Positions 1-47,797 of a stretch of 47,797 bases of DNA are shown piece by piece. Location: contig JAFXCD010000040.1 in NCBI GenBank assembly GCA_017521605.1, forward strand, positions 1-47,797. Reading direction: 5' to 3'. The notes under the pieces were generated by a model. It saw only the letters and a program-made list of their open reading frames with translations. It was not told the DNA's origin and searched no databases. A program made the translations under genes and the position numbers. The stretch is from Lachnospiraceae bacterium (GTDB taxonomy: Bacteria; Bacillota; Clostridia; Lachnospirales; Lachnospiraceae). Positions within the stretch are counted from its first letter, which is position 1. Each line of letters opens with the position of its first letter.

Positions 1-7
1 CGTGTGC

Positions 8-103
8 CAAAAAGGGGCGTTGCCCCCTTTGGATTCCCCCATCATTTCCGTTTCTCGGATACAAAACCGACCTTGCCGGTTTTACATCCTTGCCCCGGAA
101 ATC
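8..103 (-). other. Hairpin-rich edge sequence of unknown nature
   Basis: Read on the minus strand this stretch folds into two hairpins. The first has a 13-bp stem with two G-U pairs (arms at 58-70 and 77-89, 6-nt loop) inside a weaker outer ATTTCCG/CGGAAAT pairing (97-103 with 45-51). The second is a GC-rich stem at 8-28 followed by a T-run, as in an intrinsic terminator. No supported coding frame covers it. Runs of hairpins like this occur at terminators and next to transfer origins of integrative elements. Neither reading can be decided here because the sequence stops at the window edge. Confidence 0.35.
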
Positions 104-109
104 TAAAAA

Positions 110-148
110 AGCACCGTCGCCATCTTCAAAGGGGATGTTGACAGTGCT
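110..148 (-). terminator. Intrinsic terminator of the small HTH gene
   Basis: On the minus strand a 9-bp stem with one G-U pair, a 2x2 internal loop and a further 4-bp stem is followed directly by six T residues. It lies about 70 nt after the stop codon of the 44-codon HTH gene, so that gene would form a complete transcription unit. The frame that appears open through the hairpin is an accident of the stem sequence. Confidence 0.7.
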
Positions 149-215
149 TCTTTATATTTATCCAAAAGTTGTTTCCTTGCAATACTGTGTAAGCGTGGGT
201 CGTGGTGTAGTATCT

Positions 216-350
216 TTAACTAAGGGAACCTCCTTTCTCCCACTTGGAAACAGCCTGAAATGATATGTTTAATTTGTCAGCAAGATACTGCTGGGTATAG
301 CCTAATTCCTTTCTTTTACTTGCTATGAATTGTCCAATATTATATTCCAT
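216..350 (-). CDS. 44-residue HTH-only XRE-type protein (mini-repressor or truncated regulator)
   Basis: The translation begins MEYNIGQFIASKRKELG and continues through a Cro/C1-type helix-turn-helix ending VSKWEKGGSLS. Ordinary members of this family continue past the WE-G position with helices 4-5 and often a membrane tail. Here the stop comes immediately after the recognition helix. A good ribosome binding site (GGAGGGTGAGT before ATG), a promoter at 414-442, an inverted repeat at 365-378 and a terminator at 110-148 surround it, so it is probably transcribed. It may be a decayed full-length regulator that kept its 5' end, or a genuine mini-protein. Five helices are normally needed for a stable XRE fold, which argues for truncation. 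Confidence 0.55.
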   Translation of the reverse strand: MEYNIGQFIASKRKELGYTQQYLADKLNISFQAVSKWEKGGSLS

Positions 351-364
351 ACTCACCCTCCATA

Positions 365-442
365 GTCAGTCAACTGACAGCTTTGTTTCTGCCGCTTCTT
401 GGTTTCTGGTTTTATTGTAAGGACATTGCTGCTTTTAATCAA
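365..442 (-). promoter_or_regulatory. Promoter and inverted repeat upstream of the small HTH gene
   Basis: On the minus strand a -35 like TTGATT (437-442) and a -10 TACAAT (414-419) are separated by exactly 17 nt. Downstream of the expected start, at 365-378, is a perfect inverted repeat GTCAGT-2 nt-ACTGAC next to the ribosome binding site. It is a plausible operator for the HTH protein itself. The promoter match is good; the operator role is inferred. Confidence 0.5.
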
Positions 443-510
443 TAACCAATCATTTGAATACGGACTAATCACTCAACCAATGGTAGAAATTCTCAATAAA
501 AGTATTTATA

Positions 511-1701
511 TTAAGCAAAAGCATCTATTATCTTCTCTACTGCCTCTTTGCTACCACCACATTTGGCAAAACTGTCACTGATTTCACCTGCATGTTCTTG
601 ATACATTTCATCCTGCATCACTTCATGGAATGCAGTTTGTATACCCATCTTCGTCTCATCTGTTAAGTACAAACCTGCACCAAGTTCATTCACTCGAAAA
701 GCTACACCTTTCTGTTCATTAGTCTGGGGATACATCACAAGCGGCACCTTAAAATACAAAGCCTCACTTACACTATTCATACCACAATGAGTAAGAAATG
801 CATCTGCCTTTTGAAGAACTGCAATCTGATCCACATAGGGCAAGATACAAAACTCAGCTCTGTTATTGGAACTTGTCACGTACTCTTCCAGTAACTTGAT
901 ATCCACCTGACTTCCTACTGAAATCACTACCTGATAGTCACTGCTAGCCAGTGCATCAATACAATTCTTATAAAAGGTAGTCATATCATTGTTAACGGTT
1001 CCCATAGAAATATAAATAAGCTTCTCCCTTGTCTTTTCAAAGGTTGTTTCTGCCGGGCGAATGGATGGCCCTACAAAAGCATATTTATCCGAAAACGACT
1101 CTGCGCATGGCTGAAATTCCGGTGATGTATATACAATCGTATTGGTATCATTATCGTTCTGAATAATTTCAAGAGCACTTTTAATAATATATCCCTTCTC
1201 CTGTAATCGTTTCAGATGCCTTTTGGCTTTTCCCATTTGCAATATGACTTTAAATAAATCTTTTAAACTTCCCTGCATCACCTGTGCTGACTGTTTATTA
1301 AATGCAAAGGTTGTGGTTGATGATACAAATGGAACGTTTAATTTCTTTGCAATCAATTTCCCCCACAAAGCCATAGAATCTGCCACAATACAATCCGGTT
1401 TCCACTGCTTTATCTGTTCCAAAAGGGCTGCATCCATGGCAAGTGTTGAATTTACCAGCACCTCAACTGCAAATGCCATATCCTCGGCAATCCTCTTACC
1501 GTCTGCCGGGGTCAGCTTTTGTTCATAATCATATTCATCACATGAGATATACTCTGCCCCTGTAGACTCTATTTTTTCTTTCATACATTCATAGGAATAG
1601 TATCTTACTTCATGTCCCTGACGAATTAATTCTTTGACCACTTCCAGCGTAGGATTGGTATGCCCATGTGCCGGAATACAAAAAAATGCTATTCTACTCA
1701 T
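511..1701 (-). CDS. MGT-family (macrolide-type) UDP-glycosyltransferase
   Basis: This 396-residue GT-B enzyme of family GT1 would transfer a sugar from a nucleotide donor to a hydrophobic acceptor. The N-terminus carries the family signature IPAHGHTNPTL (residues about 9-19), which includes the presumed catalytic His. The C-terminal half has the donor-binding segment with HCGMNSVSEAL followed by PLVMYPQTNEQ, matching the HGG-x-N-S and P-x-x-x-DQ regions of MGT/YjiC enzymes. It is the last gene of a five-gene minus-strand operon and overlaps the upstream DUF3021 gene by 8 nt. The operon also encodes an exporter, so modification and export of the same kind of small molecule is a reasonable inference. 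The acceptor cannot be told from sequence. Confidence 0.85.
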   Translation of the reverse strand: MSRIAFFCIPAHGHTNPTLEVVKELIRQGHEVRYYSYECMKEKIESTGAEYISCDEYDYEQKLTPADGKRIAEDMAFAVEVLVNSTLAMDAALLEQIKQWKPDCIVADSMALWGKLIAKKLNVPFVSSTTTFAFNKQSAQVMQGSLKDLFKVILQMGKAKRHLKRLQEKGYIIKSALEIIQNDNDTNTIVYTSPEFQPCAESFSDKYAFVGPSIRPAETTFEKTREKLIYISMGTVNNDMTTFYKNCIDALASSDYQVVISVGSQVDIKLLEEYVTSSNNRAEFCILPYVDQIAVLQKADAFLTHCGMNSVSEALYFKVPLVMYPQTNEQKGVAFRVNELGAGLYLTDETKMGIQTAFHEVMQDEMYQEHAGEISDSFAKCGGSKEAVEKIIDAFA

Positions 1702-2149
1702 ACTGTTTCCTTTCTCTTTGCTCTTTGTTGTTTCTGCCTAACAATACATTAAGCTTCTCTGTACGCCCTTTTATGATGGCATAAATAATCGCCCAAATTA
1801 CCAAGTAGCCAACAACAAAAATCACGGTAAAAATCAAAAGCGGCATCATACCTGCTTCCAACCAATCGTTAAGCAGATAGGTTACTAAATAAGCAAAATA
1901 TAAAACTACCCCATGGATCAAAATTGCCACCATCAGCGGCAGGCGTTCAATCTGGTAAACCACATTCATTCCGCCTGCAATAAAAGCAAGTGTGTATATC
2001 GAAAAAATACCAATGCAGACCTGATTTACCGTCAGTGTATCCAGAACACCATTCTTTTGCAATATCATATATATAATGGCCAAAATAATGGGGCCGAAAC
2101 CGCAAACAATCAAACCACGGTGAAAAAATTCCAAAACAATCTTTCTCAT
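1694..2149 (-). CDS. DUF3021 family membrane protein, partner of the LytTR regulator
   Basis: This 151-residue protein has four predicted membrane segments (about 9-30, 43-62, 71-92 and 102-127) and a basic C-terminal tail. Length, topology and the RGLIVCGFGPI start match DUF3021. Genes of this family commonly sit directly beside a LytTR DNA-binding protein, and in streptococcal LytTR regulatory systems a membrane protein of this kind restrains the regulator. Here the start overlaps the stop of the LytTR gene by 4 nt (ATGA), implying translational coupling. The inhibitor role is inferred from the pairing. Confidence 0.8.
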   Translation of the reverse strand: MRKIVLEFFHRGLIVCGFGPIILAIIYMILQKNGVLDTLTVNQVCIGIFSIYTLAFIAGGMNVVYQIERLPLMVAILIHGVVLYFAYLVTYLLNDWLEAGMMPLLIFTVIFVVGYLVIWAIIYAIIKGRTEKLNVLLGRNNKEQRERKQYE

Positions 2150-2589
2150 TTGCCTTCATACCTCCTTCTAATCTCCGCAAAGCAACGTCTGGAAACATAT
2201 TCCTTATAGCCGCATCGGAATACCGCATCCACCCCACCGCTAAAGGCTGCCTTAAATCGCAGAATACAATGCTCGTTGGCCAGACTGGATTTATTAATAC
2301 GAATAAAGTAAGAGGGTAAAATCTCCTCCAAATCACGAAGCCTGTCTTGGATACGATACTTGTTACTGGCAGTGTCAATGGCAATCACCTTCCGGTCAAT
2401 AATTGTGATACACTCTATTTCTTCAAAAGCCAGTTTTCGCATCTCATCATCCTTGTAGCCCATAATACTATCCGAACCCGAAAAGCTACAGACCAGATTC
2501 TCTATCTGTTGGGTTAGTGGGGAAGGTTCATGAACAATGGCTATAATTTCTTCTTCCACATTTTTGTCAATAACTAGTTTGTATTTCAT
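2146..2589 (-). CDS. LytTR-family DNA-binding regulator without receiver domain
   Basis: The 147-residue protein has a short N-terminal region and a C-terminal LytTR domain from about residue 50, with the typical core FIRINKSSLAN followed by a beta-rich stretch. There is no CheY-like receiver, so it is not a two-component response regulator. It starts 11 nt after the ABC permease, with AAGGA 8 nt upstream of ATG. Together with the overlapping DUF3021 gene it looks like a LytTR regulatory system embedded in the ABC operon it probably controls. TCGGT-type repeats upstream of the operon (4135-4169) are candidate target sites. Confidence 0.85.
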   Translation of the reverse strand: MKYKLVIDKNVEEEIIAIVHEPSPLTQQIENLVCSFSGSDSIMGYKDDEMRKLAFEEIECITIIDRKVIAIDTASNKYRIQDRLRDLEEILPSYFIRINKSSLANEHCILRFKAAFSGGVDAVFRCGYKEYVSRRCFAEIRRRYEGK

Positions 2590-2600
2590 CGTCTCAATCC

Positions 2601-3332
2601 TTACTGTTTTTTCATTTGCCTGAGGAAACAGAGCACAGCAATCACAGTGGTAACTATGGCATATAAAAGAACCGGCAGAACATGTGAAGCAGCGGTCTCA
2701 AAATCTCCGTTAAACAACGCTTTTTCCATTTCAACTGCATGCATAAACGGCAATGCTTTGGCTATTTTTTCAAAAATACCGCCTACCAGGTTCAAATCGA
2801 ACCAAACACCGGAAAGCCATGCGGAAAGGTTGGTAAGCAACGCACCGCAAATACCGCCAACCTGCTTCACTCCCAAAAGACTGCCACACAAAAGCCCAAG
2901 CGAAATGTTAAAAATAGCCATAGGAATCATCCCAACAATAGCATACAGAACATTCACACTAAAAGTCAATCCCAAGGGAATGGCAAACAAATAGCAGATA
3001 ATGGTCTGACCCAACGCTATGGGCAAAATAGGGAGCATATAGCCTATGATAAAATCCATTCCTGTAAGAGGCGTAGTGTATAATCTCTGTAAAAGGGAGC
3101 TCTCCCTATCCTTGGAAATCAATGTAGCGGAAAAAAGCGTCATAAAGGATAATCCAAATACAGTAATACCAGGAGTCAGCCTATTAATTTTAAACAAATT
3201 CACCGGTACATTTGCCTGTATGGCACTGAGAAGTAACAGTAACACTAGGGGAAATCCCAAACCAAAGAAAAGGTTTAGCGGATCCCTCAAAATTTCTTTT
3301 GTACATCTTTTTGCAAAAGTCATCATTCTCAT
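2601..3332 (-). CDS. ABC-2 type transporter permease
   Basis: This 243-residue protein has six hydrophobic segments and the ABC-2 layout seen in DrrB-like and multidrug exporters. The N-terminus MRMMTFAKRCTKEILRDPLN is followed by a first membrane span. A conserved SKDRESSLLQRLYTTPL loop after the second span couples to the ATPase. It overlaps the ATPase gene by 4 nt. With the ATPase it would form a homodimeric or 2+2 exporter in the plasma membrane. The substrate is unknown; the glycosyltransferase at the operon end suggests a drug-like or lipid-like compound. Confidence 0.85.
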   Translation of the reverse strand: MRMMTFAKRCTKEILRDPLNLFFGLGFPLVLLLLLSAIQANVPVNLFKINRLTPGITVFGLSFMTLFSATLISKDRESSLLQRLYTTPLTGMDFIIGYMLPILPIALGQTIICYLFAIPLGLTFSVNVLYAIVGMIPMAIFNISLGLLCGSLLGVKQVGGICGALLTNLSAWLSGVWFDLNLVGGIFEKIAKALPFMHAVEMEKALFNGDFETAASHVLPVLLYAIVTTVIAVLCFLRQMKKQ

Positions 3333-4057
3333 ACCAACCCCTCCTTTACAATAGACACAAAGGCTGTCTCAAAATCCTTTGCATTAGCCTTTTGTTTCAA
3401 TTCTTCAACCGTTCCTACCGCCAAAAGCCTGCCACTTCTCATAATACCGATACGGTCTGAAAGTGCCTCTGCTTCTTCCATGTAATGAGTGGTTAATATA
3501 ATGGTTATTTTGCCTTTCAAGGTGCGAATCACTTCCCAAAGGTCATGTCTTGCTATAACATCCAGACCAAGGGTAGGTTCATCTAAAAACAGAATTCGTG
3601 GTTCGCTAATCAGTGCCATTGCAATACTGACGCGTCTCTGCCAACCGCCGGATAACTTACCGGACTTTCTCTTTAAAACTTCTCCAAGTGAAAATTGCTT
3701 GGAAATTTCTTCAATCCTTTTCTTCGTTTTCTCTTTTGAGAATCCGTAAATCCCGCAAATTAGCTCCAGATTTTCTTTTACGGAAAGATTAGGGGCAACA
3801 GCGGTCTCCTGTGGAGACACTCCAATCAACTGCTTTACCTGTTTCGGCTCCTTTGTAATACTGTAACCTCCTACCAGGGCATCACCTGCAGATGGCTTTG
3901 TAAGACAGGTAAGCATTTTAATGGTTGTGGTCTTCCCTGCACCATTTACGCCCAGCAGGGAAAATAATTCCCCCTGCTCAATATCTAAATTGAGCTTGTC
4001 AACGGCAGTAATATCCCTGTATCCTTTGACAAGCTCTGTTGTTTTGATTTCATACAT
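3329..4057 (-). CDS. ABC transporter ATP-binding protein
   Basis: This 242-residue nucleotide-binding subunit has Walker A GVNGAGKTTT (about residues 37-46), a Q-loop, the signature LSGGWQRRVS, Walker B ILFLDEPTLGLD and the switch histidine in TTHYMEEAE. The signature carries Trp where most exporters have Met or Gln. The short length and ABC-2 partner place it with DrrA/CcmA-like exporters. It is the first gene of the LytTR/DUF3021/glycosyltransferase operon. The start is supported by AAGGAGG 9 nt upstream; part of that site lies inside a 14-bp hairpin, noted separately. Confidence 0.9.
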   Translation of the reverse strand: MYEIKTTELVKGYRDITAVDKLNLDIEQGELFSLLGVNGAGKTTTIKMLTCLTKPSAGDALVGGYSITKEPKQVKQLIGVSPQETAVAPNLSVKENLELICGIYGFSKEKTKKRIEEISKQFSLGEVLKRKSGKLSGGWQRRVSIAMALISEPRILFLDEPTLGLDVIARHDLWEVIRTLKGKITIILTTHYMEEAEALSDRIGIMRSGRLLAVGTVEELKQKANAKDFETAFVSIVKEGLV

Positions 4058-4066
4058 ATGTGTTTT

Positions 4067-4170
4067 CCTCCTTTTCTTTTGCTTCTATACTCATAATAGC
4101 AAAAGAAAAGGAAGAAATGTTGATTTCTGTCTGTTCGGTCATTTTTGATGTCTTATCGGTAAAATCGGTT
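4067..4170 (-). promoter_or_regulatory. Leader of the ABC operon: RBS hairpin and TCGGT repeats
   Basis: A perfect 14-bp inverted repeat (arms 4070-4083 and 4098-4111, 14-nt loop) ends within the ribosome binding site of the ABC ATPase gene: AAGGAGG spans 4067-4073 and its first four bases are paired in the stem. Further upstream TCGGT occurs at 4135-4139, 4156-4160 and 4165-4169 (plus strand), the last two 9 nt apart. LytTR proteins usually bind short direct repeats, so these are candidate sites for the operon's own regulator. No convincing -35/-10 pair was assigned. Confidence 0.4.
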
Positions 4171-4191
4171 TCTTTTAAATTTATTAGGTGA

Positions 4192-4539
4192 TTATCCTCC
4201 ATATGTACAATGAAAACAAGAGAACCTAACCACAAAAGCCCAGTAAAAAGACCATATTGCAATAATAGCTGTTAATACTCCCAGAAAAATTTTCTTATGT
4301 AGAAAACTATAAATTGATAAAATCAAGGCCACTATGAATACAGGTCCTATTTGAAACCATTGATTTAAACCATCATAATGACTATTTGCCTGTTTCTGAT
4401 AGTAGTCTACAAAAAATGGTTCTGTCCACACTACTGAAAAACCTACCCAAATCACCACAAAAACTTTACTGATAAAGGATATAATTCTATTTGATATGCT
4501 TATATTTTTCTTTGTATCTTCCCCGATAATTCTTTCCAT
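4192..4539 (-). CDS. Small membrane protein of unknown function
   Basis: This 115-residue protein has three predicted membrane helices (about 20-40, 65-82 and 86-107) and a charged N-terminal cytoplasmic tail. It ends in a Cys-containing segment FSCFHCTYGG. A ribosome binding site (GAGGAT) lies 6 nt before the chosen start. It reads toward the ABC operon about 135 nt downstream, so it could be an upstream member of that unit or independent. No family was recognised. Confidence 0.6.
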   Translation of the reverse strand: MERIIGEDTKKNISISNRIISFISKVFVVIWVGFSVVWTEPFFVDYYQKQANSHYDGLNQWFQIGPVFIVALILSIYSFLHKKIFLGVLTAIIAIWSFYWAFVVRFSCFHCTYGG

Positions 4540-4759
4540 TTATTTATCCTCTTACTCCTCTATAATCACTGACTCCCCGGCGTCCTCGCCACAACTCCCC
4601 AGAACAATCTGTTACTTTTTTAATATTACCATTTATTGCATACTTAAACCATTATAATATCCCAAAGATTTCTTAAGTTTTTTTGAAGATTCGTCCTAAT
4701 TCCAAATCAATCTTGACCTTTATTTACTTTTGCTCATCCATACATACCTACTTAATATC

Positions 4760-5599
4760 TCACTCATAAGATATCTCACTAATCCTACCATCAAAATAGA
4801 CAAAATTACCGTCAGGATAGTTCCATACGGCTTGGAACTTGGTAGGATATTTAATTCTACTTTCAGAAACATAATAGTCGCCACATACAGCGGACCATGG
4901 GACATATTCCATGGTTCCGTCTGCATTTGTTACACCTCTATCATTCGTGATAAACAGAACATATTCATATTTCTCATTAAATGTGAAAATACCACTTGCA
5001 GATTGACCTGCATACTGAATTGTAGCCTTTACTTCGTAATCACTGACTTCTTCAAATGCTATATAATCCTGCAACAAAGCCGATGGAGCAAACATGCATT
5101 CCGCAAGGTATGTAACCAGACATGCCTTATCCATCTCCGCTCCGGTTTGATGGAACAGGGTTATGCCCTTAGCAATAACCCCCTTCATACCTCCAACACC
5201 ATTTTGATAATAATCATACCCTTCAAAAGGCACTCCAAACATACTACTATCAATCAGGGCCATTCTGCATGGTTGTGACACAAAATCAAACTGAGTATAA
5301 TCAATCTTTAATGCCGGACCGGTTCTGCCCTGCATAAAATCCACATCATGATACTCCATCTTCAGATAGCTCATCTTAGGCGTTCCAATATATCCGCAAT
5401 ATTCTATATATCTCCTAATTGTAAGGGGCAAATGTGAAAAATCTTCATTTGTAAATGCATTTCCCTCTTCTTTTAGTCTATTGCTGACTTTTAAATTCTC
5501 AACATCCTTTGAAAAACAACTTTTCACCGGTGAGTAGGGAATGTGAAACCAAATTAAAATAATAACAACTATAACAATTATTCCAATAAGAATAATCAT
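4760..5599 (-). CDS. DUF6544 family protein with N-terminal membrane anchor
   Basis: This 279-residue protein begins with a strongly hydrophobic segment (residues 1-19) that should anchor it. The remainder is a soluble, beta-rich domain. The stretch LPLTIRRYIEYCGYIGTPKM and the later YVPWSAVCGDYYVSESRIKYPTK region match what is known as DUF6544 (earlier DUF6920); its function has not been established. It is the last gene of the MarR/flavodoxin/FMN-binding run, 13 nt after the FMN-binding gene and with a strong GGAGGT site. A role in an envelope redox process is only suggested by the neighbours. Confidence 0.7.
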   Translation of the reverse strand: MIILIGIIVIVVIILIWFHIPYSPVKSCFSKDVENLKVSNRLKEEGNAFTNEDFSHLPLTIRRYIEYCGYIGTPKMSYLKMEYHDVDFMQGRTGPALKIDYTQFDFVSQPCRMALIDSSMFGVPFEGYDYYQNGVGGMKGVIAKGITLFHQTGAEMDKACLVTYLAECMFAPSALLQDYIAFEEVSDYEVKATIQYAGQSASGIFTFNEKYEYVLFITNDRGVTNADGTMEYVPWSAVCGDYYVSESRIKYPTKFQAVWNYPDGNFVYFDGRISEISYE

Positions 5600-5612
5600 C
5601 CTACACCTCCTC

Positions 5613-6005
5613 TTACTTTAACCCTTTCTGCAAAGCATCATTAACTGCATTCATAATAATTTCACTTGAAACCGTTGCACCGCTAACAGCATCTACATCG
5701 TATGTATTTTTATCTACCATATCCTCCACAATAACATTTGCGGTCTGACCCAAACCATTTTGATGTTGCAGAATTTCAACTTCTATGATTTTACTATTTT
5801 CTACTATTACCTTTACGTCCACAATGACAGGTCCCAGTTCACTATGACCTTCATATACTCCATCCTCTACTTCTGACATATCTATAGAAACGTCCTTAAG
5901 TGCCGCAGCTTCTTTCACAAGCTTTGTACTCCAGAGACTAAAACCTATTACTCCTATCAGTACTATAACTAATAGTACTACAACTATCTTGATTAGCTTC
6001 TTCAT
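5613..6005 (-). CDS. Extracytoplasmic FMN-binding domain protein
   Basis: This 130-residue protein has an N-terminal membrane segment (residues 5-26) and an FMN-binding domain. The sequence DVDAVSGATVSS near the C-terminus contains the D-x-x-x-S-G-A-T motif to which ApbE transferases attach FMN covalently through Thr. This is a single-domain member of the family also found in RnfG/NqrC and in extracellular electron-transfer proteins. It follows the flavodoxin gene by 7 nt in the same operon, so the pair may move electrons across the membrane. Covalent attachment is inferred from the motif, and no ApbE gene is in the window. Confidence 0.85.
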   Translation of the reverse strand: MKKLIKIVVVLLVIVLIGVIGFSLWSTKLVKEAAALKDVSIDMSEVEDGVYEGHSELGPVIVDVKVIVENSKIIEVEILQHQNGLGQTANVIVEDMVDKNTYDVDAVSGATVSSEIIMNAVNDALQKGLK

Positions 6006-6012
6006 GAATCCT

Positions 6013-6540
6013 TTACACCTCCAGCAAACACTTTATAAGCGGCTCGGCATATTCCTTGGAAGAGATATCATAGGAACTCTTAATCGCTTGTGTAAAGCCT
6101 TCTTCAGCACTATCCTTGTTCTTCTTTTTATTTAATACCTTGGACATCATTTTCATAATGGTTTTATCCGGTAAAGACATTTTCTCATAGCAGATTCCTC
6201 CTTGCATATAAAAATGGGGGATAGATTCTAATTCTTCGGCTGATAAGTTGTGCTTCCAAACCTCCTCAATTTCTTTCGTAGCTTCATTGGGAGTTCCCCC
6301 GGTAGCAAAGAGGATAAACTTTTTAGCGGAACTCTTTTCAAACATCTCTTTCGCCTTCTTATAACCGTTTATCATTCCCGCATACAATCCGCCACCATAA
6401 ACAACTACATCAAATTCTGACATTTTTTCAACTGTAACTTCTTTAAAATCCACAAGCATTCCTTTTACTTCTTGTGCTATGACTTCCGCATATCTTTTTG
6501 TAAACTCAGTTTTGCTTTTATATGTCACTAAAATCTTCAT
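6013..6540 (-). CDS. Flavodoxin-domain protein (HemG-like)
   Basis: This 175-residue protein begins MKILVTYKSKTEFTKRYAE, a flavodoxin phosphate-binding loop variant (T-x-S-x-T-x-x-x-A). It continues with YGGGLYAGMINGYKKAKEMF and FATGG, the FMN-ring loops found in menaquinone-dependent protoporphyrinogen oxidase-like flavodoxins. Such cytoplasmic proteins bind FMN non-covalently. It is second in the MarR operon, 13 nt after the regulator, and precedes the FMN-binding membrane protein. No haem genes are nearby, so an oxidative-stress or electron-carrier role is more likely than haem synthesis. Confidence 0.85.
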   Translation of the reverse strand: MKILVTYKSKTEFTKRYAEVIAQEVKGMLVDFKEVTVEKMSEFDVVVYGGGLYAGMINGYKKAKEMFEKSSAKKFILFATGGTPNEATKEIEEVWKHNLSAEELESIPHFYMQGGICYEKMSLPDKTIMKMMSKVLNKKKNKDSAEEGFTQAIKSSYDISSKEYAEPLIKCLLEV

Positions 6541-6553
6541 CCCTTTTCTCCCT

Positions 6554-7024
6554 TTAAATCGCTTTCAGATTATCTTCAATCTGTATGATTGTTTGTATAG
6601 TAACCTGCAATTGCTCTTCAGAGACCCCGGCAAACATTCTCTTCAAAAGCTCCATACTTTTTTCATCATTATTCATACAAAACTCTATGCATTGTGGGGT
6701 AAGCTCAATACGTTGCTTTCTCTTATCCTGCTCATCCACAGCAATACTAACAAACCCTTTCTTCTCCAGCTTCAATAGGATTTGCTTCACATTCTGATGA
6801 GAGCTCCCCATGATTTCCGCCAGCTCCTTAACAGTGGGCGGTGTTTTGCACAAATTGATACATATAATTGCAAAAAACTGTTTCCAGCTAACCACCTTCA
6901 TAGCCTGATCTGCTACTGCCTGAAATCTGTTCTCAAAAGCACTTAACAATCCCAGCAAAAAATAAGAGGATTCAATACCTGTAAAATCCACCTTATCACT
7001 TCTGATTACTTCCTTTAAATTCAT
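6554..7024 (-). CDS. MarR-family transcriptional regulator
   Basis: The chosen start gives 156 residues beginning MNLKEVIRSDK. It is preferred over a start 15 codons upstream because GGAGG lies 5 nt before it and the longer start would fall in the operator region. The protein has the winged-helix core PPTVKELAEIMGSSHQNVKQILLKLEKKGFV and the wing DEQDKRKQRIELT. Two palindromes of nearly the same sequence lie just upstream, so autoregulation is likely. It heads an operon with a flavodoxin, an FMN-binding protein and a DUF6544 protein, which suggests sensing of a redox-active or phenolic compound. The ligand is unknown. Confidence 0.88.
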   Translation of the reverse strand: MNLKEVIRSDKVDFTGIESSYFLLGLLSAFENRFQAVADQAMKVVSWKQFFAIICINLCKTPPTVKELAEIMGSSHQNVKQILLKLEKKGFVSIAVDEQDKRKQRIELTPQCIEFCMNNDEKSMELLKRMFAGVSEEQLQVTIQTIIQIEDNLKAI

Positions 7025-7037
7025 AGCCGCCTCCATT

Positions 7038-7088
7038 AGGTAATATATTACTTTTCTACAAGGTAACATATTACCTATTATTTGTCAA
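7038..7088 (-). promoter_or_regulatory. MarR operon promoter with two palindromic operators
   Basis: Operator 2 at 7061-7076 is the perfect palindrome AGGTAA-4 nt-TTACCT. Operator 1 at 7038-7052 contains the perfect palindrome GTAATATATTAC (7040-7051). Their centres are 23 nt apart, about two helical turns. A TTGACA at 7083-7088 and a weak TACCTT at 7060-7065 with 17-nt spacing place operator 2 between -35 and -10, so bound MarR should block RNA polymerase. The palindromes are seen directly; the binding is inferred. Confidence 0.7.
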
Positions 7089-7249
7089 GAAAAAACAATT
7101 GGCGTAAGAAGTCATGTTATGATACAATGTGATTTGAAACATATTGATTATCTATATTTAGGTGATTTATAATGTTTCGTACAAAATATAATGGTGAATG
7201 ACCTCCCCCAAATAATGTAACATTTAACTTAATGGAAAGAGGATAATAC

Positions 7250-7510
7250 ATGGATTCAAATAGTATATCTTCAGAGATTTTACAGATAATCCTATAAATT
7301 GGATAAAATGGGCTATTTGTGTTTGTTGTTTTCATTCTCAGTTATATTGTGGCATTTAAACTTAGTAAAAAACATCTTCTGGATTAAGTATTTTCTACGA
7401 ATGATTTTCAGGCTGGAAATCGAAAATGTATTTTTTATCTTTTGATAATTGCGATTCCGTGGATACTAGCGGCTTTGTGTATGTATCTGTTACAGATTCC
7501 GGTTGCATGA
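7250..7510 (+). pseudogene. Decayed small membrane protein gene
   Basis: A start with a good AAGAGGAT site opens MDSNSISSEI and stops after 15 codons. Coding-looking stretches continue in other frames. One gives DFTDNPINWIKW; a second gives GLFVFVVFILSYIVAF and ends in LSKKHLLD; a third gives CIFYLLIIAIPWILAALCMYLL and stops at 7510. Two hydrophobic spans split over shifted frames suggest a two-helix membrane protein broken by indels. A promoter-like TTGGCG/TACAAT pair lies upstream near 7099-7128. The rest of the interval 7089-7603 holds nothing else that can be supported. Confidence 0.35.
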
Positions 7511-7603
7511 TTAGAAGTTAGATGTTTTGGGATATAGTATTGGAAATACAGCAGATTAGCAAATGATTAAATTTTTGACTAAATTTTAAGTGTTGGAGGA
7601 AAT

Positions 7604-8095
7604 ATGGACGAATTAGTTGATAAATATAAAGAGTTTTTCTACATGTTTAAAGAATTTTGGACAACTGTGTTTGACTTCAATGTGTTTATAGGTATTATCG
7701 GTATTATTGTAGGTATTGTTATATTTGTTATTCTGCTACGCTGGATAAATGAAATAGAATCAAGAAATAAAAAAAAGAAAATGGAAATGGCTATAGCGTT
7801 GGGGCATGTAGTAATGGCAGAACGAACAAAGTTTTGGGATGATGCAGAACCAGGAGAATCACCAGCGACTTCACGATACCACGCTACTTACAGATATGTG
7901 GTTAATGGTAAAAAATATGTATATAGATACTTGGGCGCGAAATATCCGAAAGAGGAAATTCAAATGTATTATATTAACAATCCCCGAAAAGTATTTTGCG
8001 ATTATAATGAAAGTAATTGTCCAAATATTTGTTATTTGCTAACAATCATTGTTGTGATAAGTGTTATCATTGTTGTAGTAAGTGTTATCAATTAG
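7604..8095 (+). CDS. Membrane protein of unknown function, DUF3592-like
   Basis: This 163-residue protein has one strong membrane helix near the N-terminus (about 28-49) and another at the C-terminus (about 145-162). A soluble region lies between, with TSRYHATYRYVVNGKKYVYR followed by YINNPRKVFCDY. That pattern resembles DUF3592, where a beta-rich domain sits between two spans. A GGAGG site lies 6 nt before the start. It is alone on the plus strand among minus-strand genes and ends just before a hairpin that terminates the opposing gene. The family assignment is tentative. Confidence 0.65.
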   Translation: MDELVDKYKEFFYMFKEFWTTVFDFNVFIGIIGIIVGIVIFVILLRWINEIESRNKKKKMEMAIALGHVVMAERTKFWDDAEPGESPATSRYHATYRYVVNGKKYVYRYLGAKYPKEEIQMYYINNPRKVFCDYNESNCPNICYLLTIIVVISVIIVVVSVIN

Positions 8096-8107
8096 TATTA
8101 TATAAAA

Positions 8108-8151
8108 ATTGCTGTGAGGTCCTAATCAGCTAAATAGAATCTCACAGCAAT
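8108..8151 (-). terminator. Terminator after the membrane-tailed XRE gene
   Basis: A perfect 11-bp inverted repeat (8108-8118 and 8141-8151) with a 22-nt loop is followed on the minus strand by TTTTTA. It lies just after the stop of the XRE gene. On the plus strand no T-run follows, so it probably serves only the minus-strand gene. Confidence 0.6.
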
Positions 8152-8154
8152 ACC

Positions 8155-8802
8155 TTATCCTATAATACTATTCACATCTATAAAGTAATAATTATTTCCT
8201 CCAAATGCTTGTATCATGGCAAACACTGCCAGACCAACAGCAACCACAACGATAATCTTAATAACGGTTGCTCCCACTTTGCTCTGCTCAATCTGTTTAA
8301 GTTTACCACTTGCATAAAGCATCACCGCAACAGAAAATGCCAACAGTATGTAAGCCAGTATGGAATTGGCATCCATACATTTGGCAAAAAATATCTTTCC
8401 CGCCATATCCGTAGTTGCTGTTTTCATTACCCCAAAGGTTCTAATCCAATTCAATACAATAACACATAAGGATACAATAAAGCTTGCTATGCTCATCAGC
8501 TTAATCCACTTAAGCATATTTTTCTTTTCCATAGTAGAATAATCGGCCATCTTTACGGCCACCTCTTTTACTTCGCTATTCATGTTTTCTTTTTTCCTTT
8601 CTCCATCGATGATTTCGCGGACATCCACATCATACATCTCTGCAATGGTAACAAGTAAGGAAATGTCGGGCATATAAGCTCCTGTTTCCCATCTTGATAT
8701 GGTACGGCTGGATGTTCCTAGTCTTTCTGCTACTTGTTCCTGCGTAAATCCATTACTCTTACGCAAGTCTCTTAAGAAGTTTCCTATTTTCTTCTGGTCC
8801 AT
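8155..8802 (-). CDS. XRE-family regulator with C-terminal membrane domain
   Basis: Residues 1-65 form a Cro/C1-type HTH (IGNFLRDLRKSNGFTQEQV through SRTISRWETGAYMPDISLL). A linker follows, then three hydrophobic segments (about 105-123, 140-162 and 175-196). The 215-residue form starting MDQKK is preferred because AGGAGG lies 6 nt before it. HTH proteins tied to the membrane in this way are common in Lachnospiraceae, usually next to genes they control, and may respond to an envelope signal. An inverted repeat with extra half-sites about 75 nt upstream is a candidate operator. Confidence 0.8.
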   Translation of the reverse strand: MDQKKIGNFLRDLRKSNGFTQEQVAERLGTSSRTISRWETGAYMPDISLLVTIAEMYDVDVREIIDGERKKENMNSEVKEVAVKMADYSTMEKKNMLKWIKLMSIASFIVSLCVIVLNWIRTFGVMKTATTDMAGKIFFAKCMDANSILAYILLAFSVAVMLYASGKLKQIEQSKVGATVIKIIVVVAVGLAVFAMIQAFGGNNYYFIDVNSIIG

Positions 8803-8877
8803 TTGTTTCCTCCTTTCGAACACAACTTAGCAAAAAATCATCATCCGTAACACGACATAAATAGCGAATTTATACAT

Positions 8878-8908
8878 CGGACAGTTTTGTCCGGTTACAC
8901 ATTTGTCC
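8878..8908 (-). promoter_or_regulatory. Candidate operator between murF and the XRE gene
   Basis: A perfect inverted repeat CGGACA-4 nt-TGTCCG spans 8878-8893 and a third half-site TGTCC lies at 8904-8908. The TTTGTCC repeats are 16 nt apart. The cluster lies after the murF stop and upstream of the XRE start. The hairpin is not followed by a T-run, so an operator for the XRE protein is more likely than a terminator. Confidence 0.4.
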
Positions 8909-8917
8909 TTTTTTGTT

Positions 8918-10279
8918 TTATTTCAACCACTCTACAATCTCCTCAAAATGCATTCCATGGGAAGCTTTCACCAGTACCGTGGCATCTGTGAAATCCTCCG
9001 GCTTATGTGCGGCGAAGAAGGCTTCCTTATCCGTATAATACTCGGGCATGGCACGTAGTTTGACTGCACCTTCATACATTTCCTTAGATAAATTACCAAT
9101 AAATATCATTCCCTCTAAACGGGCCATAGCGGCATACATTCCCACTTCTCTATGAAGTGCCAATTCATCCGTACCCAGCTCAAACATATCTCCTAAGATG
9201 ACTACTTTACGTCCCTGAGCCATCATCAGCAAATCAATAGCCGCCTTCATAGATACAGGGTTGGCATTGTAGCAATCATCAATGACGGTTTTGTCTGCCA
9301 GCTTCATGATATTACTACGACCTCCGGTAGCCTGTACGGAAGCAATTCCTTTCAGAATATCCTCTTCCTCCATGCCAAGCAACTTCCCTACAGTAGCTGC
9401 TGCCAGTGCGTTAATTACCATATGCTGCCCCGGCAAGGGTACACTTGCTTCTAATTCCTTGCCAAACAAGCTCATCTTAAAATCACTGCCAAATAATCCA
9501 TGGTTTTGAATATCCGTAGCCAAGGCAGTCTTATTATCACTGGCCTGCAAACCGAAGAAGAAAGGAGCCTTTCCTTTTACCGCTTTCACCGTAGCCAGCT
9601 TATCGTCATCACCGTTTAGTACCACACATCCGTCTTCCTGCATAAAATCAAATATCTCTGTTTTAGCCTTCAACACACCGTCCCTGTCTATGAGATTCTC
9701 CAAATGACACTGGCCGATATTGGTAATCACACATACATCCGGCTTGGCAATACGACTTAATCGATGCATCTCATCAAAATCACTGATACCCATTTCTACC
9801 ACTGCCACTTCATGCTCTTCACGGATACCTAAAATGGTCAGGGGCAAACCCACTTCGTTATTAAAATTCCCCTGGGTTTTCAGCACATTAAACTTAGCTC
9901 CCAAAGCTGCTGCAATCATCTCCTTGGTACTGGTTTTACCCACACTACCTGTAACCCCTACAAAAGGTATGTTTAACTGCTCTCTATAAAATGCTGCTAC
10001 TTCCTTCAATGCCACAAAAGTATCCTCTACCAATATGTAGGGTATCTCCACAGTAGGTGCCACTTCACAAATCACCAGTGCCGCCTTCTTTTCCGCCACC
10101 TGAGGTATGAAGCTGTGACCATCCACCTTTTCCCCTCTGGTTGCAAAGAATGCGAAGCCTTCCGCCACCTTACGGGAGTCCAGTACTGCACCGGCAATCA
10201 CCTGCTGTTCTTTACCGTTTGCCCCATACAAAGGCTTACTTAAGCATTTTGCAATATTTTCCAAGGTCATATTCCGCAT
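8918..10279 (-). CDS. murF: UDP-MurNAc-tripeptide--D-alanyl-D-alanine ligase
   Basis: MurF adds D-Ala-D-Ala to the UDP-MurNAc-tripeptide, the last cytoplasmic step of peptidoglycan precursor assembly. The 453-residue protein has the Mur-ligase P-loop TGSVGKTSTKEMI (about residues 110-122), the central-domain stretch VAVVEMGISDFDEMHRL and VITNIGQCHLE, and the C-terminal DDCYNANPVSMKAAID typical of MurF. Length is normal. It lies 61 nt downstream of ddl, which makes its D-Ala-D-Ala substrate, so the two form a functional pair. Confidence 0.95.
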   Translation of the reverse strand: MRNMTLENIAKCLSKPLYGANGKEQQVIAGAVLDSRKVAEGFAFFATRGEKVDGHSFIPQVAEKKAALVICEVAPTVEIPYILVEDTFVALKEVAAFYREQLNIPFVGVTGSVGKTSTKEMIAAALGAKFNVLKTQGNFNNEVGLPLTILGIREEHEVAVVEMGISDFDEMHRLSRIAKPDVCVITNIGQCHLENLIDRDGVLKAKTEIFDFMQEDGCVVLNGDDDKLATVKAVKGKAPFFFGLQASDNKTALATDIQNHGLFGSDFKMSLFGKELEASVPLPGQHMVINALAAATVGKLLGMEEEDILKGIASVQATGGRSNIMKLADKTVIDDCYNANPVSMKAAIDLLMMAQGRKVVILGDMFELGTDELALHREVGMYAAMARLEGMIFIGNLSKEMYEGAVKLRAMPEYYTDKEAFFAAHKPEDFTDATVLVKASHGMHFEEIVEWLK

Positions 10280-10340
10280 AGACGGGTCTCCTCTCTAAAC
10301 TACAGAAGAATGCCATAAGCATTCTTCCGTTTAATCATTA

Positions 10341-11372
10341 TTATTCTTCTCTCAAAGATATCTTTATCAGCCACTCACACAAATCCCCATAAGGAACACC
10401 AATAGCCTGCGCCTCCTGTGGCAACAGGGAAGTCGGAGTCATACCGGGAAGGGTATTCGCCTCCAGGCAGTACATTTCGCCGTTTTCTTTTAACATAAAG
10501 TCCATACGGGCATAGTTCTTCAAACGTAAAGTCTTAAATACCTTCTCCGCATACTGCTGCATCTTTACAGTCAATTCCTCACTCAAAACTGCCGGACAGG
10601 TTTCAATGGTAGAGCCTGCCTGGTATTTATTTTTATAGTCATAGAAACCACTGATGGGTGCAATTTCAATAATCGGCAGTGCCTTACCATCTATAACACC
10701 TACGCTGAACTCTCTACCCTTAATATACTGCTCAATAATGATTTCATCGTCATAACGGAAGGAATCTACCTTAGCCTGCTCGTACTCCTCTTCCTTCTCC
10801 ACAATATATGTACCTACACTGGAGCCACCGTTACAGCATTTCACTACCAAAGGGAAAGGTACGGTCTTTGGATCGGTCTCACCCTTTTTCAAATGAATGC
10901 CTGCGGGTGTAGGAATACCATTCTCCCTGAACAATTCTTTGGAAATAGCCTTATCCATAGCAATGGCACTGCTGATATGATCTGTACCGGTATATCGGAT
11001 GCCCATCAAATCAAAGCATGCCTGGATCTTACCGTTCTCGCCCTCTGCACCATGAAGTGCCATAAACACCACATCCGCCTGCTGGCAAAGAGTTAACACA
11101 TTAGGCCCAAAGAAGCTCTTTTTGTAATCAGGACGAAGTGCTAAAATCTGCGCAATATCTGTAATCTCTTCAGACACGCCACGCATGTCTGTTGCCCAAT
11201 CCTTCTCCAGAGCAAATAAATCCTCTGTAAGTTCTCCCGGATATCCCAAAAATACATCTATCAAAATGGCCTGATGGCCTTTTTCCTTCAGTGCTTTATA
11301 AATCCCTGTTCCTGAGGATAGGGATACATCTCTTTCGGTACTGATACCGCCTGCTAATACTACGATTTTCAT
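10341..11372 (-). CDS. ddl: D-alanine--D-alanine ligase
   Basis: Ddl joins two D-Ala residues using ATP to supply MurF. The 343-residue protein has the ATP-grasp layout: N-terminal VVLAGGISTERDVSLSSG, central LVVKCCNGGSSVGT, and the C-terminal metal-binding segment ARMDFMLKENGEMYCLEANTLPGMT. The ligand residues of normal Ddl are present and nothing points to a D-Ala-D-Lac or D-Ala-D-Ser VanA/C type, although specificity is hard to judge from sequence alone. A promoter (TTATCA, 16 nt, TATAAT) lies about 50 nt upstream and probably drives ddl-murF. Confidence 0.95.
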   Translation of the reverse strand: MKIVVLAGGISTERDVSLSSGTGIYKALKEKGHQAILIDVFLGYPGELTEDLFALEKDWATDMRGVSEEITDIAQILALRPDYKKSFFGPNVLTLCQQADVVFMALHGAEGENGKIQACFDLMGIRYTGTDHISSAIAMDKAISKELFRENGIPTPAGIHLKKGETDPKTVPFPLVVKCCNGGSSVGTYIVEKEEEYEQAKVDSFRYDDEIIIEQYIKGREFSVGVIDGKALPIIEIAPISGFYDYKNKYQAGSTIETCPAVLSEELTVKMQQYAEKVFKTLRLKNYARMDFMLKENGEMYCLEANTLPGMTPTSLLPQEAQAIGVPYGDLCEWLIKISLREE

Positions 11373-11422
11373 AGCTTACCTCCGATGAATCTTAGTGATG
11401 GCATCTCAAAGAAACCACATCT

Positions 11423-11450
11423 ATTATAGTATATCCCTTTTCCCTGATAA
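11423..11450 (-). promoter_or_regulatory. Promoter of ddl-murF
   Basis: On the minus strand TTATCA (11445-11450) and a perfect TATAAT (11423-11428) are separated by 16 nt, about 50 nt before the ddl start. It is the only good promoter match between the inverted-repeat element and ddl. Confidence 0.5.
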
Positions 11451-11485
11451 TTTCCATAAAAAAAGAAAGATTTTTTCAAAGAGAC

Positions 11486-11643
11486 GAAACCGGTTTGGTC
11501 CCGGTGCATATATATCCTATTCGGACCCGCTTTCGCTTATGAAAGACGTAACAGCACTAGGCTCGTGAGTGACCTCGCCAAGGGCTGACGTCTTTCAGGG
11601 TACCCTCATTGGGATATATATGCACCGGGACCAAACCGGTTTC
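11486..11643. repeat. 158-bp element with 32-bp perfect inverted terminal repeats
   Basis: The arms at 11486-11517 and 11612-11643 are perfect inverted copies of 32 bp; each contains the palindrome AAACCGGTTT. Inside them a second inverted repeat of 10 bp (11540-11549 with 11588-11597) encloses a 38-nt centre. There is no open frame, and no transposase or T-rich tail directly after the stem. It lies between the LytM-like gene and ddl, both on the minus strand. It may be a miniature inverted-repeat element or a stable RNA hairpin that insulates the two genes. No target-site duplication was recognised. Confidence 0.75.
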
Positions 11644-11656
11644 TGAGCTTACGTTC

Positions 11657-12538
11657 TTACATCAATTCCTCCGGGTTTACTGCCACACCGTCTTTGGTTA
11701 ATCCAAAATACAGATTTGCACCTTCCACACTGTAGTAAATGGTAGGTTCAGCCACATTAGCAATAGTCTGTCCTGCAGTTACGGTAGAACCAATTACTAC
11801 ATTCACATCCTTTAGCTGGCCGTAAGTGGCCTGATAGCCATTGCCTAAGTCCAATACTACAACCTGTCCCAGCTCTTCATTGTGGTACATATCTATTACG
11901 ATACCATCAGCACAGGAAATCACCTGATTACCTACCTCTGCTTTGTAAATCACTGCAGGATTGTATTTATACTGATCCAGTGTCGCAAAATATATGGTAT
12001 TGTCCATATTGAAATGCATCAGTACTTCATTTCCAATAGGTGCAATTAACCCCTCCTCTTCCGTAAAGGTGAATGCCTGTGGCACAACCTGCGGAGCCTC
12101 TTCGATAATAGGTTCCTCCACAATATCTGTAAGTCCGGGGATTTCTACCATACCGGAATCCACCTCGGCCACATCAAAATCGATAATACTGTCTTCTCTA
12201 GGCATATAATCCAACTCCCCATCTACCATAGGAGCCTCCTCAATCTTAGGAATATTCACTTTGATTTCCGTACCTGTATTACCTTTGTCTGCCACTTCCA
12301 CAGGAGGAACCAACTCATCTACCAGCTTAGCATACCGGTCTTCTACATTGTTCTCCATCTGCGCCAAATCAATAGAGAATTCATCCTGCTTTTCCTGAGC
12401 ATTCTTTTCTTTCATGTATACCCCTGTCAACGTTAATGCTGCCATCACCGCAGCTGCAGATGTGACCATAATAGCTCTTTCTCTTTTGATTGATGCTTTT
12501 CTGTTTTTATAAGGTCTAATTTGTTTATCCATACACAT
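11657..12538 (-). CDS. Membrane-anchored LytM/M23-like protein lacking zinc ligands
   Basis: This 293-residue protein has a basic N-terminus, one membrane span (about 23-42), a long acidic linker and a C-terminal LytM-like beta domain. In active M23 endopeptidases the core reads Y-x-H-L and H-x-H-F. Here the matching positions read YGQL (YQATYGQLKDVNV) and NLYF (GANLYFGLTKDG), so the expected zinc-binding histidines are missing. Such domains act as scaffolds, as in Bacillus SpoIIQ. A role in envelope or engulfment assembly is plausible but not shown. Two closely spaced ATG codons, two codons apart, share one ribosome binding site, so the exact start is uncertain. Confidence 0.75.
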   Translation of the reverse strand: MCMDKQIRPYKNRKASIKRERAIMVTSAAAVMAALTLTGVYMKEKNAQEKQDEFSIDLAQMENNVEDRYAKLVDELVPPVEVADKGNTGTEIKVNIPKIEEAPMVDGELDYMPREDSIIDFDVAEVDSGMVEIPGLTDIVEEPIIEEAPQVVPQAFTFTEEEGLIAPIGNEVLMHFNMDNTIYFATLDQYKYNPAVIYKAEVGNQVISCADGIVIDMYHNEELGQVVVLDLGNGYQATYGQLKDVNVVIGSTVTAGQTIANVAEPTIYYSVEGANLYFGLTKDGVAVNPEELM

Positions 12539-12620
12539 ACCACTCCTTTTTCATGCTTTTGTTGTCATATTACTATTCTTTCCCATGGTACGTGCTTTAT
12601 TCATAAAAATACGAACATAA

Positions 12621-12660
12621 AAAACACTATGACTTATTTTTCAACAAATCATAGTGTTTT
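12621..12660 (-). terminator. Terminator of the hydratase/SseB-like unit
   Basis: A perfect 12-bp inverted repeat (12621-12632 and 12649-12660) with a 16-nt AT-rich loop is followed on the minus strand by a T-run. It lies 6 nt after the stop of the SseB-like gene and separates that unit from the LytM-like gene. Confidence 0.8.
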
Positions 12661-12666
12661 ACTCAA

Positions 12667-13125
12667 TTACATTTCCTGCGAATAATTGCTCTTATCAAGC
12701 ATACCGCGAATCATATCCTTGGTGATTACCAGATTGTGGTCAAAAGGATTAATCACTACACCATTCACTTCACAATCAGGTTTTAATAACATATGCACAT
12801 AATCACTAAACTTAAGTGCAAATACCTGATGAGGTGTCTGACCCTTCCATCTCTTTAATTCTTCCATGTCTGTATAGCCCATGAAATATCCCTTGTCATC
12901 ACTGGCTTTTAACAATAAGAAATTAATAGCTCTGTCTGCTTCCGCCCTGGCAATACCTTCCTCATTGGCAACCAATGGCGGATCCACCACTACAGGTGCT
13001 AAAAATCTGGCACGCAAAATCTCCTGCATTACCATATTCCGATGATCCTGTGTATTCTCAGCTCTTAAAAGCTCTAATGCCCCCATCAGCATAGGATTAT
13101 TAATTGTTTTCTGCTTTTCGCTCAT
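12667..13125 (-). CDS. SseB-like N-terminal domain protein
   Basis: This 152-residue protein has the features of the SseB N-terminal domain: an alpha-helical start (NPMLMGALELLRAENTQDHRN), a beta strand with RFLAPVVV, then LLLKASDDKGYFMGYTDMEELKRW and VFALKFSDYVHMLL. The domain is widespread in Clostridia, often as a short stand-alone protein, and its role is not well defined. It starts 14 nt after the hydratase gene and ends at a strong terminator, so both are cotranscribed. No membrane segment or signal peptide is present. Confidence 0.75.
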   Translation of the reverse strand: MSEKQKTINNPMLMGALELLRAENTQDHRNMVMQEILRARFLAPVVVDPPLVANEEGIARAEADRAINFLLLKASDDKGYFMGYTDMEELKRWKGQTPHQVFALKFSDYVHMLLKPDCEVNGVVINPFDHNLVITKDMIRGMLDKSNYSQEM

Positions 13126-13139
13126 ACTCTTTCCCCTTA

Positions 13140-15428
13140 TTAAACTCTGTTATAGTTAATCAAACAACCCTTCAAAATAATCTGACGCTCTTCATCGGTT
13201 AACTCTCCCAGCTTCAAATCAAATGCAGTCAAGTTATTTTCTTTTACTACATACGCCTTAATCACTTCAGTTTTGTTCTCAACAGCCGCTTTAATACCGG
13301 GTACAAATAAGTAATCCAAATTTTTGAAAGGAAGCTCTCCCTCCTGAATCAGGAAAGGAAGCATACCCCAGTTAATCAGGTTGGAACGATAACGCTTGGT
13401 AGCATATTCGTTAGCAATGTTTGCCCAACCGCCAAGCACCTTCTGGCAACTTGCTGCCTGCTCTCTCGCAGAACCATCACCGGGCTTCACTGCGAAGATA
13501 GTAGAACCGAAACCGGTGTTTGTAGAATCTGCATCCGCAAACTTCTCACGAACCGCTTTCATCACATCAGCCACTTCCGCTACTGCTTCACAAGGCTTCT
13601 GACCTTCCATACGAGCCTTTTCAGCTTTCTGGATTTCTTTTGCGCGGCCTACATACATAGGATCCTTTCTGGAAAGTGCAAACTCAGCCAGCCCCAAAGG
13701 ATTGGAACGATAGCTTGAAGTTTCACCGGAAGGAATCAACTCATCAGTAGTGGTTACAGGGTCATGGATTTCGCTGACTACCTTAAGAACTAAGTTCTCA
13801 GGAAGTGCTCCCATAGCCGGCCAGTCCTTAATGTTGGGTCCTAACTGGATTTCCACATCGGGATCTGCCACACCCTTGGAATCAAATACGCGGTTAGCGT
13901 AAATATTACTATCATAATGATATTTGTATTTGTTAAGTTCACCGTCAAACTCAGTAGCTGGTGTAAGTACGCCCTGATTAGCAGCAGTTGCTGCGATAGA
14001 ACGTGCATCCATCAGTGCTACAGAAGAAATCTGACCATTCTGCAACTTAGAACCTTCTCTGTTAGGGAAGTTTCTGGTTGAATGACGAATACTGAACGCA
14101 TTGTTTGCAGGAGTATCTCCGGCACCGAAGCAAGGTCCGCAGAATGCGGTCTTCATTACTGCACCTGTTTCCAGAATCGTTGCTGCACAACCATTCTTAA
14201 TGAGTTCCATATATACAGGCATGGAAGCAGGATATACGCTTAAGGTAAATCCATCGGAACCGATGTATCTGCCCTTTAAGATATCTGCTGCCGCACAAAT
14301 GTTTTCGAAACCGCCACCTGCACAACCTGCGATGATACCCTGGTCAACCATGAACTTGCCGTTCTTTACTTTATTCTTTAAATTGAAATCAACTGCACCA
14401 TCTAAGGATACCAATGCTCTCTTTTCAGTTTCATCCAAGATGTCCATAAGATTTGCATTTAACTCTTCGATAGTGTAAGTATTGCTGGGATGGAAAGGCA
14501 TTGCAATCATGGGACGAATCTTTGATAAGTCAACCATAATCATACCATCATAGTATGCCACTTCTCCCGGATTTAACTCCTTGTACTCTTCCTTACGTCC
14601 GTGAATCTCGTAGAACTCTTTGATTTCATCATCAGTTCTCCAGATAGAAGATAAACAGGTTGTTTCAGTGGTCATAACATCCACACCTATACGGAAGTCA
14701 GCGCTTAAAGAACTTACGCCGGGACCTACGAATTCCATAACCTTATTCTTTACAAAACCATTGGCAAATACAGCACCAATAATAGCCAGCGCCACGTCCT
14801 GAGGACCTACGCCCTTTACAGGTTCACCTGTCATGTAAACACCTACTACACCTGGCATATTAATGTCATAAGTCTGGTTCAAAAGCTGCTTAACCAGCTC
14901 AGGACCACCTTCACCTACTGCCATGGTACCGAGTGCACCGTAACGGGTATGGGAGTCAGAACCTAAAATCATCTTACCGCCGCCTGCCAGCATTTCTCTT
15001 GCAAACTGGTGAATAACTGCCTGATGAGGAGGCACATATACACCACCATACTTCTTTGCACAGGAAAGACCAAACATGTGGTCATCCTCGTTGATAGTAC
15101 CACCTACTGCACACAAAGAGTTATGACAGTTGGTAAGTACATAGGGCATAGGGAATTTCTGAAGTCCTGATGCTCTTGCAGTCTGGATAATACCTACAAA
15201 GGTAATATCGTGACTGGTCAATTTGTCAAACTTGATTTTTAACTTATCCATATTGCCGGAGGTATTGTGGTCTGCCAAAATACCATAAGCAATAGTCTGC
15301 TTTGCCGCTTCTGCCTTTGCTACTTCCTTACCGGTTTTGCTTTTAATGGCAGCTAAGCTTTCCGCATTATCCTCAACGATTTCGGTGCCATTTACTAAAT
15401 AAGCCCCGCCATTTAATAACTTAATCAT
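13140..15428 (-). CDS. Aconitase-superfamily hydratase (YbhJ-like)
   Basis: This 762-residue enzyme belongs to the aconitase superfamily. It carries [11 protein letters not shown], the motif of the aconitase active site, and cysteines suited to bind a 4Fe-4S cluster in [13 protein letters not shown] and [11 protein letters not shown]. The C-terminal swivel domain ([18 protein letters not shown]) contains the substrate-binding Arg pattern. Length and the [14 protein letters not shown] region fit the YbhJ group better than citrate-cycle aconitase AcnA/AcnB, so the substrate may differ. It has its own promoter and is followed by an SseB-like gene. No citrate synthase or isocitrate dehydrogenase is nearby. 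Confidence 0.85.
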
Positions 15429-15481
15429 AATACTTTCCCTCTTTTCTCATACCGCTTTTCTAATTAACGATACTAAAAATC

Positions 15482-15510
15482 ATTATAATAGAAAGCTTTC
15501 TCTTATGCAA
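15482..15510 (-). promoter_or_regulatory. Promoter of the hydratase operon with palindromic spacer
   Basis: On the minus strand TTGCAT (15505-15510) and a perfect TATAAT (15482-15487) are 17 nt apart. The spacer contains the 10-bp palindrome GAAAGCTTTC (15491-15500), which could be an operator. The start codon of the hydratase lies about 50 nt downstream. Confidence 0.6.
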
Positions 15511-15525
15511 TGAAAAATTATTTCT

Positions 15526-16536
15526 CTATTCTTCTCCCAATATTCCCTTCACATGTTCAACAGCCTGCTGATATCGTTGTTGATAAGTACCCTTAACTTC
15601 AACAAACTGGTGACCGTGTATGCGAAGCAACTCTTTTATTTGCTCACTATATTTACTCCTGTCGGCATGAATAACTTCACTTCTGTCTCCGTCCTGCACA
15701 AATTTCACATCCGGCTCCAGAAATAGAATCAGGTCATAATTGTTTAAAGCATCCACTGCATCCGATAAAGCCTTATTTTTTTCAACCAAAGGGTCACCCA
15801 GAAAATTCATATAGAACTGAGTCACCAATGCATCTGTGTCAATGAACAATACCTTATTACTTTGTTCAAGAGCTTTTATCTCATTCAGCTTATGCTGCAA
15901 TAATATCTCAGTAAAATCTTCAGGAAGCATAAGTAAATCCGTACCGGAACGTTCTGAAATATCCCGCCCTGCTTCCTCAATATAGTTGGTATTAAATCGA
16001 TTAGCCAAATTGATTGTAAGTGTAGACTTTCCTGTGCTTTCTCCACCAATCAAAAGGACCTTTTTGGTAAAATACGGACGTACCACATTAGGTAACCAAT
16101 CCCAACACCGATATGGATTTTTATTAATCTCTGTGGAACTCATACCATTTCGCGGAAAAACATGCAATTCACTTTCCGGATAACAAATATTCCAAAAGCT
16201 ATTTTCATCGTAATCACTTCCACAAAATACTACATCAATTTTTTCACCAATCTCTGCTTTAATCTTATCTGCATCTGACTGCCAATACTTTTCCGTATAA
16301 TCAGCTTTAGTGAGAGACCTGTCTTCCAAAGTAATAATCTTAACATTCCCGATATGCTTGGTTAGGGAATATAACCAGCGATATCGCACTCTTGGATTTA
16401 TCTCCTCCCTATTCGTAGCCACACTGAGTACAATAAAAAGCTTTTCACACATATTTGTAGCCTGAATAATACAATCAACATGTCCAAAATGTAAAGGATT
16501 AAAAGTACCACCATACATACCTACGCCATAAGTCAT
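15526..16536 (-). CDS. nadR: NadR-like NMN adenylyltransferase / nicotinamide riboside kinase
   Basis: The 336-residue form starting MTYGVGMYGGTFNPLHFGH is chosen because its ATG overlaps the pnuC stop (ATGA) and follows AAGGAGG. The N-terminal half is a nucleotidylyltransferase domain with the GGTFNPLHFGH motif. The C-terminal half is a P-loop kinase with LLIGGESTGKSTLTINLA. Together they phosphorylate nicotinamide riboside and adenylate NMN to NAD. The N-terminal repressor HTH of enterobacterial NadR is absent. It is coupled to pnuC, the riboside importer, which supports salvage. Confidence 0.9.
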   Translation of the reverse strand: MTYGVGMYGGTFNPLHFGHVDCIIQATNMCEKLFIVLSVATNREEINPRVRYRWLYSLTKHIGNVKIITLEDRSLTKADYTEKYWQSDADKIKAEIGEKIDVVFCGSDYDENSFWNICYPESELHVFPRNGMSSTEINKNPYRCWDWLPNVVRPYFTKKVLLIGGESTGKSTLTINLANRFNTNYIEEAGRDISERSGTDLLMLPEDFTEILLQHKLNEIKALEQSNKVLFIDTDALVTQFYMNFLGDPLVEKNKALSDAVDALNNYDLILFLEPDVKFVQDGDRSEVIHADRSKYSEQIKELLRIHGHQFVEVKGTYQQRYQQAVEHVKGILGEE

Positions 16537-17234
16537 GCCTGTTTTGCCTCCTTGTTCCATTTTACAAACATTATGATTGCATTTATCAAATATACACTCC
16601 ACATGGCAAGTGTGGCTATGGATTCTCCTCCATTGGCAAAATTAATCGCCCACATAATGACTGTTACCACATCCACCACAATCCACAATATCCACTGCTC
16701 TGTAAGACGCTTAATAGAAAGAATCTGGGCAACAACGGATACTACAGTACTCATGCTGTCAACAAAAGGTAGATTTCCTCCCATAAGATTCAGCACAAAA
16801 CCATAACCAACAATACCCATGGCTGTAACGCCATAAAGTATCAAACTTTTCTGAAAAGGCAACCTTGCTTTATTAACCTCGTTGGTTTCATCGTTCATAT
16901 GCTTCTTCCAAGCAAACCAACCAATAAAGTTGGCGGGGAGATAATACAGTATATTCAACATTACTTCGCCATAATAAGCAGCCTGATAAGATATTATTGC
17001 ATAGAACAATACATTCACTGTTCCAAACAGGAAAGAGGAACGCTTTCCTTTTCCAGTCAAAATCACACACCATACACCGGTAAGCGCTGCGATAATACTA
17101 ATCATATTGTCCTTCCAATAAATGGAAAGGCCTAAAATAACTATTGTCGCAATCATAATCCAAGCAACATCAAATTGAGACCAGCCGGTACATTCTTTCT
17201 TAATCCACTGCTTTAGTTTTTCATTTGTTTTCAT
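16533..17234 (-). CDS. pnuC: Nicotinamide riboside transporter PnuC
   Basis: This 233-residue membrane protein has about seven hydrophobic segments, including VLGLSIYWKDNMISIIAALTG and the C-terminal QWILWIVVDVVTVIMWA. That last segment carries the W-x-x-W and Asp pattern of the PnuC substrate site. PnuC lets nicotinamide riboside diffuse in, and trapping depends on phosphorylation by the NadR-type kinase encoded next to it with a 4-nt overlap. It lies 30 nt after glgP with no terminator between, so it may be read from the ileS leader. Confidence 0.9.
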   Translation of the reverse strand: MKTNEKLKQWIKKECTGWSQFDVAWIMIATIVILGLSIYWKDNMISIIAALTGVWCVILTGKGKRSSFLFGTVNVLFYAIISYQAAYYGEVMLNILYYLPANFIGWFAWKKHMNDETNEVNKARLPFQKSLILYGVTAMGIVGYGFVLNLMGGNLPFVDSMSTVVSVVAQILSIKRLTEQWILWIVVDVVTVIMWAINFANGGESIATLAMWSVYLINAIIMFVKWNKEAKQA

Positions 17235-17264
17235 ATACTGCTATTCCCCCGCGTCCTACACCTC

Positions 17265-19748
17265 TTATTTCAACACAACCTTATCAAGATGCCAGATTTC
17301 ATCCACATACTGCTTAATGGTTCTGTCAGAGGTAAACTTGCCGGAGCAAGCTACGTTTAAAATAGCACTCTCTGCCCATGCAGCTTCATCCTGATATGCG
17401 ACACCCACCTTACGCTGTGCTTCTGCATAGCTTCTGAAATCCTTTAGAATAAAGTAAGTATCTGCCTTGGATGTACTTAATGTGTTTAACAGAGAATTGT
17501 ACAAATGGCGGAACAGTTCAGTATCACGGGAATAGGTTCCGTTGATTAACTGCATTAGCACCTTACGGATATCCTGGTCATTGTTAAAGATTTCCATGGG
17601 ATCATAACCACCATTATTTTCGTAAGCAATCACTTCATCTGAGCTTAAACCAAAGATAAATGCATGCTCCTCACCTACTTCTTCCACGATTTCCACATTT
17701 GCGCCATCCATGGTTCCCAAGGTCAGGGCACCATTTAACATAAACTTCATGTTACCGGTACCGGAAGCTTCCTTAGAAGCAGTAGATATCTGCTCGGAAA
17801 CATCTGCTGCCGCAAAGATAATCTCTGCATTGGAAACATTGTAGTTCTCGATAAATACCACCTTAATCTTACCGTTAATGGAAGCATCATTGTTTACCAC
17901 ATCAGCCACTGCATTAATCAGCTTAATTGTCAGCTTTGCATTTCGATAGCCTGCAGCTGCCTTCGCACCAAAGATGAATGTTCTGGGATAGAAATCCATC
18001 TCAGGATGTTCCTTAATTTCATTGTATAGATACATTACATGTAAAATATTAAGAAGCTGGCGCTTGTACTCATGAAGTCTCTTAACCTGTACATCAAAGA
18101 TAGAACGAGGGTCAACCTCTACTCCGTTGTGTTCTAAAATGTACTTGGCCAGACGCACCTTATTCTGGTACTTAATATTCATAAACTCCTGTTGTGCCTT
18201 TGCATCAGAAGCATATACCTTCAACTTACTGATATGAGCTAAATCTGTAATCCATTCGTTGCCAATATGTTCAGTTACCCAGTTTGCCAAAAGCGGATTA
18301 CCATGTAAGAGGAAACGTCTCTGGGTAATACCATTAGTCTTGTTATTGAAACGCTCAGGGAACATCTCATAGAAATCACGAAGCTCCTGCTTCTTTAAGA
18401 TTTCTGTATGAAGTCTTGCTACACCGTTTACAGAGTAACCTGCTACAATAGCCATATGAGCCATCTTCACCTGTCCATCATATACGATAGCCATCTTGCG
18501 AATCTTTTCCTGTACATTTACATCAGTATTTGCATACTTATTTTCGATATTCATAATAAAACGACGATTGATTTCTTCCACAATCTGGTAAATACGGGGA
18601 AGCAGTCTGGAGAACAGCTCGATAGGCCATTTTTCCAAAGCTTCTGCCATGATAGTGTGGTTGGTATATGCACAAGTCTTGGTAGTTACCTCCCATGCCT
18701 CATCCCATGTCAGATAATACTCATCCAGCAGAATACGCATAAGCTCCGGTACTGCTACCGTAGGATGGGTATCGTTCAACTGGAAGGTTACCTTCTCGTG
18801 GAACTTGCGGATATCATCATGCTTTCTCATGTATTTCTCAACTGCTTCCTGAATGGATGCAGAGACAAAGAAATACTGCTGCTTCAAGCGAAGCTCTTTT
18901 CCTGCATAATGGTTATCATTAGGATATAATACTTCTACAATATTACGAGCCAGATTTTCCTGCTCTACTGCCTTCTGGTATTCACCCTTATCAAAAGAGT
19001 CCAACTGGAAACATTCTACAGCTTCTGCATCCCAGATACGCAAAGTATTAACAATACTATTGCCATAGCCCACAATAGGGAAATCAAAAGGAACTGCCTT
19101 TACAGACTGATAACCTTCCTGATAATAATGGCTTCTGCCATTTTCATCATTTCTGACTGCTACATAACCGCCAAATTTAACAATTTTGGCATATTCGGGA
19201 CGACGAAGTTCAAAAGGATTGCCGTCTGCCAACCAGTTATCCGGGACCTCTACCTGGAAACCGTCACGAATCTGCTGTTTGAACATACCGTAACGATAAC
19301 GGATACCACAGCCGTATGCAGGATATCCCAAAGTTGCCAGGGAATCCAGGAAGCATGCTGCCAGTCTTCCTAAGCCCCCGTTACCAAGAGCAGCATCCGG
19401 CTCCTGGTCTTCTACCATATTGATATCCAGTCCCATTTCCTGAAGGGCTTCCTTTACTCCTTCATAAGCCTGCATATTAATCATGTTATTACCCAAAGCA
19501 CGACCCATTAAAAACTCCATGGACATATAATATACCATCTTAGGATCTTCTTCCTCGTATGCTTTCTGGGTCTCCATCCAGTTTTCTACGATTTTTTCTT
19601 TAATTTCATAAGAAACTGCCTGGAAAATCTGCTGGGGAGTTGCTTCGTCTAAGTTTCGACGAAACAGTGTTCTTAAATTTTCTTCTACGCCTTTTTTGAA
19701 AGCCTCTTTATTAAATTTTATTGTTTTTGCACCTTTCTTTGCGCTCAT
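17265..19748 (-). CDS. glgP: Glycogen/alpha-glucan phosphorylase
   Basis: This 827-residue GT35 enzyme releases glucose-1-phosphate from alpha-1,4-glucans using phosphate. The pyridoxal phosphate-binding segment EASGTGNMKFMLNGALTLGT carries the Lys in GNMKF. Other conserved regions include DAALGNGGLGRLAACFLDSLA and KRLHEYKRQLLNILH. Length is typical. It starts 13 nt after ileS with a strong AGGAGGA site and no terminator between them, so it is probably cotranscribed from the isoleucine T-box leader. No other glycogen genes are in the window. Confidence 0.95.
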   Translation of the reverse strand: MSAKKGAKTIKFNKEAFKKGVEENLRTLFRRNLDEATPQQIFQAVSYEIKEKIVENWMETQKAYEEEDPKMVYYMSMEFLMGRALGNNMINMQAYEGVKEALQEMGLDINMVEDQEPDAALGNGGLGRLAACFLDSLATLGYPAYGCGIRYRYGMFKQQIRDGFQVEVPDNWLADGNPFELRRPEYAKIVKFGGYVAVRNDENGRSHYYQEGYQSVKAVPFDFPIVGYGNSIVNTLRIWDAEAVECFQLDSFDKGEYQKAVEQENLARNIVEVLYPNDNHYAGKELRLKQQYFFVSASIQEAVEKYMRKHDDIRKFHEKVTFQLNDTHPTVAVPELMRILLDEYYLTWDEAWEVTTKTCAYTNHTIMAEALEKWPIELFSRLLPRIYQIVEEINRRFIMNIENKYANTDVNVQEKIRKMAIVYDGQVKMAHMAIVAGYSVNGVARLHTEILKKQELRDFYEMFPERFNNKTNGITQRRFLLHGNPLLANWVTEHIGNEWITDLAHISKLKVYASDAKAQQEFMNIKYQNKVRLAKYILEHNGVEVDPRSIFDVQVKRLHEYKRQLLNILHVMYLYNEIKEHPEMDFYPRTFIFGAKAAAGYRNAKLTIKLINAVADVVNNDASINGKIKVVFIENYNVSNAEIIFAAADVSEQISTASKEASGTGNMKFMLNGALTLGTMDGANVEIVEEVGEEHAFIFGLSSDEVIAYENNGGYDPMEIFNNDQDIRKVLMQLINGTYSRDTELFRHLYNSLLNTLSTSKADTYFILKDFRSYAEAQRKVGVAYQDEAAWAESAILNVACSGKFTSDRTIKQYVDEIWHLDKVVLK

Positions 19749-19761
19749 AAAATCCTCCTGC

Positions 19762-22700
19762 TTAGCTTTGCTTTTCGATGGAAATGTTTACCTTCTCCCC
19801 ATTGATGTCCCAATCCTTGCTGACACTGAAGGAAGCATTTGCTTCAATACTGTCAGCCAGTACTTTACCGGCGATAGCTGCACTGTTCTTTTCTACAATT
19901 GCATATAATTTATCATTACCGGTTAATGCAACCTTGATATGGTCCATCACCTCAAAATCCGCTTCCTTACGCATGGTCTGAATCTTACTGATTATCTCGA
20001 AAACATAACCTTCTTCGATAAGCTCTTCAGTCAGGTTGGTATCCAGCACAACAGTCATCTTATTATTTTCTTCGGATACATAACCTTCCTTCTGTGCCAT
20101 ATCAATCAGTAAATCATCCTTGGTCAGCTCTACATTAACATCACCAACCATGAAACTTAAAGCACCGTTTGCATTCAAATCATCCATAGCCGCATTGCCA
20201 TCCAAAGAAGCAAGGGTCTTCTGGATACCGCCCAGCTGCTTGCCGTACTTAGGACCTACGGTACGAAGCTGTGGTTTAAAGGTATAAGAAGTGAAATCTC
20301 TTACATCATCAGTAAAGATGACTTCCTTCACATTTAACTCATCCTTGATTATATCGGTATAGAAGCTGTCTAATGTTAGGTCTGCCTTAATGTACATTTT
20401 TCCAATTGGCTGACGGTTCTTGATAGTAGCTGCATTACGGCATGCTCTACCCATTACTACTGCGTCCAGTACATCCTCCATAGCCTTTTCCAGACTCTTG
20501 TCTATCATGGTCTCATCCACCACAGGGAATTTGCACAGATGGATACTTTCAGGAGCCTCCTTATCCACGCTTCTTACCAAATTCTGATAGATATCCTCAG
20601 TCATGAAAGGAATCATGGGTGCCGCAGTCTTAGCAATGGTAACAAGTGCTGTATAAAGAGTCATGTACGCATTAATCTTATCCTGCTCCATACCCTTTGC
20701 CCAGAAACGTTCACGGCTTCTGCGTACATACCAGTTACTCATTTCATCCACAAAATCCTGCAATGCTCTTGCAGCTTCAGGGATACGATAGTTATCTAAA
20801 TTGTAATCCACTTCTCCTACTACAGTATTTAACTTAGAAAGCAACCACTTATCCATAACGGGAAGCTTATCATACTCCAAGGTATACTTAGAAGCATCAA
20901 AATCATCAATGTTTGCATATAGCACGAAGAAGGAATAGGTGTTCCAAAGGGTACTCATGAACTTACGCTGACCTTCTACAACAGCCTTACCGTGGAATCG
21001 GTTGGGTAACCATGGAGCAGAGTTAATGTAGAAGTACCAACGGATAGCATCTGCACCATAGGTTTCCAATGCTTCGAAAGGATCTACTGCATTACCCTTG
21101 GACTTACTCATCTTCTGACCGTTCTCATCCTGTACATGACCCAGAACAATTACGTTCTCATAAGGTGCTTTATTAAATAACAGAGTAGAGATAGCCATCA
21201 AAGAATGGAACCATCCTCTGGTCTGGTCTACTGCCTCTGAAATAAACTGTGCCGGGAACTGTGCTTCAAACAATTCCTTGTTTTCAAAAGGATAGTGATG
21301 CTGTGCGAAAGGCATCGCACCTGAGTCAAACCAGCAGTCGATAACCTCCGGTACTCTGTGCATGGTCTTACCACAGTCAGGACATGCAAAGGTCACTTCA
21401 TCAATATAAGGTCTGTGAAGCTCTACCTGTGCATCGGATGCCTTACCGCTACGCTCAGCCAACTCTGCACGGCTACCGATACATTCCTGATGTCCGCACT
21501 CACACTCCCAGATGTTGAGAGGAGTTCCCCAATAACGGTTACGGGAGATTGCCCAGTCCTGAATGTTCTCCAACCAGTTACCAAAACGTCCCTTACCGAT
21601 GGATTCGGGAATCCAATTTACAGTATTGTTGTTACGGATTAAATCATCTCTTACTGCTGTTTCCTTGATGTACCAGGATTCACGTGCATAGTAAATAAGA
21701 GGAGTATCACATCTCCAACAGTGAGGATATTCGTGTTCAAATTTAGGAGCATCATAAAGCTTACCCTCTGCATCCAGATCCTTTAAGATTACAGGGTCTG
21801 CATCCTTTACAAACATACCTGCATAAGCAGTTTCTTCGGTCATTTCACCCTTGCCGTTTACAAACTGTACAAAAGGTAAGTCATACTTACGGCCTACCTG
21901 TGCATCATCCTCACCGAACGCTGGTGCAATATGTACGATACCGGTACCGTCTGACATGGTTACATAGCTGTCACAAGTCACATAATGAGCCTTCTTGCCC
22001 TGCTTTGCAGCCACATCCACTGCCCAAGGGAACAGGGACTCATATTCTTTATACTCTAAATCCTTACCCTTATAGGTTTCCAACACTTCATAGGCCTTTA
22101 CGCCATTTTCTGCATCAGCCAGCTTGCCCAGTACTGCATCCAAAAGTGCCTTTGCCATATAATAGGTACGTCCGTCTGCCGCTTTCACCTTGCAATAATC
22201 CTCATCCGGGTTCACACAAAGTGCCACGTTAGAAGGCAGGGTCCAGGGGGTAGTGGTCCAAACTAAGAAATATGCCTCTTCGTTTGCCACCTTAAAGGAA
22301 GCGATAGCCGAACGCTCTTTTACGGTCTTGTATCCCTGAGATACTTCAGCTGTCGAAAGAGGAGTACCACAACGAGGACAATAAGGTACAATCTTAAAGC
22401 CTTTGTATAAAAGGTTCTTGTTCCAGATTTCCTTAAGTGCCCACCATTCAGACTCAATAAAGTTATCATCATAGGTTACATAAGGATCATCCATATCCGC
22501 CCAGAAACCAACGGTACCGGAGAAATCCTCCCACATACCCTTGTACTGCCATACGGATTCCTTACACTTGCAGATAAAAGGCTCCATACCGTACTCTTCA
22601 ATCTGCTCCTTACCGTTTAAGCCTAAAAGCTTTTCCACTTCCAATTCAACGGGCAAACCGTGAGTATCCCAGCCAGCCTTACGGGGTACCATATAACCCT

Positions 22701-22923
22701 TCATGGTACGATATCTGGGAATCATATCCTTAATAACACGGGTTAAAACATGACCGATGTGAGGCTTACCGTTTGCAGTCGGTGGGCCATCATAGAAGGT
22801 ATAGGTTTCCCCTTCTTTGTTATTTTCCATGCTCTTTCTGAAGATGTCATTGTCTTTCCAAAACTTTTCTACCTGTTTCTCTCTGTCTACGAAATTTAAA
22901 TCTGTAGATACTTTCTGATACAT
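19762..22923 (-). CDS. ileS: Isoleucyl-tRNA synthetase, type 2 (eukaryote-like)
   Basis: IleRS charges tRNA-Ile. The 1053-residue form starting MYQKVSTDLNFVDREKQ is chosen because AAGGA lies 8 nt upstream; the frame is open upstream, but those codons overlap the leader hairpins. The HIGH motif is PPTANGKPHIGH and the KMSKS motif is KMSKSKGN. The segment GWDTHGLPVE and the overall length mark the type 2 group, which in bacteria is often linked to natural mupirocin resistance. It is preceded by an Ile-specific T-box and followed at 13 nt by glgP. Confidence 0.95.
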   Translation of the reverse strand: MYQKVSTDLNFVDREKQVEKFWKDNDIFRKSMENNKEGETYTFYDGPPTANGKPHIGHVLTRVIKDMIPRYRTMKGYMVPRKAGWDTHGLPVELEVEKLLGLNGKEQIEEYGMEPFICKCKESVWQYKGMWEDFSGTVGFWADMDDPYVTYDDNFIESEWWALKEIWNKNLLYKGFKIVPYCPRCGTPLSTAEVSQGYKTVKERSAIASFKVANEEAYFLVWTTTPWTLPSNVALCVNPDEDYCKVKAADGRTYYMAKALLDAVLGKLADAENGVKAYEVLETYKGKDLEYKEYESLFPWAVDVAAKQGKKAHYVTCDSYVTMSDGTGIVHIAPAFGEDDAQVGRKYDLPFVQFVNGKGEMTEETAYAGMFVKDADPVILKDLDAEGKLYDAPKFEHEYPHCWRCDTPLIYYARESWYIKETAVRDDLIRNNNTVNWIPESIGKGRFGNWLENIQDWAISRNRYWGTPLNIWECECGHQECIGSRAELAERSGKASDAQVELHRPYIDEVTFACPDCGKTMHRVPEVIDCWFDSGAMPFAQHHYPFENKELFEAQFPAQFISEAVDQTRGWFHSLMAISTLLFNKAPYENVIVLGHVQDENGQKMSKSKGNAVDPFEALETYGADAIRWYFYINSAPWLPNRFHGKAVVEGQRKFMSTLWNTYSFFVLYANIDDFDASKYTLEYDKLPVMDKWLLSKLNTVVGEVDYNLDNYRIPEAARALQDFVDEMSNWYVRRSRERFWAKGMEQDKINAYMTLYTALVTIAKTAAPMIPFMTEDIYQNLVRSVDKEAPESIHLCKFPVVDETMIDKSLEKAMEDVLDAVVMGRACRNAATIKNRQPIGKMYIKADLTLDSFYTDIIKDELNVKEVIFTDDVRDFTSYTFKPQLRTVGPKYGKQLGGIQKTLASLDGNAAMDDLNANGALSFMVGDVNVELTKDDLLIDMAQKEGYVSEENNKMTVVLDTNLTEELIEEGYVFEIISKIQTMRKEADFEVMDHIKVALTGNDKLYAIVEKNSAAIAGKVLADSIEANASFSVSKDWDINGEKVNISIEKQS

Positions 22924-22949
22924 AGCACTCATCCTTTCTATAATATATT

Positions 22950-23070
22950 CGCAATAAGCAAAGTCATGTGTTCGAAAGAAAACGACTGTGCACGCACAAG
23001 GCTTTTCTTTCGGGCATATGACGCGCAACGCGACCGAAGAATCGCGAAGCGATTTTAAGGTGCTTATCGC
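22950..23070. repeat. Hairpin-rich inverted-repeat element between T-box and ileS
   Basis: The stretch is bounded by imperfect inverted repeats of 10-11 nt (22950-22960 and 23061-23070). It contains a perfect 10-bp stem (22973-22982 with 23003-23012) and a small hairpin AATCGC-GAA-GCGATT at 23040-23054. It separates the T-box terminator from the ileS ribosome binding site by an unusually long distance. It has no coding potential on either strand. A miniature inserted element or an added RNA structure are both possible. Confidence 0.55.
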
Positions 23071-23075
23071 AGAGA

Positions 23076-23355
23076 GAGCCCCATCCTATAATAGGACGAG
23101 GCTCTAAATATTTCTCGTATAACCACCTATTACGCATACTCCCGGCGAACCGTTTCATATGTTTCTCCTTAACGGGGAGACAGCGTCAATCCTTACTTTC
23201 TCTTGGAGCATCCTCTACACCTTGTAAATTTTAGGACTGCAGCTCAGAAGTGATCTTCCTTCTACCTTACTCCATACCGGTCTCACACCCTCTCCGGCTC
23301 GCTGAAATCTTTCTGATAGTAGTACTGTCTTCGTCATCGCATTTAAAAAACGTTT
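23076..23355 (-). ncRNA. T-box riboswitch, isoleucine-specific
   Basis: On the minus strand the leader shows stem I with the GTGTGAGACCGGT region and a candidate specifier ATC (23252-23254) just before ACTTCTGAGC. ATC is an Ile codon, in agreement with ileS downstream. The T-box sequence AGGTGG with a divergent tail (TTATACG rather than TACCGCG) lies at 23116-23128. It is followed by a 13-bp terminator stem with two G-U pairs (23076-23104). The segment after the stem is TCTCTCTG, not a clean T-run. Uncharged tRNA-Ile should favour the antiterminator and raise expression of ileS and cotranscribed genes. Confidence 0.85.
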
Positions 23356-23361
23356 TTATAG

Positions 23362-23390
23362 ATTATAAGGCTCATTTTTCTCTTTGTCAA
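23362..23390 (-). promoter_or_regulatory. Consensus promoter of the ileS leader
   Basis: A perfect TTGACA (23385-23390) and a perfect TATAAT (23362-23367) on the minus strand are separated by 17 nt. The T-box leader begins just downstream. This is the strongest promoter match in the window, which suits control by transcription termination. Confidence 0.85.
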
Positions 23391-23468
23391 GGTAATTTTT
23401 TCTGTACTTTCTTCGAGAAGAAGTCTATAATAAGCTTAGCAATGTTTTTTGCAATCAGGAGGGTTAAC

Positions 23469-24761
23469 ATGAATCATAACAAAAGAGGAAAAATCTATTA
23501 CTCTATGCAGGCAATCAGTCTTTTGCCTATTTTGTTATTTGGTATACTGATATTAGCATTTGGTACAGTCTCCTTTACAAAAACCATGACCCAAGAGGTT
23601 TTTGAGCATCTGGACACCTCTGCCCATTTACTTATATCTCTAATAGATTCCAATTATCCGGGAGATTATATTCTTGAAAGAAAAGAACACAACAACCAGC
23701 CTCTTTATTCTCTCTACAAAGGAGATACTGATATCACAGAACAATTCCATATTGTAGATCATTTTAAAGAAGATACCGGTATGGATGTTACTCTCTTTTA
23801 TAAGGATACCCGTATACTGACTACTATTTTGGACTGGGACAACCAGCGCATCATAGGAACCGCCGCTCCGGAACACATTATCTCAGAAGTACAGAAAGAT
23901 AATGAGGTACAATTCTATGATAATGCACTGATAAACGGTCAAAAGTATTTTTCCTGCTACCATCCCTTAACTAATAGTGATGGTACTGTTGTGGGAATGC
24001 TTTTTGTTGGAAAGCCCATTGAGGAAATAAAAAATCGCATTAACAGTTCCCTCAATCCCATAATTATTGTCGGACTGATTTCCATGATTATTTCCGGTAT
24101 TATTTCTTTTTCTTATGCTAAGAATTTTATTAATACTTTGCACAGAATAAAAAGCTTTTTTAACAAAACAGCTACCGGCAATCTGAATGTAAAAATAGAC
24201 TCCAAAATCATTAATCGAAATGATGAATTTTCAGAGATTGCCAACGCAGCACTTTTCATGCAAAAATCCTTACGTAATATGGTAGAGCTTGATGGTCTGA
24301 CAAATCTTCTGAATCGTCGTACAGGAGAGCAAAAATTAAGAAGTACCTATTTATCCTCCAAGGATTCAGAAACACCATTTTCCATTGTTTTAGCAGATAT
24401 CGATTATTTTAAATCCATAAATGATACCTATGGACACCATAACGGAGACATTGTCCTACAAAATATTTCTGTTTTTCTTAAAAACCACACCTATCATAAA
24501 GGATATGCTATTCGCTGGGGTGGTGAAGAATTTATGTTGGTTTTTGAAAACCATACCTTAGAAGAAACTCTTACATGTCTGAAGCAACTCCAAACGGAGC
24601 TTAGAGAATTTGTACATACTATTGAAGAAAACGAAATTTATGTTACAATGACTTTTGGAGTTGCCTGCGATGCAACCCTCAAAATGGAAGAACTAATTGA
24701 ACTGGCAGATAATAAGCTTTATGAAGGAAAAGCAGCCGGTCGAGATTGTATTATATCCTAA
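23469..24761 (+). CDS. Membrane diguanylate cyclase (Cache-HAMP-GGDEF)
   Basis: The 430-residue form starting MNHNKRGKIYYS is chosen because AGGAGGG lies 6 nt upstream; the frame is open further back but has no ribosome binding site there. Two membrane spans (about 14-36 and 197-216) flank an outside domain with the single-Cache pattern. A HAMP segment follows, then a GGDEF domain with LDGLTNLLNRR and an intact RWGGEEF active site. It should make c-di-GMP from GTP in response to an outside ligand. The allosteric RxxD inhibition site just before GGEEF is absent. pncB follows at 21 nt. Confidence 0.9.
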   Translation: MNHNKRGKIYYSMQAISLLPILLFGILILAFGTVSFTKTMTQEVFEHLDTSAHLLISLIDSNYPGDYILERKEHNNQPLYSLYKGDTDITEQFHIVDHFKEDTGMDVTLFYKDTRILTTILDWDNQRIIGTAAPEHIISEVQKDNEVQFYDNALINGQKYFSCYHPLTNSDGTVVGMLFVGKPIEEIKNRINSSLNPIIIVGLISMIISGIISFSYAKNFINTLHRIKSFFNKTATGNLNVKIDSKIINRNDEFSEIANAALFMQKSLRNMVELDGLTNLLNRRTGEQKLRSTYLSSKDSETPFSIVLADIDYFKSINDTYGHHNGDIVLQNISVFLKNHTYHKGYAIRWGGEEFMLVFENHTLEETLTCLKQLQTELREFVHTIEENEIYVTMTFGVACDATLKMEELIELADNKLYEGKAAGRDCIIS

Positions 24762-24782
24762 ACTATAATCCGGGAGGAAACT

Positions 24783-26237
24783 ATGAGCAAACAAAATCTA
24801 ACCCTATTAACAGACCTTTATGAATTAACCATGATGCAGGGTTATTTTAAAAACAAAGGTCAGAACGAAACTGTTATTTTTGATGCCTTTTACAGAAACA
24901 ATCCCTGCGGAAGCGGCTATTCTATTGCTGCAGGTCTGGAGCAGGTTATCGAATATGTGAAAAATCTGCATTTTTCTGCTGAAGACATTGATTATTTAAA
25001 GAGCCTGAATATTTTTGACAGAGATTTCTTAGATTATTTAAGAGGCTTCCACTTTACGGGAGATATTTATGCTATTCCTGAAGGAACTGTTGTCTTCCCC
25101 AGAGAACCTTTGGTAAAGGTTATTGCACCTATTATGGAAGCTCAGCTGATTGAAACAGCCATTTTAAATATTATTAATCATCAGAGTCTTATTGCCACCA
25201 AAGCAGCTCGTGTCTGCTATGCAGCCAAAGGCGATGGTATCATGGAATTCGGTCTTCGCCGTGCCCAGGGACCTGATGCCGGTCTGTACGGTGCACGTGC
25301 GGCTATGATTGCAGGTTGTGTAGGAACCTCCAATGTATTGGCCGGACGCCTCTTTGATGTACCTGTAAAGGGCACCCATGCTCACAGCTGGATTATGAGT
25401 TTTCCGGATGAATATACTGCATTTAAAACTTATGCAGAGATGTACCCTCAGGCATGTATCCTGTTGGTAGATACTTATGATACTTTAAAATCCGGTGTAC
25501 CTAATGCCATCAAGGTATTTACAGAAATGCGTGAAGCAGGTATCCCCCTCACCTTCTATGGTATACGTCTGGATAGCGGAGACTTGGCTTATCTGTCCAA
25601 AAAAGCCCGCAAAATGTTAGATGCAGCCGGGTTCCCTGATGCAGTCATCTCTGCATCCAATGATTTGGACGAATATTTAATCGAATCCCTGAAGGCTCAG
25701 GGTGCTACCATCACCTCCTGGGGTGTAGGTACCAACCTGATTACTGCCAAGGATAATCCTTCTTTTGGCGGTGTGTACAAGCTGGCAGCTATCATGGGAC
25801 CGAATGGAGAATTTATCCCTAAGATTAAACTTTCCGAAAATAGCGAAAAAGTTACCAACCCCGGCAACAAAGTCATCTATCGTGTTTATGATAAAGAGGC
25901 AAACAAAATTATTGCCGACTTAATCTGTCTGGCAGATGAAACCTATAGCGAGGACAATGACTTATCTCTTTTTGACCCGGTAGAACCCTGGAAAAAAACC
26001 AAGCTAAAAGCGGGCACCTATACTTTACGTCCTCTCTTTGAGCAGATTTTTGACCGCGGTGAGTGTGTATATACTTCACCCAAGGTTATGGAAATTCGTG
26101 ATTACTGTTTAAAGGAGCAGGATACTCTTTGGGAAGAGTCCAAACGTTTCGTAAATCCTCATAAGGTTTATGTTGACCTTTCCAAAAAGCTGTATGATAC
26201 CAAGATTCAGCTCTTAGACCAAATGAGTGAAGGCTAA
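24783..26237 (+). CDS. pncB: Nicotinate phosphoribosyltransferase
   Basis: This 484-residue enzyme converts nicotinate and PRPP to nicotinate mononucleotide for NAD salvage. Conserved parts include LTDLYELTMMQGYF at the N-terminus, EFGLRRAQGPDAG, GTHAHSWIMSF and the RLDSGDLAYLSKKARKMLDAAGF phosphate-binding region. Length fits the group found in Firmicutes. It lies 21 nt after the diguanylate cyclase with a good GGGAGG site, so the two may be cotranscribed. With pnuC and nadR across the divergent promoters, three NAD salvage genes lie within about 11 kb. Confidence 0.95.
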   Translation: MSKQNLTLLTDLYELTMMQGYFKNKGQNETVIFDAFYRNNPCGSGYSIAAGLEQVIEYVKNLHFSAEDIDYLKSLNIFDRDFLDYLRGFHFTGDIYAIPEGTVVFPREPLVKVIAPIMEAQLIETAILNIINHQSLIATKAARVCYAAKGDGIMEFGLRRAQGPDAGLYGARAAMIAGCVGTSNVLAGRLFDVPVKGTHAHSWIMSFPDEYTAFKTYAEMYPQACILLVDTYDTLKSGVPNAIKVFTEMREAGIPLTFYGIRLDSGDLAYLSKKARKMLDAAGFPDAVISASNDLDEYLIESLKAQGATITSWGVGTNLITAKDNPSFGGVYKLAAIMGPNGEFIPKIKLSENSEKVTNPGNKVIYRVYDKEANKIIADLICLADETYSEDNDLSLFDPVEPWKKTKLKAGTYTLRPLFEQIFDRGECVYTSPKVMEIRDYCLKEQDTLWEESKRFVNPHKVYVDLSKKLYDTKIQLLDQMSEG

Positions 26238-26292
26238 AATTTGTTTTGTTTATTTACGGACATGCTAAGATACAACAAAGGAGCATTCATAT

Positions 26293-27894
26293 ATGAAGGT
26301 CAAATCACAGACAATTATTGCCGTTTTAATCACAGCGGGTTTGTGCGCCATTTACGCAGCGCTTCCTTATGTAGGTACTGTTTCCTTAACAAATATTGCA
26401 CTTAGTATACTTGTTTCTGTTTTTTTGTTTATTGTAATACTTTGTGTTCTTTACAGAATAGCTCCTACTATATTAACCAGAATACACTGCCCCAAAATAG
26501 AAAATAAGATTTACACTACATGGACAAATCGTCGTTTTGTATTAATACTTTGGGGACTCCTGCTGATTTGCTGGCTACCCACATACCTGGCTTTCTTTCC
26601 CGGTATATTTGGCTATGACGCTCCCATACAAATGCAACAGTTAATGGGAGAAGCCCCTTTTTCTGCACATCATCCCATTCTCCACACATTTATCCTCGGT
26701 GGTCTTATGGAATGCGGAAAAAATCTTTCCGGCAGCTATAGTGGTGGTGTTGCACTTTTTTGCATTATTCAGGGAATCCTGGTAACCGGAAGTATTTCAT
26801 ACTGCTTTCTTTTTATGAAAATCAAACGAACCCCTTTCCCGGTTCTGGCAATCACATTTCTGGTCTGTGCCTGCAATCCGGTATTACAGGTATTGTCCTT
26901 TAACATTACAAAAGATATCTTATTCGGTGTATGCTTTCTCCATTTTATATTGTGTTGCTATAAATGGTTGGAAAAACAGGAGGTACATACCAAATCAGAA
27001 ATACTACTTCTTGTGTTTTGGGGGATTATGTCCTGTCTTTTACGCAATCAGGGCAAATATATTATTCTGGTATTGTTACTGCTTTGCCTGATTCTATACC
27101 GCACCGACCGTAAGCTTTTATTATCACTTGGCACAATCATAATTGTCAGCCAGCTATTTTTTGCAATAAGTACCAATGTATTTGGAGTTAAGAAAACCGA
27201 TGAAAGAGAAATGCTTAGTATTCCTATGCAGCAGATGGCCTTTGTTTGCAATCAATATATGCAACAGGGGGATGTGAATCTGACACAAGAGGAATTCGAC
27301 AAATTCACACTTCTGGTGAATGCAGAATATCTTCCCAATTACAGACAGGACATTTCGGACCCTGTTAAAAGCTATTTTAATACAGCCGTTCTGAAAGAAG
27401 ATTTACCCGGATATATTAAATTGTATTTATCTATTGGCTTAAAAAATCCAGGCTATTACCTAATGGCCATGCGTAACATGATTTATCCTTATTGGAATAT
27501 GACATTAAGCCAATTTCGGTATTTATGTGTAGAAAATACATTTCCCCATGTTTCGACAAAATGGGGAATCCAGCAAACTACCCTTTTTCCCTCTTATAAG
27601 GAATTTCTAACTGATTTCATACTAAGTACTTTGGGTAACAAGTCCTCAATTATTACATGGCTTTTACAACCGGGGATCTGCATCTGGATTTTAACTGCAT
27701 TGTTGGGAATCGCAATTGTACAAAATAATAAGATAATACTTATAGGAACATCCATACCTTTCCTGTTTTTCGGAACCTTATTATTAGGTCCGGTTGCTTT
27801 ATTCCGCTATATCTATCCATTAATGCTTGCAACACCTTGGGCTACTACCCTGTTATGCAACAGTTTAGAATCTGCAAAATCCAACAAACCATAA
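26293..27894 (+). CDS. DUF6020 family multi-span membrane protein
   Basis: This 533-residue protein has about eleven to twelve predicted membrane segments. The region WLPTYLAFFPGIFGYDAPIQ followed by HHPILHTFILGG is typical of the DUF6020 group. These proteins resemble GT39/GT83-type polytopic glycosyltransferases, with an aromatic and acidic loop after the first spans. A role in cell-surface glycan transfer is inferred and no substrate is indicated. An AAGGAG site precedes the start, and the gene ends at a hairpin with a T-run. Confidence 0.75.
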   Translation: MKVKSQTIIAVLITAGLCAIYAALPYVGTVSLTNIALSILVSVFLFIVILCVLYRIAPTILTRIHCPKIENKIYTTWTNRRFVLILWGLLLICWLPTYLAFFPGIFGYDAPIQMQQLMGEAPFSAHHPILHTFILGGLMECGKNLSGSYSGGVALFCIIQGILVTGSISYCFLFMKIKRTPFPVLAITFLVCACNPVLQVLSFNITKDILFGVCFLHFILCCYKWLEKQEVHTKSEILLLVFWGIMSCLLRNQGKYIILVLLLLCLILYRTDRKLLLSLGTIIIVSQLFFAISTNVFGVKKTDEREMLSIPMQQMAFVCNQYMQQGDVNLTQEEFDKFTLLVNAEYLPNYRQDISDPVKSYFNTAVLKEDLPGYIKLYLSIGLKNPGYYLMAMRNMIYPYWNMTLSQFRYLCVENTFPHVSTKWGIQQTTLFPSYKEFLTDFILSTLGNKSSIITWLLQPGICIWILTALLGIAIVQNNKIILIGTSIPFLFFGTLLLGPVALFRYIYPLMLATPWATTLLCNSLESAKSNKP

Positions 27895-27909
27895 ATATTG
27901 TAATTTAAT

Positions 27910-27960
27910 AGGAGCAGGTTACCATGACACAAATTGGTTATGATATCCTACTCCTTTTTA
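27910..27960 (+). terminator. Terminator of the pncB/DUF6020 unit
   Basis: An imperfect inverted repeat pairs AGGAGCAGG (27910-27918) with CCTACTCCT (27947-27955), allowing one mismatch, and an inner ACCA/TGGT pairing. It is followed by TTTTTA on the plus strand. It lies 16 nt after the DUF6020 stop and faces the 3' end of spoVT. Confidence 0.65.
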
Positions 27961-27985
27961 TTCCAACAAACCGCTCGAGCAGCCT

Positions 27986-28531
27986 TTACTGCTCCATCTG
28001 TCGTCCTAGGAAGGTTGCGGCAGACTGCAAAAGTTTCTGCTCTACTTCACCCATACGGTTTTTCTGTTCAGTCTCCAACAGTAATACAGCTCCGATAACA
28101 TCTCCCTCACAAATAATTGGTACGATTGCCTGGTGCTGAAATTCTTCCTGTACTTCATCTGAAACAACAACATAATTTCTGTCACCTTTGGAAGCAAAAA
28201 CACTTTCTCTCTGGTCCATCTTTTCTTCCAACTGAGTGCTTACTTCCTTCCCTGCAAAAGCTTTGCCACCACCGGCCACAGCAATAAACTGATCTCTGTC
28301 CGCAATCAAAGCCACATGACCGGATACCTTAGCCAGACTTTCTGCATACTGCTTTGCAAAGGTTGTCATCTCTCCAATAGGGGAATACTTCTTCAAAATC
28401 ACCTGTCCTTCCCTGTCTGTAAAAATCTCAACAGGGTCGCTTTCCCTGATGTGTAATGTTCTGCGAATTTCCTTGGGAATAACAATACGGCCTAAGTCAT
28501 CTATTCTACGCACAATACCTGTTGCTTTCAT
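27986..28531 (-). CDS. spoVT: Stage V sporulation protein T
   Basis: SpoVT is a DNA-binding regulator active late in the forespore. The 181-residue protein has an AbrB-type swapped-hairpin DNA-binding domain at residues 1-50 (MKATGIVRRIDDLGRIVIPK) and a C-terminal GAF-like domain with VPIICEGDVIGAVLLLE. Length and both domains are typical, and its presence shows a spore-forming lineage. The ribosome binding site AAAGGAA (28540-28546) lies 8 nt before the start, inside one arm of an 18-bp inverted repeat. Confidence 0.95.
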   Translation of the reverse strand: MKATGIVRRIDDLGRIVIPKEIRRTLHIRESDPVEIFTDREGQVILKKYSPIGEMTTFAKQYAESLAKVSGHVALIADRDQFIAVAGGGKAFAGKEVSTQLEEKMDQRESVFASKGDRNYVVVSDEVQEEFQHQAIVPIICEGDVIGAVLLLETEQKNRMGEVEQKLLQSAATFLGRQMEQ

Positions 28532-28535
28532 ATAA

Positions 28536-28595
28536 AAAATTCCTTTCTTTACATTTTCTAGTTTTGAAACTAGTATCTGTAAAGAAAGGAATTTT
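28536..28595 (-). promoter_or_regulatory. 18-bp hairpin covering the spoVT ribosome binding site
   Basis: Perfect inverted repeats of 18 bp (28536-28553 and 28578-28595) enclose a loop that itself folds as a 7-bp hairpin (CTAGTTT/AAACTAG). In the spoVT mRNA the proximal arm contains the whole AAAGGAA ribosome binding site, 8 nt before AUG. If the transcript begins upstream of the distal arm, the site would be closed. On the DNA level it could also be a large palindromic operator. The sequence is certain; the effect is inferred. Confidence 0.7.
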
Positions 28596-28800
28596 ATACC
28601 TTAAATACTTACATTCATTCGATGTTTGACCATATCACTTGTATCCTCTAATTGCTTAATACTTTCATTATATTTTAACAGCTCTATTTACCTTTTTAAG
28701 TTGACAAAAATTTTTTCCAAATTTTGTAACCAATCCGTAAGTGTTCCTGTCTTTATAGGTAAGCAAACAAAAAATCTTTAAATTCGGGGAGGAATTTATT

Positions 28801-30528
28801 ATGTTAAGAAAAAAAATTATTGCTCTTATTTGTCTCGTTGGTTTAACCACTTCTTTAACTGCATGTGGTGAAGCTGCAACAACTTCAGAAGTTACTTCTG
28901 ATTACAGACCTTCCAATAAGGTCGAAAAACCCATAGCGAATACCGCTTCATCTTCCGGCAGTAGTACTGAAAGCGGAACTACTACACAAAATGATGTCGT
29001 TATCAGAAAAGCCAAAGAAGAATCCTTCTTAGATGAATTCTCCTATGAACTGAATTCTGCTTATGATAGTATTTGCTGTGAATCTGCAGAAGTCGAGTCT
29101 TTCATGCCGGGAGATTATTATGAAGAGGAGTTCAACACAGAAGAATACAACTACATCCAGGAAAATGGCTTTCTGAAAGTAGCTACTTCTCCATTATCTA
29201 CCTTTGCTGCAGATGTGGACACAGGCTCATACAGCAACTTCCGTCGTATGATTCATGATAACTATTCCTTGGAAGATATTCCTATGGGTGCTATCCGTGC
29301 TGAAGAAATGATTAACTATTTTGATTATGACATCAAAGAAAGCAGAGATGATAACCGTTTTGCAGTAGCTTATGAAACAGGCATCTGCCCATGGAATGAA
29401 GACAATGATTTATTAATGCTGACCGTAAAAGCTAAAGATGTAGATTTGGATTATGTAGGTAATAATTTTGTATTCCTCATTGACTCTTCAGGCTCCATGC
29501 GTTCCAATGATAAAGGTGATTTGGCTATTAAATCCTTTAAACTTCTGGCTGAAACCTTAACCGAAGACGACCGTGTATCCATCGTTACCTATTCCGGCTC
29601 TTCACAGGTCATATTGGACAGCTGTGATGGTGATGATTATGACAAAATATGCAGAGCTTTGGACTCTATTGAATTCGGTGGCGGCACCAATGGTAGCGGT
29701 GGTATTACCGCAGCATACGAGCTGGCAGATGAAAACTTCATGGAAGGTGGTAACAATCGTGTCATCATCGCTTCCGACGGAGATATGAACTTAGGTATTA
29801 CCAGCACCGGTGGCCTCACAGATCTTATTAGCGAAAAGAAAGAATCCGGTGTATTCTTAACTGTACTGGGTTATGGTACCGGCAACTATTCTGATGCCAA
29901 CATGGAAAGTCTGGCTGACTGCGGTAATGGTAATTATCACTATATTGATTGCATTGAAGAAGCTGAACGTGTACTGGTAGACCAATTAAAGGAAACTACT
30001 GTTACTGTTGCCAAAGATGTAAAGCTTCAGGTAGAATTCAACCCTACTCAGGTTTCTGAATACCGTTTAATCGGTTATGAAAACCGTACTATGGCAGCAG
30101 AAGATTTTGAGGATGATACCAAGGATGGCGGTGAAACCGGCGCCGGTCAGACCGTAACCGTTCTGTACGAACTGGTTCGTAATGATGATGGTAATAAAGG
30201 TAGCGATCTGAAGTACCAGACTGACCGCGAATTAACAGACGCAGCCTTGAGTGATGAATTATTAACTCTCTCCATCCGTTATAAAGAACCCGATGGCAAG
30301 AAAAGTGTAGAAGAAAACTTTGATGTACTTGCTCCAAAAGATTCTTCTGATGACCTTTCCGAAGATTTATCCTTCGTTGCAGGTATTGCAGAGCTTACCA
30401 TGATTATCAATGACAGCGATTATCTTGGCAATGCTACCATGGACTCTGCATATCAGCTGGTTAAGAACGGTACTGCTGATGATGAAGCCCGTGAAGAATT
30501 GTGCAAAATGATGCGTAATTTAAGATAA
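28801..30528 (+). CDS. VWA-domain lipoprotein (YfbK-like)
   Basis: This 575-residue protein has a lipoprotein signal with lipobox LTAC (Cys22), a low-complexity Ser/Thr linker and an N-terminal VWA-associated domain (STFAADVDTGSYSNFRRMI). The VWA domain follows, with an intact MIDAS motif DSSGSMRSN near residue 228. A C-terminal DUF3520-like part includes VAGIAELTMIINDS. YfbK-type proteins are cell-surface anchored and probably bind protein partners via a metal ion. A long leader precedes it, with a TTGACA at 28701-28706 but no clear -10. The gene ends at a long hairpin before the next gene. Confidence 0.88.
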   Translation: MLRKKIIALICLVGLTTSLTACGEAATTSEVTSDYRPSNKVEKPIANTASSSGSSTESGTTTQNDVVIRKAKEESFLDEFSYELNSAYDSICCESAEVESFMPGDYYEEEFNTEEYNYIQENGFLKVATSPLSTFAADVDTGSYSNFRRMIHDNYSLEDIPMGAIRAEEMINYFDYDIKESRDDNRFAVAYETGICPWNEDNDLLMLTVKAKDVDLDYVGNNFVFLIDSSGSMRSNDKGDLAIKSFKLLAETLTEDDRVSIVTYSGSSQVILDSCDGDDYDKICRALDSIEFGGGTNGSGGITAAYELADENFMEGGNNRVIIASDGDMNLGITSTGGLTDLISEKKESGVFLTVLGYGTGNYSDANMESLADCGNGNYHYIDCIEEAERVLVDQLKETTVTVAKDVKLQVEFNPTQVSEYRLIGYENRTMAAEDFEDDTKDGGETGAGQTVTVLYELVRNDDGNKGSDLKYQTDRELTDAALSDELLTLSIRYKEPDGKKSVEENFDVLAPKDSSDDLSEDLSFVAGIAELTMIINDSDYLGNATMDSAYQLVKNGTADDEAREELCKMMRNLR

Positions 30529-30533
30529 CTATT

Positions 30534-30581
30534 AGCTGTCTGCTACTCTCAGCTAAATAATCAAGAGAGTAGCAGACAGCT
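30534..30581 (+). repeat. 17-bp perfect hairpin between two plus-strand genes
   Basis: Arms of 17 bp (30534-30550 and 30565-30581) are perfect inverted repeats with a 14-nt loop. No T-run follows on either strand. The hairpin starts 5 nt after the VWA stop and ends 1 nt before the ribosome binding site of the next gene (GAAAGGA). It may act in mRNA processing or stabilise the upstream message. Confidence 0.6.
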
Positions 30582-30594
30582 TGAAAGGATCCTT

Positions 30595-32040
30595 ATGAAG
30601 AAGAAACTTATTTTTTCATTTTGCATCATGTTATTTATTCTGATTAGTATCTATTTTATTATCTCCTTTACTAAAAGGGAATGGAAGGCTGTAGAGCTTC
30701 CTTCTGATGAAATTTTACTTATCAGTCAATATGTAAACTTTGCATGGGGATATCAAAATAATGGTATTTTTATTGATTCTGAGGGTGGTGTGTATTCCTT
30801 TGATTTTACGCAAACTTCATACAATCTCAATCAAGCCTCAACTGATGCCGACTTCATAAATAATCTACATACTATACGCGCTAATGAAGACCCTATCACT
30901 ACCCTGAATGCTGACACCCTCAAAGAGCTTTATTGGTATGTTTCACACATAAATATTGACAGCACCTTTACCAAGACTCATCGGGCATGTGATGCCGGCT
31001 CAGACTCGCTAAAAATTTATGACACAAGTGTTCAGAAACTTATTACCTGTTACGAGACCGGCGACTATGATGGTGAATTACAGGATGCATATGCCAAGAA
31101 ATTATATTCCTTGTTTAAAAGAAAGATACAACCAATTATCAACTTTAGCACCATTAAAAATGATTCTAAACAGTCCTTGAAATCCGACTCAAAGGATAGC
31201 ACTGAAATATCTGTAATCCAAGCTGAAACTCTTCCAACATATCATTTCACTTCTTCAGAAGAAGTAGAGCAGATGCCGGATGAAGATTTAATTTTTATTA
31301 ATCAACATACCTATAAAACTATGGATTTTTATGAAGATGGTGAATTCAAGGAGTTGGATCTGTTCGGAATTGAACCGGATAGAGATATATATGAAAATGT
31401 TTCTATTGATTTTTTCTGGTTAAAGGATTTAGAGATAGACCTGGATGTTTCTAAACCTATTCCGAAATCTGAATTTCAACGATTGGTAGATAATGATATT
31501 GAAATGATGTATTACTATGCCAATACACAAAAACCAGGTGATGAAACAGGTCGCGTTGTGGTTAGTAAGGATACTTTTTTCTGTGGTGAAAATGATTTGT
31601 ATGCAGAATATAGTGTACGCTACACTCAAAGGTGCACCATGTATGAGAATGATAAATTAACCTCAACCGACGTTCCCAGAGCATACAGGCAGGTGTATTT
31701 AAAGAATTATATTGTTGAGACCAATGTAAATCACTGGCGCGCCTATTTGTTAGGGGAATTAAGTGCTGATTATGTAAAAGAACAATTAGACGTTTTTCAT
31801 TCATATGATACCAATCCCATCATTTATAGGGAAGTCATTGAACAGGATAACCGCTATATCTATTCTACTTATTATACCAGCTTTGAATATAGTGGCTGGG
31901 GTAAGAATAATGTAGTAATCTTATGGAATCACAAAAATTATGTGTATAAGAACTCGCATCTGGTAACCGGTACTAATCCTTTTGAAATACGAAGAGCGGA
32001 GATACTGGGAACAGAGAATGATGTTCTTCCTGTTGAGTGA
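30595..32040 (+). CDS. Membrane-anchored protein of unknown function
   Basis: This 481-residue protein begins with an uncleaved signal-anchor (KKKLIFSFCIMLFILISIYF) and then has a large extracytoplasmic domain. No known motif was recognised. The sequence is rich in Asp, Tyr and Asn, and a stretch around residue 200 is Ser/Lys/Asp-rich and probably disordered (DSKQSLKSDSKDSTE). The start has an AAAGGATCC site 6 nt upstream. It follows the VWA lipoprotein behind a hairpin and may be part of the same unit, which would suggest a joint surface role. Confidence 0.7.
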   Translation: MKKKLIFSFCIMLFILISIYFIISFTKREWKAVELPSDEILLISQYVNFAWGYQNNGIFIDSEGGVYSFDFTQTSYNLNQASTDADFINNLHTIRANEDPITTLNADTLKELYWYVSHINIDSTFTKTHRACDAGSDSLKIYDTSVQKLITCYETGDYDGELQDAYAKKLYSLFKRKIQPIINFSTIKNDSKQSLKSDSKDSTEISVIQAETLPTYHFTSSEEVEQMPDEDLIFINQHTYKTMDFYEDGEFKELDLFGIEPDRDIYENVSIDFFWLKDLEIDLDVSKPIPKSEFQRLVDNDIEMMYYYANTQKPGDETGRVVVSKDTFFCGENDLYAEYSVRYTQRCTMYENDKLTSTDVPRAYRQVYLKNYIVETNVNHWRAYLLGELSADYVKEQLDVFHSYDTNPIIYREVIEQDNRYIYSTYYTSFEYSGWGKNNVVILWNHKNYVYKNSHLVTGTNPFEIRRAEILGTENDVLPVE

Positions 32041-32059
32041 CTGTTTACGAATAAATCTA

Positions 32060-32090
32060 AGGGCGACTAAAAGCCGCCCCCTTTTATTTT
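32060..32090 (+). terminator. Terminator of the 30595-32040 gene
   Basis: GGGCGACT pairs with AGCCGCCC across a 3-nt loop with one A-C mismatch, followed by CCCTTTTATTTT on the plus strand. It lies about 20 nt after the stop codon and also faces the end of the convergent hydrolase gene. Confidence 0.7.
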
Positions 32091-32091
32091 C

Positions 32092-33753
32092 TTACTTCTC
32101 CAGTTCCTGATACATCTTTACAATATCTTCAAAATCTCCGCCTACCAGTGTACCATCCGCCAATCTTCTGAACTGATTCATAAACAACCATGCATGCTCA
32201 CAGGTATGATGTCTGACTTCATGGCCCTGACCACTGATGCTTCCAAATACACAGTAACACTTGTTTCCTTCACTCTCAAAAAGGTTCAAGGTCAGCACAC
32301 TGCCTCTTATCGGGTCATCGATCTTACATATTACATCCCCATCAATTCCCCAGATAGGATTTTTCCAATCTTCCTGCTTCTCATAATCCACATCATACTT
32401 GGTTTTGGTCTGGTTAATTTTCATGACATAGCCCATTCTATCCACACATTTCTGTGCTTGGAAAGGAAGCTCTGGCAAAGGGGTAATCTCACCACCTGTA
32501 TAAAACACAGGAACAATCTTATCCTGATTATATCCAGGCACTTCACTACCATAAGAATTGCAACCCACATCAAAAGTTGCATCCATAGGTGCCACAGCAG
32601 CAAAAGTTAACGGATATTCCTGATACATATCCCAAGATTTACAACCACCCATGGAGAAACCAGTGGAATAAATCTTTTCACTATCGATATGATACTTTTC
32701 CTCTAAATGTACAATCAGCTCCATCATTTCCGTAGCAGTACTATTCAAATGGTTTTCAATACAAACCAAAAGGAAGTCGTACTTAGCAGCAATTCTGGAC
32801 CAGCCGGAAACACTGCTCATAAAGAAAGTAGAATCTCCGCCTCCATGAAAACAAAGCACTAAGGGAAGCTTCTTACTACCGTCCATGCTTGCTTTGTTAT
32901 AGTATGCCATATAACCCACCTTATGCTCTGTAGTCCCTGCATCATCTCCCTTATTATCAGGAGCAGTGGTTACGATACAAACACCGGGCTCCATAGCCAC
33001 GCCCATCTTTTCAAAATCGGGATCAATTTCCAGATTACCCACCATACGCTTAAACTGCTTGGTAAATGCATAATAATCTTCAACATAGTCTGCCTTATCC
33101 TTGATTAACAGATGGTCACAACCCTCCTTGAAAATAGCATTCACTTCTTCACTGTTACCAACAGAAATCACAGGAATGTCTCTCTTCTGCAAATCCGGAA
33201 CTATGGATAAATTCTCCAGCACACAGGTCACAGGAGTGATATCCCCCTTGCCGAACAAACCATCTCCCTCTACTTTTTTCAGGCAATTCTTTGCTATGTA
33301 ATCCGCCGCGATTCCCCGACCATACAAACAGGTTCTTAAAATAGCACCTCGGATAAAATACTCACCCCAGCATTTATTGAAACGGTCCCACATCTTGGCC
33401 GCACCATCCTCATAATACTGGCTGATTTTGGACTGGGAAATGATGGCTTCGAAAATATCTGATGGTGCCTTTTCCCACCCACCTTCATTGGTAGGATAAA
33501 CAAATACCACACTACCTGCGAAGTCTGATGCAATCTGAGCAAGACCTGTTTCCTCAGCATATTTTTTTGCCTCCTCAGGGCTACTTTCTGTTTCTTCAAA
33601 TACCAATTGATAGGGCGCCAAAAAACCATAATTGATAATATCTGCCATCAATTCTGTAGTAGGCACATATACTTTCACACGGAATTTTTCAAATTCCTTT
33701 TCCCACATTTTACTTCCATCAGAAAACACTGTTCTCTCTGGTAAATCTTGCAT
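32092..33753 (-). CDS. Alpha/beta hydrolase, PHB-depolymerase/esterase-like
   Basis: The C-terminal half of this 553-residue protein is an alpha/beta hydrolase with oxyanion-region LCFHGGGD (HGGG at 303-306), nucleophile elbow GFSMGG (Ser367) and a late His in GQGHEV (His511). This pattern fits the PHB depolymerase/feruloyl esterase group. The N-terminal 280 residues contain VFVYPTNEGGW and TCLYGRGIAADY, resembling a second, degenerate hydrolase fold whose nucleophile position is Arg. No signal peptide is seen, so it should act in the cytoplasm. The substrate is unknown. A TGA-TATAAT extended -10 and a palindrome lie just upstream. Confidence 0.75.
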   Translation of the reverse strand: MQDLPERTVFSDGSKMWEKEFEKFRVKVYVPTTELMADIINYGFLAPYQLVFEETESSPEEAKKYAEETGLAQIASDFAGSVVFVYPTNEGGWEKAPSDIFEAIISQSKISQYYEDGAAKMWDRFNKCWGEYFIRGAILRTCLYGRGIAADYIAKNCLKKVEGDGLFGKGDITPVTCVLENLSIVPDLQKRDIPVISVGNSEEVNAIFKEGCDHLLIKDKADYVEDYYAFTKQFKRMVGNLEIDPDFEKMGVAMEPGVCIVTTAPDNKGDDAGTTEHKVGYMAYYNKASMDGSKKLPLVLCFHGGGDSTFFMSSVSGWSRIAAKYDFLLVCIENHLNSTATEMMELIVHLEEKYHIDSEKIYSTGFSMGGCKSWDMYQEYPLTFAAVAPMDATFDVGCNSYGSEVPGYNQDKIVPVFYTGGEITPLPELPFQAQKCVDRMGYVMKINQTKTKYDVDYEKQEDWKNPIWGIDGDVICKIDDPIRGSVLTLNLFESEGNKCYCVFGSISGQGHEVRHHTCEHAWLFMNQFRRLADGTLVGGDFEDIVKMYQELEK

Positions 33754-33778
33754 AACCTTATACCCCTTTCTCGTCGCG

Positions 33779-33807
33779 AAACAATTTAGTAAATCGTTTT
33801 AATTATA
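33779..33807 (-). promoter_or_regulatory. Extended -10 promoter and operator-like palindrome
   Basis: On the minus strand TGA-TATAAT (-10 at 33802-33807) is followed at 33779-33799 by the near-perfect palindrome AAACGATTT-3 nt-AAATTGTTT (8 of 9 paired). The palindrome has the size and AT-rich form of a LacI/GntR-type operator. No good -35 is seen. It probably controls the hydrolase gene. The remaining bases up to 34002 hold nothing else supported. Confidence 0.45.
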
Positions 33808-34002
33808 TCACAATCATAGGGTAATTGGCTATACTTTACAAAATATTCATCTGAAATCCACAATACTTTTCATCTACCTTATAATTTTTTCCATAATCTG
33901 CCGGCGTTTTTGCAACTTTCATTTCATATCGTGCACTTTTTTATATTATTAGCACATTATTTATTTAATAGATATTTGTTTTTGGGAGTATTTCACACTT
34001 TT

Positions 34003-35193
34003 TTATTTTATGAGTTTTCCTCTTTTTATTACCGACTTCACCATTAAATTTTCATCAAGTAACACCAAATCTGCTCGTTTTCCTACAGAAATAGAACCAC
34101 ACTCTTCATAAATCCCCAAACTTTTAGCCGGATTCTGAGTCATACACATAATTGCATCCTCCAATGAAATACCTGCAACTTGCACAATATAACGTAATGC
34201 CTCAGGCAAAGAAACAATAGAACCCGCTATAATTTCTGTTCCGCTTATTACTGCCCTGTCTTTTCTGATGGTTACCTGTTGCCCTCCCAACTCATAATCA
34301 CCCATAGACATTCCGGTAGCCCTAATACTGTCACTAATTACTATAATCTTATCTTTTCCCAACATAGCAAATGTGGCTCTTATAACAGTAGGATGTACAT
34401 GTATTCCATCGCAAATCAGCTCCACCTCTATATCCTTACAATCATATACTGCTCCTACGATTCCAGGCTCCCGATGGCTGTAAGCAGTCATTCCATTATA
34501 CAAATGGGTTACATGACACGCACCGGCTTCAAAAGCTGTCTTGGCAGTACCATAATCTGCATTGCTATGAGCCAGTGTTACTTTCACCTCATCTTTTATT
34601 TCTCTAATAAACTCTAATGCCCCCTCCTCTTCCGGAGCTATCCCTATATATTTAATTAAGCCCTCTGCAGACTGTTGAAATTGACGAAACAAGGTAACTT
34701 CCGGTTTCCTGATATCATCCTCTTTCTGAGCCCCTTTCTTTTCTTTACTGATAAAGGGGCCTTCCATATTAATTCCTGCCAAATCAGCATGGTTGTCATA
34801 TTCCCCACAAGCTTTCTTTTCATGGAAAACAGCTCCCTGCTTTAATATTTCCCCTAAACGTTTGATTGGTAATGTCATGGTAGCAGGAGCTATGGTCGTC
34901 ACCCCTATATTTGCCTGATATTCTGTTATTTTTTCCACAGCCTCCAAAGTCCCGTCACAAAAATCGTATCCATTACACCCATGCAAATGAATATCAATCA
35001 TTCCCGGAATCAGATAAGCCCTCTCTCCATTCAGGCATTGCTGCTCCCCATCCTTTATATACCTTTTTTTCTGCAAATCATAGTCCAACGTATCCTGCAA
35101 AAAAACATTGGTTATCCTATCCTTTTCAATAACAACCATTCCCTCTTGAAAGCCGTTCTTCTCTGTATAAAGGTTTACATTATGAATTACCAT
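34003..35193 (-). CDS. nagA: N-acetylglucosamine-6-phosphate deacetylase
   Basis: NagA removes acetate from GlcNAc-6-phosphate, feeding amino-sugar catabolism and wall recycling. The chosen start gives 396 residues (MVIHNVNLYTEKNG), matching the usual family length; GGGGG lies 5 nt upstream. The frame stays open for 26 more codons with weaker sites. The metallohydrolase motifs are all present: DIHLHGCNGYDFCDG, NMEGPF, LAHSNADY, HVTHLYNGM, DGIHVHP and the catalytic Asp in ISDSIRATGM. No nagB or PTS gene is adjacent. Confidence 0.9.
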   Translation of the reverse strand: MVIHNVNLYTEKNGFQEGMVVIEKDRITNVFLQDTLDYDLQKKRYIKDGEQQCLNGERAYLIPGMIDIHLHGCNGYDFCDGTLEAVEKITEYQANIGVTTIAPATMTLPIKRLGEILKQGAVFHEKKACGEYDNHADLAGINMEGPFISKEKKGAQKEDDIRKPEVTLFRQFQQSAEGLIKYIGIAPEEEGALEFIREIKDEVKVTLAHSNADYGTAKTAFEAGACHVTHLYNGMTAYSHREPGIVGAVYDCKDIEVELICDGIHVHPTVIRATFAMLGKDKIIVISDSIRATGMSMGDYELGGQQVTIRKDRAVISGTEIIAGSIVSLPEALRYIVQVAGISLEDAIMCMTQNPAKSLGIYEECGSISVGKRADLVLLDENLMVKSVIKRGKLIK

Positions 35194-35324
35194 TTTGTCC
35201 CCCATGCATATCACATCCCTTTTCATAGAGACGAGATATTCTTTGCTAATCTCGCTCTGATGAGCGGTCATCGAATACCATATGGTGCAACCACGATAGT
35301 GCTCACCTCTTCGCCATCACAAAA

Positions 35325-35360
35325 AATTACCATTAACAGGTTCCCCCGTTAATGGTAATT
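35325..35360 (-). terminator. Terminator of the GGDEF-EAL gene
   Basis: Perfect 13-bp arms (35325-35337 and 35348-35360) with a 10-nt loop are followed on the minus strand by TTTTTT. It lies 10 nt after the stop of the GGDEF-EAL gene and separates it from nagA. Confidence 0.85.
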
Positions 35361-35370
35361 CTCTCACCTG

Positions 35371-37926
35371 TTATTTCGACTTTTGAATCTCTTTTACTGT
35401 AAGCAATCCCGACATTGGTTTTCCGTTTACTCTGTCACAAACTCGGATAGTGGTTCTGCACCATTCCCAAGTATCATCTGATCCTTTACGTCGATATTCT
35501 ACAGAAATATGGTTCTTGGTTTCCAATTCCTTTAACACATGCTTTGTATCAAAAAATTCCTTTGCCTTTTGTATATCTTCCGGACAAATGGTACCATTTT
35601 CAATATGTACCTGTATCATTTCTTCATATTTCCCTTGTTCCATTAAATGATTTTCATCCGGATATAGCATACGACCAAAATTCTCCTGCAGATGTACATA
35701 ATAAACTTCCTTATACTCCTGCACCAATTGATTCATAGCCGCCTCACACATATGTATTCTGGTGTCATCTTCCAACATACAGCAAATATAACCCTTCTGA
35801 TATCTGGTAAATACCAGCTGTAAATAACGCTTGGAATAAGCACTATAAATCGGTATGTCAAATTTCTCTCCCAGATATGCGGTACGATACATTTTATCAA
35901 ATAATTCTTCCCGTCTGTGAGCGAATGCTTTAGCTGCCATAAACTGCATACGAACCACACTTCCACCGGTAATACGTCCAATTTCCTTATTAGCATAGAT
36001 AATCTGACACTCCCTGACTTTATGCTCTTCATCCAAAACCGGCTTAATCAATACACATCCTCGTGGGAAATCTCCATAATACTTCTCTATATGGCGCCAT
36101 TGTCTCTCTGTTAATTCCTCTACATCGTATTCTCCGGATGTTGTAACTTCTTTCTTTTCCTGCAACTCTGTCAAATCCATCAGTGAACCATAATAAATCC
36201 GATGGCCATCATGTTCCCTCAGAAAATGAATACTGATTCGTACCCAAAGTCTCCTTCCGTCCATTCGTACAAAATGAATATACTCTGTTGCTTCACTGTT
36301 CTGATTCTCTCCAGCCTGTTTGAAAATGCGTAATATTTTTTCCTTGTCTTCTGCATTTACATGTAAAAGGAAATCACTCTTATTAGGGTTATCACTCTCT
36401 ACTGCCTTAGAATTTCCTCCCAACAAATCATAATATTGATTGTTTACCCGAGTAATCTTTATATTATTCTCATACATATCATAAAAGGCAGCCGGACCCA
36501 AAATATTATTCAATAAAGTATCACTGAAAACATTTCTATCCAGAAACTCATTCATCCGCAGAGCTTCTACTCGTTTACACCAAATACCATCCTTATCCAG
36601 ATTGTGAACATCCCTTATTAACTCTTCAAAATCTGCAATGGGCATGGGTCTGTAATAATAATATCCCTGTGAATATCTGCAACCCATCTTCAACAAAAAG
36701 CTTTCCTGCTTCTGATTTTCCACTCCTTCTACAATAATAGGTAACTGCATCTGTCTGGCCATATTCACTACCGATTCCAGTATGCCAATCCCCTTTTCTT
36801 CTTCACTATCATTAATTTCCAGAAAACGCATGTCCAACTTCAATACATCCACTGCTATACTGCGTAACATATTCAAAGAAGAATATCCGCTTCCAAAATC
36901 ATCCATCATCACCCACATCTTAGCATCTCTAAGTTGCTTCACTGTACGAATGACCTTGTCATTATTCTCTACATAAGTACTTTCTGTAATTTCCACCTTT
37001 AATAGGTCAGAAGACAGTTTATATTTTTCCAAAAGCTCCATTAAAAAACCGGGCACATCCATGGAATAAATATCAATACGGGACACATTAATAGAAACCG
37101 GCACAGGTTCAAATCCCCTATCAATTAAGGTTCTCAACCATTTGCATACCTTCTCCCAAACATAACGGTCCAAACTGGCAATAAAACCATTTTTCTCAAG
37201 TACAGGAATAAATATACCCGGAGAAATGAGACCTTTTTTCGGATGAATCCATCGCACCAGACACTCTCCACCCACAATCTTACCGGTGGCAATATCACAT
37301 TGTGGCTGTACATAAAACGTAAATTCCTGATTCTTTAAAGAACTTTGTATTTCTGAAAGAAGTCGTAATTCCTCTTCTTCCTTTTCCTCCATATCCTCAG
37401 AATAAATACAATGACGTTGGGAATAATTACCCACAATCTTTTTGAGTGCCATAGTCGCTCTGTCATACATGGTTGCAATATCTATAGCGGTATCGGTAAT
37501 CGGATAAACACCAAATGCCGGCAAAAATCCAACCGTATTGCTCCAACAAGCAACTTCTTTAGCAATGGCCCGATGAAAATCTCTAAACCGGTCCGTATCC
37601 ATTTGCGTCAAAATCGCAAAATTATCCCCACCAAAATAGCCGATAACACCGCCATAATTGATGCGATATTCCTTCAGTTTTTCAGCCACTCGTTTCAGCA
37701 ATTCATCTCCCTGTTCTCTGGAATATATCTTATTAAATAACCGGAAATGCTCCAAATCAATGGCTAATACACAATATCCGTCACCATCCACACTCTTTAA
37801 GAACTCTTCAGCTTTCTGAAAGAAAGTATGGCTTAAATACAGACCGGTTAAAGCATTCACTTCCAATCCATTAATTACAATGGCTTCGCTTTCAGTAATG
37901 TCATATTCTTTACGTATCCGATCCAT
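35371..37926 (-). CDS. GGDEF-EAL-PAS protein, likely c-di-GMP phosphodiesterase
   Basis: This 851-residue cytoplasmic protein begins with a GGDEF domain (LNALTGLYLSHTFF, then GYFGGDNFAIL). The signature is GGDNF, so cyclase activity is doubtful, though GTP binding could persist. The EAL domain is well preserved: the EAL position reads GGECLVRW, followed by ITESTYVEN, DDFGSGYSSLNML, VLKLDMRF and VEGVENQ. One or more PAS-like segments follow (DMYENNIKITRVNNQYYDLLGG). The likely activity is hydrolysis of c-di-GMP, tuned by the GGDEF and PAS parts. GGAGGT lies 7 nt before the start. Confidence 0.88.
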   Translation of the reverse strand: MDRIRKEYDITESEAIVINGLEVNALTGLYLSHTFFQKAEEFLKSVDGDGYCVLAIDLEHFRLFNKIYSREQGDELLKRVAEKLKEYRINYGGVIGYFGGDNFAILTQMDTDRFRDFHRAIAKEVACWSNTVGFLPAFGVYPITDTAIDIATMYDRATMALKKIVGNYSQRHCIYSEDMEEKEEEELRLLSEIQSSLKNQEFTFYVQPQCDIATGKIVGGECLVRWIHPKKGLISPGIFIPVLEKNGFIASLDRYVWEKVCKWLRTLIDRGFEPVPVSINVSRIDIYSMDVPGFLMELLEKYKLSSDLLKVEITESTYVENNDKVIRTVKQLRDAKMWVMMDDFGSGYSSLNMLRSIAVDVLKLDMRFLEINDSEEEKGIGILESVVNMARQMQLPIIVEGVENQKQESFLLKMGCRYSQGYYYYRPMPIADFEELIRDVHNLDKDGIWCKRVEALRMNEFLDRNVFSDTLLNNILGPAAFYDMYENNIKITRVNNQYYDLLGGNSKAVESDNPNKSDFLLHVNAEDKEKILRIFKQAGENQNSEATEYIHFVRMDGRRLWVRISIHFLREHDGHRIYYGSLMDLTELQEKKEVTTSGEYDVEELTERQWRHIEKYYGDFPRGCVLIKPVLDEEHKVRECQIIYANKEIGRITGGSVVRMQFMAAKAFAHRREELFDKMYRTAYLGEKFDIPIYSAYSKRYLQLVFTRYQKGYICCMLEDDTRIHMCEAAMNQLVQEYKEVYYVHLQENFGRMLYPDENHLMEQGKYEEMIQVHIENGTICPEDIQKAKEFFDTKHVLKELETKNHISVEYRRKGSDDTWEWCRTTIRVCDRVNGKPMSGLLTVKEIQKSK

Positions 37927-38042
37927 ACTTTCACCTCCATCCTTGGACTATATACCACTCTCATTTTACTACTTTTTGTCTAAAAAATCAATGTTTTTAC
38001 CAAAAATAAACTGTATTTATCGTGAATTTTCGCACAAATAAA

Positions 38043-38069
38043 GCGTATAGGATTTTTATTCCTACACGC
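38043..38069 (-). terminator. Terminator after mfd
   Basis: On the minus strand GCGTGTAGGA pairs with TCCTATACGC (one G-U pair, 7-nt loop) and is followed by TTTATTTG. It lies 7 nt after the mfd stop, ending the TIR-LRR/pth/mfd run. Confidence 0.7.
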
Positions 38070-38075
38070 CTTTGT

Positions 38076-41000
38076 CTATTTCTTCTCTTCCAACAAAAAC
38101 TCCTGCATATCCTGCAATAGTCTCTCTGTAGTGCTAAGCAGATTTTCTGCATCCTTCTCTGCCACTCCGCATTTATAATAACGGTAGGTAAAGAAAGGAT
38201 TTCCATAGGCTGTAAAGCTTAAATTATCCTTGTGTCTCTTTATCAGCTCCGGAATCTGTTCTACCTTAATCCTTGCATCGGAGCGAAAAATCAATTGAAT
38301 CCTTTCATTTTTTCCTTTAATCTCTGTCATAAACAATTCATGAGCGGCCACTCTTATCAGTGCAATCCGTAGCAGATTTTCTACACTTCTTGGTACCTCA
38401 CCAAAACGGTCCAACAGCTCATCCAGCATATCATCCCGCTCCTTTAGGTTCTCAATCCCTGCAATCCTTTTGTAAATATCCAGCTTCTGCACTTCGTTCA
38501 CAATATAGCTGGCCGGAATATATGCATCTACATCCATATCCACAGTGGTAGTAAAGTCTGTAGGTGCAGTAGGAATTCCTTTCAAATTCTTTACTGCCTC
38601 ATTCAGCATCTTACAATACAGATCATACCCTACTGCTTCCATATGTCCATGCTGTTTCGTACCCAACAGATTGCCTGCACCACGGATTTCCAAATCTCTC
38701 ATAGCAATTTTATATCCACTTCCCAAATCCGTAAATTCCTTTATGGCTGCCAAACGCTTTTCTGCTACTTCCTTCAGCATCTTATCCCGCTTGTACATTA
38801 GAAAGGCATACGCTGTACGATTCGATCGTCCAACACGTCCTCTCAACTGATACAACTGGGAAAGCCCCATATTATCGGAGTCATGAATAATCATGGTATT
38901 GGCATTGGAAATATCTAAACCCGTTTCAATAATCGTAGTAGAAACCAACACATCAATTTCTCCGGCAATATAGTCAAACATAATTCGTTCCAGCTCATGC
39001 TCCTTCATTTGTCCATGAGCAAAAGCCACTGTCGCTTCCGGTACAAGCTTTGCTACATTTGCCGCTACATCCGCTATATTATTCACTCTATTGTATACAT
39101 AATACACCTGCCCGTTTCTTGCCAGCTCACGGACAATGGCCTCACGCACCATTTCCTCGTTGTATTCACAAACAAAGGTCTGTATGGGTAACCGTTCTCC
39201 CGGTGCCTCCTCCAACACACTCATATCACGAATCCCTATGAGACTCATGTGTAAGGTACGAGGAATGGGTGTTGCTGTCAATGTTAATACGTCTACGTTC
39301 TCTTTTAACTTCTTGATTTTTTCCTTATGGGTCACACCAAAACGCTGCTCCTCGTCTATTATCAGAAGTCCCAAATCCTTAAATACCACATCCTGAGACA
39401 GGACTCTGTGGGTACCAATAATAATATCTACAAAACCCTTTTGCAAATCTGTAAGGCTTTTCTTTATCTCCCCCGGTGTACGGAATCGGGACAACAAATC
39501 CACGCGGATGGGAAAGTCCTTCATACGCTGAATAAAGGTATTATAATGCTGTTGTGCCAAAATGGTAGTAGGTACCAGATATACTACCTGCTTACCCTCC
39601 TGTACTGCCTTAAAAGCTGCACGAATGGCAATCTCTGTCTTACCATATCCCACATCTCCGCAAATCAGGCGATCCATAATTTTGGTGCTTTCCATATCAG
39701 CCTTTGTATCCTCAATAGCCAGTAGCTGATCTTCTGTTTCCTCAAAAGGGAACATTTCTTCAAACTCTCTCTGCCAAACTGTATCCTTACTAAAGGCATG
39801 GCCCTGACTTTGCTGACGCAAGGCATAAAGCTCCACCAAATCCTTTGCCACTTCATAAACAGCACTGCGAACCTTGGTTTTGGTCTTTTCCCACTCCTTG
39901 CCTCCCAGCTTATTCAGCTTAGGTGTTTTGGCTGCATCTGCTGCCGCATATTTCTGTATGACATCCAACCCGGTTGCCAGAATATACAGATTGCCTCCAT
40001 CACGGTACTCAATCTTCATATAGTCCTTTACAACCCGTTCCATTTCCACTTTTTCAATGCCACGATAGATACCCAGACCATGGGATTCATGGACCACATA
40101 GTCTCCTACCTTTAGCTCATTAAAATCATTTATCTTCTGCCCTTGATAGAGCTTACGCTTCTTCTTTTTACGTTCCTTGCCAAAAATATCCGACTCTGAA
40201 ATTACTACAAATTTCAACAAAGGATATTCAAACCCTTTATTTACATGGCCATAATAGGTCAAAACCTCTCCCGTTTGTACCTCTCTGAAGGGATCCTCTG
40301 TATACACTGCTGCCAGCTCATGTTCCCGCAAATCCTCTGCCAGACGTTTCGCTCTGGTACGGGAACCGGACAGCAATAGTACCCTATAGCCATTCTTTCG
40401 ATACTGCTTCAAATCCTTTACCAAGGCTTCAAAACTATTGTTATAGGAGGAAACACTTCGAGCATTTACACTCACTTTGCGGTCTGCATGAACCAGGCTG
40501 TTACGGGTCGCCATAATGGAAAGAGTTACTATTGGTGCCCTCATCAGCTTGGCCATAACATACTCTCCACTACAAAGTAAATCCATCTGTCCGGGTAATA
40601 TATATCCCTTCTTAGCCCGTTGCTCCATACTCTCACGAAATTCCAATTCCACTACCTTTACCTGGGCTTCTATATGAGTAGGTTCATCCAAATAAAATAC
40701 CAAGGTGTTGTTTTTCTCTTTCTCCGCCATTTGCAGAAAGATTTCCGGCAGTGTGACTAAATCCTCATAAAAGTATCGGATATAGCCTTCCACATTCATT
40801 ACATTCCGGAATTCCAGAAGCTGTTCCTTCAATTCTCTCACCTGAGTAGCAATACGATGCGCCTCCTCCGGCATATGTTCTCCCCGAAAATATTCTTCAC
40901 GTATCTTTGCTTCCTTCACCAATTTATCCAATCCCTGATGAATACGTTCATCCTCTAGCACAAACTCCGTAGCAGGATAAATTGTTATACTATTCAACTT

Positions 41001-41636
41001 CTCTACAGAACGCTGACTTAACACATCAAAGCTTCGGATAGAATCCACTTCATCTCCCCAAAGCTCTATACGATAAGGATTCTCCTCTGTCAGTTCAAAA
41101 ATATCTACAATGCCGCCACGAATACTGAATTGGCCGTTTGTTTCCACCTGATAGGTTTTTTCATAACCAAAAGAGACCAGCTTTTCAGCCAGTCGTCTTT
41201 CATCCAGTACTCCACCCTTTTCAATCCTTAAAATATCTTTGTCCTCTTCCCAAATTACTTGTGGTGTCATAAGTGCCGCAAAGGTAGTAACCAGTGTCAT
41301 AGGTTTCTTTTCCGTCAATCGGCGCAGTACCCTGATACGCTCCTTGGTTAATTGATTACCATGAATATCTGCCTGAAAAAAGATTAAATCCTTAGCCGGA
41401 TATAAAAGCACATTTCTATCAAAAAAACGATACTCTTCATAGATTTCCTTGGCACGTAAATCGCTGTAGGTCACAATCACCTTGTACTTAATACCCTCTG
41501 CCAATCCATAGATCATATGCAGCTTCTGTGAATCCACACACCCACTGATGGCAGTTACATCTTTTTTCTTCTGTATGAAGTTTTTAATATCACTGTACTC
41601 TGCCAGTTCTGTAAGAGGTGCCAATAATGCCTGCAT
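38076..41636 (-). CDS. mfd: Transcription-repair coupling factor
   Basis: Mfd displaces stalled RNA polymerase and recruits UvrA. The 1186-residue protein has an N-terminal UvrB-like region (FSIRGGIVDIFE), a CarD/RID polymerase-binding module (LKVGDYVVHESHGLGIYRGIE) and a RecG-like translocase with Walker A CGDVGYGKTEIA and Walker B IIDEEQRFG. The TRG motif region (GLSQLYQLRGRVGRS) and a C-terminal D7 domain follow. Length is standard. It starts 10 nt after pth with a strong AAGGAG site. The pth-mfd order is conserved in many Firmicutes. Confidence 0.97.
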   Translation of the reverse strand: MQALLAPLTELAEYSDIKNFIQKKKDVTAISGCVDSQKLHMIYGLAEGIKYKVIVTYSDLRAKEIYEEYRFFDRNVLLYPAKDLIFFQADIHGNQLTKERIRVLRRLTEKKPMTLVTTFAALMTPQVIWEEDKDILRIEKGGVLDERRLAEKLVSFGYEKTYQVETNGQFSIRGGIVDIFELTEENPYRIELWGDEVDSIRSFDVLSQRSVEKLNSITIYPATEFVLEDERIHQGLDKLVKEAKIREEYFRGEHMPEEAHRIATQVRELKEQLLEFRNVMNVEGYIRYFYEDLVTLPEIFLQMAEKEKNNTLVFYLDEPTHIEAQVKVVELEFRESMEQRAKKGYILPGQMDLLCSGEYVMAKLMRAPIVTLSIMATRNSLVHADRKVSVNARSVSSYNNSFEALVKDLKQYRKNGYRVLLLSGSRTRAKRLAEDLREHELAAVYTEDPFREVQTGEVLTYYGHVNKGFEYPLLKFVVISESDIFGKERKKKKRKLYQGQKINDFNELKVGDYVVHESHGLGIYRGIEKVEMERVVKDYMKIEYRDGGNLYILATGLDVIQKYAAADAAKTPKLNKLGGKEWEKTKTKVRSAVYEVAKDLVELYALRQQSQGHAFSKDTVWQREFEEMFPFEETEDQLLAIEDTKADMESTKIMDRLICGDVGYGKTEIAIRAAFKAVQEGKQVVYLVPTTILAQQHYNTFIQRMKDFPIRVDLLSRFRTPGEIKKSLTDLQKGFVDIIIGTHRVLSQDVVFKDLGLLIIDEEQRFGVTHKEKIKKLKENVDVLTLTATPIPRTLHMSLIGIRDMSVLEEAPGERLPIQTFVCEYNEEMVREAIVRELARNGQVYYVYNRVNNIADVAANVAKLVPEATVAFAHGQMKEHELERIMFDYIAGEIDVLVSTTIIETGLDISNANTMIIHDSDNMGLSQLYQLRGRVGRSNRTAYAFLMYKRDKMLKEVAEKRLAAIKEFTDLGSGYKIAMRDLEIRGAGNLLGTKQHGHMEAVGYDLYCKMLNEAVKNLKGIPTAPTDFTTTVDMDVDAYIPASYIVNEVQKLDIYKRIAGIENLKERDDMLDELLDRFGEVPRSVENLLRIALIRVAAHELFMTEIKGKNERIQLIFRSDARIKVEQIPELIKRHKDNLSFTAYGNPFFTYRYYKCGVAEKDAENLLSTTERLLQDMQEFLLEEKK

Positions 41637-41646
41637 AATAAACTCC

Positions 41647-42228
41647 TTAGCTTTGTTGTGTTGACTTTCTGTTAAACTGATTCATAGCTTTGTCCACATC
41701 TCCTGCCATCATCATACGGATAGCATCCACTGCACTCTTAGCCGCTTCATCCATGAGCTTACGCTCTCCACTGCTGAAATGTCCCAAAACATAATCCGCC
41801 AAATCATATCCCTTGGGCTTTTCACCTACGCCCATTTTCACACGCATAAAGGTATCATGTCCCAGATGGGCAATAATATTCTTCAGTCCATTGTGTCCAC
41901 CGGCACTGCCCTTTTTGCGAATTCTGATGCTGCCCACATCCAAACTGGTGTCATCAGAAACCACAATCAGCTCCTGCTCCTCGTTCACCTTATAATAGTC
42001 TATGATGTCTCTGACACTTTCACCACTTAGATTCATATAGGTCTGTGGTTTCACCAAAATTACCTTCTGACCATCTAAAACACCTTTGCCAATAATGGCC
42101 TTGTGCTTTTTCTCAATTACAGAAATACCGGTCACATCTGCCAAAGCATCTATGACATCAAAACCAATATTATGTCTGGTATTTGTATAATCTTTGCCCG
42201 GATTTCCCAGGCCTACAATAATATACAT
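41647..42228 (-). CDS. pth: Peptidyl-tRNA hydrolase
   Basis: Pth recycles peptidyl-tRNA released from ribosomes. The 193-residue protein carries the family motifs VGLGNPGKDYTNTRHNIGF (with the catalytic His), KPQTYMNLSGESV and SAGGHNGLKNI. The ribosome binding site AAGGAA overlaps the stop region of the upstream TIR-LRR gene, only 14 nt away, suggesting coupled expression. mfd follows at 10 nt. Length is normal. Confidence 0.97.
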   Translation of the reverse strand: MYIIVGLGNPGKDYTNTRHNIGFDVIDALADVTGISVIEKKHKAIIGKGVLDGQKVILVKPQTYMNLSGESVRDIIDYYKVNEEQELIVVSDDTSLDVGSIRIRKKGSAGGHNGLKNIIAHLGHDTFMRVKMGVGEKPKGYDLADYVLGHFSSGERKLMDEAAKSAVDAIRMMMAGDVDKAMNQFNRKSTQQS

Positions 42229-42242
42229 AACTTATTTTCCTT

Positions 42243-44354
42243 CTATTCTGCCACTTCCACCATAACCGGTATTTTGTGACGTTCTTCATAACTATAACGA
42301 TGACCCTGATAAATCAATGTGAGCTTCTCACTGCCATCAAAAGCATTGCTTGCAATCTGTTCCACACTATTGGGGATTCGCAACTCTGTAAGACTCTTAC
42401 ACTCAGAAAAAGCAAATTCCTCAATACGAACCATCCCCTCCGGAATGTACACGGAAGTAAGATAGGGGCAACCATAAAACATACAATATTCAACGTTTTG
42501 CTGAACCAGAGGGATTTCAACTTGCTCAATGCCAGTTCCCCGATATGCACCATAGTTTACTTCTGTCACTCCGTCTTCACCGGCTATGGTTCTTAAATTG
42601 ATACAATCTGCAAATGCATTCTCTTCTATTTGATTAATGCTAGTGGGAAGACTTAAAAACTCCATACTCTCACATTTTGCAAAAGCCTCTTTACCAATGG
42701 CAGTAACCTTCGTTCCCTCTATTGCATCCGGCACTACCACAACCTTATCATTTCCTATATATTCAGCAATATAAACACCATTTTTAGTTATTTCATATTG
42801 GAAATCCAATGCCAGCTTTTCAGACAAATCATCTGCCATTTCCCAATAGGTATCATAATTATAAACCTTCTCACCTTTAACTACTTGCACATTTATTGAA
42901 TCAAAAAATGCATTATAATTAATGGCCTTTATCTCCTCCGGTACCACTACTGTCTCCAAATTATAGCACATCTGAAAGGCTCCATTATCGATTCTAACCA
43001 AAGTTTCGGGAAGCTCCACATATTTCAAATCAGGACATTCACTAAAGGCGCCGGCACCCATCTGTACAATATTTGTTTCAGATAAACAAACCTTTTCAAA
43101 AAACGTTTCTGCAAAAGCAAAATCACCAATAACAGTTACACTTTTCGGAATGTCCAACTGCTGCAAGCTGGTACATCCGTTAAACATATAATCTGCCACC
43201 TTTTCTAAATCAGAGGGTAAATATGCATATATTAATTGCGTACAGTATGCGAATGCGGATTCACCCACTACCATAACAGAATTGGGTATGATAATCTCCT
43301 TTAAAGCAGTTTCTGAAAAAGCTCCTCTGGCAATTTCCTTTACTCCGTTAAGCAGGTTTGCCTCCTCCAACATCCTGCAACGACAAAAAGCCGCTTCGTC
43401 TATCTTTTTCACACTTGTGGGAATGGTAACATTTCTTAAATCGGTCTCCGCAAAAGCCCATGGTCCGATTCCTACTACACTCTCCGGTATCTCCACGACT
43501 TGAAGGTCACTGCATTGATAAAAAGCACCCTCTGCAATATAAGTAACTACTGCTCCATCAATCTCAGAAGGAATAATTACCTTGGGAGCAGTACCTTTAT
43601 AACCAACAATAGTAGCTTCTCCATTCTTAATCTCATACATTAAATCCTGCAAGGAGGCTGCTTCCAACTCCGAAGAAGTTTCCTCTATCTCTTCTGTTTC
43701 AATTTCCTGCTCCCTATAGTCTGTGCTTTCTATATTTTCTATCACAGTTTCCTGACTTTCGTCCTTCTGCCTTTTATCTGATTTCAACAAATTCAGACCC
43801 AGCAAAATAGCAACCACAAGTAATAAACTTGCCACTATTCCTACGGGAACAACCCACTTTTTGCTACTTTTCTCTATATTACCGGCGTCTTGTGGTACAG
43901 AAGTATGAATGGTTACCTTGTCAATATAAGTATTGTTGGTAATGTTCTGCAAAGGCACCTGCATAACACCATTCATCACACCATACAATTCTTCAAATTT
44001 ATAATCACCTGCCTGAATATCTGCCACAATCCAGTGGGCTCCGGCCAGATAATAATCAAAAGCTCCTGTAAGCTCCGTATCATCAATCTTGTAAGGTATA
44101 ATAAATTTGCCACGCTTATCTGCAAGCCCCAATTCCTTGGGCACCTGAGTAGAAGCAGCAGAATTAGCACTATAAATTACCACCATCACCTTAATGGTAG
44201 CAATAGCATCACTAATGGCCACAGCCCATTCAGTACCCGGCGTAATATCCCTGGGCGCAATCCAACACTTCAGCCCTCTTGCCTCCAAAGCCTCACACAT
44301 CTTGTCCGCTATTACTTTATCCTTTGAACTATGACTTATAAATACGTCTGCCAT
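42243..44354 (-). CDS. TIR domain - membrane span - BspA-type LRR protein
   Basis: The 703-residue form starting MADVFISHSSKDKVIAD is chosen because that is the usual TIR_2 start and GTGAGG precedes it. Residues 1-125 form a TIR domain with CWIAPRDITPGTEW and VPKELGLADKRGKFIIPYKID. Glu74 in VPKEL matches the position of the catalytic Glu of TIR NADases. A single span follows (about 167-190) with basic residues on its N-terminal side, so TIR is probably inside. Residues from about 235 to the end are LRR_5/BspA repeats (IPESVVGIGPWAFAETD type), in two blocks split by a non-repeat stretch near 495-545. Signalling or cell death triggered by an outside ligand is inferred, not known. Confidence 0.85.
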   Translation of the reverse strand: MADVFISHSSKDKVIADKMCEALEARGLKCWIAPRDITPGTEWAVAISDAIATIKVMVVIYSANSAASTQVPKELGLADKRGKFIIPYKIDDTELTGAFDYYLAGAHWIVADIQAGDYKFEELYGVMNGVMQVPLQNITNNTYIDKVTIHTSVPQDAGNIEKSSKKWVVPVGIVASLLLVVAILLGLNLLKSDKRQKDESQETVIENIESTDYREQEIETEEIEETSSELEAASLQDLMYEIKNGEATIVGYKGTAPKVIIPSEIDGAVVTYIAEGAFYQCSDLQVVEIPESVVGIGPWAFAETDLRNVTIPTSVKKIDEAAFCRCRMLEEANLLNGVKEIARGAFSETALKEIIIPNSVMVVGESAFAYCTQLIYAYLPSDLEKVADYMFNGCTSLQQLDIPKSVTVIGDFAFAETFFEKVCLSETNIVQMGAGAFSECPDLKYVELPETLVRIDNGAFQMCYNLETVVVPEEIKAINYNAFFDSINVQVVKGEKVYNYDTYWEMADDLSEKLALDFQYEITKNGVYIAEYIGNDKVVVVPDAIEGTKVTAIGKEAFAKCESMEFLSLPTSINQIEENAFADCINLRTIAGEDGVTEVNYGAYRGTGIEQVEIPLVQQNVEYCMFYGCPYLTSVYIPEGMVRIEEFAFSECKSLTELRIPNSVEQIASNAFDGSEKLTLIYQGHRYSYEERHKIPVMVEVAE

Positions 44355-44459
44355 TTTCCTCACCTTAATCATGCATTTCTTTCGTTAAAATATACATACC
44401 CATTATATGTAAAGCCATAAGTATTTGTCAATGCCGCAGCATGCTCCTTGTCATGACTT

Positions 44460-44870
44460 TCACATTATGTTCAAATTATCATCAATCTCTTGTCTGGTTA
44501 TATATTTATTATGTTCAATCTGCACATTGTTTAAATACATCCCTCTGTCGCAATCCTTATCCCAGTTCTTTTGGATATGTTTTGCCATCTCTTCTACAGA
44601 AACAATATACCATTTACTTATCCAGCCATGATTTCCTTCCCTATACGCTACCCGTTCATTATCCAAACGAAGCGCTGTCACATATCCTCCCGGGTCAGTA
44701 GACGATTTCCAATCAGCATCCCCATAACTAATTTCTTCATCACTTACCTTAAATCCGAATTCTTTTAAGTATTCTTTTTGCTCTTCTGTCATAATTTTAC
44801 TTACCCGCTTCTGCTGTTTACATTCTTTAACCATACACATTTTACCACGAATCCTGCTTACGGTAAACAA
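44460..44870 (-). CDS. Small hypothetical protein
   Basis: Up to 136 residues; internal starts at MCMVKECKQ (44840) and MTEEQKEYLKEFGF (44792) are also possible and none has a strong ribosome binding site. The conserved-looking core is EFGFKVSDEEISYGDADWKSSTDPGGYVTALRL. It ends with YNN-type polar residues (YITRQEIDDNLNIM). There are no membrane segments. It resembles short SMI1/immunity-like or DUF proteins in composition, but no family was recognised. It lies upstream of the TIR-LRR gene on the same strand, 105 nt away. Confidence 0.5.
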   Translation of the reverse strand: MFTVSRIRGKMCMVKECKQQKRVSKIMTEEQKEYLKEFGFKVSDEEISYGDADWKSSTDPGGYVTALRLDNERVAYREGNHGWISKWYIVSVEEMAKHIQKNWDKDCDRGMYLNNVQIEHNKYITRQEIDDNLNIM

Positions 44871-45026
44871 ACATTGACTCTCATCACATGTTCGAATTGT
44901 CCTACCCTACATGCGCCATATTTCTATCTTGAAGACTGCACTTGAATTTTTAAGATCGTAAAGAAGCGTTTGAACCTTTGGGCTCTACCGCTGTATATGT
45001 TCTTCAATATCAAATTATTAAATCAG

Positions 45027-45048
45027 GTGAAACTTGAAATTTTCACCT
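45027..45048 (-). repeat. Hairpin after the XRE remnant
   Basis: GGTGAAA (45027-45033) and TTTCACC (45042-45048) pair across an 8-nt loop directly after the last stop of the broken XRE gene. There is no proper T-run on the minus strand, so it may be a decayed terminator. Between 44871 and 45026 nothing else can be supported. Confidence 0.35.
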
Positions 45049-45247
45049 TACTGTGGTAAACCATATAAACTAAAATATACAATCATAGAAATAACATCAA
45101 TCAATACAATTATTCCCAAAATAATTGCAGCAATCTTCAACCCCATTTCGATACAGTTTGCCTAGAAACACTCAAACGATTAGCAAGTTCTTCTTGTGAT
45201 AAGCCTTTTTGTTTTCGAAGATTATACAATTTATTATGAAATTCCAT
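45049..45247 (-). pseudogene. Remnant of a membrane-tailed XRE regulator
   Basis: The 5' part reads MEFHNKLYNLRKQKGLSQEE followed by LANRLSVSRQTVSKWG and a stop, which is a complete HTH helix set cut at the usual W-E-x-G point. Right after it, in another frame, MGLKIAAIILGIIVLIDVIS and a short tail VYFSLYGLPQ form a membrane helix ending at 45049. The family normally has an HTH, a linker and C-terminal spans, so this looks like an internal deletion joining the two ends out of frame. A 36-residue HTH-only peptide could still be made. Confidence 0.6.
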
Positions 45248-45340
45248 CTTTAACAATCCTGTTAAGTCCAGTTGCACCGCCTTATTTACGGGAAAAAGTA
45301 ATGTAAAATTCAATCTTCTGTTGCTTTCAATCTGTCTGTA

Positions 45341-45401
45341 AGACTGAAATTCTTGCGTGCTTTCAGACTCAACTTAAGTCTGAAAGAATTTGAGCGTGCT
45401 T
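45341..45401. repeat. Imperfect direct repeats with an internal hairpin
   Basis: Two related copies of about 22-25 nt (45341-45362 and 45377-45401) share AG-CTGAAA and GCGTGCTT. A perfect inverted repeat CTTTCAGACT/AGTCTGAAAG lies across them (45360-45369 and 45377-45386). It lies upstream of the XRE remnant, where operators of such a regulator would be expected. Confidence 0.4.
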
Positions 45402-45440
45402 ATAATGCTCTCCTTATATCAGTCCCAAAAATCATCCGGT

Positions 45441-45712
45441 TTAATTGTCATGCCATACAGCTACAGCAGTAATCGTCAAAACGATGATACCCATCAAAAC
45501 TGCTATTCATCCAGCTTTTCTAAATGACATCCTGAAAAATCAAGTTCCCTCAACAAGGACAACTCACTAAGCGGTTTATTAAACTCAATTGGATTTTTTG
45601 ACAAATTCAGATAACTTAAAGCCTTACAATGAGAAAAACACACTGGATTAGAAAAATTACATCCTACCATGTCCAAGCCTTCCCTATCACGATACGATAT
45701 AGTTCGAATTTT
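45441..45712 (-). pseudogene. Remnant of a leucine-rich-repeat membrane protein
   Basis: An open stretch at 45503-45712 contains ALSYLNLSKNPIEF and LSELSLLRELDFSGCHLEKL, two leucine-rich repeats of the L-x-x-L-x-L-S-x-N type, ending in DE-stop. An ATG at 45670 would give a 55-residue peptide. Eight nt further on, in another frame, a 17-residue hydrophobic piece MGIIVLTITAVAVWHDN ends at 45441. The pair looks like the 3' end of an LRR gene with a C-terminal membrane anchor, disrupted by a frameshift. It is of a different LRR type from the BspA repeats in the TIR protein. Confidence 0.5.
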
Positions 45713-45752
45713 TCAATCTTCCTGTTTCTGCACTTCTGATAGCGAAATGACT

Positions 45753-46772
45753 CTAACCCCAAGGCTCACTTTCTAAATAAATAATTCTGCCATCCTTTAA
45801 CGATATTTCCACCTTATGCTGCCATTCTCCACTGTAGTATAAAATATCCTCTACCTGATAATCCTTCAGAAACTCAAACCGCTCTAAAATGATTTCAGGC
45901 CCTCCATCTGACCCAAAATTAAAATCCACCCAATACACTTCTCCCTCTTCTGTAATGATACAGGGACATGGATTTACATCGGTTCCGCGATTAAATGTTT
46001 TCAGTCTCTTAATATTACTCAATCCGGTATATTTCTTTATCTGCCCCCTACAATAGTATGTACCAAATATGTAACTGCCGTTACCGTCATAACAATAGTA
46101 CATATCTCCACCTGATATATACACATAAATACCATAACCCAAACATTCATCCCAAGGGGCGGCATAGCATTCAAAAAATACAAGGTCTGTGGTAGGCACA
46201 GGAACTACCAAACGCTTTTGTCCTTCAAGCACCTTGATTTTTTCAACATTCTGTTGTTCAATCGGATTTAGTTCTTTCTCATCATACCAATCATATTCTT
46301 CATTTCTCCAAAAGATTTCATGCCTGGCACGTTCAAGGTCTTCTACTGACATTCCTTCCAACAATTCCGTCGGTATTTCCTCTTCACTACTGGTTGGAAA
46401 CAATTCTTCCATTTCCCAAGGATATCCTATTTTCTCCGAGTCTTCTGTTTCTTCTGAGTCTTCCGTACTCTCCTCGGATTCATCCGTTTCTTCAGAAGCT
46501 TCGCTTTCTATGACTTCCGTAGATTCCTCTTCCGGCTCTGTGCTTTCTTGTACTGACTCTGTAGTCTCTTCTGTTGCTTCCAGCACTTCCGCGGTCTGCA
46601 CCAAACTCTCTTCCGTTTCCTTTGTCTCCTCAGTTTCCTCTGTCGGCTCTGACGGCTCCACACTCATCTCCACTAAACTTTTCGGGCCCTCTTCTTTTTC
46701 ATCCGTCTCCTGATTCATGTCACAACCGGTCATAAGAAGAGCTAATGCTAAAATCACTAACCACTTTTTCAT
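45753..46772 (-). CDS. Glu/Thr/Ser-rich lipoprotein with YARHG-like segment
   Basis: The 339-residue form starting MKKWLVILALALLMTGCDMN is chosen because GGGGAGG lies 6 nt upstream; the frame extends 23 codons further without a site. The lipobox is LMTGC with Cys17. Residues about 20-140 are almost entirely Glu, Thr and Ser in repeating ETEE/ESTE units, a probable wall-spanning stalk. The following segment ERARHEIFWRNEEYDWYDEK resembles the YARHG domain. The C-terminal 150 residues form a Tyr- and Gly-rich beta domain of unknown function. It is probably displayed outside the cell. Confidence 0.75.
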   Translation of the reverse strand: MKKWLVILALALLMTGCDMNQETDEKEEGPKSLVEMSVEPSEPTEETEETKETEESLVQTAEVLEATEETTESVQESTEPEEESTEVIESEASEETDESEESTEDSEETEDSEKIGYPWEMEELFPTSSEEEIPTELLEGMSVEDLERARHEIFWRNEEYDWYDEKELNPIEQQNVEKIKVLEGQKRLVVPVPTTDLVFFECYAAPWDECLGYGIYVYISGGDMYYCYDGNGSYIFGTYYCRGQIKKYTGLSNIKRLKTFNRGTDVNPCPCIITEEGEVYWVDFNFGSDGGPEIILERFEFLKDYQVEDILYYSGEWQHKVEISLKDGRIIYLESEPWG

Positions 46773-46837
46773 ATGTTTCCTCCCCTTCGTAAGTAAATCT
46801 ATATTCACACCCATTTCACATTGTTGGTGTACTTTTA

Positions 46838-47095
46838 TCAACCTTTCTGATTCTGATTCTCTATTGTAAATCTAACCTTCCAATCTCCCTTCACAAGATT
46901 TTGGCAAGTAAAGAAATGCCCATAAATCTCATATTCATTTATTTCATCAGCATTGATATCAAATATATACTCCTCATAGCTTCCCCTTCTTTCCTCATCC
47001 CAGAATGCAATACTGCTTCCGGGCAGAACCTCTTTTCCATCTGTACCAACTAAATATATATATCCATGATTATCAAATTGTAAAATATCCTCCAT
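46838..47095 (-). CDS. Short protein, possible C-terminal fragment of a DUF4179/DUF5643-type protein
   Basis: The 85 residues read like the last domain of a larger surface protein: YLVGTDGKEVLPGSSIAFWD, a polar stretch, then QNLVKGDWKVRFTIEN, which resembles the C-terminal beta domain of DUF4179/DUF5643 proteins. The frame opens directly after a stop codon and has no ribosome binding site. A neighbouring frame upstream reads KQVRIELDGGYFTI and may be the displaced preceding part. It is therefore likely a 5'-truncated, frameshifted remnant. It lies 21 nt after the GNAT gene. Confidence 0.45.
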   Translation of the reverse strand: MEDILQFDNHGYIYLVGTDGKEVLPGSSIAFWDEERRGSYEEYIFDINADEINEYEIYGHFFTCQNLVKGDWKVRFTIENQNQKG

Positions 47096-47116
47096 CTAAT
47101 TCAATTCGTACTTGCT

Positions 47117-47626
47117 TTATGCTCTCTTTAAAATATATTTCGCAATCTGTCTGCTTTGCTTCTGGTACTCTCCCATACCTTCATATTCCTTTTTGAAACC
47201 ACACTTTTCCAGGACTTTTTTAGATGCAAGGTTTTCTGACACACAGATTCCATATACTATGTCTAATTCTTTTTTCTGCATTATCTCACTTAGAAATGCT
47301 TTTAATGATTCTGTGGCATAGCCATTTCCGGTATATTCTTTTCCGATATGATACCCCACTTCAAATCCTTCTTCTATCGGCACAAGCTGAACATATCCTA
47401 TATTAGTTCCATCTTTCAGTAATACCGAATACACCAAGGGGCCTTCCGTCGACTCGTACATACTCATAAGAAACTCTATCGTTTCCCTTGCATCTTCTAC
47501 GGTTTCAAACACTTCATCAGGCACGAACCGCCTAGTATCCTCATCCAAAGAATTTCTATGTACACTTTCCGCCATAGCTAAATCAAATTCGGTAATAATC
47601 ACTCTTTCTGTTTCAATTCTCATCAT
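47117..47626 (-). CDS. GNAT-family N-acetyltransferase (RimJ/RimL-like)
   Basis: This 169-residue protein has the Acetyltransf_3 layout: MRIETERVIITEF start, the acetyl-CoA-binding stretch VGYHIGKEYTGNGYATESLKA (Q/R-x-x-G-x-G/A site as YTGNGYA) and CVSENLASKKVLEKCGFKKE. Such enzymes acetylate ribosomal protein N-termini, antibiotics or small amines; the target cannot be predicted. A GAGGGAT site precedes the start. A group II intron ends about 50 nt upstream, so the natural promoter may have been separated from the gene. Confidence 0.9.
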   Translation of the reverse strand: MMRIETERVIITEFDLAMAESVHRNSLDEDTRRFVPDEVFETVEDARETIEFLMSMYESTEGPLVYSVLLKDGTNIGYVQLVPIEEGFEVGYHIGKEYTGNGYATESLKAFLSEIMQKKELDIVYGICVSENLASKKVLEKCGFKKEYEGMGEYQKQSRQIAKYILKRA

Positions 47627-47675
47627 TGTATCCCTCTGTAGAATTCAAATAATAATTGCTTTCAACTCTTAGAAA

Positions 47676-47797
47676 GTCGAGTAGACTAATGCCTCACGAC
47701 ACTAGCCCCTCACAGAACCGTACGTGCGGCTTTCCCGCATACGGCTCCTCATAATAACATTCACTTCTAGAACAACTTAACATATATCTTCGGTTTA
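47676..47797 (-). mobile_element. Group II intron, 3' end (domains V and VI)
   Basis: On the minus strand 47715-47747 is a 33-nt domain V: it opens GAGCCGTATGCGG, has GAAA in the loop and closes with CACGTACGGTTC. The 5' strand contains the AGC catalytic triad. A usual domain V has 34 nt; one loop-closing base seems to be missing. It is followed by a domain VI-like hairpin (CTAGTG/CATTAG) and a terminal CTACTCGAC, placing the 3' splice site near 47676. The reverse transcriptase ORF and the 5' end lie beyond the window. No coding sequence is seen in the part that remains. Confidence 0.8.

Follow-up and report, generated by a model that had tools for sequence, protein, structure and literature searches.

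A TIR-span-LRR_5 protein encoded ahead of pth and mfd in a Lachnospiraceae bacterium as a candidate inside-out counterpart of Toll-like receptors

Animal Toll-like receptors cross the membrane once, with LRRs on one side and a TIR domain on the other, in the order LRR-span-TIR. The bacterial TIR NADases PdTIR, AbTir, Cat1, TIR-STING and SPARTA are soluble and triggered from inside, and to our knowledge bacterial TIR immune proteins are cytosolic and respond to triggers within the cell. LRRs of the BspA type are known on surface proteins, and plant TIR-NB-LRR receptors carry the TIR domain at the N-terminus and the LRRs at the C-terminus. The amoeba protein TirC, which is eukaryotic, is toxic in its host after removal of one feature, and the part of the source available to us describes no outer sensor domain for it (PMC13142454).

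Here we analyzed a window of 47,797 nt (the whole of the DNA considered; contig JAFXCD010000040.1) from a Lachnospiraceae bacterium, in which one gene encodes a TIR domain, a membrane span and LRRs in that order (Table 1). The protein has the same TIR fold as the bacterial NADases and differs from them in that its regulator is predicted to lie outside the membrane. Thoeris ThsB lacks its span and LRRs, and the gene has no recognized thsA-like neighbor. It shares the domain order of plant TIR-NB-LRR receptors, with a span in place of NB-ARC, for which Pfam gave no match in this protein at E 0.001. Like the Toll-like receptors it would place LRRs and TIR on opposite sides of a single span, but in the order TIR-span-LRR and with bacterial BspA-type LRR_5 repeats; the N-terminal LRR and C-terminal TIR that define a Toll-like receptor were not found. 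TIR domains, LRRs of the BspA type and TIR proteins of modular build are already known. The TIR-span-LRR variant appears new, as the matches listed in the open-licence literature include no account of such receptors in bacteria or of a TIR-span set. The reading that we favor, with moderate confidence, is a one-pass, N-inside receptor that is expressed with pth and mfd and whose outer LRRs control an NAD-processing TIR domain inside the cell.

Table 1. Positions in the window of the gene, the parts of its product and the adjoining features.
Feature	Position	Strand	Evidence
Promoter-like TTGACA-18-TATAAT, 12 of 12	44402..44431	-	Promoter scan
TIR-span-LRR_5 protein, 703 aa	42243..44354	-	ORF, Shine-Dalgarno, Pfam TIR_2 + LRR_5, AlphaFold
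TIR domain, residues 4-111	44022..44345	-	Pfam TIR_2
Glu74 codon, putative catalytic Glu	44133..44135	-	Glu in 43/43 TIR-span ORFs
Membrane span, residues 167-190	43785..43856	-	Hydropathy 2.82/19 residues, charged residues as bounds
Acidic Glu/Ser/Thr-rich linker, residues 191-232	43659..43784	-	Sequence; 25% identity to ortholog
LRR_5 region, residues 233-703, two related blocks (about 233-505, 506-703)	42246..43658	-	
pth, peptidyl-tRNA hydrolase, 14 nt downstream of TIR gene	41647..42228	-	Pfam PF01195
mfd, transcription-repair coupling factor, 10 nt after pth	38076..41636	-	Pfam UvrB_inter, TRCF, CarD

The ORF starts with MADVF at the ATG at 44354, with AAGGTGAGG located 3 nt 5' of this codon, and an alternative in-frame ATG is present at 44372. 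Pfam matches to TIR_2 (E 6.2e-20, residues 4-111) and to LRR_5 (E 2.1e-85, over three stretches) were both well over the curated cut-offs, and the two LRR blocks matched one another (E 7e-23). The hydropathy scan returned a 19-residue span with a mean Kyte-Doolittle value of 2.82, which covers residues 167-190 once extended to the nearest charged residues, and no second crossing passed the threshold. The AlphaFold model of the whole protein had a mean pLDDT of 75.8 and a pTM of 0.53, and models of the TIR and LRR parts resembled solved TIR domains and BspA-type LRRs, respectively. The architecture given in a preliminary description of this DNA (an N-terminal TIR domain, a single span and a C-terminal BspA-type LRR_5 array) is confirmed, and the TIR fold that it had proposed to model matches solved TIR structures. 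A chance origin of the layout is ruled out by the Pfam E-values and by a syntenic ortholog.

This ortholog, a 470-aa TIR-span-LRR_5 protein with 63% identity over residues 1-201, is encoded in a genome of the same genus (G102, L118:2503-3915), where it stands 18 nt before pth, followed by mfd; in the window 14 nt (42229-42242) lie between the TIR gene and pth, and mfd is again next, which confirms by coordinates and Pfam the gene order reported earlier. Promoter-like sites were not enriched in the window (16 compared to 21.7 expected from shuffles), and TTGACA-18-TATAAT at 44431-44402 was the only 12/12 site in the scan. The same hexamers with the same spacing precede the G102 gene, as read directly from the L118 sequence, and the genes upstream of the TIR gene differ between the two species. 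Because this promoter sequence is common to both species, expression of the TIR gene alongside the housekeeping genes pth and mfd is suggested, and the recurrence of promoter and pth-mfd synteny in a second species supports the coexpression that the preliminary description had proposed.

The same description had placed the gene outside any defense island, and indeed no defense gene and no integrase was recognized by Pfam among its seven neighbors within 35374-47626. Pfam likewise recognized no SIR2 or SLOG (thsA-like) protein among these seven, three of which had no match at all, and a STALD search for a ThsA partner in G000 and G102 gave no match, as was also the case for its controls. A fresh mobile insertion with cargo was rejected on the lack of an integrase or defense neighbor and on a GC content of 38-40%, within the window's 31-45%. 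Upstream of the TIR gene on the same strand, an ORF of 136 aa (44460-44870) had no match in Pfam, NCBIfam or PADLOC. An ORF at 45753-46841 is lipoprotein-like, with a long Glu/Thr-rich stretch resembling the linker of the TIR protein in composition; it had no match in Pfam or NCBIfam, and its weak PADLOC matches over that stretch (PD-T4-6, E 7e-4; PDC-M17A, E 0.0018) were taken as compositional. A GGDEF-EAL-PAS protein (35371-37926) is encoded downstream of mfd. The window also holds NAD salvage genes, for a NadR-like enzyme (15526-16602, scoring below the NCBIfam equivalog cut-offs), PnuC (16533-17234) and nicotinate phosphoribosyltransferase (24783-26237); their presence in the same window is possibly due to chance and would be relevant if the TIR domain consumes NAD.

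We compared the surroundings of pth, which was found in 27 of 28 relatives searched, two of them with flanks too short to read. None of the three longest frames per locus looked like a TIR gene in the remaining 25, in 12 of which a glgD-like frame (named from sequence) precedes pth, with SpoVG-like frames in a few. The glgD-like frame in these 12 relatives suggests that the TIR gene arrived at the pth-mfd spot within a branch of the genus. On contig C31 of G024 (L130), a TIR-span protein that looks to be of the DUF6273 type is encoded about 7 kb from pth.

Comparison of the window with G102 showed 81% identity and a crude pN/pS of 0.19 for the TIR domain (residues 1-112), compared to 85.5% and 0.13 for Pth and 82% and 0.13 for the first 385 residues of Mfd. 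The linker was only 25% identical, and the LRR part, which is about twice as long in the window, was 41% identical with a pN/pS of 0.57; these ratios are indicative only, given the saturated dS and a possible shift of register between the aligned repeats. Decay of the TIR domain is ruled out by its identity and pN/pS between the two species. The direction of the difference, a steady TIR domain and a changing LRR part, fits a receptor with a signaling domain and a sensor.

The preliminary description had proposed a search for the order TIR_2, span and LRR_5 elsewhere. A whole-protein query was swamped by LRR matches, and the TIR-to-linker part (residues 1-205) was used instead. With the own genome included in each count, matches were found in 38 of 138 genomes of the genus (E 1e-12), 18 of 397 of the family (E 1e-15) and 6 of 398 of the phylum (E 1e-10), and residues 1-115 matched in 21 of 295 genomes of the order (E 1e-6); such thresholds favor close TIRs, and more distant TIR-LRR_5 proteins could escape them. 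Apart from the own genome, the best match in the genus was G102 (E 6.5e-76), followed by one at 1.5e-29. Similar LRRs occurred only in L118 among 68 TIR ORFs and only in the window and G102 genes among 46 genus and family loci; the six phylum loci were judged by eye over no more than 420 residues each. The domain order thus recurs in the G102 ortholog and in no other of the loci examined, and only these two of the genomes searched carry it at the pth-mfd position. Phage records gave one TIR match (E 1e-15, with 35% identity across an alignment that spans 63% of the query) and plasmids 23 (best listed, E 5e-9), none of which covered 80% of the query, and a scan of viral contigs gave seven distant TIR loci.

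Related TIR domains are also joined to other partners. A TIR_2 match was present in 66 of 101 genus genomes searched, own included. The own genome (a 3.8 Mb draft, 92.9% complete and 6.0% contaminated) encodes two TIR_2 proteins, that of the window and an 837-aa protein with TIR, span and WD40-type propeller (L131:4506-7016, contig C19). Among 68 TIR ORFs from 60 hand-picked regions, a sample biased to strong matches, 43 have an N-terminal TIR domain and then one span. Pfam scans of 47 proteins (the query, these 43, and L104, L145 and L148) identified the outer part as DUF6273 in 13, trypsin-like in 5, Sel1 in 4, a WD40-type propeller in at most 5 and LRR_5 in 3, and scans of ten single proteins added LRR_4, DUF285 and NPCBM. 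LRR_4 follows the TIR-span part in L113:2124-4568 (Pfam) and, by motif, in L115:2123-4492, and DUF285 repeats follow it in L137:1516-2961 (Pfam). At L109 there are two adjacent TIR ORFs with P-loop-like motifs (GMGGIGK and GIGGIGK), resembling TIR-TPR proteins with NB-ARC matches at L101 (below cut-off) and L119. These proteins of the genus and order share a TIR domain with a conserved Glu, one span and a C-terminal part of varying kind, and differ from the window protein in the other outer parts that they carry (DUF6273, Sel1, trypsin-like, NPCBM, WD40, LRR_4, DUF285). Judged from sequence, the TIR-span-LRR layout belongs to a modular set whose outer parts vary.

In a tree of 105 TIR sequences, in which the query is present twice with different trimming and the outer domains are labeled by our own motif rules, the LRR_5, LRR_4 and DUF285 proteins fall on three distant branches. 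Supports at the nodes just above the query were 0.65-0.82, and its nearest neighbors include cytosolic TIR-NTPase proteins (support 0.716). With LRRs joined to TIR-span proteins on each of these three branches, the resemblance to Toll receptors looks like convergence. The earlier picture of a Toll-like receptor in reverse order holds as a description of domain order; it does not extend to kinship, given the BspA-type LRRs and the three branches, and the case is not unique.

Whether the TIR domain may act as an enzyme turns largely on Glu74. This residue lies within VPKEL, in the helix after core strand 56-61 of the predicted structure, and a sequence alignment (not superposed atoms) pairs it with a Glu of PdTIR, Cat1 and metazoan TIR-STING. 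All 43 TIR-span ORFs, which were chosen among strong TIR matches and include some near-duplicates, have Glu at this position, as do 24 of the 25 other TIR ORFs, the last having Asp; positions 70, 72 and 73, unlike Glu74, vary across the 43. Both the match to the NADase Glu claimed earlier and a plausible placement in the fold are therefore supported, the latter by alignment. Hydra TRR-2, a close PDB match, lacks a Glu at the corresponding position. The Trp of the WxxxE motif, four residues before the catalytic Glu and not known to be required, is replaced by Gln70 in the window protein and is present in 10 of the 43 TIR-span and 7 of the 25 other TIR ORFs. A Glu at this position neither proves activity nor fully accounts for it, because a TIR survey indicates that Glu frequency need not track enzyme activity, exceeding 90% in some TLR TIRs (PMC7075850), and a Glu-to-Ala mutant of TirC reportedly retains NADase activity under crowding by PEG (PMC13142454).

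The main rival to an NAD-processing TIR keeps the receptor layout and gives the TIR domain the non-enzymatic docking role that it has in animal Toll-like receptors, with another TIR protein, for example, as the recruited partner. The frequent Glu in some TLR TIRs and the missing Trp four residues before Glu74 would suit such a role, as would the structure comparison, in which the TIRs of MAL and MyD88 are also near the TIR model, and the TIR-span-WD40 protein of the own genome could be the partner. Constancy of the Glu beside variable positions 70, 72 and 73, in contrast, fits catalysis, and no adaptor gene was recognized at the locus from ORFs or Pfam. We consider docking unlikely, although it deserves to be weighed.

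The second component of the favored NAD-processing receptor is its orientation. Of the basic residues that had been noted before the span, three K/R are present in the 15-residue flank, along with two D/E, but the flank after the span is nearly equal, with four K/R and four D/E, leaving net charges of +1 and 0. The charge rule is weak for this protein alone, and its relatives back TIR inside and LRRs outside better. By net charge the N side of the span was the more positive in 41 of the 43 TIR-span ORFs (2 equal, 0 opposite); by K/R count alone it was higher in 38, equal in 4 and lower in 1, with means of 4.95 before and 2.0 after the span. Trypsin-like peptidase, NPCBM and DUF6273 parts stand C-terminal to the span in relatives, and the first two would fit a location outside the cell. 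On contig C90 of the own genome, L258:580-1752 encodes a zinc-ribbon-like N-terminus (below Pfam cut-offs), one span and LRR_5, apparently a parallel design in which an LRR_5 outer domain is paired with another kind of inner part. From this family evidence we infer the topology with TIR inside and LRRs outside, as first proposed.

The alternative that both TIR and LRRs are cytoplasmic, with the hydrophobic segment a mere anchor and the LRRs an internal sensor, draws on the near balance of charges around this span and on the cytosolic TIR-NTPase neighbors in the tree. It also draws on ten other LRR_5 ORFs of G000 and G102, about half of which lack an export signal (a span or signal was found in 4 by hydropathy scan and in 5 by eye); the L258 protein is one of the exported cases. 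However, a chain that crosses the membrane once between the TIR domain and the LRRs leaves them on opposite sides, barring a further crossing. The family charge bias, the trypsin-like, NPCBM and DUF6273 parts that follow the span in relatives and the design of L258 likewise speak against a cytoplasmic location of both, so that we regard it as improbable. A surface adhesin with a vestigial TIR domain, to which the PDB matches of the LRR part would lend themselves (4gt6 is named a cell surface protein and others are titled likewise), is very improbable, as the TIR domain is the most conserved part compared to the LRR part and Glu74 is kept throughout.

For the favored NAD-processing receptor, a strong-looking promoter would drive the gene together with pth and mfd, and a BspA-type LRR solenoid outside the membrane would sense something in or beyond the envelope, with the TIR domain on the cytoplasmic side. 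Once the outer part binds its ligand or clusters, the TIR domains would be gathered and form the TIR active site, and Glu74 would let it cleave or convert NAD+, resulting in NAD depletion or an ADP-ribose-type signal; the clustering and the NAD chemistry are modeled on known TIR enzymes. Possible triggers are phage, bacteriocin, a neighbor or envelope damage, and an anti-phage role of the protein is possible.

A broader and more tentative proposal, which we hold somewhat less probable than not, is that inside-out, Toll-like receptors at the cell surface form a general class in this bacterial order. Each would connect a conserved cytosolic NAD-processing TIR domain through one span to an exchangeable outer sensor (LRR_5, LRR_4, DUF285, DUF6273, NPCBM, protease-like or Sel1), and the Toll plan would have been invented independently and more than once. 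Related TIRs are common in the genus (38 of 138 genomes at E 1e-12), enough for direct study. If a general class exists, these bacteria could react to what happens beyond the membrane ahead of, or in the absence of, invasion of the cytoplasm. If a TIR enzyme is wired to an outer sensor in this way, bacteria would also have surface pattern receptors, and the Toll plan would have arisen independently in bacteria.
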